Part shown: in pieces, positions 1 through 64,000 of the stretch
Position numbering within the stretch: position 1 is the first letter of the stretch
Layout of the letters: each line of letters starts with the position of its first letter
Source: an uncultured Planctomycetota bacterium
GTDB lineage: Bacteria; Planctomycetota; Phycisphaerae; UBA1845; UTPLA1
NCBI GenBank assembly: GCA_900696465.1
Contig: CAADGE010000042.1
Location: forward strand, 62,001 to 126,000
Direction of reading: 5' to 3'
DNA length: 64,000 bases
Notes under the pieces: model-generated
Databases searched by the model: none
The model's input: the letters and a program-made list of their open reading frames with translations, nothing else
Told to the model about the DNA's origin: nothing
Made by a program: the position numbers and the translations under genes

Positions 1-312
1 GTCGTCGCGCTGTGCGGCTTCTGCTGCACGGGCTAACCAGCGTTCGGCATCGCGGTCCACAATCGGCACAAGGCGGTTCGTCTCGCCGGGAACGGGCGGC
101 TCGACCGTGCGACCGCCGAGCTGTTGCATGAGGACGGCCTCCTGCCAAGCGAGCGTTGCCGGCGTGAGCACGAGAAGCAGCGCGGTGCAGGCGGCAAAGA
201 GGCAAGGGGTAATTGGATTTTGGAATCTGGATTTTGGATTGCCCTCCAAGCGGTACAGCGGCGGCGAGCAGGTGTTGCGCTCGATGGCGCGGGGCACAGT
301 TCGATGCAGCAT
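1..312 (-). CDS. Truncated exported protein of unknown function (N-terminal part)
   Basis: The gene runs off the left edge, so only its N-terminal part is visible. In the minus frame there is a hydrophobic stretch (CLFAACTALLLVLTPATLA) followed by a polar region (VPIVDRDAERWLARAAEAA), which reads as a signal peptide or signal anchor and the start of an exported domain. The start is uncertain. An ATG at 312, a GTG at 297 and a TTG at 249 are in frame, and none has a clear ribosome binding site. Codons around 212-249 encode an odd stretch made from a near-duplicated ATCCAAAATCC unit, so part of the upstream frame may be non-coding. I do not recognise a family. Confidence 0.5.
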   Translation of the reverse strand, partial: MLHRTVPRAIERNTCSPPLYRLEGNPKSRFQNPITPCLFAACTALLLVLTPATLAWQEAVLMQQLGGRTVEPPVPGETNRLVPIVDRDAERWLARAAEAAQRDD

Positions 313-610
313 CGCAGATTTGCATTGCTCGATGGTGCTGGTTGCGTGATGGGTGACGCGTCGATGCATCGGCGAGAACGGCTCCCGGTATCGTGACCCC
401 TGTGCCCCGTGGACGCTGCTTTGAGCATTCGCGGCGTTAGTATCGTAGTCGTGGCAGTACTCTTAGTATACCTTCGAGGGCGTAGTACGGTGCGATGATG
501 GGGGTGACCGTTGCGGCGGCGAGGTCATGCCACCTATGGGGCCATCCAACGAACACGGCAGGGGCGATTCACGCGCGAGCGACGGGTCGCAAAGTGCCCG
601 GAGGCCAGCG
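313..610. other. Intergenic region between divergent genes
   Basis: About 300 bases separate the truncated minus-strand gene from the plus-strand CobS-like gene. The heptamer TTAGTAT occurs twice (near 436 and 464). The second copy contains a possible minus-ten box (TAGTAT, near 465) without a convincing minus-thirty-five partner. I see no additional gene. Confidence 0.4.
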
Positions 611-1462
611 ATGGGCGGGCTTCTCGCGGCGATGGCGTACATGTTGCCCGTGGGAAGAATCTCGGGGCAAGGTACGGCGACGGCGGCGGGGTGGATCGTT
701 CTAGTCGGCTTGCTGGTCGGGTTGGCCTGGGCCGGGGTGTTTCGACTGACCTGGCGAATCTACGGCGAGGCAGGCGGGCTGCGCGTGATACCGGCGCTCG
801 CCATCGTGGTGTTGGAATGCCTCTTCACCGGTGCATTCCTCGTCCGCGGATTCTCGAGAAGCGTTGCACAAGTCTCCGAGCGACACGCGACGCCGCACCT
901 GCTGCGCGACGATGCGACAAACCCAGGGCCGACGAGTTGCATGGATGCCCGCCCAGTGGAGATCGTTGCGCTCGTGCTCATCCTCACGATCCTCGCGCAG
1001 TGGGTGTTGATCGTCAGCATACCGGTGGCTTCTCCCTGGTGGCCCACACATGGATGGCGAACCCACTTCAATTTTCTGTACCCCGCGCCCGTGTACCGGC
1101 CGCTGATCCTGGCGCCGCTCTGGGGCCGGTGGGGCCTGCTGCTGGCGTGCAGCATCGGACGGACGGCCCGCGAGGCAGATGCTGATACTGTGGCACTCTG
1201 CCGTACGGTACGACCCTCGGTCCTGCTGCGATGGACGCTGCTGCCGCTGGTGCTCAGTGCGATTTACTTCGGCCGAGACGGGAACTACCTTATCGGGATC
1301 ATCGCCGGAATGATCGTGTTCGGCGTGACGTATCTTGCAGCAGTGATGTTTGCGCGGCGACTGGGAGGCCAGACCCGTGAGTCACTCTTCGCCGCGGCCC
1401 AAATCGCACAACTGACGTTTCTCGCCGTTTACCGAGCGCTATGGCCGCTGATACACGGTTAA
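611..1462 (+). CDS. CobS-like polytopic membrane protein lacking the catalytic aspartates
   Basis: This 283-residue protein has about six membrane segments. Its ends resemble adenosylcobinamide-GDP ribazoletransferase (CobS): an N-terminal GLLAAMAYMLPVGR stretch and a C-terminal RRLGGQTRESLFAAAQIAQL stretch that lines up with the RTLGGQTGDTLGAAIEL region of the E. coli enzyme. The family's Asp-rich loop, HLDGLADTxDG in true CobS, reads FLVRGFSRSVAQ here (residues 76-87), so the metal-binding aspartates are missing. A strong GGAGG at 600-604 fixes the start at 611 rather than the upstream ATG at 527. The gene overlaps comEC by 22 bases and no other cobalamin gene is nearby. The relationship is inferred from motif order; a non-catalytic role is likely. 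Confidence 0.6.
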   Translation: MGGLLAAMAYMLPVGRISGQGTATAAGWIVLVGLLVGLAWAGVFRLTWRIYGEAGGLRVIPALAIVVLECLFTGAFLVRGFSRSVAQVSERHATPHLLRDDATNPGPTSCMDARPVEIVALVLILTILAQWVLIVSIPVASPWWPTHGWRTHFNFLYPAPVYRPLILAPLWGRWGLLLACSIGRTAREADADTVALCRTVRPSVLLRWTLLPLVLSAIYFGRDGNYLIGIIAGMIVFGVTYLAAVMFARRLGGQTRESLFAAAQIAQLTFLAVYRALWPLIHG

Positions 1463-4155
1463 CACTTGCACAGATTGATCTGTACGGCGATGCCGCGGTG
1501 CCGCCACGGCGCGACGCCGCGCCGATGTTGCCGGTGGCCGTCGGCCTGGGGATCGGCATCGTCCTCGATGACCGCCTCGCGATTCCTTCGTTCGCCGGCA
1601 CGATCCTGCTGCTCGCTGGTGTCTCCATCATGGTACTCCCAAGACGCTTTCGGCATCGTGTCGCGATGATAACCGCCGTGTTCATCGCTTCGGTCGGGCT
1701 CGGCGCCCTCCGTCATGCCGTCGCCGACCGAATGGTCCCATCGAACGACATCGTGCGATTCGTCCAACCGGAAGCATCCCTGGTTCGCATCCGCGGCGAA
1801 ATCATCTCCACGCCACTGATTCACGAACCGGACCCCGACGTGCCGCGGGCATACCCCACCGGCCCGAAGACGCGATTCCTTCTCAGGCCGACGCACGTAA
1901 AGGGAATCAAAGACACCATCCCCGTGGTCGGCCGAGTCGTCGTCAAAATTAACGGGCCGCGATTGGGCCTTCGCGTCGGGCAGCATGTGGAAATGACCGG
2001 TCGAATTCACCGAATCCTGCCGCCCGGCAATCCGGGCGAGTTTGACTGGCAGCGGCATTCGCGCCATCAGGGAATCCGAACCGGTCTGAGCTGCGATCAT
2101 GAAGAATCGGTACGGCTGGTATCGCGACCGGACGCGACCGGTTGGCGCGGCGCGCTCGATGCGGTCCGCGCGCGCTTGCGCGGCTATCTGCTCGATGACA
2201 CGTTCGAAGATTCGGAACACGATGCCGCTGCAACGGCTGCGGCGCCAATCCTGGCCGCGATGACGCTCGGCGAGCGCAGCGTCGTACCTCGTGCCATGAA
2301 CGAGCTGTTTCTGCGAACCGGCAACGCCCACCTGCTGGCGGCCAGCGGGATGCATGTGGGCTGGCTGGCACTGATCGGGTGGTTCGTGGCGCGCATGATG
2401 GACCTTTCCTACCGAACGACGGCCGTGCTCGTCGCGATGCTGATCGTCTCCTATGTCGTAATCGCCGAGCCCCGTCCATCCATTCTCCGAGCCGGCGTCG
2501 TCGGGGTCCTGGCGTGCATCTCGGCATTTGCACGAGGCCGGTACAACTCGATCAATGCGCTCGCCTTCGCGGCAGTCGTGCTTTTGCTGCTTCGACCGAC
2601 AGACCTGTTCAGTGCTGCGTTTCAGTTTACTTTCCTCGCCACCATCTGCCTGCTGCATTTCTGCCCCATCGTTTCGCAGGCCATTGCCGACGCGCTGGCC
2701 GGTCGAAATCTGCACCGCGTGGCTCGTGCGTTCGACATGTCGCCGCGGCACTTACAATTCAACCTGCCGGCGAAACGAACGAGTCATCCCGACAGCCCTC
2801 GCGGAGCAATAGGTCACCGCGCGATAGCGTGGTGCGGCGTGCTGCTCGCGCAGTCTTTTGCTCTCTCCCTCTCTGAATGGATCATTACGACGCCGCTTGC
2901 ATCGTATCACTTCGACATGCTCGCGCCCTGGGGATGGCTCGGTGCATACGTCGCATGGTTCTTTGCGCTGCCGACTGTGTGCCTCGGCTATATCACCGTT
3001 CTCTGCGGAATCATCCTGCCGTCGAGCGCACAGGTGCTTGGCCCACTGCTGGCGGTAGCGGCGCACACCATGCTCGGTGTCATTGAGCTGCTGGCGGCGC
3101 TGCCCCACGCGATCCTGCGAGGCCAGTCGCCGTCAGGTGCGTGGGTGCTGGCGGTCTATGCGAGCTTCTGGGTGTGGGCCTATCGACGCGACTGGTTGCG
3201 CAGGGGCACGATTCGCACGACGCGCGTCGTGTACGTCGCGATGATCGTTGGGCTCGTCCTCTGGTGGCTTTTGCCGACGAGATGGGCACGCATGGAACGC
3301 GGCGCACTTCTCGTCTGGATGCTGGCGGTCGGAGACGGAACCGGGACGGTGATCGAACTGCCCGACGGCCGCGTGGTGGTCTATGACTTCGGTACGCGGT
3401 CACCCTTCAATGCAGGAACCCTTGCGACGAACTTTCTGAACCATCGCGGCATCCGCGAAATCGACACGCTTTTTATCTCCCACACCGACTTCGACCACTT
3501 CAGCGCCGTCGGTCAGATCGCCGAGCGCTTCCGCATAGGCCGCGTCATCATCAATGATCATTTTGAGCACTTCGCACCTGAAGGAGGGGCAGCGCACAGT
3601 CTACTCGGCGACCTTCGCCGGCGCGGCATCCCCATCGAGGTGATCGCCGGCCCGCGTGTCTTCGAGGAATTCGACCCGGTTCGCGTGGACTGCATCTGGC
3701 CGGCGTCCCGAAGCGAACGAAGGATCATCGAACCGAACGACGCGTCCACCGTGCTGCGGCTGACCTATCAAAATCGAACGATCCTGTTACCAGGCGATAT
3801 CCTCGAAGCAGGCCAGGCCCGTCTGATGGCCTACGCGACGAGTCCGCAGTCGATACAGCTTGCCGCGGCGGTGGAACTTCATGCGGCGAGCGTGTCGCGA
3901 CCTTTCGAGCTACTTCGCGCCGATGTGCTGGCCCTGCCTCATCACGGCGGCGTCGTGCACAACACGAGGGCGTTCGTCGAAGCCGTCGACCCAAGTGTCG
4001 CTGTCCGCTCGACCGGCCAACGGAAGTACCTGACCACCAACGGCATCGGGCGTCTCGTAGGGCAGCGCGACTATTACAGCACGGCGGACGACGGTTGCGT
4101 CCTGATTCGTATCTGCGACGGAGAGTTTGAAGTCAGTTCTTGGCGGCAGGACTGA
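1441..4155 (+). CDS. comEC: ComEC/Rec2-family DNA uptake channel protein
   Basis: This 904-residue protein has the full ComEC layout. An N-terminal DUF4131-like region spans about residues 30-200. A multi-spanning Competence domain follows with the signature AASGMHVG near residue 299. A C-terminal metallo-beta-lactamase-like domain starts near residue 620. The last domain carries SHTDFDHF (about 680-687), LPGDI and LPHHGG (about 832), which are the expected metal-site motifs. In naturally competent bacteria ComEC forms the inner-membrane channel for single-stranded DNA. The gene starts inside the end of the CobS-like gene, so the two are probably co-transcribed. No other competence gene is visible, so uptake function in this organism is inferred. 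Confidence 0.93.
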   Translation: MAADTRLTLAQIDLYGDAAVPPRRDAAPMLPVAVGLGIGIVLDDRLAIPSFAGTILLLAGVSIMVLPRRFRHRVAMITAVFIASVGLGALRHAVADRMVPSNDIVRFVQPEASLVRIRGEIISTPLIHEPDPDVPRAYPTGPKTRFLLRPTHVKGIKDTIPVVGRVVVKINGPRLGLRVGQHVEMTGRIHRILPPGNPGEFDWQRHSRHQGIRTGLSCDHEESVRLVSRPDATGWRGALDAVRARLRGYLLDDTFEDSEHDAAATAAAPILAAMTLGERSVVPRAMNELFLRTGNAHLLAASGMHVGWLALIGWFVARMMDLSYRTTAVLVAMLIVSYVVIAEPRPSILRAGVVGVLACISAFARGRYNSINALAFAAVVLLLLRPTDLFSAAFQFTFLATICLLHFCPIVSQAIADALAGRNLHRVARAFDMSPRHLQFNLPAKRTSHPDSPRGAIGHRAIAWCGVLLAQSFALSLSEWIITTPLASYHFDMLAPWGWLGAYVAWFFALPTVCLGYITVLCGIILPSSAQVLGPLLAVAAHTMLGVIELLAALPHAILRGQSPSGAWVLAVYASFWVWAYRRDWLRRGTIRTTRVVYVAMIVGLVLWWLLPTRWARMERGALLVWMLAVGDGTGTVIELPDGRVVVYDFGTRSPFNAGTLATNFLNHRGIREIDTLFISHTDFDHFSAVGQIAERFRIGRVIINDHFEHFAPEGGAAHSLLGDLRRRGIPIEVIAGPRVFEEFDPVRVDCIWPASRSERRIIEPNDASTVLRLTYQNRTILLPGDILEAGQARLMAYATSPQSIQLAAAVELHAASVSRPFELLRADVLALPHHGGVVHNTRAFVEAVDPSVAVRSTGQRKYLTTNGIGRLVGQRDYYSTADDGCVLIRICDGEFEVSSWRQD

Positions 4156-4191
4156 CACACACTCGCTACCCGGCGCGCAGCGAGGCAATGA

Positions 4192-5616
4192 TTAAGTCCC
4201 TGCGGAACCGACGCCTCGATGCCGCCACCAGAGGTAACCCATCAGAGACGCACCAAAGAATCCAAACGGCAGCATCGTTGCAAACCAGATTCTCGGATCC
4301 ATTCCGTCAGCGTCCTGTGTGGTCGCGGCTGAGCCGTGGGCGAACATGTCGAAGAGCTTGCCGACGCCTGCACCGGAAAGCATCGCGCCATAATACTGAA
4401 ACGAATCGATGATGCCCGATGAGCAGCCGGCCATTTTTCGGCCGCCCAGGTCCATCGCAGCCGCCGTGCCGAGAATGGAGTGCGTCGAGTTACACATCAT
4501 GCTGATGCCGATGATCAGCGTGACTGCCAGTGCTCCGGTGGCGAGTTCTGAATTGCACAACATCAAGGCGGCCAGCGTAAATCCCACCTGTGCCATGTAC
4601 AGCATGGCAGCAACCGGCGCCCGGCGACCGCGAAAGAACAGATCGGAAATGTATCCGGACATCATCGATCCGATCGTCGCCGTCGCCGGCAGACCCCAGA
4701 CAAACGCCGTGTAGAGACCCGACTCTTTACCCGCATCCCAGACTTCGTGCAGATACACGGCCCACCAGGATTCGACCGCACGGCGAACGAATCCTGTACA
4801 GAAGTAGGCGGCTGCGACGATCCAGACGACCTTGTTCGACGCGATTTTCCGAAAAACGTCGCGCAGCCGGACTTTCTCATTGGGGTCGTCGTCCTTGGGC
4901 TCGTCGTCGTGTACGATCTCGTAACCCGCTTCTTCCGGATTGTTTTTCACGAACAGATTCATCAGCAGCACGATCACGGCGACGATGATCGGCGGGATGA
5001 TGAAGATGTATCGCCAGTCCATCTTGGGAACGGTAAGCGTGAAGAAAATCAGCGGAATGCTCATCCCCGCGACGATGTAGCGGCCGAACAAGCCCGCAAC
5101 TACCGCGCCGATGTTAATCATCGCCCCGAAGATGCCTGCAAATGCGCCACGCTCCTGCCGGCGGAACCAGGCCGTGTTGATCTTGATCATGCCCGGTGCG
5201 CCGAAGGCCTGCATGTAGCCATCAGCGGAGCGGACGAAGATCAGAATCGGCAGCAGCCAGACAAAGTTCGACCATGCCACCAGTCCGAAGGTCAGGTTCA
5301 GCACGATCGTGCCGATGGCACCGATCGTCATGGCCAGCTTGCCGCCGATGCGATCGGTGAACAGACCATTGATCATCTGGCCGATGGCGTAGGCGCCGTC
5401 GCGACCCGTGTTGATCCAGCCGTATTGCGTCCTTGAGAAGCCCAGATCGCGCATTAACTCCGGCGCGACCGGACTGAGGTTGTATCGACAGAGGTAATAG
5501 GATGCGTAGGTCAGCCCGAGAAAGAACCAGTTTCGACCGCGGCGCAGTCGATATCCCTCGGGGTGCTTATACCTGGCCGAGGGAGTTGCTTTCGAGATCG
5601 ACGATGTCTCGCTCAT
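4192..5616 (-). CDS. MFS transporter of the organophosphate:phosphate antiporter (GlpT/UhpT) type
   Basis: This 474-residue, roughly 12-helix membrane protein opens with a cytoplasmic stretch and then YASYYLCRYNLSPV, typical of the OPA family. It also has GWINTGRDGAYAIGQMINGLFTDRIGG after the first helix and AFGAPGMIKINTAWF further on. Known relatives exchange glycerol-3-phosphate or hexose phosphates for inorganic phosphate; the substrate here cannot be read from sequence. A charged loop rich in Asp and Glu (HDDEPKDDDPNEK) sits between the two six-helix halves. The ATG at 5616 is preferred over an upstream in-frame start at 5712 because GAGGA lies six bases before it and the helix pattern starts correctly. 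It is monocistronic, convergent with comEC and divergent from the ferredoxin gene. Confidence 0.88.
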   Translation of the reverse strand: MSETSSISKATPSARYKHPEGYRLRRGRNWFFLGLTYASYYLCRYNLSPVAPELMRDLGFSRTQYGWINTGRDGAYAIGQMINGLFTDRIGGKLAMTIGAIGTIVLNLTFGLVAWSNFVWLLPILIFVRSADGYMQAFGAPGMIKINTAWFRRQERGAFAGIFGAMINIGAVVAGLFGRYIVAGMSIPLIFFTLTVPKMDWRYIFIIPPIIVAVIVLLMNLFVKNNPEEAGYEIVHDDEPKDDDPNEKVRLRDVFRKIASNKVVWIVAAAYFCTGFVRRAVESWWAVYLHEVWDAGKESGLYTAFVWGLPATATIGSMMSGYISDLFFRGRRAPVAAMLYMAQVGFTLAALMLCNSELATGALAVTLIIGISMMCNSTHSILGTAAAMDLGGRKMAGCSSGIIDSFQYYGAMLSGAGVGKLFDMFAHGSAATTQDADGMDPRIWFATMLPFGFFGASLMGYLWWRHRGVGSAGT

Positions 5617-5789
5617 GAGCCGTCCTCGTGGCGATGCCGCGAAGGCGGCGATCCCCTCGCACGCGTTGGGGCGCATGTATAACGATTCTCCCGACTCCTC
5701 GCAAATCGGCATACCTGCCGTCTTATTGCCATCTTCACACGAACGGTCGTATCATCGATGACGACTCTTCGTGACCGGAGCAGCAAACC

Positions 5790-6170
5790 ATGGCCGCCTA
5801 CGAAAAACACGTCTTCGTCTGCACCAACGCCCGCGCCGAGGGACATCCGCGCGGTTGTTGCGCCGCCAAGGATGCCTCGGCCATCCGCGAGAAGCTCAAG
5901 GCCCTCGTCGAGCAGCGCGGTCTCAAGCAGCGCATTCGCATCAACACCGCCGGCTGCCTCGATCAATGTGAACACGGAGTCACGATCGTCGTCTATCCGG
6001 AAACGGTCTGGTACGGCTTCGTGCGAATGGAGGATGTTGAGGAAATCCTCGACCGCCACCTCATCGGCGGCGAGCCGGTGGCGCGACTTCGCCTGCCGGA
6101 AAGCTGCATCAATACAGAGCGCTGCCCGCACAAGGGAGGCGGCACGGTACAGCTCGGCCTCGCGCGCTGA
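5790..6170 (+). CDS. Thioredoxin-like [2Fe-2S] ferredoxin
   Basis: This is a 126-residue soluble protein. Cysteines at 11, 23/24, 56 and 60 follow the C-x(11-12)-C-x(about 32)-C-x(3)-C spacing of thioredoxin-fold [2Fe-2S] ferredoxins. The pattern VFVCTNAR at the start and NTAGCLDQCEHG before the last strand are characteristic. Such proteins carry single electrons; the partner is unknown. GGAG about ten bases upstream supports the ATG. The C-terminus has two extra cysteines (ESCINTERCPHKG) beyond the cluster ligands. The gene stands alone, divergent from the OPA transporter. Confidence 0.88.
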   Translation: MAAYEKHVFVCTNARAEGHPRGCCAAKDASAIREKLKALVEQRGLKQRIRINTAGCLDQCEHGVTIVVYPETVWYGFVRMEDVEEILDRHLIGGEPVARLRLPESCINTERCPHKGGGTVQLGLAR

Positions 6171-6221
6171 ATCGATTGCTCGAATGCAAACCCATGCGGC
6201 GATACCGTATCGCGCAAAGAA

Positions 6222-6251
6222 GAAGCCCACGGATTGCGATCCGTGGGCTTC
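6222..6251 (-). terminator. Intrinsic terminator of the TSP3-repeat gene
   Basis: A perfect 13-base-pair stem (GAAGCCCACGGAT at 6222-6234 with its complement at 6239-6251) closes a four-base loop. Read on the minus strand, the stem is followed by TTCTTTGCG, a weak U-rich tail. It lies 33 bases after the stop of the minus-strand gene and between converging genes. Confidence 0.75.
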
Positions 6252-6283
6252 GGGTGTTCAAGCAGATCGAAGATCGAAATCCG

Positions 6284-7723
6284 TTACATCGACAGCTCGA
6301 TCAACAGGATCAGTACCTGCACATAGTTCGCCAGCGCCGTCTTCGTCGCGGAAGGGTGCAGCCAGTCCGGCGGCGGGAAGACGTCGTCGATCTTATCGTG
6401 CAAGCTTTCCAGGGCCTCGATCGCCCCGGCGTAGTCGCCCTGCGCGATCAGGTTGGCCGCATCGGAGGCACGATTGGCCAGCGCTGTCCGGCGTCCCTTG
6501 TTCGCATTCGCGTTCGGACCATTAAAGAGATTCAGATTCAGACTCAGAATGTATTGCGCCAGATCGTGCAGCGCTGCTTCGAGATAGCCGCCGGTCACGC
6601 CCGGCGTCAGCGGAATCGGATCGACGTTATCCGGCACGCCGTCACCATCGGTGTCGGTATTACATGGTGAAGTGCCGAGGACCAGTACCTCGTAACCGTC
6701 CGAGAGACTATCGCCGTCGGAATCCCACACGAGCGGATCGGGGCAGCCGCCGCCCATCGCCATGTCGACCTCGGTACCGTCAAGCAGTCCGTCGCCGTCG
6801 GTGTCCGGGTTGTACGGATCGGTCCCGTAGAGCGCCTCATCATCGTTTGAGAGACCATCGCCGTCGATGTCATTGTCGCAGGCATCGCCGACGCCGTCGC
6901 CATCGAGGTCTTCCTGGTAGGGGTTCGCGACATCCGGACAGTTGTCCACGTCACCACAGATGCCATCGCCGTCCGCATCATTATCAGCATCAAGCGGACA
7001 GGCATCGCACACGTCGCCGATTCCGTCGCCATCGGTGTCGAGCTGATCGGGGTTGAAGTCATTCGGACAGTTGTCCTCATCATCGGGTATGCCGTCGCCA
7101 TCGGTGTCGACTTCATCGGTAACCGTGAAGTGCAGGTGATCGATGCTGCCTGAGATCGCGTTGATATCCACCCGGGCAATCGGTGTGGTCGAAGAGATGC
7201 CGATGATGCCGTATTCGAGGAAGCCGCAGGCCCCGGTCCCCTGGGTGAAGGGAGGGCCCATCGTGGCTACTTCGATGACGGCGCCGTCACTGTCTCTGGC
7301 CGTAAACGTCGCACTCTGAAACTGAATCGCGACAAAGGAGACGGCGAAGGCCTCGACCGGCGGATTGAACACCAGGGCGGCCGTCTGCGATGCGGAGAGC
7401 CCATAGGGCTGGTTGCCGTTGATGTCCTGCACAAATCGGAAGCAGGCGTCGCCGTCGCGGACGATTCGAAATTCCTGGCTGACATCGAGCGGCGGCTTGC
7501 CCAGAATCGTGACGCCTTGTGCGGCGAACTCGTCTTCCGGCAGAAGAAGATTCGACACCACGGGCAGCGTGGCGCCGGACCCATCCTTCTCGAAGGTAAT
7601 GATGACGTGCGAGCCGGCAGTGATGGTGGAGAAACTCGTGACCGGCGCGGCCTGGGCCGCCGGAACCGCGAGCATCGCCGCGAGGCAGGCGATCCACGCT
7701 GCATGTTTCGTCAATCGGTTCAT
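6284..7723 (-). CDS. Secreted calcium-binding protein with thrombospondin type 3 repeats
   Basis: This 479-residue protein has a clear signal peptide (MNRLTKHAAWIACLAAMLAVPAAQA). An N-terminal beta-rich domain of about 220 residues follows. Next comes a run of Asp-rich TSP3-type repeats (for example DTDGDGIPDDEDNCPND and DLDGDGVGDACDND), which bind calcium in this family. The last 100 residues are helical and resemble the FIMAH/Gram-positive-like C-terminal helical module found at the ends of planctomycete secreted proteins. An upstream frame extension to 7906 is rejected because the signal peptide starts at the ATG at 7723, which has GGAG about nine bases before it. Function is unknown; extracellular or surface location is inferred. 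A hairpin terminator follows. Confidence 0.85.
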   Translation of the reverse strand: MNRLTKHAAWIACLAAMLAVPAAQAAPVTSFSTITAGSHVIITFEKDGSGATLPVVSNLLLPEDEFAAQGVTILGKPPLDVSQEFRIVRDGDACFRFVQDINGNQPYGLSASQTAALVFNPPVEAFAVSFVAIQFQSATFTARDSDGAVIEVATMGPPFTQGTGACGFLEYGIIGISSTTPIARVDINAISGSIDHLHFTVTDEVDTDGDGIPDDEDNCPNDFNPDQLDTDGDGIGDVCDACPLDADNDADGDGICGDVDNCPDVANPYQEDLDGDGVGDACDNDIDGDGLSNDDEALYGTDPYNPDTDGDGLLDGTEVDMAMGGGCPDPLVWDSDGDSLSDGYEVLVLGTSPCNTDTDGDGVPDNVDPIPLTPGVTGGYLEAALHDLAQYILSLNLNLFNGPNANANKGRRTALANRASDAANLIAQGDYAGAIEALESLHDKIDDVFPPPDWLHPSATKTALANYVQVLILLIELSM

Positions 7724-8208
7724 GATTCGTACTCCATCTGGACGCGACAATTCCGCGGGGCTTACGCATCCCGCGCGGGGCTTCTTCGGGCAGCACACGG
7801 CGCAACGCATGCATTCTGCGCCCCCCTCGACAGCCCGCTGGTTGCAACCGACTACTTGAGCTGGGTAAGAAAGGTCTCTCGTCTCCCGCCCGGCGACGTC
7901 AAACAAGTCCGGTGTTCACATGGTTCGAACACCTTACATTGTGTGAGTTTTACCGGAGCGAAGATGGGAATTCAAGCAAAAAGTGTGAAATTTGCAGAGC
8001 TTCCGAGCGTGCCTCAAATACTCCGAACACCGGAAAGGGCGCAAGAACTGCCGGGAATAGTTGCGCTGGCTTCTTGAATAAAGTCGGAATGAAGCGCACT
8101 ACCCCATGGGGCGAAGGAGGCGAAATGCTCGATCGCAGTTTGATGGCAGCGAAGCATGCGCGAGAAAAATCGGGTGACTTTCATCAAATCGCAAGCCGAT
8201 CGAGCAGC
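7724..8208. other. Intergenic region, no convincing gene
   Basis: This 485-base stretch lies upstream of the TSP3 gene and downstream of the PilZ-REC gene. It contains a 7-bp hairpin (GGTGTTC/GAACACC, near 7910-7932) and a second GAACACCGG near 8027-8035 that is the exact inverse of CCGGTGTTC near 7908-7916. Open frames here overlap the end of the regulator gene in antisense and lack family features. Confidence 0.4.
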
Positions 8209-9285
8209 TTAACTCGGCTTGCGGACGAGGCGGCAAAGATGCGTCAACTGCCGGACGCTACGCTTGAGTTCGCCCGAGTCGTTGCCCTGCGTTGCGTGGC
8301 TTTCCACCTGTCGCGCGGCCATTGAAATCGGCTCGAAGCCGTAACTGCCCGCGTTGCCCTTGAGCGTGCGACTAAGTCGAGCCAGCGTATCGCGATCCTG
8401 ACCGGCAAGGGCCTTCTCAATCTCGCTGACCAGACTGCCCAGCTCGGTCACGAACTGATTGATCAGCTCGGCCACACCTTCCCCGTCCTCCAAGGTGCTG
8501 AACAGCGGCTGCTCATCGGCCTGCGCAACCATCTCACAGAGCGCCTCCCGATTCACGGGCTTGCCGATGTAATCGTCGAACCCTTCATCGAGCAGACGAT
8601 CCCGATCTCCGTCGCTGGTCAGCGCGGTCAGGGCTACGATCCGGCCGTTGTAACCGCGCTCCCGAAGTGTTTTGAGCGCGGTGATGCCGTCCATCACCGG
8701 CATCTCGACATCCATCAGGATGATATCGAAGCGCTGGGCTTGTGCGTGCTCAATCGCTTGTTCACCGTTCTCGGCCTCACTGATCTCCGCGGAAGTCGAT
8801 TTGAGATGTACCTGTATCAACCGGCGGATCTGCGGATCGTCGTCCACCAGAAGCACGCGCGGCGGCTGCGGCTTTCCGCAGAAGGTCTTCACGTCAATGG
8901 GCTGCTGGAAGCAGACACTGACATGGTGAATGCCGCTTTCCAGATATTCGCATCGTGCAACGGTGCCCTCGACACGAACCGGACGATTGTGCGTGTTCAC
9001 GAGATGCACGCAGCAGCGCGTGCCTCCATGAATATAACTGTTGTGCAGAAATGCCAAACCACCCCGACTGAGATTCCTCGTGGGGACTCGAAGCTTGACC
9101 ACGTTGCCCGTGGGCTGTGTCAATTCGATCACACACGCACGGCGATATGCCACGCGCTCGTCGTTGCGCCGCTCCGCTCCCGCCGGCGCCGGCAACTGAT
9201 CGATCTTGTCCAGCAGGGCACGCGCTCGAATCTCGTTGATCCGGACGGGTACAGCTGCACCGGGCTTCCGCGGTCTCGGTTCCAA
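8209..9285 (-). CDS. PilZ - receiver - Hpt-like regulator with a missing phospho-histidine
   Basis: Three domains lie in order in 358 residues. A PilZ domain (about 38-130) has R40xxxR44 and N71xSxxG76, the motifs that bind cyclic di-GMP. A response-regulator receiver domain (about 142-260) has the acidic pocket DDD 148-150, phospho-acceptor Asp192 (LMDVEMPVMDG) and Lys242. A C-terminal Hpt-like helical domain (about 265-350) reads LSRTLKGNAGSYG where canonical Hpt reads AHTLKGSAGNLG, so the phosphorylated His is Arg306 (CGC at 8368-8370). The start is TTG at 9285: an in-frame TAA lies immediately upstream and GAGAGG precedes it. It would connect c-di-GMP and phosphorelay signals; the partner kinase is not in the window. 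Confidence 0.88.
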   Translation of the reverse strand: MEPRPRKPGAAVPVRINEIRARALLDKIDQLPAPAGAERRNDERVAYRRACVIELTQPTGNVVKLRVPTRNLSRGGLAFLHNSYIHGGTRCCVHLVNTHNRPVRVEGTVARCEYLESGIHHVSVCFQQPIDVKTFCGKPQPPRVLLVDDDPQIRRLIQVHLKSTSAEISEAENGEQAIEHAQAQRFDIILMDVEMPVMDGITALKTLRERGYNGRIVALTALTSDGDRDRLLDEGFDDYIGKPVNREALCEMVAQADEQPLFSTLEDGEGVAELINQFVTELGSLVSEIEKALAGQDRDTLARLSRTLKGNAGSYGFEPISMAARQVESHATQGNDSGELKRSVRQLTHLCRLVRKPS

Positions 9286-9669
9286 TTAACTGCCCTCTCG
9301 AAAGAGGCCTCCCAGGGCGGCGTCGGGCCCATTGCTGCTTGCAAGCCGCTCCATCGTGAAGCGGCCCCCCGTCTGATAACACACCACGCATCTCTGCGGG
9401 TGCGTTCTGCCCGTGCGCGGACGAACGCGATCAAATTGTCGGAGCGTCCGTGTCCAAACTGAAGTTCACGATCCGCAATCCTCCCGCTTCCGGATGAAAC
9501 CGAGCCGTATGCTCCCATGGTGCTGAAAAATAATGCCGAAAAAACGCGGTCTTGCGTAGACTTGCACTTCAATTCCGTGCAGGCGACATGCTTCGCACTT
9601 ATCAGACGATGCGAGTCAGCAAGGTTAGTGCTGGCATGGCGAGTTGCCTCGACTCATTGTGCGTGTCGT
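9286..9669. other. Intergenic region, no gene seen
   Basis: About 380 bases lie between two minus-strand genes. Locally AT-richer sequence occurs near 9520-9550 (AAAAATAATG, AAAAAACG), plus a small hairpin (TGCAC/GTGCA near 9562-9583). It probably holds the promoter of the regulator gene, but no clear box pair is visible. Frames crossing it read antisense into the neighbouring genes. Confidence 0.35.
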
Positions 9670-10806
9670 CTACGATGGGACCGTCCTTTCACGAAACTGG
9701 TCATCAAGCGGCTGAACCGGGTCCTCAAAGTATCGTCGCAATCTGCGATCCAGCGTCGAAAGCAGCGAAGCGGGACAATCGTCGTACGGAAGTGGATGAT
9801 ACGTGTGCCAGAACAGGTGAACATGATCAGAAACCTGCAACTGCCGAATGAATCGCAGCGCGCCGTCCAGCGCCTTGCCGCCATAGGTGCCGTCGATGCA
9901 CAAGCCCTCCTCATCACGAAAGATGCATGACCATTCGGCGGCCTCGCGCGTGAACCATGCGTAACCACTCCCGAGTGCCGTTGATACAACACTTAGATCT
10001 GAAGCTCGGACCTGCACATCGGGCACTCTGTGATCTGCTCGCCACATGAAATCGCGCGTACGCCGTGCTAAGCGCGCAACTCTCCCAGCGGTGCAGTACC
10101 AGCGATACGAGACGACGACGCCAATCACCCGCGTACGAAGGCCGGCCAGTTTGCATCCCAGTGCCAGTCCGGCTGCCGTACCGAGACTGCCCAACGGCAC
10201 GTAGAGAAAGTCCGGCTCCGGCAACTGTCCGGATCGTACCTGCTGTGCCAATTCGAACGCCGCGTTGACATGCCCCAGACAGGCCATCGGCGACGTGCCG
10301 CCCGGCGGAATCAACAGCGGCATATGTCCGCCCTCACGATTCCGCAGGCGCAGCAATTCATACAACCCTTTCGGAAGAACCGTCGCGAAGTTCGCCGGAA
10401 TATATCGCGCCCCCGCTCGTAATCCCCACAACAGGTGCGAGCGAACATATTGCGCATTGGGCTGATTCATCACGATCGCGACCGTGCGGATATCGAGCCG
10501 CGCCGCGTGCCATGCTGTTCGGCAGATGTGATGACTCCCCACCGAACTGAAGGTAACGATTGTCCGCGTACCGCGACGCTGCGCTTCGGCCAGAAGAAAC
10601 TCCAGACCGCGTGTCTTGTTCCCGCCGCATTCTGGATGCGACATATCCTCCCGCTTCACATAGATGTTCGGCAGCCCCACCCGCCGGCCGAAGTTTCGCG
10701 CGTGCTGAACAGGCGTCGGCCACTCGCCGATCGAGACCCATGCAATAGCTTCCCGCAGGCCCGGATACGCATTGAAGAGCGGCAACGTCGCACCGGTTTC
10801 CGTCAT
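9670..10806 (-). CDS. PLP-dependent enzyme of the D-cysteine desulfhydrase / ACC deaminase family
   Basis: This 378-residue fold-type II PLP enzyme has the lysine motif in VKREDMSHPECGGNKTRGLE (Schiff-base Lys in GGNKTR), then TIVTFSSVGSHHICRTAWHAA and a glycine-rich phosphate-binding region (VPLGSLGTAAGLALG). Family members act on D-cysteine, 1-aminocyclopropane-1-carboxylate or similar small amino acids; the substrate cannot be decided. Its ATG overlaps the stop of the upstream GMC oxidoreductase in an ATGA arrangement, so the two are translationally coupled and probably act on related metabolites. The C-terminal tail (about the last 40 residues) is longer than usual. Confidence 0.85.
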   Translation of the reverse strand: MTETGATLPLFNAYPGLREAIAWVSIGEWPTPVQHARNFGRRVGLPNIYVKREDMSHPECGGNKTRGLEFLLAEAQRRGTRTIVTFSSVGSHHICRTAWHAARLDIRTVAIVMNQPNAQYVRSHLLWGLRAGARYIPANFATVLPKGLYELLRLRNREGGHMPLLIPPGGTSPMACLGHVNAAFELAQQVRSGQLPEPDFLYVPLGSLGTAAGLALGCKLAGLRTRVIGVVVSYRWYCTAGRVARLARRTRDFMWRADHRVPDVQVRASDLSVVSTALGSGYAWFTREAAEWSCIFRDEEGLCIDGTYGGKALDGALRFIRQLQVSDHVHLFWHTYHPLPYDDCPASLLSTLDRRLRRYFEDPVQPLDDQFRERTVPS

Positions 10807-12263
10807 CGTGTCGATTCCACGAGACCATGCACCACATGCTCCGCCAGCGCCGCAATGGTCATCGACGGCGCACGACCGATCGGCGTCGGGAGGATGCTCC
10901 CATCCGCGATGAACAGTCCGGGATGACCAAAGACCTCGCCGCGGCCGTCCACGACACCGCGCGACGGGTCATCCGCCATGGCCGCGCCGCCCAGCGGATG
11001 TACCGTTACGGCGAAGCGCGACAGGAACGCATCCGGCGGCACGATGAGCTTGCCACCGGCGGCGTCCGCCAGTTCCTTCAGTCGCGCAACGACCCGCGCG
11101 TCGTAAGACGACGGGGAAAGACTACCGCGGAGATACGTCAACCGCCCTCGGCCGGAATGCAGCAGCTGTCCGGGGACTTCGTCACCGCCCATCACACCGA
11201 AGACCCAGCCCGAATCAAGCTGAGCGCGCGTCACGCTTCCCGCACCAAGCAGTGTTGCTGCCTTGAGCAGCATGGCCGGAATCGGCGGATGCCCGATCTC
11301 CATCAAATAAAGCCGATCTTGCTCCCAGTGGTCCATCCATGCCGTCACCGGTGGTCCGCTGTCGCGTGGCACACGCTGCGCATCGCACAGCAGCAGCGCG
11401 CCCATGTCGCCGCTGGTGAAGAATCGTTTCCCCAGCGCGGGACTGATCCTCGGCAAACAGGCGGAATCGTCTCGACAGGCAAATAGCAGACGGACCGTGC
11501 CAATCGCACCCGCCGCCAGAAGAATTCGCCGTGCAAGCAATCGTCCCTCGCAGATTGTGCCGTTGCTATGACACCGAAAATGAATACGGTAACCCTCGGA
11601 ATCAGGGACGATTGCCCGCACTTCGTGCAGCGGTCGCAGTTCGGCTCCCGCCTCGATGGCCGCAGCGAGATAGGTCCGGTCCAGCGTGCGCTTTCGACAA
11701 ACCGGTCCGCCCTGCAGCCAGCGCGACAGCGCCGTCCAGAGGTCTTCCTCAACCGGCAGCTTGTCCAGCGTGCCGGTCGCCTCGGGCCAGTCCATTGCCA
11801 GCGGCAGCCGGGTAACTCCTGCACCCACCTTGCGGCCAATCCGCTCCAGCTCAAGTGTTCGCGTCAAGGGCTTCGGTATCGCAGAAGGGCGTATCACGTC
11901 CGCGACGCGTTCCAGACACAGCGCCAGTGTTTCGAGACCAAAACCCGCCGGCCAACCGCTGCGGAAAATCTCCTCCGGCGGCGGAATGGTCACCGCAGTG
12001 TAGAGTTGCGAACCGCCGCCGACCGCTCCGGCCACGATCGCCGCCAGCCCGCCGATCCGCGGAAGCTCGATCAGCCCCGGTGATCCAGACGTGTACAACC
12101 ATGGCACGCGGCCCTCGGCCAGATCGTTGAAGGCAGTCGGCGTCATCGCCCGACCACGCTCGAGTACGATCGTTCGCAGGCCTGCCTGAGCTGCTCGAAG
12201 TGCGCAGACCGAGCCGCCAAATCCCGATCCGACGATCAGCACGTCACAGTCGAATCGATGCAT
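10803..12263 (-). CDS. GMC-family FAD-dependent oxidoreductase (cholesterol-oxidase-like)
   Basis: This 486-residue flavoprotein opens with the FAD-binding Rossmann motif (VLIVGSGFGGSVCALRAA) and ends with the GMC C-terminal signature (VTVHPLGGAAMAD followed by LFIADGSILPTPIGRAPSMTIAALAE). The layout is closer to cholesterol oxidase and related GMC proteins than to choline dehydrogenases. It oxidises an alcohol group, with substrate unknown. It is the first gene of a two-gene unit with the PLP enzyme. There is no Shine-Dalgarno sequence before the ATG at 12263. A TATAAC box ends nine bases upstream (12272-12277 on the plus strand), which would give an almost leaderless message. Confidence 0.88.
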   Translation of the reverse strand: MHRFDCDVLIVGSGFGGSVCALRAAQAGLRTIVLERGRAMTPTAFNDLAEGRVPWLYTSGSPGLIELPRIGGLAAIVAGAVGGGSQLYTAVTIPPPEEIFRSGWPAGFGLETLALCLERVADVIRPSAIPKPLTRTLELERIGRKVGAGVTRLPLAMDWPEATGTLDKLPVEEDLWTALSRWLQGGPVCRKRTLDRTYLAAAIEAGAELRPLHEVRAIVPDSEGYRIHFRCHSNGTICEGRLLARRILLAAGAIGTVRLLFACRDDSACLPRISPALGKRFFTSGDMGALLLCDAQRVPRDSGPPVTAWMDHWEQDRLYLMEIGHPPIPAMLLKAATLLGAGSVTRAQLDSGWVFGVMGGDEVPGQLLHSGRGRLTYLRGSLSPSSYDARVVARLKELADAAGGKLIVPPDAFLSRFAVTVHPLGGAAMADDPSRGVVDGRGEVFGHPGLFIADGSILPTPIGRAPSMTIAALAEHVVHGLVESTR

Positions 12264-12403
12264 GATCGCGTGTTATACTGCCGCGCGGCACCGGGTAATA
12301 GCCGATGCGGCTTATCGCAGAATTGCAGACAATGGAATGTGGCACACAGGATCATCCGAAACGGGGCGCTGCCATGCGGAGAATCGCGAACTCAGAGAGG
12401 AAT

Positions 12404-12422
12404 GGGCAACCGAAGGTTGCCC
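12404..12422. repeat. Palindromic intergenic repeat, copy 1
   Basis: GGGCAACC and GGTTGCCC form an 8-bp stem around GAA. The surrounding sequence (ATGGGC before, CCCGTG after) matches two other intergenic copies, at 20178 and 61871. It lies between divergent genes. Confidence 0.55.
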
Positions 12423-12519
12423 GTGTCACTATGCAACTCAACCTGACCTCCGAGGGCAAGCCGGCTTGTAGACTATCATTAGCGCGGACAGTGGGCCGCA
12501 TGGATGGCGTGAGCGCACA

Positions 12520-13620
12520 ATGATCATTGACGTTCATTGCCATGTCGGCCTCTCCGCTCGCCGCGTCGATTCGAACCTGACGCGTTTTTCCTTCGAGGCA
12601 GACGGCGCGTCCGGTACACCGGGATACGACAGCTACCTGTCGCCACGCCTGCTGGCCCGCCCGGCATGGTTCTTCGTTCGCCGCTGGTTGAAGATCGACC
12701 CGCGGCTCGATCGCGGTGAGGCGCTGGACCGGCAGATCGAGGCGGTCAATGAGCGACACTGGTCCGCGGCAACCGGCGTGGATCGATTCGTGCTGCTGGC
12801 CTTTGACGAGTATCACGACGTTCACGGTCGCGTCGTCGGCTCAGCATCTCGCGGTCAACGATTCGGCAGTGATCTGTTCGCTTCGAACACGCTCGTGCGC
12901 GCGATGTGCGCCGACCGACCGGATCGATTTCTCTTCGGGGCATCGATTCATCCATATCGCCGTGGGGCCTGCGAAATGCTCGAAGAAGCAGCCGCCGCGG
13001 GAGCCGTTCTGGTCAAGTGGCTGCCCATCCATCACAACATCCGCGCCGAGGACCCTCGCACGGTAGATTTCCTCCGCCGCGCCGCGGCCCTGCATATCCC
13101 GATGCTGATTCACTACGGCGGAGAAATGTCGCTCTCCCGGCAGCACATGGAGTTCGAAGACCCCAGGCCGATGCTCAGCGTGCTGCGAAACCTGCGCCGC
13201 GAAGACGCCATGCCTGCCGTCATCGTCGCTCATGCGGCGACGCCGTCTTTCTTCTGGCAAAGTCGCACCGGCTGTCTTGTCTTCCTAGATGCGCTCATCG
13301 GCGAGTTCGCCGACGCGCCGCTGTATGCCGACATCTCCGCCCTTGCCGCCTTCGGCCGCACCGGTTGGCTCAGGAAGCTCGCGCAGCGCCGCGAACTGCA
13401 CCGCAAGCTTCTCTGGGGAAGCGACTACCCGATCCCCGTGATCACCAGCGCCTTTCGACGTCAGATTGATCGCGCGACCCGCCGCGAGATCGCCGCTCAC
13501 CCCTCATGGGTAGAGCAGAGTCTCCGCGTGGCGAAGGCCCTGGGTTACGACGATTGTGTCTTCACGCAGGCGTCGGAATTGCTATGTCGCAAGCAAGCCC
13601 ACGGCAGCATGCAGAAATGA
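12520..13620 (+). CDS. Amidohydrolase-family metal-dependent hydrolase (amidohydrolase_2 type)
   Basis: This 366-residue protein has the TIM-barrel amidohydrolase landmarks. The N-terminal metal motif is MIIDVHCHVG, a lysine occurs in VKWLPIHHNI, a mid-barrel His in LIHYGGEMS, another in IVAHAATPS, and the closing Asp in LLWGSDYPIP. Members hydrolyse or decarboxylate small carboxylated rings or amides; substrate is unknown. It is divergent from the GMC/PLP pair, so a shared pathway is possible but unproved. It converges with the aldo/keto reductase gene. No strong ribosome binding site precedes the ATG. Confidence 0.82.
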   Translation: MIIDVHCHVGLSARRVDSNLTRFSFEADGASGTPGYDSYLSPRLLARPAWFFVRRWLKIDPRLDRGEALDRQIEAVNERHWSAATGVDRFVLLAFDEYHDVHGRVVGSASRGQRFGSDLFASNTLVRAMCADRPDRFLFGASIHPYRRGACEMLEEAAAAGAVLVKWLPIHHNIRAEDPRTVDFLRRAAALHIPMLIHYGGEMSLSRQHMEFEDPRPMLSVLRNLRREDAMPAVIVAHAATPSFFWQSRTGCLVFLDALIGEFADAPLYADISALAAFGRTGWLRKLAQRRELHRKLLWGSDYPIPVITSAFRRQIDRATRREIAAHPSWVEQSLRVAKALGYDDCVFTQASELLCRKQAHGSMQK

Positions 13621-13666
13621 TCGCAGCGGTTGGACCACTTCTTCGAACACGATCGCGCATCGTGCG

Positions 13667-14701
13667 CTACTCCCCCCGGTTCCGCGCCGTCTTGCTGATG
13701 AACTGATGCGGATACGTCGGCGACAGGGCACTGATTTCGTCAAGGCGTTGACGCTGCTCGGTCGACAGTGACAACTCGCAAGCAGAGAGGTTGTCGCGGA
13801 GCTGCGCGACGGACTTGGGGCCGATGATCACGCTGCTGACCGCCGGGCGGTGGAGCACCCAGTTCAGAGCGACGGCCGTGGGCGTTGATCTCAATTCCTC
13901 CGCAACGGCCTTGACCGCATCGACGATGTCGAGGTTTCGATTGTTGATAAACTGCTTGCGCCACACGTTCGCTTCGTCCGGCGTTTCGCCGAAGCGTGAA
14001 TCTTTCGGCCCACGCAGGTCGCGGCCGTATTTGCCGGAGAGCACGCCTCCGCCCAGCGGGCTCCACGGCAGAATGCCGATGCCATAGCGTTGGCACACAG
14101 GCACCACCGCCGTCTCGATGTCCCGACAGACCAGACTGTACTGCATCTGCGCCGTAACGAACGGCTCCCAGTTCCAGCGCATGCAGAGATGCCGGCACTC
14201 GGCAATCTGCCAGGCGTCATAATTCGACAGGCCGACGTATCGCGCTTTGCCTGATCGTACGAAATCATTGAGCGTGCTGAGTGTCTCCTCGATCGGCGTA
14301 TGATCGTCCCAGCAGTGCACCTGATACAGGTCGATGTAGTCCGTGGCCAGCCGACGAAGACTGTCGTGCAGCGCCGCTGTCAGATGCCGACGGCTCGATC
14401 CCGTGGCATTCTCATGCTCGGGCGGCTCGCCGAATTTCTTCACCACGGGGAAATGCCCCTTGGTGGCGAGAATCACGCGATCGCGTCGCGTACGTATTGC
14501 CCGCCCGCAGATTTCTTCGCTGATGCCCTTGGAGTAGACATCGGCCGTGTCGATGAAGTTGCCGCCGGCATCGAGATACGCCGCGATCACATCCTGGCTG
14601 GTCTTCTCATCCACGCCCCAGTCGGCCATGCCGAAGTTCATCGCCCCCAGACATAGCTCGGAGACGCGGACGCCGGTGTTGCCCAATCGACGTAGTTTCA
14701 T
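13667..14701 (-). CDS. Aldo/keto reductase
   Basis: This 344-residue (alpha/beta)8 NADP(H)-dependent reductase has clear family features. They are the opening MKLRRLGNTGVRVSELCLGAMNFG, the Asp-Tyr region FIDTADVYSKGISEE, the lysine ILATKGHF, the YIDLYQVHCWDDHTP strand and the cofactor-binding RDNLSACE near the end. It reduces aldehydes or ketones; the natural substrate is unknown. GAGG five bases before the ATG supports the start. Length and motif order are those of the YajO/Tas-type subgroup. It is a single gene next to the exported HAD phosphatase, with no obvious shared role. Confidence 0.92.
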   Translation of the reverse strand: MKLRRLGNTGVRVSELCLGAMNFGMADWGVDEKTSQDVIAAYLDAGGNFIDTADVYSKGISEEICGRAIRTRRDRVILATKGHFPVVKKFGEPPEHENATGSSRRHLTAALHDSLRRLATDYIDLYQVHCWDDHTPIEETLSTLNDFVRSGKARYVGLSNYDAWQIAECRHLCMRWNWEPFVTAQMQYSLVCRDIETAVVPVCQRYGIGILPWSPLGGGVLSGKYGRDLRGPKDSRFGETPDEANVWRKQFINNRNLDIVDAVKAVAEELRSTPTAVALNWVLHRPAVSSVIIGPKSVAQLRDNLSACELSLSTEQRQRLDEISALSPTYPHQFISKTARNRGE

Positions 14702-14783
14702 AAATCCTCACTTATGTTGACAGGTCCCATGCCGTTTCTGCACGTCACGGCGGCGCGCTTAGCAGGCAACGCGATCGTCGATG

Positions 14784-15740
14784 CTACTTGCCGGTGTCAT
14801 CGTGCGGACTCAACGTATGTAGGAACGGCTCCTGGCCCGCAATCACCCGCCGCAGGCGCTCCGGGTCGCTCAGAATGATGCGATTGGTCGCGAAAAAGAC
14901 ATCGATCGCCTTCCAGTCCGGAAGCATCAGCACATGCCGGCCGAATCGATCCTTGCGGTTCGGGTTCACGATCAGGCAGAGCATCCTGCTGCCGCCGTAG
15001 GCCTCGGCATCTGTCCCGCGATCGCCGATCCCGATGAGCGCCAACGGCCATGCCTGCTGCAGTTCTTCCAGCACACGCCGCTTGTAAACTCCCTGCCGCA
15101 GCAGATCGCGCTTCAGATGAGAGACGAAGACCGGCGCGGCCGGAAATTCGTTCTCCTCCAGCCACTGGCGCGTCTTCTCCAGCAGAAACGACGGCCGCGC
15201 CGTCAGATAGAGAATCTGGTAGTCCTTCGACAGGTGGCGCAGCACGCGCGGCGAATGCTTGAGCGGACGCGAGTCGTCATCCTTCTCGTCGAAGAGCAGA
15301 TCGTCCAGGTCTGTGCGTGATATCGTGTCGTCGATATCGACGACGATGATGATCCGATCCTTCCTCCAGCGATGCACTGCCGCCTCGGTTCGTAGCTCCT
15401 TGTTGCCCACCTTCGCCCGCGCCTCGATCTTGCGGATTTCTCCTTCGGGCAGCGTGCATTCCAGCACGGCCATACCCTCGTCATCGGTCGTGGTCGCTCC
15501 CAGTTCATGGGATCCCGCATGGAAGGTCACCGGGGCGTGCTCGACGTCAGTTGGCACGCCGAAAAGATTTTCGCGCGACACATAAGCAACCAGACGCGTC
15601 CTGCGATCGGCACCTACGATTGCATCCTGCAGAACGATTGTCGATTTTGCCGCCGCGGCCGTCGGCAGGGCAAGCAGCATCAGAAACACATGCGCGAGCC
15701 CACCTCTAAGTACACTCAGAGCTTGGGAACGAGTGGACAT
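14784..15740 (-). CDS. Exported lipin-like (LNS2-type) HAD phosphatase
   Basis: The 318-residue protein begins with a signal peptide (hydrophobic segment up to about residue 31, ALPTAAAA). An Ig- or transthyretin-like beta domain (about 33-125) follows, then a HAD phosphatase domain. HAD motif I is DIDDT (Asp135 and Asp137), motif II is LYLTARPS, and motif IV is GIGDRGTDAEAYG. The spacing matches the LNS2 domain of lipin/Smp2 and of App1-like phosphatidate phosphatases. A role in dephosphorylating a phospholipid or other envelope phosphate is inferred. The start is the ATG at 15740, with GGAG eight bases upstream, rather than the frame opening at 15803, which would bury the signal peptide. 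Confidence 0.82.
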   Translation of the reverse strand: MSTRSQALSVLRGGLAHVFLMLLALPTAAAAKSTIVLQDAIVGADRRTRLVAYVSRENLFGVPTDVEHAPVTFHAGSHELGATTTDDEGMAVLECTLPEGEIRKIEARAKVGNKELRTEAAVHRWRKDRIIIVVDIDDTISRTDLDDLLFDEKDDDSRPLKHSPRVLRHLSKDYQILYLTARPSFLLEKTRQWLEENEFPAAPVFVSHLKRDLLRQGVYKRRVLEELQQAWPLALIGIGDRGTDAEAYGGSRMLCLIVNPNRKDRFGRHVLMLPDWKAIDVFFATNRIILSDPERLRRVIAGQEPFLHTLSPHDDTGK

Positions 15741-16005
15741 GCCGAATCTCCGATCTGTTTTCCCGCAGGATTGTAAGTGGTCGCAGACCCGCGGACCAAC
15801 CATTCACAGTCACACCCTCGCATCGCTACCCGGCGAATCGGCTCCCCGACTGTGAGACCACGCACCTCGTTTCGTTAAAATGAGGGTCTGGTATTTTGGG
15901 GTGAGCAGTGGGACAATCTCGCATTGCAACCCGGCGTGTCGGAAACAATCGGCGCTTGAGCAGCCGATCCTCGCCTGTACCAAGCCAACGAAAGGATGAA
16001 TAAAC

Positions 16006-18870
16006 ATGTTTCGCCGTTTCTCGCAGCCCTTCGGCCTTGTCGCCTGTCTCGTGCTTGCCGCTCCGCTTGCCGTACAGGCCGACGAACTACTCCCTCAGGA
16101 CCCCAACAACGTCTATGGCCGGCTCGACAACGGCTTCTCCTACATCATCCGTGAACACAAGAATCCACCGGATCGCATCGCCCTCTTTCTGCACATCAAG
16201 TCCGGCGCGCTGAACGAAACGGAAAAGCAAAACGGCCTGGCGCACTTCCTTGAGCACATGTCTTTCAACGGCTCGAAGAACTTCGCTCCGGGCGAGCTGA
16301 TTCCCTACATGAGCAAAATGGGCATGCGTTTCGGCGCCGACTCCAATGCCCATACCTCTTACGAAGAGACCGTCTACAAGCTCTTCATGCCCGATATCAC
16401 CGAGGAGACGATCGACAAGGCCTTCACCATCCTTCACGACTACGCCGACGGATTGCTGCTGCTGGAAAAGGAGATCGATAACGAGCGCAAGGTGATCCTT
16501 GAGGAGGCACGGGCCCGCAAGAGCGCGATGGAGCGCATCCAGAAGCAGACGATGAAGAAACTCTTCGAGAATACCCGAATCGCCATTCACGACGTGATCG
16601 GTGACGAAAAACAGATCGCAGAGTTCCCGCGGGAGGAATTCGTCGACTACTGGAACACGTGGTATCGTCCGGAAAACATGACCCTCATCATCGTCGGCGA
16701 CATTAAGGCCGACCGCATGGCCTCGGAAATTCGCAGGCGATTTGCCGATTTCAAGCCGCGCGGCACGGCGCGAACCCCTCCGGGCGCCGGCCTCAAGCCC
16801 GTCGAGAAGTCACGGGCCTTCGTCCTGACCGATCCGGAGCAGGTGATGTGCCAGATGCAGATGGTGGCCATCAAGTCGGGCCGGCCGGCAATGAAGTCTT
16901 TCGAGGACTACCGCTTCAACGAACTCGAAAACATGGGGACCTGGATCGTCAGCCGCCGACTTCGCGAAATGGTCGACAAGGGCGACGCGGCCTTTCGCAT
17001 GGCCGGCGTGTCGGTGAGCGATCTGTTTCGCGAGGCCATTCTGCCGAGCGGAATGGCCATCGGCGAACCCGGCGACTGGAACCGGATGCTCGAGCAGGTC
17101 ATCGTGGAAATCTCCCGAGCCATCGAGCACGGTTTCACCGATCGTGAACTGGAGCTGGCCCGGCAGGAAGTAATCTCCAATGCCGAGCAACGCGTCGAGC
17201 GCGAGCCCACGATGGACGCCAACCGGCTGATCAATCGAATCAGTCGCGATGTCGGACAGGACGAGCCGATGCTCTCGGCGCCGCAACATCTGGAACTGAC
17301 ACGGCGTGTCCTGTCAGAGGTCACGGCGAAGGACGTTCATCGTGTCTTCGTCGAGAACTACAAGAACAACGCCTTCACCTATGTCCTCGCCATGCCGGAA
17401 AAGAAGGAGGGCTTTGAGCCGCCGTCCGACCGTGATGTCCTGGCTGCCGCCGCGGAGGCCTGGGCCAGAAAGACCACCGCGCCGAAGAAGACCGAAACCG
17501 TTGAAAACCTGCTGGCTGAGAAGCCCGCGCCCGGCAAGATCAAGTCGAAAACAACGGACGAAGACCTCGGCATCACCACGGCGACTCTCTCCAACGGCGT
17601 CGTCGTACATCATCGCTACATGGACTACAAAAAAGATGAGGTGCTCGTTCAGATCGTCCTGCCCGGCGGCTCCATCGAAGAGACCGCCGAAAACCGTGGC
17701 ATCAGCGAGGCGGCCGAGGTCGCATTGAATCGGCCCGCCACTTCTCGACTGGACTCCTCCCGCATGAGCGATCTCATGACCGGTCGCAAGGTGCAATTCG
17801 GCGGAAACATCGGGACTGACACGCTCACGATCTCCTTTACCGCCTCGCCGTCGGACTACGAATTCGGCATGGAACTGGCATACGCCCTTTTGACCGACGG
17901 CAAGGTAGAAGATGCCGCGTTCGACAACTGGCGGCGTCTGCGCCTGCAGCGATTGGAAATGATGAACACCGCCGTCCAGGGCCAGCTTCGCAAGGCCATG
18001 GACGAAGTCTTCTTCGCCGGGGACGTGCGTCTCTGCGAACTGACCGCCGGCCAGATCGACCGACTCAGTGCAGCTCAGGCACAGAAATGGCTGCGGCGAA
18101 TCACCGGCAAGGCAGCCATCGAAGCCGTCATCATCGGTGACATCAAGCTGGAGCCGGCCATGGAGATCGCCTGTCAATACCTCGGCGGACTGCCGAAGCG
18201 AACCGGCGATTTTGCCGCGCTCGACTCGCTGCGCAAGATCAAGCGCGGCTCAGGACCCTACGAGAAGACCGTTGAATACGAAACCGTCACGCCGAAGGCG
18301 ATGGCCATGGCCGGGTACGTCGGCTGCGAAGAACGCGACACGGTTGATCGACGCCTGCTGACCATGGCCACCCGAATCATCACCGAGCGGATGATCAAGC
18401 GCCTGCGCGAGGAAGAACAGCTCGTCTACAGCATCGGTTGCCAAAGCCAGCCGTCGCGCAGCATCCCCGGCCTGGGCATGATCTACGCCGGTGCTCCGAC
18501 TGATCCGGAGAATGCCGAGCGACTGGCCGATAGCGTGCTGGAAATGTTGCAGGATTTCGCTGCGGAGGCTCCCACGGCCGAGGAAGTGGAGACCGCCGCA
18601 CGGCAACTGGTAACGAGTCTGGAGACGAATCTGAAGGAGCCGGACTTCTGGCGCAGCCAGATTGCGGAGCTGATCTATCGTGGCCGTTCACTGAGTGAAC
18701 TCAAAGAACTGCCCGATGTCTACAAGCGGTTCACCGTCGAGCAGGTCCACGCCGTGGCGAAGAAGTACATGACTCCTGATCGTGCGATACGTCTGGTCGT
18801 CACACCACTCCCGGTCACGAAGAACGAGCCGAAGAAGGAATCCGCAGAACCGGCGGCACAGGCAAAGTAA
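16006..18870 (+). CDS. M16 (insulinase/pitrilysin) family zinc metallopeptidase, exported
   Basis: This 954-residue protein starts with a signal peptide (FGLVACLVLAAPLAVQA). The active N-terminal M16 domain has the inverted zinc motif HFLEH at residues 80-84 and the distal Glu within NERKVILEE (about 159-167). A second M16-like half follows a basic linker near residue 500 (KKTETVENLLAEKPAPGK) and lacks the zinc motif, as expected for the non-catalytic half. Length and two-in-one architecture match PqqL-type peptidases, which act in the periplasm on peptides. It appears monocistronic and is followed by a 13-bp hairpin. Confidence 0.93.
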   Translation: MFRRFSQPFGLVACLVLAAPLAVQADELLPQDPNNVYGRLDNGFSYIIREHKNPPDRIALFLHIKSGALNETEKQNGLAHFLEHMSFNGSKNFAPGELIPYMSKMGMRFGADSNAHTSYEETVYKLFMPDITEETIDKAFTILHDYADGLLLLEKEIDNERKVILEEARARKSAMERIQKQTMKKLFENTRIAIHDVIGDEKQIAEFPREEFVDYWNTWYRPENMTLIIVGDIKADRMASEIRRRFADFKPRGTARTPPGAGLKPVEKSRAFVLTDPEQVMCQMQMVAIKSGRPAMKSFEDYRFNELENMGTWIVSRRLREMVDKGDAAFRMAGVSVSDLFREAILPSGMAIGEPGDWNRMLEQVIVEISRAIEHGFTDRELELARQEVISNAEQRVEREPTMDANRLINRISRDVGQDEPMLSAPQHLELTRRVLSEVTAKDVHRVFVENYKNNAFTYVLAMPEKKEGFEPPSDRDVLAAAAEAWARKTTAPKKTETVENLLAEKPAPGKIKSKTTDEDLGITTATLSNGVVVHHRYMDYKKDEVLVQIVLPGGSIEETAENRGISEAAEVALNRPATSRLDSSRMSDLMTGRKVQFGGNIGTDTLTISFTASPSDYEFGMELAYALLTDGKVEDAAFDNWRRLRLQRLEMMNTAVQGQLRKAMDEVFFAGDVRLCELTAGQIDRLSAAQAQKWLRRITGKAAIEAVIIGDIKLEPAMEIACQYLGGLPKRTGDFAALDSLRKIKRGSGPYEKTVEYETVTPKAMAMAGYVGCEERDTVDRRLLTMATRIITERMIKRLREEEQLVYSIGCQSQPSRSIPGLGMIYAGAPTDPENAERLADSVLEMLQDFAAEAPTAEEVETAARQLVTSLETNLKEPDFWRSQIAELIYRGRSLSELKELPDVYKRFTVEQVHAVAKKYMTPDRAIRLVVTPLPVTKNEPKKESAEPAAQAK

Positions 18871-18880
18871 CCGTCGAACC

Positions 18881-18915
18881 GATGAGCGGCGCCGACGCGA
18901 AGGGCGCCGCTCATC
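18881..18915. terminator. Bidirectional terminator-like hairpin between convergent genes
   Basis: A perfect 13-bp stem (GATGAGCGGCGCC at 18881-18893 with its complement at 18903-18915) surrounds a nine-base loop. It sits ten bases after the M16 stop and touches the stop codon of the opposing permease gene. No T-tract follows on either side. Confidence 0.55.
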
Positions 18916-20119
18916 AGCCCACTTCGCGTGTCTCGAAAAGCGACATCGCCAGCAGCAGTGCGGCCAGCGCGTACAATACGCCGTACCCAGCCGCGGACCA
19001 GACATAACTCCAGGGAATTACGCGCAGCTCGCTCAGGGCATCCACCATCCAGAAAACCTGAAAATTCGGAATCGCTCGATATGCCGCATGGATCAGCCAC
19101 GAACCGTCCGATGCATCGGCCATGGGCTTGAGCAATTGATCGGAGGTCAACCCGGCGCAGAGAAGCACGAGACAGACCAGAAACGTTCCCATGGCCCCCA
19201 GGCGCGTCGATGCGGCCAGCGCGAAGCTGCCGAGCATGGCAATCGCGAAGAACAACAGCACCCCTGCCTTGAAGGTCTCGGTCCCCTGATGCTTGCGTGT
19301 CTTGTCGACGAGGAAATCGACATCCTGCCGCCACTTCGGAGCATCGTGCAGGCCGCGAATGTAGTCCTGTTCCTCGATGCTCATCGGGCCTTTCCAGTTG
19401 TTGCGAACCAATTCGCCCTTGTGCCCTTCGAGGTGCTGCTGCCCTTCATCCGGCCGGAAGAAAATGATCCCCCGAAACACGGCGGGGTCCTGACATTCCT
19501 TCGGCAGCCGTTCGATCTGCTGCGAGCTTTCATACGGCGTGATTTTCCAGTCGCGATCAATCACCAGCAGAATGGCGGTGCTCAGGGTCAGCATCGGCAT
19601 TGCCAGTCCGAGCAGGGTCGGGAGAAATCGCCAGTCGAAGAGATAGTTGAGGACCGTTGCGACAACCGCAACGAGCAGAAACATGCACGGCCCGAAGACC
19701 ATGACGGTCATGTCCACTTCTTCCGCGGCGCTCTGCAAAACGCCGTGACGCATGGCCATGTAGAAGGCGATCCCTGCCAGGTAATGAGCAATACCCAATG
19801 CACCGAGCAGCCCGAAGAACTTCCCCAGCACGAAAATTGGTCGCGAAACGGGCTTGGCGGCAACGGTGAGGACCGTTTTATCATCAATTTCAGTGTCCAG
19901 CACGCTCGAAGCCGCGAAGACGGCCAGGAACAAACCCTGGATCAGCAGCGTAGACAATCCTATATCGCGCAGGAGCTTGTTGTCGTCATCCAGTGTCCAG
20001 CCGGTTACCGCCGGTGCCAGGGCCAGCCCCCCCAGGGTCACCAGCACGATGATCCCGTAGATCGGCTGACGCACCGTCTGAAGCAGCGTATTCCGGGTGA
20101 TGCCGATGAGTTGATTCAT
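18914..20119 (-). CDS. ABC-2 type transporter permease
   Basis: This 401-residue protein has a first helix near the N-terminus, a cluster of helices (GLFLAVFAASSVLDTEIDDKTVLTVAAKPVSRPIFVLGKFFG) and four or more further segments after a soluble loop of about 110 residues. The motif TEIDDKTVLTVAAKPVSR is the ABC-2 permease element that docks on the ATPase, and the neighbouring permease at 26509 has the parallel SVEIASRQIYGIATKPIPR. The two probably belong to one exporter family. The gene is divergent from the SPFH/ABC block and its ATPase partner is likely the one at 25209. The ATG at 20119 is chosen over a TTG at 20167 from the membrane topology, although no clear ribosome binding site is seen. 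Confidence 0.8.
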   Translation of the reverse strand: MNQLIGITRNTLLQTVRQPIYGIIVLVTLGGLALAPAVTGWTLDDDNKLLRDIGLSTLLIQGLFLAVFAASSVLDTEIDDKTVLTVAAKPVSRPIFVLGKFFGLLGALGIAHYLAGIAFYMAMRHGVLQSAAEEVDMTVMVFGPCMFLLVAVVATVLNYLFDWRFLPTLLGLAMPMLTLSTAILLVIDRDWKITPYESSQQIERLPKECQDPAVFRGIIFFRPDEGQQHLEGHKGELVRNNWKGPMSIEEQDYIRGLHDAPKWRQDVDFLVDKTRKHQGTETFKAGVLLFFAIAMLGSFALAASTRLGAMGTFLVCLVLLCAGLTSDQLLKPMADASDGSWLIHAAYRAIPNFQVFWMVDALSELRVIPWSYVWSAAGYGVLYALAALLLAMSLFETREVG

Positions 20120-20463
20120 GAATTCAGGAAGAAAGCCGCATGATCGATTCGTCGCATTGCCCAACAAAGGATGGCATGGGTAATCGCAGGTTACCCGCGT
20201 CTACCACGACCCTTCGGCGCCCATCCTACGCGAAAAGTCCAGCGCTTGGCACCACGGCCACAGCACCTACAATACGAAATTCCTCACGAGGTGCCATCGC
20301 GCACCGAGTGGCGGTCGCAGAACACTCCCGGCGTGCCGGGAATGCCGAACGGGGAGTGCGGGCGTCTCGCCCACGCCCTCCACTGATCCCGACAACGGGC
20401 TGACGATCGGATGCTTCATACAGGAGCGGTCAAACGCAGCACCGCTCGGGCGTTAATAAGATT
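20120..20463. other. Divergent control region rich in hairpins
   Basis: This 344-base region separates the ABC permease from the SPFH block. It holds a palindromic repeat copy (20178-20196) enclosed by a longer AGGATGG/CCATCCT pair. Further hairpins are GGTGC/GCACC near 20290-20304, TCCCGGC/GCCGGGA near 20326-20341 nested in CACTCCC/GGGAGTG, and GGGCG/CGCCC near 20360. No gene is seen. It should hold promoters for both directions, but no convincing box pair is visible. Confidence 0.5.
20178..20196. repeat. Palindromic intergenic repeat, copy 2
   Basis: GGGTAATC and GGTTACCC pair over eight positions (one G-T) around GCA. The flanks GGCAT before and GCG after match the copy at 61871 and, less closely, the one at 12404. 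Confidence 0.6.
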
Positions 20464-22527
20464 ATGGATCGACGAGGCGAAGTAGTTGCAGTCATCGGCG
20501 GTGTCCTGAGTCTGTTGGCCGGCGTCGTGCTGGCCATCCTGGCGATCTGGACGGGCTCGAGCGCGATCTGGGCCATCTGCTTCCAGGCGCTCGGCGCCGT
20601 CGGCATCTGGCTGATCACCCTCATCCAGCTTCATCAGCTTCGGCTTGTTGCCGAGGAGCGGCTCGAACTGGCCGCCATCGAGCGTGAGCGACAGGAAAAA
20701 CTCGGCGGCGCGACCACCATCTTCGAAGAAGAAGACCTCGACCAGATGGAGAAACTCGCCATGGGCCGCCGGATGCGGACCATCGAGCGCTTTCTGGTCC
20801 CCACCCTCGCCCTGATTTTTGCCGCTTATCACATTGTAGCCGGCGCCGCGATCTGGCCCTGGAAACTACAGTTTCCTCCAATCGCAGAGATGGCCGACAA
20901 GGTTGTGCTCCATCCAACCGTCCTGCTCTTTTTCTGTGCCGCGATCGCCTTCGTCTGCTTCATGCTCTCGCGCTACGCACTGGGTATGAGTCGAATCACC
21001 GGTTGGGGCCTCCTGCGCCCCAGTGCCAACTATCTCTTCGGCACCAGCACCTGTTGTCTGGCCGCGGCCCTCGCCCTCCTCTGCGTCATTACCGGCCTCG
21101 AACGGGTTGAGGTCTGGGTTGCCCGTGGAATCGGCGTCGCCCTCATCTTCCTCGGCGTCGAAACCGTGGTGAACTACATCCTCGATTTCTACCGCCCGCG
21201 TGTCTCCGGACAGGAGCAGCGCCCGTTCTACGACAGCCGCCTGCTCGGCATGTTCAGCGAGCCAGTCGGAATCCTCCGCAGCGTGGCCAACACGATTGAT
21301 TACCAGTTCGGCTTCAAAGTCAGCGAGACCTGGTTCTACAAACTCATGGGCCGGGCTGTTCTGCCGCTCCTGCTCGTGCAGGCCCTCGTGCTTCTGCTGC
21401 TCACCTGCATTGTCGTGGTCCCACCGGGCCATCAGGCCGTCATCGAACATCTCGGACGACTTCGCCCGGAGACAGCCAAAGCCGGTGTCCACCTGACCTG
21501 GCCCTGGCCGTTGGATCGTGCGCGGATCATTCCCGTCGATCGAATCCGTCGCCTCGAGATCGGCTTTGAGGAAGGCGACGAGGCGCATCGGGAGCTGCGT
21601 CGCGGGGCCATCCTCTGGACGGTCAAGCATTACAAGAAGGAGTATCAACTGCTGGTAGCCGATCGCCTGGCCTCGGAAACGACGAAGGTGCCCATCAACC
21701 TCCTGAGCGTGAACATGCCGCTGCAATGGCGGGTTCGCGCCGATGACGAAAGCGTCATCCGTTTCTACAGCCAGGCGCGCGACGTCTCCGAAATCATCGA
21801 TGATCTCGCCTTCCGCGAACTGACGCACTACGCGGCACAGTCCGATGTCCTTGACCTGCTCGGCAGCGGCGGCGTCCGAGCCGCGGAAACACTCCACGAT
21901 CGCATTCAGAAGTCCTGCGACGTGGCGGGCTTCGATGGCCGGGGCCTCGGTGTCGAGATCGTCATGGTTGGCATCGGTGGCGTACATCCACCGCCCGACG
22001 AAGACGTGGCCAAGTCCTACGAGGAAGTCGTCGGCGCGCTGGAGCTGCGGGAGGCCACCATCAAAAGCGCCGAAGGCGACGCCGCGAAAACTCGCATCGA
22101 CAGCGCTGGTGAGCAATGGGAGGCACTTTACCTCGCCATCGCCGAAGAAGATCGACTGCGCCAGATCGGCTCGCCGGAATTGGCAGCGCAGACCGAGGAA
22201 GTCGAGCGAATGTTGCGCGAGGTCGTCGGAGGGCAAGCCCGTGCCCGCGCAGTGCGCGCCCTGCAGCGTTCCTTCACCCGGCTCTTCGAGCAGAAATCCG
22301 CGGCGGAGCGTTACGAAACCCAATTGGCGGCATTCCGTGTCGCGCCCGAGGTTTACAGTCTGCGACTCTATCTCGAGATGCTGGAGGAATCCCTGAAAAA
22401 CGTCCGGAAGTACATCATCGCGCTGGAACACCCGGAGATGGTTGTTTACGACATCGACTTGAGACCGCCGGATACGTTCGATGCGCTCAGTCAGGAAGTT
22501 GCAGGCATGGAGCAGAAACGTAAGTAA
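20464..22527 (+). CDS. Large SPFH/band-7 (HflK-like) membrane protein with extra membrane helices
   Basis: This 687-residue protein is about twice the length of HflK. The first 290 residues hold roughly six hydrophobic segments (from GGVLSLLAGVVLAILAIW onward) not found in HflK. A further helix (LPLLLVQALVLLLLTCIVVV, about 300-320) leads into an SPFH domain that begins VPPGHQAVIEHLGRL and contains HLTWPWPLDRARIIPVDRI. The C-terminal third is a coiled coil (EEVVGALELREATIKSAEGDAAKTR). HflK/C-type proteins form oligomeric cages around membrane proteases such as FtsH. It is the first of five same-strand genes. Confidence 0.85.
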   Translation: MDRRGEVVAVIGGVLSLLAGVVLAILAIWTGSSAIWAICFQALGAVGIWLITLIQLHQLRLVAEERLELAAIERERQEKLGGATTIFEEEDLDQMEKLAMGRRMRTIERFLVPTLALIFAAYHIVAGAAIWPWKLQFPPIAEMADKVVLHPTVLLFFCAAIAFVCFMLSRYALGMSRITGWGLLRPSANYLFGTSTCCLAAALALLCVITGLERVEVWVARGIGVALIFLGVETVVNYILDFYRPRVSGQEQRPFYDSRLLGMFSEPVGILRSVANTIDYQFGFKVSETWFYKLMGRAVLPLLLVQALVLLLLTCIVVVPPGHQAVIEHLGRLRPETAKAGVHLTWPWPLDRARIIPVDRIRRLEIGFEEGDEAHRELRRGAILWTVKHYKKEYQLLVADRLASETTKVPINLLSVNMPLQWRVRADDESVIRFYSQARDVSEIIDDLAFRELTHYAAQSDVLDLLGSGGVRAAETLHDRIQKSCDVAGFDGRGLGVEIVMVGIGGVHPPPDEDVAKSYEEVVGALELREATIKSAEGDAAKTRIDSAGEQWEALYLAIAEEDRLRQIGSPELAAQTEEVERMLREVVGGQARARAVRALQRSFTRLFEQKSAAERYETQLAAFRVAPEVYSLRLYLEMLEESLKNVRKYIIALEHPEMVVYDIDLRPPDTFDALSQEVAGMEQKRK

Positions 22528-22614
22528 CTCAGACCATCCAGCCGTGTGCCTCGCGGTGATGACAGAATCAACCGGCGACGGTCGGGTGCAAGCACGGAAC
22601 AGAAGGACAACGTT

Positions 22615-23667
22615 ATGACAAGAAATCTGCCAACGATACTGGTTGCGGCCATTCTGGTGCTCATCGTGGTCTTCATGATGTGCGCCTTTCAGGTCCGCTT
22701 CACGGAAACAGCCGTCGTCACCCGCTTTGATCAGATTCAGCGAACCATCGGCCCCGAGGATGCCGGGCTTCATTTCAAGCTGCCCTGGCCGATCGACCGG
22801 GTTCACACCTTTGACACGCGCATGCGATCGTTCGATACCGAGTTTCGACAGCTCGGCACGCAGGACCAGAAAACGATCGTCCTGACGGCCTACGCCACCT
22901 GGCGCATCCAGGACGGCGAGCGATTCCTCAAGACGATCGGCCGCGAAGAAATGGCCGCTCGCAAGATCGGCGACTTGCTCGAAAACCGCGTGTCAACTGT
23001 ACTCCGCACGCATCCGCTTTCACATCTCGTCAACGTGAATGAAACGGAGATGAAATTTGCACAGATCGAGCGGGAGTTCCTCGATGGCATCCGAGGTCCT
23101 GCCCTGCAAAATTACGGAATCGAGATCGTCCGCGTGGGCATCCAGCGACTGGGCATCCCCGAATCCGTGACCAAGGAAGTCTTTGCACGGATGAAGGAAG
23201 ACCGCCAGAAGACCATCAAGGAGCTGACCGCCGAGGGCCAGGCCAAGGCGCAGGAAATCCGAAGCACGGCCGAAAAAGTGTCCGAAACGATCCTGGCCCG
23301 GGCCGAGGCCTACGCCAAGAAGATCGAAGGACTCGGCGACGCCGAAGCCGCCCGCTACTATGCGAAATTCGCCGAGAACCTCGAACTCAGCAACTTCCTC
23401 AAGAAGAAAGAAACGCTGCGGAAGATTCTCGAAGGCGGTCAAGTCACCCTCGTGCTCGATGCCAGTCAGCTCGAACCCTTTACCATGCTTCGCGATGCGG
23501 CCATCTCCATGAAAGGTGGCGTCAAGGGCGTCGACAGCGAAGCTGCGCATGGGAGAAACCACGCTGTCACGGACCGTCTGGGCGCCACTGCGAACCCCGG
23601 CCCCGACAACCACGGCGAGAAGGCGCAGGCCGTGCTGCTTGACGAATCCGATCACCGGCGGGAGTGA
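22615..23667 (+). CDS. SPFH/band-7 protein, HflC-like
   Basis: The 350-residue protein has one N-terminal helix (LPTILVAAILVLIVVFMMCAFQ). An SPFH domain follows (FTETAVVTRFDQIQRTIGPEDAGLHFKLPWPIDRVHTFDTR), close to HflC in length and pattern. A long helical region comes next (KELTAEGQAKAQEIRSTAEKVSETILARAEAYAKK). The start at 22615 is fixed by AAGGA about seven bases upstream; the longer frame from 22546 adds only polar, unlikely sequence. It lies 87 bases after the large SPFH gene and 48 before the third, with the same orientation. Confidence 0.88.
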   Translation: MTRNLPTILVAAILVLIVVFMMCAFQVRFTETAVVTRFDQIQRTIGPEDAGLHFKLPWPIDRVHTFDTRMRSFDTEFRQLGTQDQKTIVLTAYATWRIQDGERFLKTIGREEMAARKIGDLLENRVSTVLRTHPLSHLVNVNETEMKFAQIEREFLDGIRGPALQNYGIEIVRVGIQRLGIPESVTKEVFARMKEDRQKTIKELTAEGQAKAQEIRSTAEKVSETILARAEAYAKKIEGLGDAEAARYYAKFAENLELSNFLKKKETLRKILEGGQVTLVLDASQLEPFTMLRDAAISMKGGVKGVDSEAAHGRNHAVTDRLGATANPGPDNHGEKAQAVLLDESDHRRE

Positions 23668-23715
23668 TGCTGCGACCGACGGCCGACTCTGCTATTTGAC
23701 AGAAACGACGAACGA

Positions 23716-25209
23716 ATGAGCTCGATTCCTCCACAACACGATCCCTCGAAGCGCACGCACGGAGCAAATCCGTCGACGTCCTTGCCGGTCCTGTCCGAGG
23801 ACGACGGGCTGGATCCGGCAAACCAGTCGCTGGCTGACGCGCTGCGAAAAAGCTTCGGCATCCTCAAGCTCGTGATGCTGGTGCTGGTCGTTCTCTACTT
23901 CCTCAGCGGCTGGTTCAGTGTCAAGCCGAACGAAGTCGGCGTCGTCCTGCGTTACGGCCGCGTCGTCGGCGCCGACAAGGCCACCACCGATCCGATCCGT
24001 CGGCCCGGCTGGCACTGGTCATGGCCGTACCCCTTTGAAAGGTGGGTCGTTGTCCCGACCAGCGAGAGACAGCTCCGGGTCGAGTTCATGTTCCAGCTCA
24101 CCGACGAGGAAAAGACCGGCGGGATCAAGGGCTACCGTTACGAGAATCTCAGCCCCCTGCGTGACGATTATCTCATCACCGGCGATGTCAACATTCTGCA
24201 CGCCACGCTCATCATCAAGTACACCATCACCGACGCCGTCGCTTATCTGACAAACGTGCTGCCGGCTCCGGCACCCGGCGCGACCGTCCGCTCCGAAGAG
24301 TCGCTCCGATATCCCGAGTTCACCCTGCTGCAGCACCTCACCCGAAATGCCGTCATCGAAACGGCCGCACGGCGGGAAGCGCTGGAGATTCGCGGGACCG
24401 GACAGGATGAGTTCCTGCTCGCTGTCGCCCGGCGCATCAACGAGAAACTCAGCGAACTGGAGCGCGAGGGGCGCTCGCTGGGGATTCATGTCGATCCGTC
24501 CGGTGGTGTGCTCGCGCCAAAGGCCGGCGGCACCGTCGAAGCCATTCTTCCTCCGCGGCAGGTGCAGGAAATCTTCGATCGGGTCTTTGCAGCGCAGAGT
24601 GAGAAATCTTCCGAGATCACCCGGGCCGTCGCCGAAGCCCAGCGTCTGCTTCTGGAAACCGCCGGACAGAACTACGTCGCCTTGTCCGACGCCGTTGATC
24701 AAGAATTCGATTTGATGCTCCGGCTCTCTGAAGCAACTTCGCAGAACACACCTGAGAGCAACGATGCAGCACGGCAGCTCACAGAAGCCCTTGCCGCGCA
24801 GCGTGAAAAGGTCGAGTCCATGCTGATCGCATCCAGCGGTGAAGTGCAGGCCATTCTCAAGAGCGCTGAAATTCGTCAGGATCAGATGGTCAAGGAGGCC
24901 TCAGGCGATTACGACCAGTTTCGTCGTCTACTGCCGGAATACCTCCGTCATCCGGATATCTTCAAGTACCGCCTGCGCGAAGAGACCTACGCCGAGGCAC
25001 TGGCCAACCCGCGTATCGGCAAAATCTTTGTGCCCGAGCCGCCGGAAGGGCGCGGCGGCCGCATCTGGCTCAAGATTCCGCGGGTCAGCGCCGCCACGTC
25101 GGACAGTCACTCCGAGGACGATCGATCCCAGATCGAATCCCGGCGAACCGGCCGACAACTCGGCAAGGGCGACGCCATCCGCTCGGCACCGACGCTCGTG
25201 GGGCCTTGA
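23716..25209 (+). CDS. SPFH/band-7 protein, HflK-like
   Basis: This 497-residue protein has a polar N-terminus and one helix (ILKLVMLVLVVLYFLSGWF, about 52-72). Its SPFH domain starts VKPNEVGVVLRYGRVVG and contains PGWHWSWPYPFERWVVVPTSERQL, the HflK hallmark. An alanine- and glutamate-rich coiled coil follows (AQSEKSSEITRAVAEAQRL), then a charged tail of about 50 residues. It is the third SPFH protein in a row. Its TGA overlaps the ATG of the ABC ATPase by one base (TGATG), which couples SPFH and transporter translation and argues for a joint role. Confidence 0.88.
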   Translation: MSSIPPQHDPSKRTHGANPSTSLPVLSEDDGLDPANQSLADALRKSFGILKLVMLVLVVLYFLSGWFSVKPNEVGVVLRYGRVVGADKATTDPIRRPGWHWSWPYPFERWVVVPTSERQLRVEFMFQLTDEEKTGGIKGYRYENLSPLRDDYLITGDVNILHATLIIKYTITDAVAYLTNVLPAPAPGATVRSEESLRYPEFTLLQHLTRNAVIETAARREALEIRGTGQDEFLLAVARRINEKLSELEREGRSLGIHVDPSGGVLAPKAGGTVEAILPPRQVQEIFDRVFAAQSEKSSEITRAVAEAQRLLLETAGQNYVALSDAVDQEFDLMLRLSEATSQNTPESNDAARQLTEALAAQREKVESMLIASSGEVQAILKSAEIRQDQMVKEASGDYDQFRRLLPEYLRHPDIFKYRLREETYAEALANPRIGKIFVPEPPEGRGGRIWLKIPRVSAATSDSHSEDDRSQIESRRTGRQLGKGDAIRSAPTLVGP

Positions 25210-26447
25210 TGAACGCTGACCAACGTCTTAAACCCGTTGTCGAGTGCATCGCCCTCACCAAGGTCTTCCGCGACTTCTGGGACCGCGACAAGGTCCTGGC
25301 CGTCGACCATGTCGATCTTGAGATTTACCCCGGCGAGGTCTTCGGTCTGCTCGGTCCGAACGGCTCCGGAAAATCGACCACCATCAAGATGCTGCTCGGC
25401 CTGCTCTATCCCACGTCGGGTGTGGCCCGCGTCTTTGGCAAACTTCCCACCGACACCGCCGTCAAAGCCCGCATCGGCTTCATGCCGGAAGAATCATACC
25501 TCTATCGCTATCTCAACGCCTACGAAACGCTCGATTACTACGGCCGCCTCTTCCGACTCGATCGAATTGAGCGCCGGCGCCGAACTGAGCAGCTCATCGA
25601 CATGGTCGGCCTCAAGCGCGCCGGCCGTCGACCGGTCGGCACCTACTCCAAGGGCATGGCCCGGCGCATCGGTCTGGCCCAGGCCCTGATCAACGACCCG
25701 GATCTGCTTATCCTCGATGAGCCCACGACCGGTCTTGATCCGGTCGGCACGCGGCAAATCAAGGATGTCATCGAGATTCTTGGGCAGCGCGGCAAGACTG
25801 TACTGCTTTGCAGCCATCTGCTGGCCGATGTCGAAGACGTCTGCGACCGGGTCGCCATCATGTACGGAGGCCGCTGCCAGGCGATGGGCGCCGTGAGCGA
25901 TCTGCTCGAACGACGCGACGTGACAGAAATCACCACCGGCCGACTCGACGACGCGACCATCCAGAAGGTCCGCCAGATCATCGAGCAGTCCGGCCATCGC
26001 GTGGTGGACATTCATCATCCGACCGATCGGCTCGAGGCCCTCTTTCTTCGGGTCGTCAGCCAGGCCCAGCGAGACAAGCTCCAGACCAGCGGTGCTGAAA
26101 GCACCCGCGGCGTCTCCGAATTCCTCGGCGGCACGACCTCTCCTGCATCGGTGATCGACACCCTCGTCGATGCCGGACGTCATACCGACATCCCCGTCGA
26201 AGTGTCGCCTAACGAACCAGCGGAACAGCCCGCTCGATCACCACAGGTGGAAACGCAGGTCGTCGCCCGCCTGACCCGAAAGGCAGATGAGACGAAGCAG
26301 AATGACCGGCGAAAAGAAACAGGCCCGAAGGAATCTCCGCTGCCCGAACGCAAGCCGGATCAGGCCGTGCTCGATCGTCTGATCAAGGCCGGCTCGTCCC
26401 AACCGCCGGCGGCAAAATCCGACGAGGCGGATTCGGGTAAGCCGTGA
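25209..26447 (+). CDS. ABC transporter ATP-binding protein with long C-terminal extension
   Basis: A complete ABC ATPase occupies the first 230 or so of 412 residues. It has Walker A GPNGSGKST, the Q-loop region (GFMPEES), signature YSKGMARRIGLAQAL, Walker B LLILDEPTTGLDP and the switch CSHLLADVED. This is the ABC-2 exporter class (CcmA/NodI-like). The remaining 180 residues are a polar, low-complexity tail rich in Pro, Lys and Glu, not part of the ATPase. The ATG at 25209 overlaps the upstream SPFH stop. It pairs with the permease at 26509 and possibly the divergent one at 18914. Confidence 0.93.
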   Translation: MNADQRLKPVVECIALTKVFRDFWDRDKVLAVDHVDLEIYPGEVFGLLGPNGSGKSTTIKMLLGLLYPTSGVARVFGKLPTDTAVKARIGFMPEESYLYRYLNAYETLDYYGRLFRLDRIERRRRTEQLIDMVGLKRAGRRPVGTYSKGMARRIGLAQALINDPDLLILDEPTTGLDPVGTRQIKDVIEILGQRGKTVLLCSHLLADVEDVCDRVAIMYGGRCQAMGAVSDLLERRDVTEITTGRLDDATIQKVRQIIEQSGHRVVDIHHPTDRLEALFLRVVSQAQRDKLQTSGAESTRGVSEFLGGTTSPASVIDTLVDAGRHTDIPVEVSPNEPAEQPARSPQVETQVVARLTRKADETKQNDRRKETGPKESPLPERKPDQAVLDRLIKAGSSQPPAAKSDEADSGKP

Positions 26448-26508
26448 TGAATTCGCCGGACGACCACCATCGACCGGCCCTGCAAACAGGACTCTCTTTC
26501 AGGCGCCG

Positions 26509-28269
26509 ATGCCAGCGCCTTCGACGACTGCCTTGGACGAAAACACGTTCTTCATGATCATGTTCACGTTCGGCTCGCTCATGGGCCTCGTGACGCTCGT
26601 CTACGTCATCAAGCAGGCATTCAGTCGGCAGTCCGGTGAAGTCGGCGGATGGGAACTTCGCGGTGCCCGCCAGCGAATCGCCGCCGTCGTACGCACGACC
26701 CTCGCCGAGGGCCTTCGTGCTCGTGTTGCATCCGGCTTTGCCCTGCTGATCCTCATCAGCATCCCCATCTTTTGGCTTACGGCCGAAGGCGACGGCACCA
26801 TCAAGGGCAAGGTGCAGATGTTCATCACCTACTCCCTGGGGCTCACCAGCTTCCTGCTCGCCGTCCTGACGATCCTCTTCTCTTGCCGGAGTTTGTCCGT
26901 TGAGATTGCCTCGCGCCAGATTTACGGCATCGCTACCAAGCCCATCCCCCGCTGGCAGATCGTCGTCGGCAAATGGCTGGGTGTGATGACACTCAACGTC
27001 GCTCTGATCGCGATCGCCTGCCTGATGACCTGGGCCGGCACCCGCGCAAACGTATCGCGCTTCAAGAAAGACCTCGAATTCGACCTGATCACCTACGGAA
27101 GTCTCACGCCGTCGCAGGCCGCAGACACCATTGCCGCGCTGGCCAATGTCCGTGGCGTAGGCAAGGAAGGAATGGAGAGCCCGATCATTGCCTCCTTTGC
27201 TTCGCAACTCGGTAAGACGCACGAGGAGATCGGCGACATGCTGCTGCGCCTGCCGGAATCGACCCGCGTCAATCTCCGTCGCTTCGATGAACTGCGCCGC
27301 CAGGTCCTGGTCGCGCGGACCATCATCCCCGCGCCGCTGCCGGATTTCTCGAAAGATATCGATGAAGTCTACAAGGCCCTCCGCGAACAGGGTCGCCTCC
27401 CCGAAGACTGGTCCGACCGCCGCATCCGCGAACAGATCTATAAGGAACTCGTCGGCGGCTACTGCGCCATCGGTCCCGGCGAAGTGCGTGTCTGGCGCAT
27501 GCAGGGTCCCCCGCCGCAGGAGGGGCGCGACTGGGTAATGGGTCTGCGATTCAAGATCCGAGCCATGCGTCAGCCGCTGGCGACTCAGGTGGGCGGCATC
27601 ACGCTGGAGACCGACAGTCTGCTGGGCCGCTGGATTCTCGGCGATCCACGCACAAGCGCGTACATCGAGACGATTGATCAGTACCCGATCAACACTTTCA
27701 CGGAGATCGAGATCCCGCAGCAGGGCGTCGAGAAGGACGGCACCGTCATCGTTAACTTCCAGAACATCGACCCGCGCCAGATCGACGCCATCTTCGACCT
27801 GCCCACCGGCGATCTGCAGGTTCTCTATCGCGTCGGCTCCTGGGAACTGGCCATGCTTCAGGCGGCGCTGGCGATGCTCATTCCGCTCTCGTGCCTGGCC
27901 GCCTTCGGTGTCTGTGCGTCCACGTTTCTGTCCTTCCCCGTCGGCACACTCATCGTGCTGACTCTCTACATCATCAGCAGCTCCATGGGCTTCGTGGCCG
28001 ACTCACTGGCCGTCAGCCGTGAGTATGCCCCGCCGGAACACGACCGCACGCTCGTGTACGAAGTCCGACGCCTGACCGTCGAGAGCATCGGCTTCGCCCT
28101 GTCGATCGGTGACCTCGACCCGGTCAACAAGCTGATGGAAGGCCTGGCCATCGGGTGGAAGCCCCTGGCCGACACGGCGTGGAAGTACCTTCTGGCCAAG
28201 GGTGTAATCGTCCTGACCCTGGGAGTCTTCATCCTCCGCCGCAGAGAACTGGCCGCTGTGATAGTGTAG
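26509..28269 (+). CDS. ABC-2 type transporter permease with a large soluble insertion
   Basis: This 586-residue permease has helices near the N-terminus (FFMIMFTFGSLMGLVTLVYVI, then FALLILISIPIFWL, then FLLAVLTILFSC) and the docking element SVEIASRQIYGIATKPIPRWQIVVGKWLG. A large extracytoplasmic domain of about 270 residues (roughly 180-440) follows, then three or more C-terminal helices. The big loop is unusual for ABC-2 permeases, and a smaller version occurs in the divergent permease at 18914. It ends the five-gene SPFH/ABC block. The substrate is unknown. The first ATG is followed by a second at 26554; the first is used because AGG lies close before it. Confidence 0.85.
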   Translation: MPAPSTTALDENTFFMIMFTFGSLMGLVTLVYVIKQAFSRQSGEVGGWELRGARQRIAAVVRTTLAEGLRARVASGFALLILISIPIFWLTAEGDGTIKGKVQMFITYSLGLTSFLLAVLTILFSCRSLSVEIASRQIYGIATKPIPRWQIVVGKWLGVMTLNVALIAIACLMTWAGTRANVSRFKKDLEFDLITYGSLTPSQAADTIAALANVRGVGKEGMESPIIASFASQLGKTHEEIGDMLLRLPESTRVNLRRFDELRRQVLVARTIIPAPLPDFSKDIDEVYKALREQGRLPEDWSDRRIREQIYKELVGGYCAIGPGEVRVWRMQGPPPQEGRDWVMGLRFKIRAMRQPLATQVGGITLETDSLLGRWILGDPRTSAYIETIDQYPINTFTEIEIPQQGVEKDGTVIVNFQNIDPRQIDAIFDLPTGDLQVLYRVGSWELAMLQAALAMLIPLSCLAAFGVCASTFLSFPVGTLIVLTLYIISSSMGFVADSLAVSREYAPPEHDRTLVYEVRRLTVESIGFALSIGDLDPVNKLMEGLAIGWKPLADTAWKYLLAKGVIVLTLGVFILRRRELAAVIV

Positions 28270-28428
28270 GCATAAATACGCATCACATCCCACTTCGACT
28301 AGCACATAAGACACTTCCTGAAAACAAGTTACGTTCTCTATTTCGCGTTCGTACATGGGCGAATGCTCATCATTCAATTCGAATGAGATTTCGCGGTCCG
28401 TCTCTCCCGCAGGTTCGTGACAAAGGTA

Positions 28429-28496
28429 GGCCGGCTGATCGAGTCGGGGCCTGTAAGTGCGAAACGAGCCCTTCGCCTTGCAGGTCCCGGCCGGCC
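28429..28496 (+). promoter_or_regulatory. Long leader hairpin upstream of the matrixin gene
   Basis: About 25 pairs can form. GGCCG (28429-28433) pairs with CGGCC (28492-28496). After a nine-base bulge, 28443-28457 pairs with 28477-28491 with three G-T wobbles. After a one-base bulge, GCGAA (28459-28463) pairs with TTCGC (28472-28476), leaving the loop ACGAGCCC. It ends 39 bases before the ATG at 28536. It has no U-tract and I do not recognise a known riboswitch in it. Confidence 0.6.
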
Positions 28497-28535
28497 AAAT
28501 GCAGCAGGACCTTAACGAAAATGGAGAAACGAACT

Positions 28536-30908
28536 ATGACCGCGAACCTCAACAAAAAAACCATCGCGAACACCCGCAAGAACTTCAGTGCCGCGGCTGG
28601 GCGGACATCACGGCGATCCGTGCCTGCACTGCGGTTGATGACCATGGCCCTGCTGATGTCGGCCGCCCTGGTGCAGCAGCTTGCCGCGCAGCCCGGTGCC
28701 TTTCAGCAGGCCGGCCGCCGCGAGCGGATCCGCACCCTGGTCACGAAGCCGCACCTTCTCCAGGCCGCCGACGCCGAGCCGCACGATCATTCTGACGATG
28801 ACGCCCATGAACATGATCACGACGATGCAAACCGATGCGTCGAGCTGAACGGAATGAGCGTCCTCTACAAGGTCGGTGCGTCGGTCGACGACATTGTCGA
28901 CGACCTCGCACCGCTGCCGGACAACGAACTCTTTGCCGCCTTTCAGCCGCACGGAAGCCGCTGGACGAACACGGCAACGAATGGTTTCGTCGCTCAGGGA
29001 CAGCGCATGACGCTGACCTACAGCTTCGTTCCCGACGGCACGCCGCTTTCCGTTGTCGGCTACGGCCAGGGAACCAGTAACCTGCTTGCCCAACTGGATG
29101 CCAACTTCCCCGGCGGCCGCGCGGCATGGAAGGCGAAATTCGCCCAGGCGTTCAACAGCGCCAGTTGGCTGACCAATATCGAATACGTCGAAGTCGGCGA
29201 CGACGGCGCGGCGTTCCCCAGCAGCCCTGGCGCGCTGGGTGCCCGTGGCGACATCCGCATTGCCATGATGCCGCTGGGCACGCCCCTGGCAGTTAACTTC
29301 TATCCTCAATTCGGTGGCGACATGGTGCTCGACAGCCAGGACATCGCCGATTTCATCAACCCCGCCAACGACTACCGCGCCCTGCGAAACGTCCTGATGC
29401 ACGAGCACGGCCACGGCCTGGGTCTTCGCCACGTCGATCCGGCCAACGGCACCAAGCTCATGGAGCCCTTTCTCGTGACCAGCTTCGACGGCCCGCAGGA
29501 AGACGACATTCGCGCCGTGCACTTCCTCTACGGCGACTGGGCCGAGCCAAACGCCGGCTACGGCGAAGAATTGTTCGTCGGAGGCCCGCTGAATACGCCC
29601 GTGCCGAACGATCCTACGATCCTCAGAGTCGAAAACGTGTCTCTGGAGCGTGCCGGTGAATCCGACTTTTACGGCTTCACGGCTTTCGCCGGTGTCCCCA
29701 TTGCCGTTCGTGTCGATCCGATCGGCACGTCTTACGAGCAAGGACCTCAGGACGGCGCTACCTCCATCGTAAACGCCAAGGCCGTTCGAAACCTCGGTCT
29801 GCGACTCTATCGGCGCATCAGTGCAGCGACCGGCGAGCTTGCCATGCTCGCCCAGATTGACTTCAACGCGGCGGGCCAGTCGGAATATCACCCGCCGATC
29901 ACCTACACTCAGGCCGGCTACATGCTGGCGGAGGTCTACTCGACTGACGGCGTCAACGACGTGCAGCGCTACCAGCTCACGATCAGCAACGCAGCCATCG
30001 CAGCGCCGGTCGAACCGTCTTCGATGAGCGTCTTCAACGTTGCCGCAGGTCAGCAGATCTTCGTCGGATCGACGGTGCAGTTCGGCCAGGTCAACATCGG
30101 AAACAGTTCGAACGTGACGCTCACGATCGGCAATGGCGGCCCCGGCGCGCTGGAGATCGGACAGATCACGCTCGCCGGACCGGGTGCCGGCGACTACAAC
30201 TTCTCGCTGATCGGGAACCCGGTGCAGTCCGGCGGCACGGCATCGCTGGCCATCAGCTTCCAGCCGAGCGCGGCCGGCGCACGACAGGCAGTCATGACGC
30301 TGCCGAACAATGATCCGTCTCAGCCGAACTTCAGCTTCATCCTCAACGGCAGCGGCGTGCAGCCCACAGCACCGGCGATCGAGGTCTCGATCAATGACGT
30401 GGCTGTGACAAGCAACGCGTCGGTCGACTTCGGCGAGGTGGAATTGGGGCAGTCCGAACTGCGGTCGATTCGAATCCGCAACACCGGCAGCGCCCCGCTG
30501 AATGTGACGAACGTCACGATCGTCGGTACATCATCGGCCGATTTCAGTTCAACCCTGACCACGGCGTCGATCGCGCCGGGTGGTTCCGTGACCGGTACGC
30601 TGACCTTCTCGCCGCAGGCAGCCGATCTTCGTCAGGCCCAGCTTCGGATCTTCAGCAACGCCCAGCCGAGCCCCTTCTCGCTGACGATGACCGGAAACGG
30701 CCTTGAGCCGGTCAGCAACGATGACGAGGAAGACGTCGACAGTGACGTTGATCAGAACGAGGATGAGGACGAGAGTGGCGATGAAGACCTGCCTCCGCAA
30801 GGTAATACGCTGGTCGGGGGCGGACTCTGCGGCATCGGTTCGGCCATGCCGATGATGCTCGGCATCCTCGGTCTGTGCGGAATGGGCATAAGCCGCCATC
30901 GGCGATAG
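28536..30908 (+). CDS. Secreted matrixin-type zinc metalloprotease with choice-of-anchor-D domains
   Basis: The 790-residue protein has a long N-region and signal peptide (LMTMALLMSAALVQQLAAQ). A His/Asp-rich propeptide segment follows, then a catalytic domain with HEHGHGLGLRH at residues 289-299, the metzincin zinc motif. Two beta-sandwich repeats occupy about 505-615 and 620-725, each with FGQVNIGNSSNVTLTI-like strands of the choice-of-anchor D type. A very acidic linker (near 726-755) precedes a C-terminal hydrophobic segment (MLGILGLCGMGI) ending in RHRR, which looks like a CTERM-type sorting tail. GGAG nine bases before 28536 favours this ATG over 28521. It is a single gene with a large hairpin in its leader. 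Confidence 0.87.
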   Translation: MTANLNKKTIANTRKNFSAAAGRTSRRSVPALRLMTMALLMSAALVQQLAAQPGAFQQAGRRERIRTLVTKPHLLQAADAEPHDHSDDDAHEHDHDDANRCVELNGMSVLYKVGASVDDIVDDLAPLPDNELFAAFQPHGSRWTNTATNGFVAQGQRMTLTYSFVPDGTPLSVVGYGQGTSNLLAQLDANFPGGRAAWKAKFAQAFNSASWLTNIEYVEVGDDGAAFPSSPGALGARGDIRIAMMPLGTPLAVNFYPQFGGDMVLDSQDIADFINPANDYRALRNVLMHEHGHGLGLRHVDPANGTKLMEPFLVTSFDGPQEDDIRAVHFLYGDWAEPNAGYGEELFVGGPLNTPVPNDPTILRVENVSLERAGESDFYGFTAFAGVPIAVRVDPIGTSYEQGPQDGATSIVNAKAVRNLGLRLYRRISAATGELAMLAQIDFNAAGQSEYHPPITYTQAGYMLAEVYSTDGVNDVQRYQLTISNAAIAAPVEPSSMSVFNVAAGQQIFVGSTVQFGQVNIGNSSNVTLTIGNGGPGALEIGQITLAGPGAGDYNFSLIGNPVQSGGTASLAISFQPSAAGARQAVMTLPNNDPSQPNFSFILNGSGVQPTAPAIEVSINDVAVTSNASVDFGEVELGQSELRSIRIRNTGSAPLNVTNVTIVGTSSADFSSTLTTASIAPGGSVTGTLTFSPQAADLRQAQLRIFSNAQPSPFSLTMTGNGLEPVSNDDEEDVDSDVDQNEDEDESGDEDLPPQGNTLVGGGLCGIGSAMPMMLGILGLCGMGISRHRR

Positions 30909-30925
30909 ATCAAGGTCCCGCGAGC

Positions 30926-30960
30926 GAAGGGTCGAGTCGTTCGGTGCGGCTCGGCCCTTC
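30926..30960 (+). terminator. Hairpin terminator after the matrixin gene
   Basis: GAAGGGTCGAG (30926-30936) pairs with CTCGGCCCTTC (30950-30960) over 11 positions with one G-T wobble. It starts 18 bases after the stop and is followed by CTGCATTTCC, a weak T-containing tail. Confidence 0.6.
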
Positions 30961-31074
30961 CTGCATTTCCTCAAACGATTACCGCACGGATGCATTACAA
31001 TTCAAACTTCGGCCGGGTAAGCGGCGAATTCCTCGCTGATAGCAGCCACATCCATACATGAACGAGGTGCCAGG

Positions 31075-32253
31075 ATGAATCCGATGAATCGTCATGACAT
31101 AGCAGCGTGTGGTCAAAGTAGCGGCCGGCGTCCCCGCCGGACGACGATCACGAGAAACTGTACAGATGAGCGAGCAATTTCTCTCTCAACTCCGAAATCA
31201 ATCTTTGTGGTCGCCCCTCTGCTCCTCATCGGCCTGATGATGACAGCCGGCGGCGGATGCCCCATGAACATGAACGGCGCAATGCCACCGCCACAGAATG
31301 TCCCGCTGGTGTATGGCAACGGTTCCGCAGGGGCACGCGTAGTCAACAGCGATGAGAACTGGAACAACGCTGATCAGGCCCCGACCAATCTCCAATTCAC
31401 CAATCTGACCATCGAAGCCGGGGCCACACTCATGCTGCCCAGCGGCATGACCATCCGCTGCACCGGCACCTTTACCAACAACGGAAATGTAGTCGTTCGC
31501 ACCGGGGCCGATGGCGGTTTCGCCGGCGCCTCGACTGCGGAGGGCGACTTCTCCACTCTGGCGGTCGCCCCGGTCGCAGGTATCGGCACGCTCGCCGCGC
31601 AAGCTTCCGAAGGAGGATCGAGCAGCTCAGCTCGGCTCGGTGGTCGCGGAGGTTTCGGCATCAGCGAGTTCGAAGCCCGCCAGGTGCTGGTCGTCGGTAC
31701 GGCGGCCGGCGGCGGCGGCGCTGCGGCAGGCACGGACAGTCAGCCCGGCATCCCCTCGATCAATGTCGGCTCCTCCGGCGGCGGCTCCGTGCGGATTCTC
31801 GCGGCCGGCACAATCACCAACGCCGCCGGCGCGAGCATAACAGCCGACGGCGATGACGGTGAAGGCGGCGGGGGCGGAGGTGGTGTCATAATCATGGCAT
31901 CTATGACGTCCATCACTCAGGCCGGCACAGTAAGTGCACGCGGCGGCGACGGCGAGAGCGGCGACAGCAATGAGGCGCCCAGCGGTGGCGGTGGCGGCGG
32001 CCTCGTACATCTGCTCGCACCCTCCATCACCAGCACCGGTGCAGTCGATGTCTCCGGCGGAGCGGCCGGTGCGATCGGCCCCGGGGTCAGCGCTGTCACA
32101 CGATTCGGCGGCGGCGGCGGTGGCGCGTCCGGAGGCAGCGGAGGAAACGGCGGCAGCGTGCCGGGCGACGCGCTGGCCACCCCGACCGCAGCCACTGCCG
32201 GCGCTGCCGGATTTGCGCTCGAAACACTCACCGACCCAACGTCGCTATTCTGA
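31075..32253 (+). CDS. Glycine-rich lipoprotein-like surface protein
   Basis: This 392-residue protein has an unusually long polar N-region (about 42 residues), a hydrophobic segment (IFVVAPLLLIGLMMTA) and a cysteine (AGGGC) that could be lipidated, although the lipobox is not canonical. The body is built of glycine runs with Ala, Ser and Thr (for example GGGGGGGVII) interrupted by beta-strand-like patches such as GTITNAAGASITADG. This resembles the bacterial glycine-rich or pectate-lyase-like beta-helix proteins of unknown role. GAGGTG six bases before the ATG supports the start. It is convergent with, and overlaps by nine bases, the membrane TPR gene. Confidence 0.72.
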   Translation: MNPMNRHDIAACGQSSGRRPRRTTITRNCTDERAISLSTPKSIFVVAPLLLIGLMMTAGGGCPMNMNGAMPPPQNVPLVYGNGSAGARVVNSDENWNNADQAPTNLQFTNLTIEAGATLMLPSGMTIRCTGTFTNNGNVVVRTGADGGFAGASTAEGDFSTLAVAPVAGIGTLAAQASEGGSSSSARLGGRGGFGISEFEARQVLVVGTAAGGGGAAAGTDSQPGIPSINVGSSGGGSVRILAAGTITNAAGASITADGDDGEGGGGGGGVIIMASMTSITQAGTVSARGGDGESGDSNEAPSGGGGGGLVHLLAPSITSTGAVDVSGGAAGAIGPGVSAVTRFGGGGGGASGGSGGNGGSVPGDALATPTAATAGAAGFALETLTDPTSLF

Positions 32254-33996
32254 CGCAGGCCCTGTCGAGTCGGTGCGTTGTAATGCAACGAGGGCGCGCC
32301 GTGCCGCCGTATGATCCGGACGGACTTTCAGGACGGCCTCGTACGCTCTACGGGCCTCGTCCGTACGGCCGATCGATCGCAGGTAGTCGGCGTATTCCAG
32401 TTGCGTCCCGACCGACGTGGGGCTTTTGCGACGCTCGACTGCGACGGCTCGACGATAATGGGCGACGGCCTCCTCCTCGCGCCCCAGCGCCTTGCAGCAA
32501 CGCGCGCAGGATCGATGAACAATGATGTAAGTCGGATCGATGCGCACCGTCTCGAGAAAGTGCAACAGTGCCCGTTCATACGCCCCCTCGCGCATGAAGT
32601 GATTGCCCAGGTTGTGATGACCGGGAAAGCAGTCCGGATTGCGCTCCAGTGTGTACTCCCAGAACTCAACGGGCCCTATCCATACGCGGTTTTGCTTCAC
32701 TGTTTGCACGCCCAGGATGAGCACCACCGGTGCGACCAGCGCCGTCATACGCAACATCCGAGGCGTGGTCGCTTCAGCAGGCACCCGCCACGATGAAATC
32801 TGATGCAAAACCATGCCGGCCAGCAGGAAGAGCCCTACGGATGACAGATACATGAAGTGATCCGAGACAAATGAGAACTGGAGGAAATTGAACTGCACGA
32901 ATCCCAACACCGGCAGGAGCGAGATCACAAAGACAGCGATGCCCCAGGTCACGCAGGCATCGACTCGTGCACGATACTTCCACATCAGGCAGCCGGCCAC
33001 GATAATGAACGCCACCGATACTCCGTAGCGCGGCTCTGAAATCGAAACCGCCCAGCGTGGATAGATCGGTGTCAATTCAACCGGCAGCACGATCTTCTGG
33101 ACGTAGTGCACCATCGCCGCGGCAGCAACCATCGGACGATACTTCAGCTCTACCGGATCGCCGCTTTTGCGGTGCATTGATTCGACGCGTGCCGTCACCG
33201 CCCCCATCAACAACGCAATTGCAAAGAACGGCGTCGCCCGTCGCACACTCCGCAACGACCAGCGCCCTTCGACGACGCGATCCGTCACCAGCAGAATCGG
33301 CGCAAGAACTACGCACGCCGTCTTGGCAAGGAGCGCCAGCAGGAAGCTCCCCAGCGAGCCGATGTATCGCCACGCGCCGGGCCGACGCACGTATTCCACA
33401 TAGAGCAGCAGCGACAGAAAGAAGAAGAGGCCCGACAGCGTATTCTTCCGCTCGGCGATCCACGCCACCGATGCCGAGTGGATCGGATGCACTGCGAAAA
33501 GAAGTCCGGCCGTCAGCGCAGCCGGCATCGGAGCGCCCATTCGCCAGAGCGTGAAGAACACGACAACCGAGGTCAGTGCATGCAGTGCGATCTGTGTCCC
33601 GTGCAGAGCACGGGGCGAATCGCCGAAGAGGCGGTACTCAATCCAGAAAGAAGTCCAAGTCAGCGGGTAATACTGCTTGGTGGGCTTCTCACGAAACACG
33701 TCGAACCAGATGGCCCGAAGCCCTCCCTCACCGGTAACCAGTGGATTTCCCCCGACGTAGCCGCGATCGTCCCAATTGACATAGCCGCAGTCGAGCGTGT
33801 TCCAGTGCACCACCACTGCCGCCAACGCGATCAACAGCGCACTGACCCACGCGGACCCCCACCTGCACGTCACAGTCGCACCAGATGCGGCGCGCGATTG
33901 CGCATCCCCCGGAGCGCTCCGGTCGCGCGCCCTCTTCGATGAGCCGGACTGATCTCGCCGCTTTGTCACAAGAGGCAAGTATTCACACAGCGCCAC
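32245..33996 (-). CDS. TMTC-like polytopic membrane protein with C-terminal TPR repeats
   Basis: This 583-residue protein has about ten membrane segments beginning SALLIALAAVVVHWNTLDCGYVNWDDRGYV. The acidic first-loop pattern (NWDDRGYV) and the later HALTSVVVFFTLWRM and HPIHSASVAWIAERKNTLSGLFF stretches match the glycosyltransferase-like DUF1736/TMTC family. The last 140 residues hold tetratricopeptide repeats (FPGHHNLGNHFMREGAYERALLHFLE). Relatives transfer mannose to proteins in eukaryotes; bacterial roles are unclear. The start is uncertain: a GTG at 33996 opens the frame, with about 45 polar residues before the first helix and no clear ribosome binding site. Confidence 0.85.
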   Translation of the reverse strand: MALCEYLPLVTKRRDQSGSSKRARDRSAPGDAQSRAASGATVTCRWGSAWVSALLIALAAVVVHWNTLDCGYVNWDDRGYVGGNPLVTGEGGLRAIWFDVFREKPTKQYYPLTWTSFWIEYRLFGDSPRALHGTQIALHALTSVVVFFTLWRMGAPMPAALTAGLLFAVHPIHSASVAWIAERKNTLSGLFFFLSLLLYVEYVRRPGAWRYIGSLGSFLLALLAKTACVVLAPILLVTDRVVEGRWSLRSVRRATPFFAIALLMGAVTARVESMHRKSGDPVELKYRPMVAAAAMVHYVQKIVLPVELTPIYPRWAVSISEPRYGVSVAFIIVAGCLMWKYRARVDACVTWGIAVFVISLLPVLGFVQFNFLQFSFVSDHFMYLSSVGLFLLAGMVLHQISSWRVPAEATTPRMLRMTALVAPVVLILGVQTVKQNRVWIGPVEFWEYTLERNPDCFPGHHNLGNHFMREGAYERALLHFLETVRIDPTYIIVHRSCARCCKALGREEEAVAHYRRAVAVERRKSPTSVGTQLEYADYLRSIGRTDEARRAYEAVLKVRPDHTAARRALVALQRTDSTGPASE

Positions 33997-34043
33997 GCCG
34001 TGTCGAGGCCGCAGAAGTTCTACCGGAACGAAACGTCGAGGCC

Positions 34044-35432
34044 CTACGCCTTTCCGCCGCCGAGTTTCTCCATCCAGCTAACCAGCGTCTCAACGAGCAA
34101 TGGGTTGAATTCGCCGGCAGAGTAGCCCGTCAGGAAGCTGTCCTCCGGGTCATCGGCCTTGTTCCCGACATGATCGCATTTCGGCAGGGTCTTGAACGTT
34201 GCTCGGCCGGAATGCTTCTTGTTCACCACCTCGGCGATGAACTCCGAATCTTTCCGGTTGGCCTGGTAATCGGCCTCACCCCAGAGCACGAGAACCTCGC
34301 TTCCGACCTCGCCCCAGGCCTTGGCGTAGTCCGTCCGGCATATGTTGAGAAAGTACGGATGATAGATGCCGGCGACATGATCATCGCGTTCACCCTGACG
34401 GCTAAAGCGCCGCATCGCCTCGCGAAGACCATCGCACTGACTCAGCGCCTCGCCCGGCTTCGTCCCTTCTGCACAGAGCTTGACGTACTTGGTCGCCAGC
34501 TTCACCTTCTGATCGATTTCCTTGTCATCCGGGTCGTACAGCCACCACATCCGCCCGAGGGCCTCCGGAAGACTCTCAGATGTTGTCCGGGCTATCGTGC
34601 TCCCGTACAGAGCGACGCCGCGCACACCGGAATCCTTCGCCGCCAGCGGAGCGATGGCACTGCCCATTCCGAAGGCATAGATGAAGACCCGGTCTGCATC
34701 GACAAAGTCATACGTCGCCAGCTTCCTCGCCGCGTTCCGGAAACTCTCGGCATCCATCGCCAGATCCGTCTCCATCGGATTCGATCCATCGCTTTCGCCG
34801 ACACCGGCACGATCCACGCGCATCGTCACCAGTCCCGCGCGCGTCAGTGCATCGATCAGCTTTCGATAAGGATGATTGGCCATCTGCGGGCCCAGCTCCA
34901 TTGGAAAGGTGCCCGGGCTGGGAATCAGCAGCACCGCTGGGCGCTTCCCTTCAGACTTCTGCGGGCGGGTCACGTAGGACCGCAAGCGCAGTCCGTTGAC
35001 CTCCACGCTTTCGTACATCACTTCGTACAGGTCCGAGGTCTCGCGCGGACGCTCTGCCAGCACAACCTCCTTTGTGAGCGTTTCTTTCCCGCGCTGGATC
35101 GTGAACGGCACCTTATCGCCCCCATAGAAGCTGCGCAGGGCCTGCGAAAAATCCGGTACCGCCGTCAGCTCCGTATCGCCGATCTTTACGACGATGTCAT
35201 TCGCCTGAAGCCCGGCCGCCTCCGCCGCCCCGCCCGGCACCACGGCCGCCAGCAGTACTCCCTTTGAGGCCTGGGCGGCTCCCTCGCCTTCCGCTGCGGG
35301 AACCGGCGCGAGCTGCACACCGACAACCCCCCGACGCCGAAGCTCCGCGGCATCCGCAACGAGCACCATGCTCTGCCCGAAGACTACAAGGCAACTAAAC
35401 CAACCGACGAGACGCAATGGACGAACTGCCAT
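34044..35432 (-). CDS. Exported PDZ-domain alpha/beta hydrolase-like protein lacking the nucleophile Ser
   Basis: The 462-residue protein has a signal peptide (VGWFSCLVVFGQSMVLVADA) and an N-terminal PDZ-like domain (GVLLAAVVPGGAAEAAGLQANDIVVKIGD). An alpha/beta hydrolase domain follows (RPAVLLIPSPG, TMRVDRAGVGESDG). Where the family has GHSEGG or GxSxG, this protein has AFGMGS: the position of the catalytic serine is Gly (GGA at 34668-34670 on the plus strand). The acid and His remain plausible (LWGEADYQ, CDHVGNK). It may be a pseudoenzyme or use another residue. The start at 35432 is chosen because GGAG lies eight bases upstream and the signal peptide begins there. It is divergent from the VanZ gene. 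Confidence 0.83.
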   Translation of the reverse strand: MAVRPLRLVGWFSCLVVFGQSMVLVADAAELRRRGVVGVQLAPVPAAEGEGAAQASKGVLLAAVVPGGAAEAAGLQANDIVVKIGDTELTAVPDFSQALRSFYGGDKVPFTIQRGKETLTKEVVLAERPRETSDLYEVMYESVEVNGLRLRSYVTRPQKSEGKRPAVLLIPSPGTFPMELGPQMANHPYRKLIDALTRAGLVTMRVDRAGVGESDGSNPMETDLAMDAESFRNAARKLATYDFVDADRVFIYAFGMGSAIAPLAAKDSGVRGVALYGSTIARTTSESLPEALGRMWWLYDPDDKEIDQKVKLATKYVKLCAEGTKPGEALSQCDGLREAMRRFSRQGERDDHVAGIYHPYFLNICRTDYAKAWGEVGSEVLVLWGEADYQANRKDSEFIAEVVNKKHSGRATFKTLPKCDHVGNKADDPEDSFLTGYSAGEFNPLLVETLVSWMEKLGGGKA

Positions 35433-35636
35433 CGAAGACGCTCCTTTCAAACCAGGCGGCCCGAACGGGGCCGATCGCATTCTCTTTAACGAAAACATGT
35501 CTCCGGCCTTTCAGCCGAACGCCGGTCATCATCCATAAGACGGTTGCGATGGCCGATACCGACCCGTAACCTTGACCCAGGATCGAGATTTTTCTTCTCA
35601 CTTGAAACGGCAGCGCCGGCCCGAGAAAGAAAGCCC

Positions 35637-36527
35637 ATGATCCGACTCGCAGAATGGCTCGCGGCACGGCGCAGGTTAACACTCGGGCTGGTGATCGTCT
35701 ATTCCGCGCTCATTATCCTCACGCACGAGCTGATCCAGCAGATTGTTCTCCATGCCTATGATCGTTTCAGCCGCGAGCGCGTCAACCACGCAGTTCACGT
35801 GATCGGAATACTGCTGCTGCTGGCATTCAGCCGGTTTCTCTGGCAGTCGCTTCGTCCGCCATCGCAGCGATACTCCAAGCTGCTGTTTCTTGCGATTACT
35901 GGCTTACTGATGGCGGCGTCGTGGCGGTGGCTCTTCTACACCGATGCCGAAGCCGTGCATTTCCCGCAATACGCACTCCTGGCGATGCTCATCTTCCCGC
36001 TGACGGGACGATTCGGCCTTGCTGTTTTCTACGCCACGCTGGTCGGTGTTGTGGATGAATGCGTACAGTATTACATCGCCCATCCCACCTGGAACGTCTA
36101 CCTGGACACGAACGATATGATCTACAACCTCATCGGCGCCGGTCTCGGGTGCACCCTGCTCTACGTTGGGGGCGCCGGTCAGATGGTAAGGCCGGCGAGC
36201 CAACAAAAGGTCGCACATCGTCTCATGCAATCGCCGGCGCTGTGGATCATGGTTGGAATCTTTCTTCTTTGCAGTGGGCTCTGGCTCGCTGGACTACTCA
36301 CGATCGACCCGCTGCCCGACGGCACCAAACCGAGGTTCGTTCTGCGCCGCGCCGGCCCGCCGGCAAGCTACTGGCAAACCACGAACTGGGGTAAGACGTA
36401 TCATGACGTCTCGCCGTACGAGGCGATCCTCTGGGGCAGCACACTCTTACTCTTCTATTCCATGCTGGACGTCTGCGCACGAAGAAACAGGAGCGATCCG
36501 GCATCGCGTCCAATCAATGCTCCGTAG
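35637..36527 (+). CDS. VanZ-family membrane protein
   Basis: This 296-residue protein has about six or seven helices. The VanZ signature appears in FYATLVGVVDECVQYYIAHPTWNVYLDTNDMIYNLIGAGLG, where DExxQ and the following DxxxNxxG pattern are conserved. VanZ proteins affect teicoplanin sensitivity in some Gram-positives; in Gram-negative-type bacteria the role is unknown. The start at 35637 is preferred over 35544 because the helix pattern begins there. The 3-prime end overlaps the carbonic anhydrase gene on the opposite strand by 14 bases. The C-terminal 90 residues extend beyond the usual VanZ domain with two more helices. Confidence 0.8.
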   Translation: MIRLAEWLAARRRLTLGLVIVYSALIILTHELIQQIVLHAYDRFSRERVNHAVHVIGILLLLAFSRFLWQSLRPPSQRYSKLLFLAITGLLMAASWRWLFYTDAEAVHFPQYALLAMLIFPLTGRFGLAVFYATLVGVVDECVQYYIAHPTWNVYLDTNDMIYNLIGAGLGCTLLYVGGAGQMVRPASQQKVAHRLMQSPALWIMVGIFLLCSGLWLAGLLTIDPLPDGTKPRFVLRRAGPPASYWQTTNWGKTYHDVSPYEAILWGSTLLLFYSMLDVCARRNRSDPASRPINAP

Positions 36528-37302
36528 ATGGCGTGATCGGTGAATCGAGCAGTTGTGCCTGATCCGGATGCGGTCCCAGCCAGCGCACGAGCGCCGTGTC
36601 GATATCGTACACCGCGCCCACGAGCTGCATCCGCCCAGCGTTCAGCGCCTCGCGGACGACCCCACTCTGAGAAATCAGGTCCTCCATGCTGTGAAGGACA
36701 TTCTGTTCGACCGCCAGCGGAATGAGCTTCTCTTCCGACAAGGTCGGATGCCGCGAGCGAACCTGATCGACCGCCGGCCGAATGTGTTCAACCAGTCGCA
36801 AAACGCTGCCGTGTTCATGGCTGCCATTGACGACCGCGGTCACTGCGCCGCAATTGGAGTGTCCAAGCACGATCACCAGTGGAATCTGCATGTGTTCAAC
36901 GGCGTACTCGATCGTGCCGGCTTCGTCAGTGGCGATCACATTTCCTGCCACGCGAATGACGAACAGATCGCCAAGCCCCTGATCGAAGACAATCTCAACC
37001 GGCACGCGCGAATCCGAACAGCCCACGATCGCTGCGTAGGGATGCTGCCCGTGCTGCGCAAGTTCATGCCGGCGAATCGCGTCTGTGTGGGGGTGCAGCT
37101 CGGCGCCGCGCGCAAAGCGCGCATTACCTGCCTGAAGCATCGCCAGGGCATCCTTCGCATCCGTAATGGCCGGCTCGGGGGCGGTGCAACCCCACCCGAT
37201 CAGCAGAAACAGAGAGAGGACCGCAAGACACAGACTTGCACGCCTATCTGCGGCCTCACGGTCACAATGTAACACGCGTGACCAACACACTTTCCGAGAC
37301 AT
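36514..37302 (-). CDS. Beta-class carbonic anhydrase, predicted lipoprotein
   Basis: The 262-residue protein has the beta-carbonic anhydrase zinc ligands: Cys95-Ser-Asp97-Ser-Arg99 and His148-xx-Cys151 (GHSNCGA). It also has the FDQGLGDLFVIRVAGN strand. The catalytic Asp/Arg dyad is intact. The N-terminal segment (LSLFLLIGWGC) looks like a signal sequence with a lipobox cysteine at residue 39, which would place the enzyme on the periplasmic side. It interconverts carbon dioxide and bicarbonate. It neighbours a lipoprotein hydrolase on the same strand, 34 bases away, so the two may be co-transcribed. Confidence 0.9.
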   Translation of the reverse strand: MSRKVCWSRVLHCDREAADRRASLCLAVLSLFLLIGWGCTAPEPAITDAKDALAMLQAGNARFARGAELHPHTDAIRRHELAQHGQHPYAAIVGCSDSRVPVEIVFDQGLGDLFVIRVAGNVIATDEAGTIEYAVEHMQIPLVIVLGHSNCGAVTAVVNGSHEHGSVLRLVEHIRPAVDQVRSRHPTLSEEKLIPLAVEQNVLHSMEDLISQSGVVREALNAGRMQLVGAVYDIDTALVRWLGPHPDQAQLLDSPITPSTEH

Positions 37303-37336
37303 GTTTTTGACACCCTGCGCCGCGAAACGGCGCGAT

Positions 37337-38272
37337 CTACCTGCCGAATGTTCCCGGCTCCGGCGGCGGCAGGCCCAGCGCCTCGAAGGTCACGCGGATC
37401 TCTTCTTCCAGAAACGCATCGAACTGCAAATTGACGATGGGTCTGTGATTGAGAATGCCGTCCAGCCAGCCGTTGACGACGCTGCGATACAGCGCCGGAT
37501 CAAGAAACACCTGCATCGCATGATTGCCCTGGGTCACAAACAGATGCTTCGGCTGTGGTGCCAGCTTGAACACCTCCCAGGCCCCTTCATACGGCGTCAC
37601 GCCATCATCCGGCGAATGCAGAAACAGCTTCGGACAATGTATTTTCGTGATCCAATGCTTCGTATCGAATTCCGGTGGCGATCCGAACGTAGCAACCAGG
37701 TTGGCCACTTCCACGATCGGCAGATAGACCCCGTGATACCTTGTAAAAAGCGAAGCCGCCTCGCGAAGCACCATGGTGCTCTCAAATATACAGGCCGTCA
37801 GCGGCCGATCTGCCGCAACGCGCGCCAGCACACCGGTCCCCAATGAGATGCCATAGCCGACGACTACGTCGGATTGCGTCAGAGCGTAATCAATCGCACC
37901 GTACGTGCTGTCAAACAGTCCCTGCAACGTCGCCTCGCCGGGGCTCTCGCCGAAGCCGGTGTAATCCACCAGGATCAGGTCCCAACCATCGTCCGCGAAG
38001 AGTGGCAGACTCACCACGTACCGGCTCTTGTTCGCATCGTTGCCCGGAACGGTGACGATTATCCCTTTGCGCTCAACCGAACTGGACACGTGCCAGAGAC
38101 TGATCATCTGCCCTGTCGGCGACGGCACTGTCTTGGTTTCGTAGGCATAGCCGAAATCCGTCGGCAACCTCCGAAGCAAGGCCGACGGTCGCAGAATCAG
38201 TGTGTCCAGCGCACCGCAATTCAGCGTACTGGCAATCGTCAGCAGTCCAAGAAGCACGATCTTGCGATTCAC
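37337..38272 (-). CDS. Lipoprotein alpha/beta hydrolase
   Basis: With a GTG start at 38272, which has GGAG six bases before it, the 311-residue protein begins MNRKIVLLGLLTIASTLNC, a clean lipoprotein signal with cysteine at residue 19. ATG codons at 38284 and 38302 are in frame but would add acidic residues before it. The hydrolase fold shows ILVDYTGFGESPG, nucleophile elbow GYGISLGTG (Ser in GxSxG), HSPDDGVTP for the acid and TQGNHAMQ for the His. The substrate is unknown. It lies upstream of the carbonic anhydrase gene and divergent from the amylase gene. Confidence 0.82.
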   Translation of the reverse strand: MNRKIVLLGLLTIASTLNCGALDTLILRPSALLRRLPTDFGYAYETKTVPSPTGQMISLWHVSSSVERKGIIVTVPGNDANKSRYVVSLPLFADDGWDLILVDYTGFGESPGEATLQGLFDSTYGAIDYALTQSDVVVGYGISLGTGVLARVAADRPLTACIFESTMVLREAASLFTRYHGVYLPIVEVANLVATFGSPPEFDTKHWITKIHCPKLFLHSPDDGVTPYEGAWEVFKLAPQPKHLFVTQGNHAMQVFLDPALYRSVVNGWLDGILNHRPIVNLQFDAFLEEEIRVTFEALGLPPPEPGTFGR

Positions 38273-38467
38273 GATACACTCCATCTCCGCAACTTCTTCC
38301 ATCTCCTACGACGACACACCCGTCGAGTGACAATTCGCCGACACTGCGAGGTCGCTTTCGCGCTAATCCCGTCCTCGACTTGAATCACTTATTCCCAGTC
38401 AACCGCAAACATCGTTTGAATATAACCGGAAATCGCCATACATCGAGCCCGAACGATGTTAAATCGT

Positions 38468-38497
38468 TTGACCCCAGCCCTGCAATTCGTCTACACT
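38468..38497 (+). promoter_or_regulatory. Putative sigma-70 promoter of the amylase gene
   Basis: TTGACC (38468-38473), an 18-base spacer and TACACT (38492-38497) resemble minus-thirty-five and minus-ten boxes. The predicted start would lie about 60 bases before the ATG at 38566. Not tested beyond pattern match. Confidence 0.45.
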
Positions 38498-38565
38498 CGT
38501 CGTACACGCCGACCCGTGCACTTGTACAACAACTTGATCACACGGTCCCGAATCGGGGAGCACCG

Positions 38566-41124
38566 ATGATGAACCGCTATGCCGCCCTGTTTATTATCCT
38601 CTCCTGCATCTCCTGTACGCGTCCCGAACATGCCCGTGGACAGATTGTGCGCGATATCCGAGACGATGTCTTCTACCACATCATGCCCATCGCCTGGCGC
38701 GACTCGAACAGCGACGCACACCGTTTCGGTGATTTCGGCGGCCTGACGGATTCGCTCGACTACCTTGAATCCCTTGGCATCACCGCGATCTGGATCAATC
38801 CGATCTTTCCGTCGCCTGCTTATCATGGCTATCAGCACGGCCCGGCCGATCAGCTCAACCCCTGGTTCGGCACCGAGGCCGACTTTCTCGCCTTTGTGCA
38901 GGCCGCCCACAACCGAAACATCAAGGTCTTCGTCGACTTCGTGGTCTACGGCATCAGCCACAACTCGCCCTGGTTTCAGAATGCCCACGGCAATCCCGCC
39001 AGCCCCTACGACAACTGGCTGGCTTTCACCAACGCAGGCAATACCCAATACCTCGGCAGCACGTACTCCACATGGAACGGCAGCAGCGTCGGTTTCATCC
39101 ACTGGAATCTTAATGATGCCAATCCGGCGGCACTCGTCACCCAGTGGGCCCAGAAATGGCTCGACCCCGACGGAGACGGCGACCCTTCCGATGGCATCGA
39201 CGGCTTCCGCCTCGATCATGTCTGGGAACGATACCCCAGCGGGCCCAACGGCTGGGGCTACAACCTGATCGACTTCTGGCTCCCCTGGAAACTGGCCTTG
39301 CGCAGCGTAAACCCACATGCCTTCATCTTCGCCGAGCAGGCCGACTGGGGCATCACCGGCGTCGAGTTGCTCATGGCCTTCGACTCGGCCATGACCAAGC
39401 CGCTCGAATTCGCTGCACGCAGCGCCCTGTCTGGAGAAACCACCGGCGGCCTCTATGACACCATGGCCTACACCCTTGCCAATAATCCGCCTGGCAAGAC
39501 TTTCATGGGCATTGTCGGCGACCACGACGTCGATCGGCTGGCATCGTCGCTCGGCGGCAGCATGCCCAAGGCGCGGCTGGCCGCCGCCCTCCTGCTCACG
39601 CTCCCGTTTACGCCGATGATCTACTACGGCGATGAGATCGGCATGCTCGGCGTTAAAGCCAATTACGGCAGCGACGCCAACGACATCCCCATGCGCGAAC
39701 CTTTCAAGTGGCTGGCCGTCGACGGCCCACCGATGACCAATTACTGGGCCTTGCACGCGCAGGCATTCAACAACCGCTTCTCGCAGAACAACGACGGCCG
39801 CAGCGTACAGGAGCAGGAAGGCGTGCCCGGCTCACTGCTCGAAACCTATCGCACCCTGATCTCCGCACGAAAAGACAACGTCGCTTTGCGACGCGGGTCC
39901 TGCATCCTCGTGCCGCAACCCAACACGCGCACGTTCGCATTTCTGCGACACCAAACCGGCGAACAGACGCTGCTCGTCGCACTGAGGATCCGCAACACGT
40001 CCGCCAACACGACCTTCAACCTCTCCGGACTGACGATTCCCGGCGGCAGCACAACCGTCCGCGATGTCCTGACGAATCAGTTCCTTCTGAACCTGACCGA
40101 CGCTAACAAGTCCGCTTATTCGTTCAGCATGCCTGCGTACAGCTACCGCATTCTTGAAATCAGCGCCCACCCCACACCAATCCCGCCCGCCGAGATCGAC
40201 GGCCGCAACATTCCGCATAAGCTCGGCCCCGTGACTCTGGCCGCAACGCAGAACAGCCCGACCGGCCTCGGCGACAACGTCTCCGAACTCAACCAGCTCT
40301 TTATTCGCCCACAAGCCAACGGCCTGCGCATCGCCGTCACCGGCAATCTCACGGCCAACGGCACCGCGTTTGCTCTACTGCTCGACACCTTCCCTGGCGG
40401 CCAGAACATTCTGAACCTTAGCGGACTCTCACCGCCGCCCTCCGGCTTGCAGCAACTCACCGGGACTCGACTCGATACGCCGTTCGCGCCGAATCACCTC
40501 TACTTCATCAATTGTCATGCAGGAAACATCTACGTCGATCAGGTCGCATTGCCGACCGCCGGCTCCGGCACAAAAACCTTCCGCGGTGCGGGCAAGGTCG
40601 GCAGCGGAACCGGTGCACTGACAGGCGGAAACAATCCAAACGGCTTGCAGGTCGCCATGTTCAATGACAACGCCCTGGGCGTCACCGAGTTTTCTGCCGA
40701 AGACGCCGATACCGCGAACAGTGGATTCGATCTGCTGATTCCTTACGCCGACATCGGCCTCTCGCAGGCGCCCGGGACATCCTTTCGGGTCGCCGCGTTC
40801 ATCGTGCAAACCAGCGGCCATGTCAGCAATCAATGGCTGCCCGGGACGAACACTTGGCCCCACAGTCTGGGCATCGCCCCGGACCTGTCCACCATACCCG
40901 GCTCGCAGTTCGTCGAGCGCCGCATCCCCCAACCTGGCGATGTGAATTGTGATTCGTTCCTCGACATGCAGGACATCGATGCCCTCGTGCTCGCATTGCT
41001 CGATCCGGCCGCTCATGCCGCGAACTGGCCCGGATGCCCTCTGCAGAATGCCGACATCAACCTCGACAACCTCGCCGACGCCCGAGACATCCGCGCGATG
41101 ATCGAATTGCTCATCGGCTCTTGA
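38566..41124 (+). CDS. Secreted GH13 alpha-amylase with dockerin-like C-terminus
   Basis: The 852-residue protein begins with a signal sequence (YAALFIILSCISC; the cysteine may be a lipobox). A glycoside hydrolase family 13 barrel follows, with nucleophile Asp217 in GFRLDHVW, acid/base Glu257 in FIFAEQADW and the third Asp321 in GDHDVDR. The usual C-terminal beta domain follows, then a second beta-sandwich region of about 250 residues (from TPIPPAEIDGRN). The last 65 residues form a dockerin type I-like EF-hand pair (PGDVNCDSFLDMQDIDALV and NADINLDNLADARDI). GH13 enzymes cleave alpha-1,4 glucans. GGGGAG lies five bases before the first ATG; the second ATG at 38569 is equally possible. Confidence 0.92.
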   Translation: MMNRYAALFIILSCISCTRPEHARGQIVRDIRDDVFYHIMPIAWRDSNSDAHRFGDFGGLTDSLDYLESLGITAIWINPIFPSPAYHGYQHGPADQLNPWFGTEADFLAFVQAAHNRNIKVFVDFVVYGISHNSPWFQNAHGNPASPYDNWLAFTNAGNTQYLGSTYSTWNGSSVGFIHWNLNDANPAALVTQWAQKWLDPDGDGDPSDGIDGFRLDHVWERYPSGPNGWGYNLIDFWLPWKLALRSVNPHAFIFAEQADWGITGVELLMAFDSAMTKPLEFAARSALSGETTGGLYDTMAYTLANNPPGKTFMGIVGDHDVDRLASSLGGSMPKARLAAALLLTLPFTPMIYYGDEIGMLGVKANYGSDANDIPMREPFKWLAVDGPPMTNYWALHAQAFNNRFSQNNDGRSVQEQEGVPGSLLETYRTLISARKDNVALRRGSCILVPQPNTRTFAFLRHQTGEQTLLVALRIRNTSANTTFNLSGLTIPGGSTTVRDVLTNQFLLNLTDANKSAYSFSMPAYSYRILEISAHPTPIPPAEIDGRNIPHKLGPVTLAATQNSPTGLGDNVSELNQLFIRPQANGLRIAVTGNLTANGTAFALLLDTFPGGQNILNLSGLSPPPSGLQQLTGTRLDTPFAPNHLYFINCHAGNIYVDQVALPTAGSGTKTFRGAGKVGSGTGALTGGNNPNGLQVAMFNDNALGVTEFSAEDADTANSGFDLLIPYADIGLSQAPGTSFRVAAFIVQTSGHVSNQWLPGTNTWPHSLGIAPDLSTIPGSQFVERRIPQPGDVNCDSFLDMQDIDALVLALLDPAAHAANWPGCPLQNADINLDNLADARDIRAMIELLIGS

Positions 41125-41179
41125 CGGCCATGCTGCCACGCCCGCAATCATCGACTCGCAATTGCAATCCGGAGATCCA

Positions 41180-41208
41180 TTGCTCCGCACCGGTACGCAT
41201 CCTAGACT
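41180..41208 (+). promoter_or_regulatory. Putative sigma-70 promoter of the lipoprotein hydrolase gene
   Basis: TTGCTC (41180-41185), a 17-base spacer and TAGACT (41203-41208) form a reasonable box pair about 170 bases before the ATG at 41378. Pattern match only. Confidence 0.4.
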
Positions 41209-41377
41209 ACCCGCCTGCTGGCGCGTGGCGCGCACGGCAAGGTTCAAGGCAAGGATGCGCCGTAACCCGTGCGATGCAGTCGTCACTCGGGAACCATCAT
41301 CCTCGGAGTTTCCCATCGACATGCGAAAGCCCTCCCAGACGACCCTTGCGGGTATCGCGCGCGGACGATTTGTACAG

Positions 41378-42100
41378 ATGAAGCAATCGCTTGTCGCAAC
41401 GGCGCTGCTTCTGACAGGTTGCGAGATCTGGTTTCCGCTTCCTCCGGCCGCCGATGAAGCCGAACGGGGCTTGGTGCGAATGTACCCGGGTTCGTTCAAC
41501 ACCAGTTCAGAGATGATCGGGTTCTACTACGGTCTCCAAGAAGCCGGCATCGATCAGGCCGTCGAGGTCGTGAAATGGGCGACGTTTCTCGATCACATGA
41601 TCGACCCGGTCGGCGCGCAGGTCCGGATCGAAGAAAGTGCCGCTCAGGAGGCACTGCGTATTGCCGCATACAAACAGGCCCACCCCGGCCGGCCGGTCAC
41701 CTTGCTCGGCTATTCCGGCGGTTGCTGGTTTGCGACGCGCGTGGCCGAACACATGCCGCCGGGGGTCCAGGTGGACCGGATCATCCTGCTCAGCGCCGCC
41801 TTCGACCGAAGCTATGACATGACCCGCGCCTTGGCCGGCACCCGACTCGATATCGTGAACTTCTGGTCCCCGAAGGATCAGTTCACCATCAACGTCCGCG
41901 ACCGCTTCAATCTGGCCGATAGCACTCGCGCCGAGCCGGCCGCAACCTTCGGTCTCGACCATCAGGACCCACGATTGATCCAGATCACTTACAACCCTGC
42001 CTGGGCGGAACTCGGTCACTACGGTGAACACACCGACTACGTGCTCCTCGTCGGCTGGATCGCCAAATTCGTTGCACCGTGGGTGGCCCAATCCGATTAG
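41378..42100 (+). CDS. Lipoprotein alpha/beta hydrolase-like protein, copy A
   Basis: The 240-residue protein begins MKQSLVATALLLTGC, a textbook lipoprotein signal with cysteine at residue 15, so the ATG at 41378 is favoured over one at 41321. A hydrolase-like domain follows: YPGSFNTSSEMIGFYYGLQ near the start, nucleophile elbow LLGYSGGC (Ser), acid candidate in WSPKDQF and His candidate in GHYGEHTDYV. It shares layout with the protein at 43742 (short loop after an opening beta strand, GLxxAG, then GxSxG), which suggests they are paralogues. Function is unknown; periplasmic side of the envelope is inferred. Confidence 0.75.
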   Translation: MKQSLVATALLLTGCEIWFPLPPAADEAERGLVRMYPGSFNTSSEMIGFYYGLQEAGIDQAVEVVKWATFLDHMIDPVGAQVRIEESAAQEALRIAAYKQAHPGRPVTLLGYSGGCWFATRVAEHMPPGVQVDRIILLSAAFDRSYDMTRALAGTRLDIVNFWSPKDQFTINVRDRFNLADSTRAEPAATFGLDHQDPRLIQITYNPAWAELGHYGEHTDYVLLVGWIAKFVAPWVAQSD

Positions 42101-42193
42101 ACAAGCAACAAGATCGCTGCCGAAGTGAGGAACGAATGGATGCTACAGGCGGGTCGATTCCAACCACTCGCCTTGCAGCCGGGGCAGAACCAG

Positions 42194-43066
42194 CTATCGA
42201 TTCGCTTCCACGTGGGCGATCAGCTTGTAGATGAGCTTGGCCGCCAGAAACTCCGTCTGCATGCTGCCGGGTAGCGGGATGACCTCCACCACGTCCGCCG
42301 CCACGATGGTGCGGAAGATGGCCGTCGCCTTGAGCAGATCCGTCACCTGAAACCAGTCGAGCCCGCCTGGCTCCGGCGTACCCGTACCCGGCGCATAGGC
42401 AGGATCGAATCCGTCGATATCGATCGTGACAAAGACGTGCTCGCTGAGCCGTTCGACGGCCTGCTCGATCCAGTCCACATTCGATCGCGCCTCACGGACG
42501 GTGATCGGTGCGATCTTTTTGCGCTGCATGAACCGGTGTTCTTCCAGACTGTAATTTCGGATGCCCACGCCGACAACACGAACCCCCATATCAACCACAC
42601 GACGCATGACCGACGCATGACTGTACGGCGTGCCCTCGTACTGGTCGCGAAGATCAGCATGGGCATCAATCTGCAGCACGCTTAGCTTGCGATACTTCTT
42701 AAGGACGGCTCGAACCAGTCCACTGGTAACTGAATGTTCTCCGCCCAGACCGATCAGAAACTTACCGTCGGCCACAATCGGCCGTGCCGCCGCGAAAATA
42801 GACTCGTGCATCACCTCGGGACCGGCCATCTCCGGCGCAACCGGCTCCAGCGTGGCGATGCCGGCCCCACTGAAGTCCCTGCCATACTCATCGTCAAAGA
42901 GTTCCACCTGCTGACTGGCCGTCAGGATCGCCCGAGGACCACCACGCGTCCCGGTCTGGAAGCTCACGGTGCTGTCATACGGGATGGGCAGGATGGCGTA
43001 GCGTGCCTTTCGATAATCCGCGTGCTTGGCGGGCAAACCAAGAAAATTGTCTGGTATCCGATCCAA
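42194..43066 (-). CDS. speB: Agmatinase/arginase family ureohydrolase
   Basis: The protein has the binuclear manganese signatures GLGGEHSVT, LQIDAHADLRDQYEG and FVTIDIDGFDPAYAPGTGTPEPGG, in family order and spacing. Members hydrolyse agmatine, arginine or related guanidino compounds to urea; the exact substrate is not certain from sequence. The TTG at 43066 is chosen: GGAG sits six bases before it and the product starts MDRIPDNFLGLPAKHADY, as in close relatives. A GTG at 43117 is the alternative. That gives 290 residues. The gene stands alone, divergent from the ferredoxin operon. Confidence 0.88.
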   Translation of the reverse strand: MDRIPDNFLGLPAKHADYRKARYAILPIPYDSTVSFQTGTRGGPRAILTASQQVELFDDEYGRDFSGAGIATLEPVAPEMAGPEVMHESIFAAARPIVADGKFLIGLGGEHSVTSGLVRAVLKKYRKLSVLQIDAHADLRDQYEGTPYSHASVMRRVVDMGVRVVGVGIRNYSLEEHRFMQRKKIAPITVREARSNVDWIEQAVERLSEHVFVTIDIDGFDPAYAPGTGTPEPGGLDWFQVTDLLKATAIFRTIVAADVVEVIPLPGSMQTEFLAAKLIYKLIAHVEANR

Positions 43067-43388
43067 GGAGTGCTCCGGGGGTATTTGAGAGAGGAAATAT
43101 CCACTGATTACGGCCACGTCGGCCTATCTTGGCCGCATGCAACTCATCCTGCAACATCAAGGCGACCTTTGTTGATTCAACATCCATTGAAGGGAAGGCC
43201 TTTGCGGAAGCAGAGAGTATTCTCAATGTAATCTGACCACAAGGCAGCCGAAAAAATCGCCCCCGGGAGGTCGGATTCGGCAGGTTGACGCCGCGAGCCC
43301 CTCTGAGTCTATTACACGCCTGTTGAGCCGGACCGGTCCGCGGCCGGTCGGCAACGGAAGACCAAGTGACTCACGAGGGAATCACGCG
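43067..43388. other. Divergent intergenic region
   Basis: About 320 bases between the agmatinase and ferredoxin genes. TTGACG (43285-43290) with TATTAC about 19 bases on is a weak promoter candidate for the ferredoxin operon. GC palindromes (ACCGGT, CCGCGG) occur near 43333-43345. No gene is seen. Confidence 0.35.
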
Positions 43389-43742
43389 ATGACCCATGTT
43401 GTGACAGAACGCTGCGTCAATTGCCGTTACACCGACTGCGCGACGGTCTGCCCCGTCGAGTGCTTCTGGGAAATCGAAGACCCCGCCATGCTGGTCATCG
43501 ATCCCGATACCTGCATCGACTGCGGCCTCTGCGTGCCTGAGTGCCCGGTCCATGCCATCTACACCGAGGATGAGCTTCCGGAGCCCTACAAGGAATGGAC
43601 CGCGAAGAATAAGGAACTCTTCTCCAAGGGCACGAACATCACCGAGAAGAAGGACGCCCTGCCCGGAGCCCTGACACTCGAACAGATTCAGGAAAAGGAA
43701 AAGGCCAAGGGGTGGGACATTCCCGAGCCCGGCGGTACGTGA
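43389..43742 (+). CDS. Ferredoxin of the FdxA type (two clusters)
   Basis: A 117-residue ferredoxin with two cluster motifs. The first, CVNCRYTDCATVCPVECFW, has the atypical CxxCx4Cx3CP spacing of FdxA proteins, which bind 3Fe-4S and 4Fe-4S clusters. The second is the regular CIDCGLCVPECPVHAIY. A helical tail (KNKELFSKGTNITEKKDALPG) follows, as in this family. GAGGG about ten bases upstream supports the ATG. It carries electrons, partner unknown. Its TGA overlaps the next ATG (TGATG), linking it to a lipoprotein hydrolase gene, an odd partner for a ferredoxin. Confidence 0.92.
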   Translation: MTHVVTERCVNCRYTDCATVCPVECFWEIEDPAMLVIDPDTCIDCGLCVPECPVHAIYTEDELPEPYKEWTAKNKELFSKGTNITEKKDALPGALTLEQIQEKEKAKGWDIPEPGGT

Positions 43743-44593
43743 TGCACTTCGGCCGTCGGCCACGGCAGCTCGAACAACACTCGCGAATCGAACGCACCTG
43801 CGGCGTATCGATCATCCTGCGATGCGCGCTGGCTGCATTTTCCATCGGTATCGCTGCGGCCGGCTGTGCTCAGCCGACCAAAGGACCGACGGTCATCTAT
43901 CTCGAAGGAGCCGGTTGGTACACCAGCGGTGGAGGCGTTGAAGCCGGTCTCCGCGATGCCGGCTACACAGGCGAATTCAGTCGATTCACGTGGACTTCCT
44001 TCCTCGGCCCGGCGCACGATCATTTCGTGAACGCTCGCAGCCGTGGAATCGCACGAAGACTTGCCCGACGGATCGAAGCCCAGCGCCGCAAAGAACCGGA
44101 CGCCCCGATCCATGTCATGGGCCTCTCGGCTGGTACTTCACTGGTCCTGATGGCCCTGCCCATGCTGCCCGAAGATATCCAGGTGGACAGCGTCGTGCTC
44201 TTCTCGCCGTCGGTCTCCTCCGAGCACAACCTGACGGAAGCGATGAAGCATGTCCGGCGAAACCTCTACGCGACCAGCAGTCCCTACGACGGCATCCTCG
44301 CAGGTCTGCCTGTCAACGCAGACGGCAAGGGAGGTGCTCCTGCGGGCCGTTACGGCTTTCGAATGCCGCCCAGGGCGAAGGAATCCACCCTGATGGCCTA
44401 CAGCCGGGTCATCAATCTGCCGTGGAATCCTTCCTATCTTGCCTACGGATGGAACGGCAGTCACACCGGCGTCACCAATCGACGCTTCGTCAAAGCGGTC
44501 ATCGCACCCCGCATTCTCACGAATGAGCCGTTTCCGCTGGATCGATCCATACTCGATCGTGCCGCGGCGAGCCCGAGTGGAGGCCCGCGATGA
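43742..44593 (+). CDS. Lipoprotein alpha/beta hydrolase-like protein, copy B
   Basis: The 283-residue protein has a signal segment (VSIILRCALAAFSIGIAAAGC) with a lipobox cysteine, an opening IYLEGAGWYTSGG strand, the nucleophile elbow VMGLSAGTS (Ser), an acid candidate in SSPYDGI and a His candidate in NGSHTGVT. Its layout resembles the protein at 41378, so a paralogue relationship is inferred. Its ATG at 43742 overlaps the ferredoxin stop, and the next gene starts within its stop. The function is unknown. Confidence 0.78.
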   Translation: MHFGRRPRQLEQHSRIERTCGVSIILRCALAAFSIGIAAAGCAQPTKGPTVIYLEGAGWYTSGGGVEAGLRDAGYTGEFSRFTWTSFLGPAHDHFVNARSRGIARRLARRIEAQRRKEPDAPIHVMGLSAGTSLVLMALPMLPEDIQVDSVVLFSPSVSSEHNLTEAMKHVRRNLYATSSPYDGILAGLPVNADGKGGAPAGRYGFRMPPRAKESTLMAYSRVINLPWNPSYLAYGWNGSHTGVTNRRFVKAVIAPRILTNEPFPLDRSILDRAAASPSGGPR

Positions 44594-45603
44594 ACACCCA
44601 CCTCACGCGAAAGAGACTGCTTGCCGCCGCATTGTTGGGCATGCTCACAGCTTCCGGTTGCGATGGCGGCCGGAACTACCAGGCCGGTCTGGCGGCGGAA
44701 AAACGAGGCGACGAATCGCGCGCCTACGATGAGTACCTTCGTGCCGGCGCGCGGCACCGAGGAGGAGGCGTCGCACAGGCGATCGAGCGTGTCGCGCCGC
44801 TGGCTGCGAGTGAAGCCGAAAGCTCGGCACTGGCGGCCATGGACGAAGGACGCCACGAGGACGCCTGGCGCATGCTGATGCGCACGCTGGAAATCCAACC
44901 AAATCATCCCAACGCGCCGCAGTTAATCCGCAGACTCGAACAGGAACACCCGAACGAAATCGCTGCCGCGAAGTCTGACTACATGCGACGGGGCTTTGCG
45001 GCATTGGCCATGATCCCTCCGTCCGCACTATCGAGCACCACCCTCGCCCAGGCAGTGCCGCCGACATCGCCGCGCGTTGATCCCGAGCCGCCGCGCAAAA
45101 GCTCAAAGCCCGAAGTGCAAACGCCCGAATCGGTAAGATCGGTGACACCGCGGCGTGAACCGGAAAAAGCCGAACCGAAAAAGCCCGAACCGACTACGAC
45201 CGAGCAACCGTCGCGAAGAGTAACGCCGAAGCCGGAAGTCTCGCCACGAGATGCACCCACGCCCGCAACGCAACCGGAGAGAGAGACGCAACGAGCGCAG
45301 CAGGAGACCCAGGACCAGCGAGGCGATTACCTCGTAGTCCATACACTGAGTCTTCGCGATCGGCGATACCCTCGCCTGACCCGGACCGTCGACGGCATCA
45401 CCATCCGCCTGCGCGACACCGATGACGACCTCGAGGTCGATCTGGACCTCTACGACGGTGAACGCCGCATTCAGAAGGTCCGCGAGCTGGAGCTGGGGCG
45501 ATCCCAGACGTTTCGCGGCCGGTCGGGAGAGTTGTATCGCCTGACTGTCCTCGGCATTCATCACAAGTCACGAACCGCACGAATCGGCGTCCGCCCCGCA
45601 TAA
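44590..45603 (+). CDS. TPR-like lipoprotein with proline-rich region
   Basis: The 337-residue protein starts with a lipoprotein signal (MNTHLTRKRLLAAALLGMLTASGC). A helical TPR-like region follows (RNYQAGLAAEKRGDESRAYDEY, AWRMLMRTLEIQPNHPNAP). A Pro/Arg/Lys/Glu-rich linker of about 120 residues comes next. A compact C-terminal beta domain ends the protein (YLVVHTLSLRDRRYPRLTRTVDG through FRGRSGELYRLTVLGIH). The ATG overlaps the previous gene's stop by four bases (ATGA). Role unknown; a scaffolding protein that reaches through the envelope is a guess. Confidence 0.78.
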   Translation: MNTHLTRKRLLAAALLGMLTASGCDGGRNYQAGLAAEKRGDESRAYDEYLRAGARHRGGGVAQAIERVAPLAASEAESSALAAMDEGRHEDAWRMLMRTLEIQPNHPNAPQLIRRLEQEHPNEIAAAKSDYMRRGFAALAMIPPSALSSTTLAQAVPPTSPRVDPEPPRKSSKPEVQTPESVRSVTPRREPEKAEPKKPEPTTTEQPSRRVTPKPEVSPRDAPTPATQPERETQRAQQETQDQRGDYLVVHTLSLRDRRYPRLTRTVDGITIRLRDTDDDLEVDLDLYDGERRIQKVRELELGRSQTFRGRSGELYRLTVLGIHHKSRTARIGVRPA

Positions 45604-45759
45604 TGGAATGTCATCATTGTGACACCTTCAGCTCGCAGTGATCGTGCCACACCTTCTCCATGCATTCAGGAATCGACGCACACCGCCCCGCGCGGACCGG
45701 CTGTCAGGTTCGATCGCAAGGTGGTAGAATGGGGCTTGCGTTTCAAAAGGGAGTAGCAC

Positions 45760-46536
45760 ATGCACACCCCGCCCCGACTCTATCGTGACCCCTCCCAGGA
45801 AACATGGCGACTGTTCCGCATCATGGCGGAGTTCGTCGAGGGCTTTGAGGCAATGAGCGGCGTCGGCCAGGCCGTCAGCGTCTTCGGCTCGGCCAGAGCC
45901 GGACCCGACGAACCACATTACCAGCAGGCCGAACGACTGGGTGCGCGGCTTGTCGAACGCGACTTCGCCGTCATCACCGGCGGTGGGCCCGGGATCATGG
46001 AGGCCGCCAACAAGGGCGCCTTCGTAGCTGGCGGCACCAGCGTCGGTCTCAACATCACGCTGCCGCACGAACAGGAGGCCAACGCCTTCCAGAACATCAG
46101 TCTCGAGTTCCACTACTTCTTCGTGCGCAAGGTGATGTTCGTCAAGTACTGCGTCGGAATGGTCTGCTTCCCCGGCGGCTTCGGCACGATGGACGAATTC
46201 TTCGAGGCCATGACCTTGGTTCAGACCGGCAAGAGTCCCGTCTATCCGGTCGTTCTATTCGATTCGCGATTTTGGCTGCCGATGGTCAAGTACTTCCGGG
46301 AGACCATGCTCGAACAGTACCGCACCATCTCGCCGGGCGACCTCGATCTCTTCAAGGTGACCGACGACGTGGATGAAGCCGTGGATCACTTGCGAGTCTG
46401 TGTCAACCGCGCGTTGGCTGATCTGCGTCACCCCAGCGATGCCGAGGAGGTCCGAATCCCATACGAACAACGCATCTCCGGCGAAGGTACGCGATACGGC
46501 CGACCTCCCAGCCGCCGTACCCTTGGCCCGATCTAG
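45760..46536 (+). CDS. LOG-family (lysine decarboxylase-like) phosphoribohydrolase
   Basis: The 258-residue protein has the family core: SVFGSARAGPD near the N-terminus, ITGGGPGIMEAANKGAF, and the catalytic nucleotide motif CFPGGFGTMDEFFEA (PGGxGTxxE). Proteins of this type cleave cytokinin-like nucleotide monophosphates to the free base; other substrates are possible. GGGAGTAG shortly before the ATG supports the start. The longer C-terminal tail (about 30 polar residues after PYEQRIS) is not part of the fold. It is a single gene with TAGAAT at 45725 upstream as a possible minus-ten box. Confidence 0.9.
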   Translation: MHTPPRLYRDPSQETWRLFRIMAEFVEGFEAMSGVGQAVSVFGSARAGPDEPHYQQAERLGARLVERDFAVITGGGPGIMEAANKGAFVAGGTSVGLNITLPHEQEANAFQNISLEFHYFFVRKVMFVKYCVGMVCFPGGFGTMDEFFEAMTLVQTGKSPVYPVVLFDSRFWLPMVKYFRETMLEQYRTISPGDLDLFKVTDDVDEAVDHLRVCVNRALADLRHPSDAEEVRIPYEQRISGEGTRYGRPPSRRTLGPI

Positions 46537-46569
46537 AGAGACATCCGCCGACGCGGCCTGTCGATCGAC

Positions 46570-46598
46570 GATGTTCGCACACTCAAAGCGTGCGCATC
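46570..46598. terminator. Weak hairpin between convergent genes
   Basis: GATG-TT-CGCAC pairs with GTGCG-CATC (nine pairs with a two-base bulge) around ACTCAAAGC. It lies between the LOG gene and the DUF486 gene and lacks a T-tract. Confidence 0.35.
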
Positions 46599-46602
46599 GC
46601 CG

Positions 46603-46935
46603 CTACCATTTCTTAAACACGAAGAAACCCGCGGCGGCGATCAAGCCGAACCCGACCAGGTAATTCCACTTCAGCGGCTCCTTGAGATACACCACCGAGA
46701 AGCCACAGAAGACAAGAAGCGTGATGATCTCCTGAATGGTCTTCAGTTCTGCCGCCGTGAAGTACTTGTGTCCCCAGCGATTAGCGGGTACCTGGAGGCA
46801 ATACTCAAAGAACGCGATGCCCCAGCTGGCAAGCACGACCACCCAGAGATCGACATGCTTGAATCGCAGGTGTCCGTACCAGGCAATGGTCATAAACAAA
46901 TTGGAGAGCAACAGCAGCGCGATGGTGATAACCAT
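46603..46935 (-). CDS. DUF486 (DMT-type) small membrane protein
   Basis: The 110-residue protein has four helices, starting MVITIALLLLSNLFMTIAWYGHL and ending GFGLIAAAGFFVFKKW. The DUF486 patterns are VVLASWGIAFFEYCLQVPANRWGH, then FTAAELKTIQEIITLLVF. Function is unknown, with resemblance to small drug/metabolite transporter units. The ATG at 46935 is chosen over 47085 because the longer frame adds about 50 polar residues with no family match. It is divergent from the tmRNA gene. Confidence 0.9.
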   Translation of the reverse strand: MVITIALLLLSNLFMTIAWYGHLRFKHVDLWVVVLASWGIAFFEYCLQVPANRWGHKYFTAAELKTIQEIITLLVFCGFSVVYLKEPLKWNYLVGFGLIAAAGFFVFKKW

Positions 46936-47114
46936 GTCTACGTTCCCGGGGTGCGATGTCCCGATTTCTGACTCGATCCGTCCTCGCAGGCAAGGTAGAT
47001 GGCCGGCGACCGTCATCGCAGCGGCGATAGTCTGCGCGCCGACAACCGATTCCTGCAATGCCTCCCGTTCATCGGGCTGCCTCATGCACCAACCAGACTG
47101 CGGCCGCGCCCTGG

Positions 47115-47142
47115 TTGCCCCAAACGCGTTTCGAGCTAGAAT
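47115..47142 (+). promoter_or_regulatory. Putative promoter of the tmRNA gene
   Basis: TTGCCC (47115-47120), a 16-base spacer and TAGAAT (47137-47142) lie about 52 bases before the mature 5-prime end. A short leader removed by processing would fit tmRNA maturation. Pattern match only. Confidence 0.4.
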
Positions 47143-47193
47143 CTCATCATCGAAGAATGACCGATGGTCATTCGTCGAAACCTTCTAACGTCC

Positions 47194-47542
47194 GGGGGCG
47201 ATCTGGCTTCGACCGGGCAAGTTGAGGAGATGGTGGCGTGCCGAGGTTGTCAGGCGGCCTCGTTAAACACCTGGCAAAAACTTACGTGCCAACTCTCAGT
47301 TGAGCATGGCTGCCTAAAACGGCTGCCCGTCGAACCGCCAACGCCTGCTAGGTGGGGAGACGGTGATTAGCAGGCTGGCTGTTTCCTGCTGCTCGGCCGG
47401 GAAACAGCGAGAACTTGTCGAGCTGGACGCCGCTGGAGCTTGTCGACCGGCGACGGCGGCGTTGACGACAAATGATCGACTACGCACGTAGAGGCCGTTT
47501 CTGAAGTGCTTCGGGACGCGGGTTCGATTCCCGCCGCCTCCA
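47194..47542 (+). ncRNA. ssrA: tmRNA (SsrA)
   Basis: The gene starts GGGGGCG-ATCTGGCTTCGAC, the conserved tmRNA opening, and ends with a T-arm (GCGGG TTCGATT CCCGC) and acceptor strand CGCCTCC, which pairs with GGGGGCG over seven positions. The discriminator A is at 47542 and CCA is not encoded. The tag frame is best read from GGC at 47273 to TAA at 47315, giving GKNLRANSQLSMAA; the GCA frame one base later gives a tag not ending in AA. With SmpB, tmRNA rescues stalled ribosomes and tags the nascent chain for proteolysis. Length of about 349 bases is normal for a one-piece tmRNA. Confidence 0.93.
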
Positions 47543-48050
47543 TTCAAGGTGCCACTGCTTCGGCACCAACTGTCGTAGAGCAGCCCGAGTTTGCGCCTTG
47601 TTGCGCCGCTCGGCGCGGTTGGACCGCGTACCGTTGAGATCACGCGCCTGCCGTGTACAAAGTCTGCGGTTCATCGAACGCGCCGCGAAGCACCCAGACG
47701 ATTCCTTTCTGAACGGCGTAAAATGCTCGAATTGCTCCGTTCCGTCGTCGAGGAGACGCCCTGCCGTGTGGCCTGCGATGCCGACCGCAAGTGGCTATCA
47801 CTTGATCTCAAAGCGCATAATAGAGGACGTAATCAGGATTCGACGCGTTATCGACCCAGAATCCGGACTGCTCCGATCTAACATCACCGAGCGGGTATAA
47901 AAACCCCTCCCGAGTCTTGACGCGCACGTAAGCTTTTGGTTATAAAAGAACAAGCATAATGGCGGGGATACCTTGAAGCGAATGCTCGTGGCCGGGGGAC
48001 TGCCCGCAGGTTCCCCGACTCGAAACGAAATACGTACCGGAGGAAGAAGG
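47543..48050. other. Region after tmRNA without a convincing gene
   Basis: About 500 bases. Overlapping plus-strand frames of about 100 codons exist (near 47591-47900) but have Arg/Cys-rich composition and no family features. No integrase and no copy of the tmRNA 3-prime end is seen, so an integrated element is not supported. A promoter (47917-47946) and a leader hairpin near 47983-48006 (GGGGGAC/GTTCCCC) lie just before the lipoprotein gene. Confidence 0.4.
47917..47946 (+). promoter_or_regulatory. Putative sigma-70 promoter of the lipoprotein gene
   Basis: TTGACG (47917-47922) is followed after 18 bases by TATAAA (47941-47946), or after 17 by TTATAA. This is the best box pair in the window. 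The start would be about 95 bases before the ATG at 48051. Confidence 0.55.
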
Positions 48051-49247
48051 ATGACGATTCGAAGCAAGCTCTTCACGTTCACCGGGCTTTTTGCCGCGGC
48101 CGTGGCACTCGCCGCTGCCTGTAACACCCTGCAGAACCTCGGTGATGCCGGCGGTACGCCGCTGGCCCCGACGGGAAGCGCCGCGGAAGTCTCCCAGGGT
48201 CGCAAGAATGCCGCGCTGACCATCAACACGAACCCCGGCAACCTGCTGCGGTTCGAGCTGCGTCAGCAGAACCTGGCGGACCCCACGCAGCTTCGCTGCG
48301 ACCCGCTCGGTAACGGTCCCGGTAACCCGTGGGACGTCGTTGTCGGCGCACTCTTCACGCCGCAGTTTTTCAATCTACCCATGGAGTATGACTACGTCGG
48401 CCTGATCGGCGAGACGGGCTATGCCCTCGCGCTGCGCGTCCCGGTCGAGCCCTTCCTGCCCGCATTCTTCACACAGATTGAGTTCAGTCTGCGAGCGGTC
48501 AACCCCTGTGCGAACGGTCACATCGCGGCGCCGCTCATCGGCTACCTGCCCACACAGGCCGACTTCCCCTCCAACGACGATCTGGCTGCTCGCCGCAGTC
48601 TGATCAATCTCGCTGGCGGCGACGTCGCCTTAATCGCACACGGGATCAACTTCACCTTCAACCCGACCAGCACGACCGCGACGATGAACTTCCTCGGCCC
48701 GACCGGCTGGCTGGTCTTTCTGAGAGACAACGCCTTCCGCAGCGGTCGCTTCTACAACATCAGCGGTGCGCTCAAAGGTGCCCCACCTGCCTTCTTTGAC
48801 ACGCCGAGCCCCAATGACGACGGCTTCTTCGAGTCCGTCCAGGTCAACGGCGACAACTTCGACCTGCTCAGCGAGCCCTTCGGCAACACCTCAGGCGTGC
48901 CCAACGTCTTCACCTGCCTAGGTGCACCGACGCCCGGCAGCCGCTACGCCTTCGTCGATCTTTCGAACTTCGACGAGAACTTCGCCCCCGGCAACGGTGA
49001 AGGCGGTGGTGCCTTCATTATCCGCCGCGAGGCCTTCTTGGGCGCCGCCCTGGTCGTGAACCCCAACGTCCCCGGTCCGGCTCCGGCACCGGTCGGTGCC
49101 GGCGATACCATTCCGCCGCTGCCTTCCGGCTACAATGAGCCGATCATCATCAACATTAACTGTGCAAACGAGACCGACAACTCCTTCAACGGTCCTCCTG
49201 GCGTCCACGAGATCGGTTGGTCGATCTTCTTCATCCACGGCTACTAA
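48051..49247 (+). CDS. Lipoprotein of unknown function
   Basis: The 398-residue protein begins MTIRSKLFTFTGLFAAAVALAAAC, a clean lipoprotein signal with the cysteine at about residue 24. The rest is beta-rich and neutral, with phrases such as NTNPGNLLRFELRQQNLADPTQ and GWLVFLRDNAFRSGRFYNISGAL, and ends GVHEIGWSIFFIHGY. I do not recognise a family. GGAGGAAGAAGG directly before the ATG is a very strong ribosome binding site, and promoter and terminator are both good, so strong expression is likely. It looks like an isolated transcription unit. Confidence 0.82.
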   Translation: MTIRSKLFTFTGLFAAAVALAAACNTLQNLGDAGGTPLAPTGSAAEVSQGRKNAALTINTNPGNLLRFELRQQNLADPTQLRCDPLGNGPGNPWDVVVGALFTPQFFNLPMEYDYVGLIGETGYALALRVPVEPFLPAFFTQIEFSLRAVNPCANGHIAAPLIGYLPTQADFPSNDDLAARRSLINLAGGDVALIAHGINFTFNPTSTTATMNFLGPTGWLVFLRDNAFRSGRFYNISGALKGAPPAFFDTPSPNDDGFFESVQVNGDNFDLLSEPFGNTSGVPNVFTCLGAPTPGSRYAFVDLSNFDENFAPGNGEGGGAFIIRREAFLGAALVVNPNVPGPAPAPVGAGDTIPPLPSGYNEPIIININCANETDNSFNGPPGVHEIGWSIFFIHGY

Positions 49248-49299
49248 GCCGGGTAATGGTCACCCGAAGCATCGGGTAGCCAGCCATGCGGATTTCTAC

Positions 49300-49335
49300 G
49301 GGGCGTGTCCTTCCAAAGGCACGCCCCGTTTCTTT
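49300..49335 (+). terminator. Intrinsic terminator after the lipoprotein gene
   Basis: GGGGCGTG-T-CC (49300-49310) pairs with GG-CACGCCCC (49318-49327), giving ten pairs with a one-base bulge and loop TTCCAAA. It is followed by GTTTCTTT. It starts 53 bases after the stop. Confidence 0.78.
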
Positions 49336-49355
49336 GCGCCGTCGTTCGAGGATCG

Positions 49356-52250
49356 TCAGCCATCCGTGGACGTGTCGCCTACCGATGCTTCACCTTCGAG
49401 CAGTCGAAGCCGCGATTCACAATCTGCCTGAAGTATTTTCATCTCTTCGTATTCATACAGCCGATCCCGCGTCAGTCGTCCCGCTGCCTCCAGCTCGTCG
49501 AGCAGTTCACCGGTCCGAACAAAGTTCTCCCGGGCCGCTTTCAGTTGCATGAGTTGCTCTTCGCGGCTCAAATCGCTGGCGATGGCCAGCGCCAGTTGCA
49601 CCATACCCAGTTCGCCGTAGGCATAGGCCTCGTCGTGCGCCGCCAAGGCATCCACACGATCCGCCACCGCAAGGCGCTGAAACATCGCGAGCGCCTCGCC
49701 AGCCGGCTCAAGGGCCTCCCGCGGACGATTCAACCGGTAAAGCGTCTTGGCGATTCGCTGATAGCCCAGCGCCAGGTCGCGCTGCAGTACGATATAGTTC
49801 GGGTCAGCAGCGACCAGTTCCTTCAACTGATCACGATAACGCTCAAAATGCAGCAGCGCGTCTTCGTGCCGGCCCAGCCGCTCGTAGGCATCGGCTACTG
49901 TAAAGTCATTCACGGCCAGGTTTCGACGCGCCCGGGCATCCGACGGATCCGCCGCGATCATCGACTCCCGCACTGCCCGCGAGGCGAGTATCAGCTGGAG
50001 TCCTTCCTCCTTTCGCCCAAGTCGCATCAGGTTGCGCCCGATGTTGCTGCGCGTGGAGGCAAGATTCGCCTGGTAGCCCGCGTGCTGCGGCGCTTGTGCC
50101 ACCAGTTGCTCTGAAATCGCAAGCGACCGGACCAGCAGCTCATGGGCCTTCTCGTCGTCGCCCATGTGCGCGTGGATTTCGGCGATGCGATCAAGAATGA
50201 TGCTGTGGTTGCTCATCGCGTGCAGATCGCCGGGGTTCTTCTCCAGCCCCGCCGCTACGTATGCCTCATAGCGGCTGAAGCCCTTGAGGGCCTCCTCGTA
50301 GCGACCCATCGCCAGTTCCATTCGCCCCAGGTTGGCATGACCAAACGCCACCGTACGCGCAGAATCCGGATGCTCGGGAAACCTCGCTTCCAGGGCTTCC
50401 ATCGTCTCGAGATGCTTTCGCAGATACACGATGGCTTCTTCGGTGCGCCCCATTGCACGAAGCGCGTTACCGACGAGCTCTTGTGAGCTACCGACAACTG
50501 ACTGGGCCTGTGGATCGTCGGGTTTCATCTTCACCAGCCGCTCCGCCAGCGCCAGTGCTCTCTGATAAACCTCCAGCGCCGTCGCAGTGTCACCAAGATT
50601 CGCCTGGCTTGCCTTGCCCAGAATGCTCCCCAATCGGTGGTATCCCTCAATCAGCTCGTTCAGCAATTCTGCCTCCTGACCCGTCTCTGAAGAAAGCTCA
50701 TCGAGATAATGAACCGCAGTGCGGATGATCTTCTCTCGCGCCTGGGTGGCACCGGACAGCATGGCAATCTCGTCATAAATATCATGGATAAAAATCCGTG
50801 CGAGCTGGCGAACATCTTCAAAACGCCGCTCTGCGAGTTGCCGCTGGACATTCTCCGCGTCCCGCGCCGCTTGCGATTCCTCCAGCAACTGTTCGGTAAG
50901 TTGACGCTGCTGCGACTCACGCAGCGCGAACCAGGCCATTCCAACCGCACCCAGCAGCAGCGTGCCGAAAACGGCCGCCGCCCCGCCCACCAGCGCCTTG
51001 TTCCGCTTTGCAAATTTCCGAAGCTGGTACATCGCGCTCGGCGGACGCGCGATAATCGGTTCATCGTGCAAGTAACGCCGGATGTCCGCCGCCAGCTCCG
51101 CCGCCGATGCGTAACGATGCGCGCGGTCCTTTTCCATCGCACGGGCGACGATTGTTTCGATGTCCCCGCGAAAGATCGTATTAATCGAGCTGAGCCGCGA
51201 AGGTTCCTCCTCCTGAATCAACCGCACCGCCTCGGGAATTGAGCAATTCCGCACGTCAATCGGCAGCCGGCCGGCGAGCAGCTCGTAGAGAACAACGCCC
51301 AGTGCGTACACATCTGAACGTATGTCCAGCTCGCGCGAGTCGCCGCGAACCTGCTCCGGGCTCATGTACGGAACAGTGCCGACGAGTTGACCGGCATCGG
51401 TCCGCATCGTCACTGTCTGCAGATCGGAATCTGTGGCCCTCGCCACGCCGAAGTCCAGCACTTTCGGTTGACCGATGCGGGCTGAATCCTGATCGCGATT
51501 TACCGCGTCGGTTGGTCCCGCGGGCGAGCGTAGGGCCGAATTTGCCGTCGAGGAGTCCGTCTCGTCGACGACCAGAATGTTCGCCGGCTTCAGATCGCGA
51601 TGAATTACGCCCTTTTGATGCGCGTGATGAACGGCGTCGCAGATTCGTGCCAGCAGTTCCAGCCGCTGCCGGTTGCCGAGACCGCGATGGCGCGCGTACT
51701 CGTGCAGCGGCAGTCCATGGATCAGCTCCATTGCCAAAAAGGGCTGCTCGTAAGTGGCACCGCCGGGACCGCTCATCTCGGCCACGCCGGCTTCGTAGAT
51801 ATGGGCGATGCCTGGATGCTGGAGTTGACCGAGCACCTCCGCTTCGTTCTGAAATCGACGGATCAGGTTTCGCGACGTGAGCCCCGGCGTGATGACCTTC
51901 AGCGCGATCGTCCGACGGGGATGCTCCTGCCTCGCTTCGTACACCACGCCCATGCCGCCTTCACCGATCTTTCGGATGATCTGGTAGCGGCCAATTTGGT
52001 CAGGAAGCACCTCGCAGCCGGCAGGTTCGATCTGCTCGGCGCGCAATCGCGCTTCGTGTGATACAATCGGCGATTCGAGAAAGTCGTTCTGCGAGCGATT
52101 GGCTCCGACGAGTAGCCCATCGACAAACTCCCGCAATTCAGTATCCGAACCACAGAGCCGATCGAGTGCCGCTTGGCGCTCATCTGCAGAGAGCGGAAGA
52201 ACCTCCGCGAAGATCGCCTCGGCCGCAGACCATCGATCGTCGCGAAGCAT
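49356..52250 (-). CDS. Membrane serine/threonine protein kinase with TPR repeats
   Basis: The 964-residue protein has a PknB-type kinase domain. The glycine loop IGEGGMGVVYEA is at 95-106, Lys118 in IALKVI, the catalytic loop HRDLKPANIL at 217-226, DFG at 266-268 and the activation segment GTVPYMSPEQVRGD. A single helix (LVGGAAAVFGTLLLGAVGMAWFAL) lies near 420-443. The C-terminal 500 residues are TPR repeats. It would phosphorylate proteins in response to a signal sensed outside or through the TPRs. The ATG at 52250 has GAGGAG eight bases upstream; the frame opens at 52355 but lacks a start signal. It follows the ECF sigma gene by 46 bases. Confidence 0.93.
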   Translation of the reverse strand: MLRDDRWSAAEAIFAEVLPLSADERQAALDRLCGSDTELREFVDGLLVGANRSQNDFLESPIVSHEARLRAEQIEPAGCEVLPDQIGRYQIIRKIGEGGMGVVYEARQEHPRRTIALKVITPGLTSRNLIRRFQNEAEVLGQLQHPGIAHIYEAGVAEMSGPGGATYEQPFLAMELIHGLPLHEYARHRGLGNRQRLELLARICDAVHHAHQKGVIHRDLKPANILVVDETDSSTANSALRSPAGPTDAVNRDQDSARIGQPKVLDFGVARATDSDLQTVTMRTDAGQLVGTVPYMSPEQVRGDSRELDIRSDVYALGVVLYELLAGRLPIDVRNCSIPEAVRLIQEEEPSRLSSINTIFRGDIETIVARAMEKDRAHRYASAAELAADIRRYLHDEPIIARPPSAMYQLRKFAKRNKALVGGAAAVFGTLLLGAVGMAWFALRESQQRQLTEQLLEESQAARDAENVQRQLAERRFEDVRQLARIFIHDIYDEIAMLSGATQAREKIIRTAVHYLDELSSETGQEAELLNELIEGYHRLGSILGKASQANLGDTATALEVYQRALALAERLVKMKPDDPQAQSVVGSSQELVGNALRAMGRTEEAIVYLRKHLETMEALEARFPEHPDSARTVAFGHANLGRMELAMGRYEEALKGFSRYEAYVAAGLEKNPGDLHAMSNHSIILDRIAEIHAHMGDDEKAHELLVRSLAISEQLVAQAPQHAGYQANLASTRSNIGRNLMRLGRKEEGLQLILASRAVRESMIAADPSDARARRNLAVNDFTVADAYERLGRHEDALLHFERYRDQLKELVAADPNYIVLQRDLALGYQRIAKTLYRLNRPREALEPAGEALAMFQRLAVADRVDALAAHDEAYAYGELGMVQLALAIASDLSREEQLMQLKAARENFVRTGELLDELEAAGRLTRDRLYEYEEMKILQADCESRLRLLEGEASVGDTSTDG

Positions 52251-52296
52251 GATGCGTGCTCCTCGCTTTAACTCGTACCGGCAGCACGCCGGATGC

Positions 52297-52905
52297 TTAG
52301 GAACTTTCGGCGGAGTTCCGGTTCGATATCTGCGAATACAGCACGGCCTTGGCAAATCGCCAGTCGCGCTCCACCGTCGGGACGGATATACCCAGTGCCG
52401 CGGCGATCTCTTCCGAAGTCAAACCTGCGAAGAAACGCAGCATGACGATTCGCGCTTTCCGCGGGTCGCGCGCTTCGAGCTGCTTGAGGGCTTCGTCGAG
52501 AGCAAGGACATCTTCCGTCGGAGCATCGATTGACAGCTCGTCAAGTTCCACATCGGCGCGGCGAAACCCGCCACCTGCTACGGCCCCGGCCCCGCCTCGT
52601 TTCAGACTCGACTTGCGACGTGCCTGATCGACAAGAATCTGCCGCATGGCCTGTGCTGCTGCCGCGAAGAAGTGTCCCCGACTGTTCCACGTCGGGTCGT
52701 CGCTCCCGACCAGTCGCAAATAGGCCTCGTGGACGAGGGCCGTGGGCTGCAGCGTGTTGCCGGGCGGCGTACGGCCCATGCGCGATTGCGCCAGCCGTCG
52801 AAGCTCATCGTAGACCAGCGGCAGGAGTTCCGAGGCCGCACGCGGATCGCCCGCGCTGACCTTCTGCAGCACCTGCGTCACCATGCCGGGAGGTGTATGA
52901 TCCAT
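52297..52905 (-). CDS. ECF-type RNA polymerase sigma factor (X6 subgroup)
   Basis: The 202-residue protein has sigma region 2 (LPLVYDELRRLAQSRM, LQPTALVHEAYLRL, SRGHFFAAAAQAMRQILVDQARRK) and region 4 (MLRFFAGLTSEEIAAALGISVPTVERDWRFAKAVLY). The HFFAAAAQAMRQILVD pattern places it in the planctomycete-rich X6/ECF group. Such factors are often encoded directly beside a Ser/Thr kinase, as here, which suggests kinase-controlled transcription. No anti-sigma gene is adjacent. A TATAAT box lies on the minus strand about 60 bases upstream. Confidence 0.92.
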   Translation of the reverse strand: MDHTPPGMVTQVLQKVSAGDPRAASELLPLVYDELRRLAQSRMGRTPPGNTLQPTALVHEAYLRLVGSDDPTWNSRGHFFAAAAQAMRQILVDQARRKSSLKRGGAGAVAGGGFRRADVELDELSIDAPTEDVLALDEALKQLEARDPRKARIVMLRFFAGLTSEEIAAALGISVPTVERDWRFAKAVLYSQISNRNSAESS

Positions 52906-53051
52906 CCTGACACCGAACTGCTTTTAATTGGCCGACCGTCATGGAACCCGACGTGCTTATTATAACCACGGCGAGCCCTCGTGCGCCTCGATAATTTCCA
53001 TGTTACAATCAGCCGCATTGCCGCAGAGTTGAACTTCAGGAGTGAACAACC

Positions 53052-54548
53052 ATGTCCAGCGCAGCCATCGAGTCTTTAACGCCGACCGCCGTGTGGAAGA
53101 TCTTTGCCGGCATCGCCGCCGTGCCGCGGCCCTCAAAGCAGGAAGCACGCATCCGCAAGCACGTGCGTCAGTTCGCCGAATCACAGGGCCTGCAAGTCCG
53201 CGAGGAGCAGATCGGCAACCTGGTCATCGATGTGCCGGCTACGAAGGGTCACGAAAACGCCCCGGTGACTGTCTTGCAGGCCCATCTCGACATGGTCTGC
53301 GAAAAAAACCGGGACACGCAACACGATTTTGATCACGAGGGGATCAAACTGCGGCTCGATACCGACGCGAAGTCGGGGCAAAAAATCGTTCGCGCCGAAG
53401 GCACGACGCTCGGTGCGGACAACGGCATCGGCGTGGCGCTGGCCCTGGCTGCGGCGACGGAAAAGGACGTGGTGCATGGACCGCTGGAGCTGCTTCTGAC
53501 GATCGACGAGGAAGCCGGGATGAGTGGTGCCAAAGCGCTGACGCCGACCTCGTTCCGCGGGCGTCGGCTGTTGAATCTGGACTCCGAGGAGGACAACGCG
53601 ATCTACATCGGCTGCGCCGGTGGCTGCGACACCAATCTCACGTGGAAATTAAGCACGAGCCCGGCCGACGGCTCGACCACCGCGTACCGAGTCGTCGTGG
53701 ACGGCCTTCGCGGAGGGCATTCCGGAAGTGACATCCACGAGAATCGGGCGAATGCGATCAAACTCGTCGGGCGCGTGCTCGCTCGAGTGGACCAAGGCAC
53801 GATGCGACTGGTTGAGCTCGTCGGCGGAAGTAAGCGAAACGCGATCCCGCGTGAGTCTCATGCCGTCGTCTTTGGCCCGTCGGGACTGCTACGAGTACTT
53901 CAGGAGGCCGGATCCGCTGTTGCCGCTGCATCGCGAGCCGAATCCTTCGAAGACGGCGTGCGCATCACCGTCGAGCAGGCCGGCGATACCACACCGAAGG
54001 TCGCAGCAACTGCGTCGGAGACGAATGCCCTCATTGCAGCGATCGTCGCACTGCCCAGCGGCGTACTCGGCATGCACCCGCGCGTGCCGAATCTTGTGCA
54101 GACATCCAACAACGTATCAACGGTTGATACCCGCCGGGGCGACGACGCGATCGAGATCGTCGTCGGGTGTTTGTCACGCAGCTCGTCTTCCTCACTCCTC
54201 GATCTGACGGCTCGCCAGATCGCTTCGATCGGCCGACTGGCCGGCGCGACGGCCGAGCATGGCAATACCTACCCCGGCTGGGAGCCGAATCCGGATTCCC
54301 CGACACTGGCGGTCTGTAAGCGCGTTTACGAGCGGCTCTTCAAGGAGTCGCCGCACATCCTCGCGATTCATGCCGGACTGGAATGCGGCATCATCGGCGA
54401 GCGCGTGGGCCAGATGGACATGGTCTCCTTCGGACCGAACATCACCGGCGCCCACAGCCCGGACGAGCGCGTGTACGTCGATTCCGTTGCCAAGTCGTGG
54501 AAGTATCTCACCGCGGTGCTGGCTGAATTGGCGAAGTCCGCGACGTAA
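53052..54548 (+). CDS. pepD: Aminoacyl-histidine dipeptidase (PepD, peptidase M20)
   Basis: The 498-residue protein carries the M20 metal site motifs in order: LQAHLDMVCEKN (His), GTTLGADNGIGVALALAA (bridging Asp), TIDEEAGMSGAKAL (Glu), LNLDSEEDN and GHSGSDIHENRANA. It matches the PepD family in length and in motifs. It cleaves Xaa-His dipeptides in the cytoplasm. AGGAG ten bases before the ATG supports the start. It is divergent from the sigma/kinase pair and convergent with the CBS gene. Confidence 0.95.
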   Translation: MSSAAIESLTPTAVWKIFAGIAAVPRPSKQEARIRKHVRQFAESQGLQVREEQIGNLVIDVPATKGHENAPVTVLQAHLDMVCEKNRDTQHDFDHEGIKLRLDTDAKSGQKIVRAEGTTLGADNGIGVALALAAATEKDVVHGPLELLLTIDEEAGMSGAKALTPTSFRGRRLLNLDSEEDNAIYIGCAGGCDTNLTWKLSTSPADGSTTAYRVVVDGLRGGHSGSDIHENRANAIKLVGRVLARVDQGTMRLVELVGGSKRNAIPRESHAVVFGPSGLLRVLQEAGSAVAAASRAESFEDGVRITVEQAGDTTPKVAATASETNALIAAIVALPSGVLGMHPRVPNLVQTSNNVSTVDTRRGDDAIEIVVGCLSRSSSSSLLDLTARQIASIGRLAGATAEHGNTYPGWEPNPDSPTLAVCKRVYERLFKESPHILAIHAGLECGIIGERVGQMDMVSFGPNITGAHSPDERVYVDSVAKSWKYLTAVLAELAKSAT

Positions 54549-54582
54549 GACCGGAAAGATGCGAGGGAATTAAGCTCGAAGA

Positions 54583-55017
54583 TCAGTTCGGCCCGTGCAT
54601 GTACTCATGGAGCCAGCGGATGGTCTCCTCCTGCTCCTGAATCTCCCGGGCCAGCAGATCGCCAATGGAGATCATGCCGACAAGTCGGTCACCGTCCACG
54701 ACAGGCAAGTGGCGCAGCTTGTTGCGGGTCATGGCGGTTCGACAGGATTCGAGAGGTGTGTCGGATGAGCAGACCGCCACTTTCGAAGTCATTACCTCGT
54801 GGACTTTTGTCAGGGCGGGGTCCTTTCGTGCGGCGACGACGCGGTTGAGAATATCGCGCTCCGTGAAGATACCAGCGATCTTGCCCTGGTGGAGAACGAG
54901 GACTGCGCCAATGTGTCGCTCGTTCATCTTCTGGGCCGCTTCCAGGACCGATGCCTCACGGTCCACCGTGGCCACTTCCTTGCCCTTTTTCTCCAGTACG
55001 TGTCGAACCTGCGTCAT
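54583..55017 (-). CDS. CBS-domain pair protein
   Basis: The 144-residue protein consists of two CBS domains (DREASVLEAAQKMNERHIGAVLVLHQGKIAGIFTERDILNRVV and the second VAVCSSDTPLESCRTAMTRNKLRHLPVVDGDRLVGMISIGDLL). A short C-terminal helix with LHEYMHG follows. Such stand-alone CBS pairs bind adenine nucleotides and regulate partners; the partner is unknown. It lies 105 bases downstream of mfd on the same strand; a possible minus-ten TATAAT on the minus strand suggests its own promoter. Confidence 0.93.
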   Translation of the reverse strand: MTQVRHVLEKKGKEVATVDREASVLEAAQKMNERHIGAVLVLHQGKIAGIFTERDILNRVVAARKDPALTKVHEVMTSKVAVCSSDTPLESCRTAMTRNKLRHLPVVDGDRLVGMISIGDLLAREIQEQEETIRWLHEYMHGPN

Positions 55018-55122
55018 GACATGCCCTCTGGACCGGCTGAATTCGGACCGGCGACGGACGCTACATGATTATAACGGCCTCCGTTTGAACGCCAGAATAA
55101 AATCCGGCGCATCACCATGCCA

Positions 55123-58100
55123 CTACCTCACAGGTCGCAATGCCTCGGCCGACCCCGTGGCACGTTGATTCTCAGCACGACGAAACAGATTGACCAGCAC
55201 TCGAAGAAGCGTCTGCCGGTTGAAGTAGGAATCGGGCAGTCGCCAGTGAAAAGTGTGGCCGTCGGGGATGCGCACCGATCCGCTGGCCCCGACGAAGAGG
55301 GGCTCGATCTTCCGGACCTCCCCTTCAAAGGTGAAGATCAGGTCCGGCTCCCGCTTGATGATCGACTGGATGTTCCACCCTGCGGCTCGTACCTTGAGTT
55401 CGGTAAGCGTCAGGAGCGTTTCCACGGACTCGGGGTACCTGCCGAAAGCATCACGCAGGTCCTCGCCGAGCTGTTCCACGTCGCGCGGCGAGGTGCATGC
55501 CGCAAATCGTCGATAACACTCCATCCGCTGTCGATCCGACGGGATGTAGCTCCGCGGCAGGTAGGCCTCCACGTCGAGCTCCAGATGCACGGCCACGCGC
55601 TGCTTCGGCGCTTCGCCCCGCATGCGACAGACCGCCTTCTCCAGCAACTGGCAGTAAAGCTCGTAGCCCACCGCCGCGATGTTGCCCGACTGCTCCGCGC
55701 CGAGAATGTTACCGGCCCCGCGGATCTCGAGGTCCTGCATGGCGATGCGAAATCCCGAGCCCAGCTCGCTGTACTGCTCGATGGCCTTCAGCCGCCGTGC
55801 CGCGGTACTGGTCAGTGGGCGGTTCGGCGAGAGCAGCAGGTAGCAATAAGCGCGGTGCTTGTACCGACCGACGCGGCCGCGAAGCTGATGCAGGTCCGCC
55901 AGGCCGAACAGGTCCGCCCGGTCGATGAACATCGTGTTCGCTGTAGGTATATCCAGTCCGGCTTCGATGATCGACGTGCAGACCAGGATGTCCGCCTCGC
56001 GCCGCACGAAGCTGAGCATCACGTCTTCCAGCTCATCGCCCGGCATTTGTCCGTGACCGATGGTGATCCGCGCATCCGGCACGAGCGATTGTACCTTCGC
56101 GGCGATGCCCTGGATCGAATGGACCCGGTTGTGGACGAAATAGACCTGCCCGTCGCGATTAAGCTCCCGCACGATCGCTTCGCGGATCAGTTCGTCGCTC
56201 CAGGCACAGACGCTGGTCGCAATGGAGCGGCGATCCATCGGCGGTGTGGCCAGACTGGATATATCGCGCAGGCCGATCATCGCCATGTGCAGCGTCCGGG
56301 GGATGGGCGTCGCCGTCAGCGTGAGCACGTCCACCGTCTCGCGCAGCCGCTTGAGCCGCTCCTTATGTTCCACGCCAAATCGCTGCTCTTCGTCCACGAT
56401 CACCAGTCCCAGGTCGGTGAAGCCCACGTCCCGCGAAAGAATCCGGTGCGTCCCGATCAGCACGTCCACGTGGCCCGATCTTGCCGCGGAAATGATCCGC
56501 TTCTGTTCCTTCGTCGTGCGAAAACGGTTCAGACATTCGACCGTAAACGGGTAATCCCGCAGCCGCTCGCTGAACGTGCGATAGTGCTGTTCGGCGAGAA
56601 CCGTCGTCGGTACCAGTACGGCCACCTGCTTGCCGAATTCGACCGTCTTGAAGGCCGCGCGGATGGCCAGCTCCGTCTTGCCGTAGCCGACATCGCCGCA
56701 GAGCAGACGGTCCATCGGCCGGTCGCGCATCATGTCCTGCTTGATCTGAGCCAGCGCCGTGAGCTGATCGGGAGTTTCCGTGTACACAAACGCCGCCTCA
56801 AACTCACCTTGCCAATGTGTATCCTGCGGAAACGCCACGCCCGGCTGCGATGCCCGTACCGCCTGCACACGCAGCATCTCCGTCGCCAGCTCGTCGACCG
56901 CCTCTTCCACTCTGGCCTTGGTCGACTGCCAGCGAGTGCCGCCCAGCTTTGACAGTTGCGGGCGCGCCGCCCCGGCCCCGATGTATTTCTGAACCAGGTC
57001 GATCTGCGATACCGGCACGTGCAGCGTGGCATCGTCGGCAAAACGCAGCGTGAGAAATTCCTCGCTCTTGCGAGAGTCCTTCTTGCGAATCGTCTTCATT
57101 CCGACGTACCGGCCGATGCCGTGCAGCACGTGCACGACATAGTCCCCTTCGGACAAGTCAAGAAAGGATTCGATCGGGCGGGCCGCTGCCACCTTCCGCA
57201 ACCGGCGCTTTTGCGTGTATCGACGAAACAGTTCGTGGTGCGGCAGAACGATCAGTGAGCCGGCTTGCGATGCTGCTCCGCTGTCCACGCCCTTCCAATG
57301 AAAACCAGCGTGAACCAGGCCGATAAGCGTTTCAATCTTCGGTGATCCTTCGGGTGCGATTCCCTCCTGAGCGGCCAGTGTGAGCACCTGATCGACGAGC
57401 TCGCGGAGCCGCTCTTCTTCGCCCAAATTGTCACAGTACACCACCACTGGAGTTTGCAGGGCGAGCTGGATGAGCTGTGTGACCGCATCGGTCGCTTTCG
57501 TCTCAAAGGGTGGCAACGGTTCGCACGGCAGGTACAGCGTCTGAGAGTCCGGCACGCTCGACGTGGGAAATCTCGACAGATGCAGCTGCGAGAACCGACC
57601 GGCCGTCCGCAACACTGCCTCCACCGGATAGTGTCCGACGGGATGGCCCAGCCGATCGAGAAAGAGCCGACCAACTTCAACAATTTCAAGCGGTTCGCAG
57701 AAGACCACAATCGTCTGAGGATCGAGATAATTGAAGAACGCCGTGGTCAAACCGCAGCGAACCGTGCCCGGTCCCGGTGCCAGCGTGACCCGTGTAGAGT
57801 CCAGCGTCCGCGTGGACCGCTGCGTGCCCGCCTCGAACTGGCGGATCGATTCGATCCGATCCCCGAAGTACTCGATCCGCAGCGGGTCGAGGTCAGACGT
57901 CCAGAACAGATCAAGGATGCCGCCGCGTAGTGCGAAATCGCCCGGGTCTTCGACCTGGTCCAGCCGGGTAAAACCGCGTTCCGTGAGGAATCGCGCCAGC
58001 TCCTCCGGATCCTGCTTCGCTCCTACCTTGAGTGTCAGCGAGTTGGCATCTAGCGCCGCCGGGTCCGGTACCGGCTGCATCAGCGCCTGGATCGGCGCGA

Positions 58101-58470
58101 CGACCAGCTTCGCCTGAGTCGGCGACGTGCGACCGCGCTGCAGCTCCAGAAGCTCGGCACACAGGCGCGTCCGCTCGGCGCCGATTTCTCCGGCCGCGCT
58201 GCCCTCGCCCGGAAGAGTCTCCCAGGCCGGCAGGATGTCCGCGGCACGGCCGAAGGTCGTCTCGATGTCATCACGGGCGTCGTCGCTCTGATCGAGGTGT
58301 GCGGTGACCAGCACCAGAGGCCGATTAAGTGATTCCGCGATGATTGCGGCCACGATGGGCGCAGCACTCCCCCAGAGCCCGTTTGCCGCCAGGGGGGTCT
58401 CACCCGCCGCCAGCCGCTCGCAAAGGGCCTTCAGAGTGGGGTCTGCAAGGATCGTGCTCTTCACAAGCAC
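55123..58470 (-). CDS. mfd: Transcription-repair coupling factor
   Basis: The 1115-residue protein has the Mfd domain order. A UvrB-like N-terminal half (about 1-400) precedes the CarD-like RNA polymerase interaction domain (LDLSEGDYVVHVLHGIGRYVGMKTI). The translocase motors follow, with Walker A GDVGYGKTELAIRAAF, the DEEQRFGVEHKERLK box, LTLTATPIPRTLHMA and DILVCTSIIEAGLDIPTANTMFIDRAD. A C-terminal TRCF domain ends the protein. It removes stalled polymerase and recruits UvrA to lesions. The start is a GTG at 58470 or a second at 58464; no clear ribosome binding site is seen. Confidence 0.97.
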   Translation of the reverse strand: MLVKSTILADPTLKALCERLAAGETPLAANGLWGSAAPIVAAIIAESLNRPLVLVTAHLDQSDDARDDIETTFGRAADILPAWETLPGEGSAAGEIGAERTRLCAELLELQRGRTSPTQAKLVVAPIQALMQPVPDPAALDANSLTLKVGAKQDPEELARFLTERGFTRLDQVEDPGDFALRGGILDLFWTSDLDPLRIEYFGDRIESIRQFEAGTQRSTRTLDSTRVTLAPGPGTVRCGLTTAFFNYLDPQTIVVFCEPLEIVEVGRLFLDRLGHPVGHYPVEAVLRTAGRFSQLHLSRFPTSSVPDSQTLYLPCEPLPPFETKATDAVTQLIQLALQTPVVVYCDNLGEEERLRELVDQVLTLAAQEGIAPEGSPKIETLIGLVHAGFHWKGVDSGAASQAGSLIVLPHHELFRRYTQKRRLRKVAAARPIESFLDLSEGDYVVHVLHGIGRYVGMKTIRKKDSRKSEEFLTLRFADDATLHVPVSQIDLVQKYIGAGAARPQLSKLGGTRWQSTKARVEEAVDELATEMLRVQAVRASQPGVAFPQDTHWQGEFEAAFVYTETPDQLTALAQIKQDMMRDRPMDRLLCGDVGYGKTELAIRAAFKTVEFGKQVAVLVPTTVLAEQHYRTFSERLRDYPFTVECLNRFRTTKEQKRIISAARSGHVDVLIGTHRILSRDVGFTDLGLVIVDEEQRFGVEHKERLKRLRETVDVLTLTATPIPRTLHMAMIGLRDISSLATPPMDRRSIATSVCAWSDELIREAIVRELNRDGQVYFVHNRVHSIQGIAAKVQSLVPDARITIGHGQMPGDELEDVMLSFVRREADILVCTSIIEAGLDIPTANTMFIDRADLFGLADLHQLRGRVGRYKHRAYCYLLLSPNRPLTSTAARRLKAIEQYSELGSGFRIAMQDLEIRGAGNILGAEQSGNIAAVGYELYCQLLEKAVCRMRGEAPKQRVAVHLELDVEAYLPRSYIPSDRQRMECYRRFAACTSPRDVEQLGEDLRDAFGRYPESVETLLTLTELKVRAAGWNIQSIIKREPDLIFTFEGEVRKIEPLFVGASGSVRIPDGHTFHWRLPDSYFNRQTLLRVLVNLFRRAENQRATGSAEALRPVR

Positions 58471-58682
58471 AATTCAATTATGCGGGTTCGCCGGAGGTCG
58501 GGCAAATCCGTCGATGCCGCCTTGAACGATCACGAGCAGCTTTGCGCGATAAAAGAGCCGCCTGGGCCACAAAATGGTGACCACGCCGATTGAATCGCCG
58601 GGCTCAATGAGTTACCTTGGAAGATGTCGAGCCGACCTGATTACCAACTCCCAGCATTGGGGTAAGGGTGAGGAGGATACCG

Positions 58683-61600
58683 TTGTCACAATTTTCGAGC
58701 CCCACCCGGGCACATGGATATGTCCGCGCGCACACTACCCGCGCGATCTGTCTACTCACCTTGCTCGCGATTTTCGCACCGCCCGCCTCGGCGCAGGTCC
58801 GCTGGCGCAGCGCACTGGTGGAAATGTCCGATGCCCGGGCCCCGCGGGAAAACATCGCGGCCCTTCGAAATATCATCACCCGCGACGGCAATCGCCACTT
58901 CATCGTCCGATTCGATCAGCCCGTTGACGAAGGCACCCGGGCACAATTGCGCCACGCCGGGGTTGAGCTGTTGGCTCCCCTGGGCAACCATGCTTACTTC
59001 GCCACGACCGGCGAGCGCAGCCCGCGCTTCCGCGATCTTGAGCGTATCACCGCCCTGGCCGCCATCAACCCAATCGAAACGACCGTCAAAATCCACCCCA
59101 CCATCGCCGCCGGCACGTTGCCTGAGTGGTCGATCGTCGGCCGAGTCTTCGATGAAATCACCCAAGTCGAGGAAGACCTGGTCGCTCTCTACGTCGTCTT
59201 CCACGGCGATGTCCCGCTCGCCAAGGCAAGCGAACTCGTCGAAACGCAGCAGGGCGTCGTACAGGCCGAACTCTACAGCATCAATGGCCTGGTCGTGGAG
59301 ATTCCCCGTTCGCGGATCAACACCCTCGCGGCGCTCGATGCGGTGCAGTGGATCGAGCCGCCGCTGCCGCTCATGTCGCCGGTCAACAGCAGTAATCGCG
59401 TCATTACGCAGGCCAACGACGTGCAGGCCGCGCCGTACGACCTCGACGGCACCGGTGTGCGTGTCATGGTATACGACGGCGGCGTGGCCCGGGCATCGCA
59501 CATGGATTTCGGCGGCCGACTTACGGTTCGAGACAATGCGAATGTGATCACACACGCGACGCACGTCGCCGGGACGATTGGCGGCAGCGGCGCGGCCAGC
59601 GGCGGTACGAATCGCGGAATGGCGCCGGGGGTGATCATGGAGTCCTACGGTCTTCAGGTCAGTGGCGGCGGCACGTTTCTTTACACGAACCCCGGCGATC
59701 TGGAATCGGACTACAACCAGGCAATCAACACCTTCGGTTGTCATATATCGAACAATTCCATCGGTACAAACGTGGAGAGCAACCTTTTCCCCTGTGACAT
59801 GCAGGGAGACTACGGTGTCACCTGCGCGCTGATCGACTCCATCGTGCGTGGTTCCCTGGGTGCGCCGTACCGCATCGTCTGGGCTGCCGGGAACGAGCGT
59901 CAGGGTACGCGCTGCAACGTGGAGGGCTACGGTGCTTATTACAGCATCGCTCCACCGTCCGGTGCGAAGAACCACCTTTGTGTCGGCGCGATTAACTCCA
60001 ACAACGATACGATGACCTCGTTCAGCAGCTGGGGGCCGGTGGATGACGGGCGTCTCAAGCCGGACTTTGTGGCGCCGGGCTGCGAATCCGGCGGTGACGG
60101 CGGTGTGACCTCGTGCAGTGCATCGAGTGATACGGCCTACACGGTGAGCTGCGGCACGAGCATGGCCTGCCCCACGGTGACGGGTCTCTGTGCGCTGTTG
60201 TTGCAGGATTACCGCGTACAGTTTCCCGAGCTGAATGATCCGCGAAACTCCACGCTCAAGGTGCTTCTCGCACACAACGCGGTGGATCTCGGCAACGTGG
60301 GACCGGATTACCAGTTCGGCTATGGCAGCGTGCGAATTAAAAACACCATCGACTTCATGCGGACGGGGAACTTCACCGAGTCGCAGGTCGGTCAGGGCGG
60401 CGTGGTTCAGACGACGCTCGTCGTTGCGCCAGGCACGCCGCAGCTCAAGCTGACACTGGCTTGGGACGACCCGCCGGGCACGCCGAACGTGGTGCCCTCA
60501 CTGGTGAACGATCTGGACCTGGTAGTGATCAGTCCCTCGCAGGTGCAGGCCTGGCCGTGGACACTGGACCAGTTCGCGCCGAGTGCGGCGGCGGTGCGGA
60601 CGCAACCGGACCGGCGGAATAATCTTGAGCAGGTGGTGGTGGACTCGCCGGAGGCAGGCGTCTGGTCGGTTCGGATCGCCGGTCATGACGTGCCGCAGGG
60701 GCCGCAGGTGTTTTCGTTGTGTTCGTCGGAGTCAATCGGGGAGCTTTACGGGCTCAGCATCTCACTGGTGGACGGCGCACCGACGGTGATAGCCCCTGGT
60801 GAGCCCGTTGAGATGGCAGTGCAGATTACCGGGCTGAATGATACCGTTGTCCCGGGCACGGAGCGGTTGCATTATCGCTACGGCGGCGGGTCGTTCGTGG
60901 AAGTGCCGCTCGCTTCGATCGGCGGCAATGCGTATCTGGCCACGCTGCCGTCGGCGACGTGTGATGCCGCGCCGGAGTTTTACCTTTCCGCCGAGGGCGC
61001 GCTCAGCGGTGAGATCACCAATCCTGTGCAGGGAGCGGCGGCGCCGTATCAGGCGGCGGTAGGGGTGGTGGAGATTGTCTTCGAGGATGATATGGAAATA
61101 CACCGCGGGTGGACCGTCGGCGTGGCGGGCGGCATCCCCGACGACAACGCGACGACGGGCATCTGGGTGCGTGTGGACCCCGTGGGCACGGCGGCGCAGC
61201 CGGAGGACGATCACACGCCGCCACCGGGGGTGATGTGCTGGGTGACGGGCCAGGGCGTGCCGGGCGGCGGGCTGGGCGACAACGACGTGGACAACGGGAA
61301 GACGACGCTGGTGTCGCCGATCATCGATCTTTCGGACGGCGACGCGACGATCGGATATTGGCGATGGTATTCGAACAATACCGGTGCGGCGCCGAACGCG
61401 GATGTCTTCGAGGTGGACATCTCGAACCAGGGCGGTGCGGTGGGGACGTACGTGAGCGTCGAGGTGGTGGGACCGAGCGGGCCGGGGACATCCGGCGGGT
61501 GGTTCTATCACGAATTCGTGGTGAGCGACGTGGTAACCCCGACGGCTCAGATTCGGATGCGGTTCGTGGCGTCGGACTTCGGGGCGGGCTCGCTGGTGGA

Positions 61601-61838
61601 GGCGGCGCTGGACGACTTCAGTGTGACGCGGTTTGCGTGTGAGTACGTCGTGCCGACGTGCAAACTGCCCGGCGACATGGACGGCAACGGCGAGGTGAAT
61701 TCACTGGATATCCAGGGGTTCGTAGAGGCCCACGTCGTCAGCCCGTTTTATGAGATCTGCGCCGACGTGGCCGAGCCGTCAGGCGTTCTAGATACCGCAG
61801 ATACGGAGGCATTCGTGGAATTGCTGCTAAGCCCGTAG
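58683..61838 (+). CDS. Secreted S8 subtilisin-like peptidase with dockerin-like C-terminus
   Basis: The 1051-residue protein has a signal peptide (AICLLTLLAIFAPPASA), a prodomain, then the subtilase triad: Asp265 (VMVYDGGVA), His294 (THATHVAGTIGG) and Ser493 (CGTSMACPT). A beta-sandwich P-domain-like region and a jelly-roll-like region with DGDATIGYWRWYSNNT follow. The end is a dockerin-like EF-hand pair (LPGDMDGNGEVNSLDI). AGGAGG at 58671-58676 lies six bases before a TTG at 58683 and inside the alternative GTG frame opening at 58668, so TTG is the likely start. It converges with trpA. Confidence 0.9.
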   Translation: MSQFSSPTRAHGYVRAHTTRAICLLTLLAIFAPPASAQVRWRSALVEMSDARAPRENIAALRNIITRDGNRHFIVRFDQPVDEGTRAQLRHAGVELLAPLGNHAYFATTGERSPRFRDLERITALAAINPIETTVKIHPTIAAGTLPEWSIVGRVFDEITQVEEDLVALYVVFHGDVPLAKASELVETQQGVVQAELYSINGLVVEIPRSRINTLAALDAVQWIEPPLPLMSPVNSSNRVITQANDVQAAPYDLDGTGVRVMVYDGGVARASHMDFGGRLTVRDNANVITHATHVAGTIGGSGAASGGTNRGMAPGVIMESYGLQVSGGGTFLYTNPGDLESDYNQAINTFGCHISNNSIGTNVESNLFPCDMQGDYGVTCALIDSIVRGSLGAPYRIVWAAGNERQGTRCNVEGYGAYYSIAPPSGAKNHLCVGAINSNNDTMTSFSSWGPVDDGRLKPDFVAPGCESGGDGGVTSCSASSDTAYTVSCGTSMACPTVTGLCALLLQDYRVQFPELNDPRNSTLKVLLAHNAVDLGNVGPDYQFGYGSVRIKNTIDFMRTGNFTESQVGQGGVVQTTLVVAPGTPQLKLTLAWDDPPGTPNVVPSLVNDLDLVVISPSQVQAWPWTLDQFAPSAAAVRTQPDRRNNLEQVVVDSPEAGVWSVRIAGHDVPQGPQVFSLCSSESIGELYGLSISLVDGAPTVIAPGEPVEMAVQITGLNDTVVPGTERLHYRYGGGSFVEVPLASIGGNAYLATLPSATCDAAPEFYLSAEGALSGEITNPVQGAAAPYQAAVGVVEIVFEDDMEIHRGWTVGVAGGIPDDNATTGIWVRVDPVGTAAQPEDDHTPPPGVMCWVTGQGVPGGGLGDNDVDNGKTTLVSPIIDLSDGDATIGYWRWYSNNTGAAPNADVFEVDISNQGGAVGTYVSVEVVGPSGPGTSGGWFYHEFVVSDVVTPTAQIRMRFVASDFGAGSLVEAALDDFSVTRFACEYVVPTCKLPGDMDGNGEVNSLDIQGFVEAHVVSPFYEICADVAEPSGVLDTADTEAFVELLLSP

Positions 61839-61870
61839 GGGGCGTCGGGGCCTGTGATTACGGGTGGCAT

Positions 61871-61890
61871 GGGTAAGCAATAGCTTGCCC
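61871..61890. repeat. Palindromic intergenic repeat, copy 3
   Basis: GGGTAAGC and GCTTGCCC pair over eight positions (one G-T) around AATA. The flanks GTGGCAT and GCGCTAC match the copy at 20178 best. It lies between converging genes, 32 bases after the subtilase stop. Confidence 0.6.
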
Positions 61891-61926
61891 GCGCTACGGT
61901 TCTACCGTTCTACTCGCATCCCTGCG

Positions 61927-62730
61927 TCACACGCAAAGCATATCAACGAATCTCGCAACCTGCTCAACGACTTGCGCCTCGTCCGCGCCAGTCTGCAGCG
62001 CGTCCGTGATGCGCTTCACGATCGCACTGCCCACGATCGCACCGTCTGCGTAGCCGCAGACCTCACGCACGTGCTCCGGCGTGCTGATGCCAAAGCCGAC
62101 GACCACAGGAAGGCCCGTCTCCGCACGCACCTGCTGCACATGGTCGCTCAGATCGACTGGTAAAGCCGCTCGCTGACCGGTCGTCCCCTGCACCGACACA
62201 TAATACAAAAACCCGCCGGCAAGCTTCGCAATCCGCGCCTGCCGCTCAGGCGGTGTGGTCGGCGCGATGAGCATCGAGAGACGCAATCCCGCAGCGGCAG
62301 CGCACGTCGCGAGTTGCGGCGCTTCTTCCAGCGCGAGATCAGGAACAATCAGCCCATCAAAACCCGCAGACCTCGCCCGCTCGACGAATGACTCGACCCC
62401 CATACGATAGACGATCGACACCGACACCATGGCGACGATCGGGTACGCCACCTCGTCGCGCACGTCCCGCACCATCTCGAAGATGTCAGCGACTCGCGTC
62501 CCCGCGGCCAGCGCATGCGTGAAGGCATTCTGAATTACCGGCCCGTCCGCGATCGGGTCTGAAAAAGGAAAACCAAGCTCGACCCCGCGAATCGACAGCG
62601 AGCCCATGCGACGCAAAATCACCTCCGTTGCCCCGATGCTGGGATAGCCCGCCGCGAGAAAAGGCCACAATCCCGGTGGCCGGCTTCGCAACGCCTGGTC
62701 GATTCGATGTTCCGCGTTCCTATCCGCCAA
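61927..62730 (-). CDS. trpA: Tryptophan synthase alpha subunit
   Basis: The 267-residue protein carries the catalytic Glu and Asp of TrpA ([19 protein letters not shown]), the flexible loop [12 protein letters not shown], and [15 protein letters not shown] near the phosphate site. It cleaves indole-3-glycerol phosphate and passes indole to TrpB. The start is a TTG at 62730 with GAGG eight bases upstream. It overlaps the end of trpB by 11 bases, so the two are coupled. No other trp gene is in the window. Confidence 0.97.
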
Positions 62731-63934
62731 GTTTTCTGCCTCGCAACCTCGCCACCTCCACGCAGTCCTTGTCGCCGCGCCCCGACAGATTCACCACGAT
62801 TACGCCGTCGCGCCCGAGCTGCGGCGCGAGCTTCACGCAGTGCGCCACCGCGTGAGCCGTCTCCAACGCCGGAAGGATTCCCTCCGTGCGGCAAAGCAAC
62901 TCAAACGCATCGAGCGCCTCGTCATCCGTGGCCGAAACATACTCCGCCCGACCCGTCGAGGCCCAATAGGCATGCTCAGGACCCACGCCGGGATAATCGA
63001 GCCCCGCCGACACCGAATGAACCGCCTGCGTCTGCCCGTCGTCATCCTGCAGCACGAGCGTCTGCATGCCGTGCAGAACTCCGGGCCGCCCGCGCGAGAT
63101 CGTCGCGCTGTGACGACGATCAAGCCCCTCGCCGGCCGCCTCCACCCCGATCAGCCGGACGCCCTTGTCTTCCACAAACGGATAGAAGATTCCCGCCGCA
63201 TTGCTACCGCCACCTACGCAGGCCAGGACCGCATCCGGCAGCCGACTCTCCGCCGCCAGGATCTGCTGCCGCGTCTCCCGGCCGATCACCGATTGAAGAT
63301 CACGCACCAGCATCGGGAATGGATGCGGTCCCATCACCGATCCGATGACATAATGCGTATCCGCTACCGTCGCGATCCAGTCTCGAAGTGCCTCATTGAT
63401 GGCATCTTTGAGCGTACGCTGACCGCTCTCCACCGGCACTACGCGGGCCCCGAGCAGTTCCATCCGAAACACGTTAAGCATCTGTCGGCGGACGTCCTCG
63501 GCCCCCATGTACACGACGCAGTCCAGACCAAAGACCGCCGCCGCCGTCGCCGTCGCCACACCGTGCTGACCGGCACCCGTCTCGGCAATGATCCGCCGCT
63601 TGCCCATCCGCCGGGCCAGAATCGCCTGCCCCAGCGTGTTGTTGATCTTGTGCGCCCCGGTATGGTTCAAGTCTTCTCGTTTCAGGTAGATACGCGCCCC
63701 ACCCAGGCGACTTGTCAGCCGTTCCGCCAGATAGAGCGGACTGGGCCGGCCGACGTAGTCCCGCAGATAGGCCTCCAGCTCCACCCAGAAGGCCGGGTCC
63801 ACTCGTGCCGCAGCGTAGGCCGCCTCCAGTTCGTGCAGAGCCGACATGAGCGTCTCGGGGACGTACCGCCCGCCGAAAGCCCCGTACCGACCCGCCGAAT
63901 CCGGTATCGCCGTCTGGCTCGTCTTTTCAGTCAT
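62720..63934 (-). CDS. trpB: Tryptophan synthase beta subunit
   Basis: The 404-residue PLP enzyme has the Schiff-base lysine in [16 protein letters not shown], the ammonium/indole channel region ([19 protein letters not shown]), and [15 protein letters not shown] near the phosphate. It is a standard TrpB1. It condenses indole and serine to tryptophan. Start ATG at 63934 has GGGAG eight bases upstream. It lies upstream of trpA in the operon, and the 66 bases before it to the window edge hold no visible attenuator. Confidence 0.98.
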
Positions 63935-64000
63935 GAGGTGTCTCCCGATCCTCCTGGCCCATCATAGAGGCCCGGCGACCCCCGCTACAATTCCTGATCG

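Follow-up and report, generated by a model that had tools for sequence, protein, structure and literature searches.

A conserved-loop leader hairpin behind an ECF-type promoter-like site upstream of a planctomycete matrixin gene

Introduction

In an uncultured Planctomycetota bacterium (GenBank assembly GCA_900696465.1, contig CAADGE010000042.1, positions 62,001 to 126,000), the gene for a matrixin-type metalloprotease is preceded by a long and very stable hairpin, which raises the question of what such an RNA structure would do in the leader of a secreted protease and what would control its transcription. The whole stretch of 64,000 nucleotides that was analysed is referred to here as the window, and positions count from its first base. 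A preliminary description of the locus, made by reading the letters, had reported a 25-pair hairpin (5 + 15 + 5 pairs with a nine-base bulge) and had offered a cis-regulatory RNA, or stabilisation of the message, as explanations. Planctomycetes have many ECF sigma factors paired with kinases; to our knowledge, few targets of these kinase-paired factors are known. ECF factors under kinase control have been described (PMC8103513).

Results

Structure of the leader hairpin

Folding confirms that the leader hairpin is real. The MFE structure of positions 28429-28496 (+ strand) reaches -44.9 kcal/mol (z -5.97) and contains 25 pairs, the total originally reported; none of 200 dinucleotide shuffles (mean -27, sd 3) folds as well, and the energy is the lowest among 31,966 68-base windows taken from both strands of the 64 kb at a step of 4. 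The MFE pairing is 7 + 13 + 5 with the nine-base bulge on the 5′ side, from which the earlier register differs, by reading of the letters, by a two-pair shift; the distance of 39 bases from the hairpin end to the ATG at 28536 agrees with the figure first given. The pair count is by itself not rare, with at least 25 enclosing pairs in 76 of 15,984 sampled windows. Against a background of G+C-rich DNA, it is energy and conservation, rather than pair number, that set the hairpin apart. The inner pair 28450-28484 has a probability of 1.00 in longer folds, and the outermost pair 0.20-0.90. An inverted-repeat search gave no hits, we think because the stem of the leader hairpin includes G-U pairs and a bulge.

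The features of the locus are collected in Table 1. A second in-frame ATG is found at 28521, upstream of the matrixin ATG, and the unpaired probability of the likely ribosome-binding site ranges from 0.18 to 0.91 with the stretch folded. Matrixin matches (E up to 1e-10) occur in 15 of the 17 genomes of the window's family, and the named relatives are mostly Planctomycetota and Phycisphaerae MAGs. Elsewhere in the window, a tmRNA gene (tag peptide ANSQLSMAA) is located at 47194-47542 (+).

Table 1. Positions of the features at the matrixin locus, counted from the first base of the window
Feature	Position	Strand	Basis or remark
CGGTCC, predicted -35 element of an ECF-type promoter	28394..28399	+	13 leaders: 12 exact, CAGTCC in L246; fixed distance to next element
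GTTCGTGACA, predicted -10 element	28413..28422	+	Same 13 leaders, at most one mismatch each
25-pair leader hairpin	28429..28496	+	Fold, shuffles, lowest energy of window; first base is the predicted transcript start, ±~2 bases, from promoter geometry
Apical loop ACGAGCCC	28464..28471	+	AGCC in apical loop of 8/8 compared hairpins
GGAG, likely ribosome-binding site for ATG 28536, outside hairpin	28523..28526	+	Read from sequence
Matrixin-type metalloprotease gene with choice-of-anchor D repeats	28536..30908	+	PF00413 Peptidase_M10, NF012200 choice_anch_D
Glycine-rich protein gene after matrixin	31075..32253	+	Possibly same transcript

A promoter-like site at fixed spacing

Upstream of the leader hairpin lies a bipartite site, CGGTCC-N13-GTTCGTGACA (28394-28422), the two elements of which are separated by a constant spacing in a gap-free alignment of 13 leaders. 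The exact site occurs once each in the window's own genome (G000) and in G015 and G016 of the same genus, before matrixin in every case; the remaining places have two or three mismatches, and the totals of 29, 22, and 22 places in these genomes are close to the 20, 23, and 16 of a reversed control. Nine distinct matrixin leaders carry a credible site (the window, L009, together with L010, L011, L012, L013, L014, L071, L072, and L073). These were counted from sets of 30 and 80 loci with some places in both, the duplicate loci of identical sequence being L069 (L010), L075 (L013), L224 (L072), and L231 (L073). The site of L071 has three mismatches, yet a PWM score of 31.5; that of L031 is doubtful (three mismatches, PWM 8.0), and the best site in L015 has five mismatches, which is chance level.

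As a -35 element, CGGTCC does not resemble the GGAAC type described for RpoE. Such elements vary from one ECF group to another. Promoters with this layout are expected to start about 35 bases past the first base of the -35 element, and the hairpin starts 35 bases after the first base of CGGTCC (28394), so that the hairpin would be the first thing transcribed. The main stem begins at exactly this distance in the window, L010, L012, and L014; in L011 it lies 13 bases later than the predicted start, and in L013 a small hairpin comes first, with the main stem 14 bases later than the predicted start. Because the site looks like an ECF promoter and the hairpin begins 35 bases on, the hairpin probably starts near transcript base +1 as predicted from promoter geometry. 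A separate reading, in which GTTCGTGACA is a part of the RNA that pairs with bases before the ATG (GTCACGAAC in L012), was dropped because the site recurs before other genes and beside the ECF gene described below.

Co-occurrence with a kinase-linked ECF sigma factor

Beside the matrixin gene of G015 lies a divergent ECF sigma factor gene (Sigma70_r2, PF04542; Sigma70_r4_2, PF08281), with a gene for a Ser/Thr protein kinase (PF00069) after it. Of the 114 genomes analysed in the order, 15 encode an orthologue of this ECF protein (E up to 1e-35; 53-67% identical to the one in G015). Eight of the ECF-positive genomes belong to the window's family (G000, G002, G003, G004, G006, G009, G015, and G016), and the ECF and kinase orthologues are adjacent in all eight. 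Allowing at most one mismatch, the site occurs at 31 places in 28 of the 114 genomes (reversed control, 8 hits) and follows the sigma factor in its distribution: it is present in 13 of 15 ECF-positive versus 15 of 99 other genomes across the order (p 7e-8), in 6 of 8 versus 0 of 9 within the family (p 0.002), and in 7 of 7 ECF-positive versus 15 of 90 ECF-negative genomes outside the family (p 1.3e-5), all p values ignoring relatedness. The outside-family figure is the fairer one, since it was family members that supplied the site pattern.

G020 and G026 carry the site in the interval that separates the ECF gene from a divergent gene other than matrixin, and more sites near the ECF gene, some of them weak, were observed in G003, G006, G009, G023, G042, and G044. 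The ECF gene of G000 is not beside matrixin but on a different contig, where no good site adjoins it. We regard the promoter link between the site and the kinase-linked ECF sigma factor as well supported, with recognition by the sigma factor itself presumed. A relative of the kinase paired with the ECF factor (47% over 165 aa) is also encoded in the window, at 51567-52040 (-). G015 additionally contains a second ECF/kinase pair (L285, G015:C1:3038577-3039086) whose ECF protein shares 55% identity with the first; in the 12 kb around this pair, no site exceeds a score of 8.

Elsewhere, the proteins whose genes follow such sites look exported, to judge by eye from a hydrophobic N-terminus, and comprise a Peptidase_S74 protein (L275), two proteins with HYDIN-type Ig domains as in matrixin's tail (L277 and L289), and a glycine-rich protein (L290). 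The glycine-rich protein encoded after the window's matrixin gene has no Pfam match. Its tblastn matches fall in G015 (70%) and G016 (62%), where they follow matrixin, and near the ECF gene in G009, G020, G026, G042, and G044 (35-47%, partial, and possibly helped by composition). The C-terminus of the matrixin protein carries a tail (GLCGIGSAMPMM...LCG...RHRR) common to matrixin orthologues, and similar CGFG tails end the L277 and L289 proteins; a tail of this type is a possible sorting signal.

Hairpins and loops in relatives

All eight ECF-positive genomes of the family have a hairpin that comprises 24-34 pairs and carries AGCC in the apical loop (the window, L010, L011, L012, L013, L273, L283 of G002, and L284 of G004). 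The loops read ACGAGCCC (in two hairpins), CAAGAGCCC, ATGAGCCC, TAAGAGCC, TTAGCCC, and TGAGCC (in two), with the consensus ANGAGCCC; as background, 28 of 4,576 overlapping strong-hairpin windows elsewhere in the 64 kb have an AGCC loop. These are not eight independent cases, since only four genera are involved. Among those genera the stem letters are much changed and the AGCC of the loop stays, and this conservation of the loop on changing stems suggests that it is bound by something. The eight-way comparison rests on independent folds because, for the more distant hairpins, MAFFT did not align the stems correctly. As to how individual members were located, the G006 hairpin was noticed by reading its leader, that of G002 beside a weak promoter score, and that of G004 when 1.3 kb was scanned specifically for GAGCCC.

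Five of the hairpins are matrixin leaders, and the other three lie near the sigma gene (G002, G003, and G004). Directly after these three, on the same strand, no convincing gene was seen, only short ORFs; either a matrixin gene once stood there and was lost, or the RNA functions by itself. The G003 hairpin follows a promoter-like site with two mismatches. Before the G002 hairpin the PWM score is 11.8, near the 11.0 given by chance in the window, and before that of G004 no score exceeds 8. Between G002 and G004, the hairpin falls within the longest nearly unchanged non-coding block of the aligned stretch and shows two changes, one per stem side, with a long hairpin kept in both.

Long hairpins (z -2.7 to -6.9) were recovered in six of the 16 leaders folded, namely the window, L010, L011, L012, L013, and L273. 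The L014 leader folds with z -2.4 and the other nine with z -1.8 to +1.8, the same promoter occurring in other lineages without a strong hairpin. The matrixin leaders of genus g3, to which G002, G003, and G004 belong, carry another kind of short hairpin close to the predicted start (L014, L031, and L015), with arms like GGCCC/GGGCC and loops like AAATGG.

Covariation and model searches

Covariation was assessed on an alignment of apical parts cut by hand (A5), in which L010 is one base out of register. Two-sided changes are present in 4 of 12 pairs, a count equalled by 51 of 500 shuffles and, with few sequences, statistically weak; the covariation score is equalled by 33 of 500 and the percentage paired by 15 of 500, and slid pairings pair far less. 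The cis-regulatory reading offered in the preliminary description thus gains partial support: in relatives the hairpin persists, its loop is the same, and some of the changes are compensatory, while the covariation among them is statistically weak. That description had not included the promoter-like site, its link to the ECF/kinase pair, the AGCC loop, or the three relatives whose hairpin precedes no evident gene.

A model built from four hairpins (R1) gave matches at E up to 1 in 31 of the 114 genomes, G000 among them with a single match. Beyond the training set, G066 scores best (E 0.0033), and G030 and G058 likewise come out ahead of G003 (0.13). No promoter was seen before the G066, G030, and G058 matches in the stretches read, and we take all three as chance. 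The G003 hairpin was recovered at E 0.13 in the order-wide search and at 0.0012 in a set of 47 kb. R1 returned no match in G002, G004, or G006 order-wide, nor at the hairpin in L283 and L284 with filters off.

Discussion

The reading we prefer builds on the fold itself, on a promoter-like site that keeps its spacing and tends to occur together with the sigma gene, and on the conservation of hairpin and loop. It proposes an ECF-controlled, 5′-terminal hairpin that protects the message and displays its conserved loop to a partner, and we judge the case for and against it to be evenly balanced. The kinase-linked ECF sigma factor would recognise CGGTCC-N13-GTTCGTGACA and start the matrixin message, whose 5′ end would be the hairpin. 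The first transcribed bases would fold into the 25 pairs with almost no free 5′ end, and the near absence of a free end would slow 5′-end-dependent decay, so that the message for the secreted protease may stay long-lived after the sigma factor has acted. The loop would serve as a docking site for a protein or an RNA. RppH and RNase E require single-stranded 5′ ends and a 5′-terminal hairpin hinders both (PMC3997798), and messages are stabilised by 5′ secondary structures (PMC3997798, PMC7509114).

Several other explanations were weighed. That the hairpin belongs to a riboswitch or other known RNA class seems exceedingly unlikely: a structured leader does precede a single-copy gene, as it would in that case, but the element is a single hairpin without a junction, and a search of the window and of seven relatives' loci brought no Rfam family up to its gathering score, the best sub-threshold match being P35 at 21.9 bits versus the 70 needed. 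This result speaks against a known riboswitch and is in line with the preliminary description, which had recognised no such class; nor did search listings over open-licence PMC papers show anything on the element. Scarcely more probable is that the hairpin terminates the permease gene before it, belongs to a dispersed repeat, or folds by chance, even with the permease stop (28269) about 160 bases ahead of it and the DNA G+C-rich. The missing T-run after the stem and the lack of any + strand terminator-like site in 28200-28600 argue against a terminator; moreover, the permease adjoins matrixin only at the window's own place among 30 loci and at none of the 80 loci of the second set, whereas the hairpin is kept with matrixin in five genomes. 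The one full copy in the genome, other matches being pieces of 14-30 bases, argues against a repeat element, and both energy and loop stand above the background.

Two other explanations accept the element and differ on its function. The RNA might act chiefly in trans or by titration within the ECF circuit, as a small RNA or a protein sponge that has become the matrixin leader in some genera and stayed separate in another. Pointing this way are the same-loop hairpins of G002, G003, and G004, which lie on the upstream side of the ECF gene, are divergent from it and precede no evident gene, as well as the nearly unchanged non-coding block around the hairpin in G002 and G004 and the retention of the loop though stems change. 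However, a good promoter match is missing ahead of the G002 and G004 hairpins, short ORFs do follow these hairpins, and loss of matrixin from that place would look alike; we think this account unlikely. Comparably doubtful is the proposal that the hairpin protects the 5′ end of the mRNA and does nothing else, its loop letters being shared by descent and binding nothing. The stabilisation by 5′ secondary structures cited above is in its favour, and the different short hairpin near the predicted +1 in genus g3 is in keeping with it, but AGCC is retained in all eight loops despite the change of stems among four genera. A further scheme, in which the ANGAGCCC loop of an ECF-linked RNA binds a regulator of the same sigma/kinase circuit, would make the RNA a separate small RNA in one genus and a secreted-protease leader in others, and would provide post-transcriptional feedback to a kinase-gated regulon of surface proteins; we offer it as a speculation that is probably wrong.

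The protective leader with a displayed loop, as we prefer to read it, has partial counterparts in known systems. The stabilising 5′ stem-loops of the Escherichia coli ompA and papA messages likewise form at the 5′ end or close to it and do not include the ribosome-binding site; they differ in that here the start is predicted, the loop letters are conserved, and the element follows one ECF promoter. Like kinase-regulated ECF factors, the present one is encoded beside a kinase gene, with a divergent target gene in several of the genomes compared here; it differs in that a hairpin RNA is attached to the regulon. The orphan leader motifs of Rfam share a conserved structure and loop in a leader, but the present element consists of one narrowly distributed hairpin and matches no Rfam family. 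The three hairpins near the ECF gene without an evident gene after them could also be likened to sigma-dependent small RNAs.

These data suggest a previously undescribed regulatory RNA element tied to one stress-type sigma factor. For the Planctomycetes, one ECF/kinase pair gains a candidate promoter sequence, a few likely exported targets, and an attached RNA element; if the loop does have a partner, a kinase-gated sigma circuit would gain an RNA arm.
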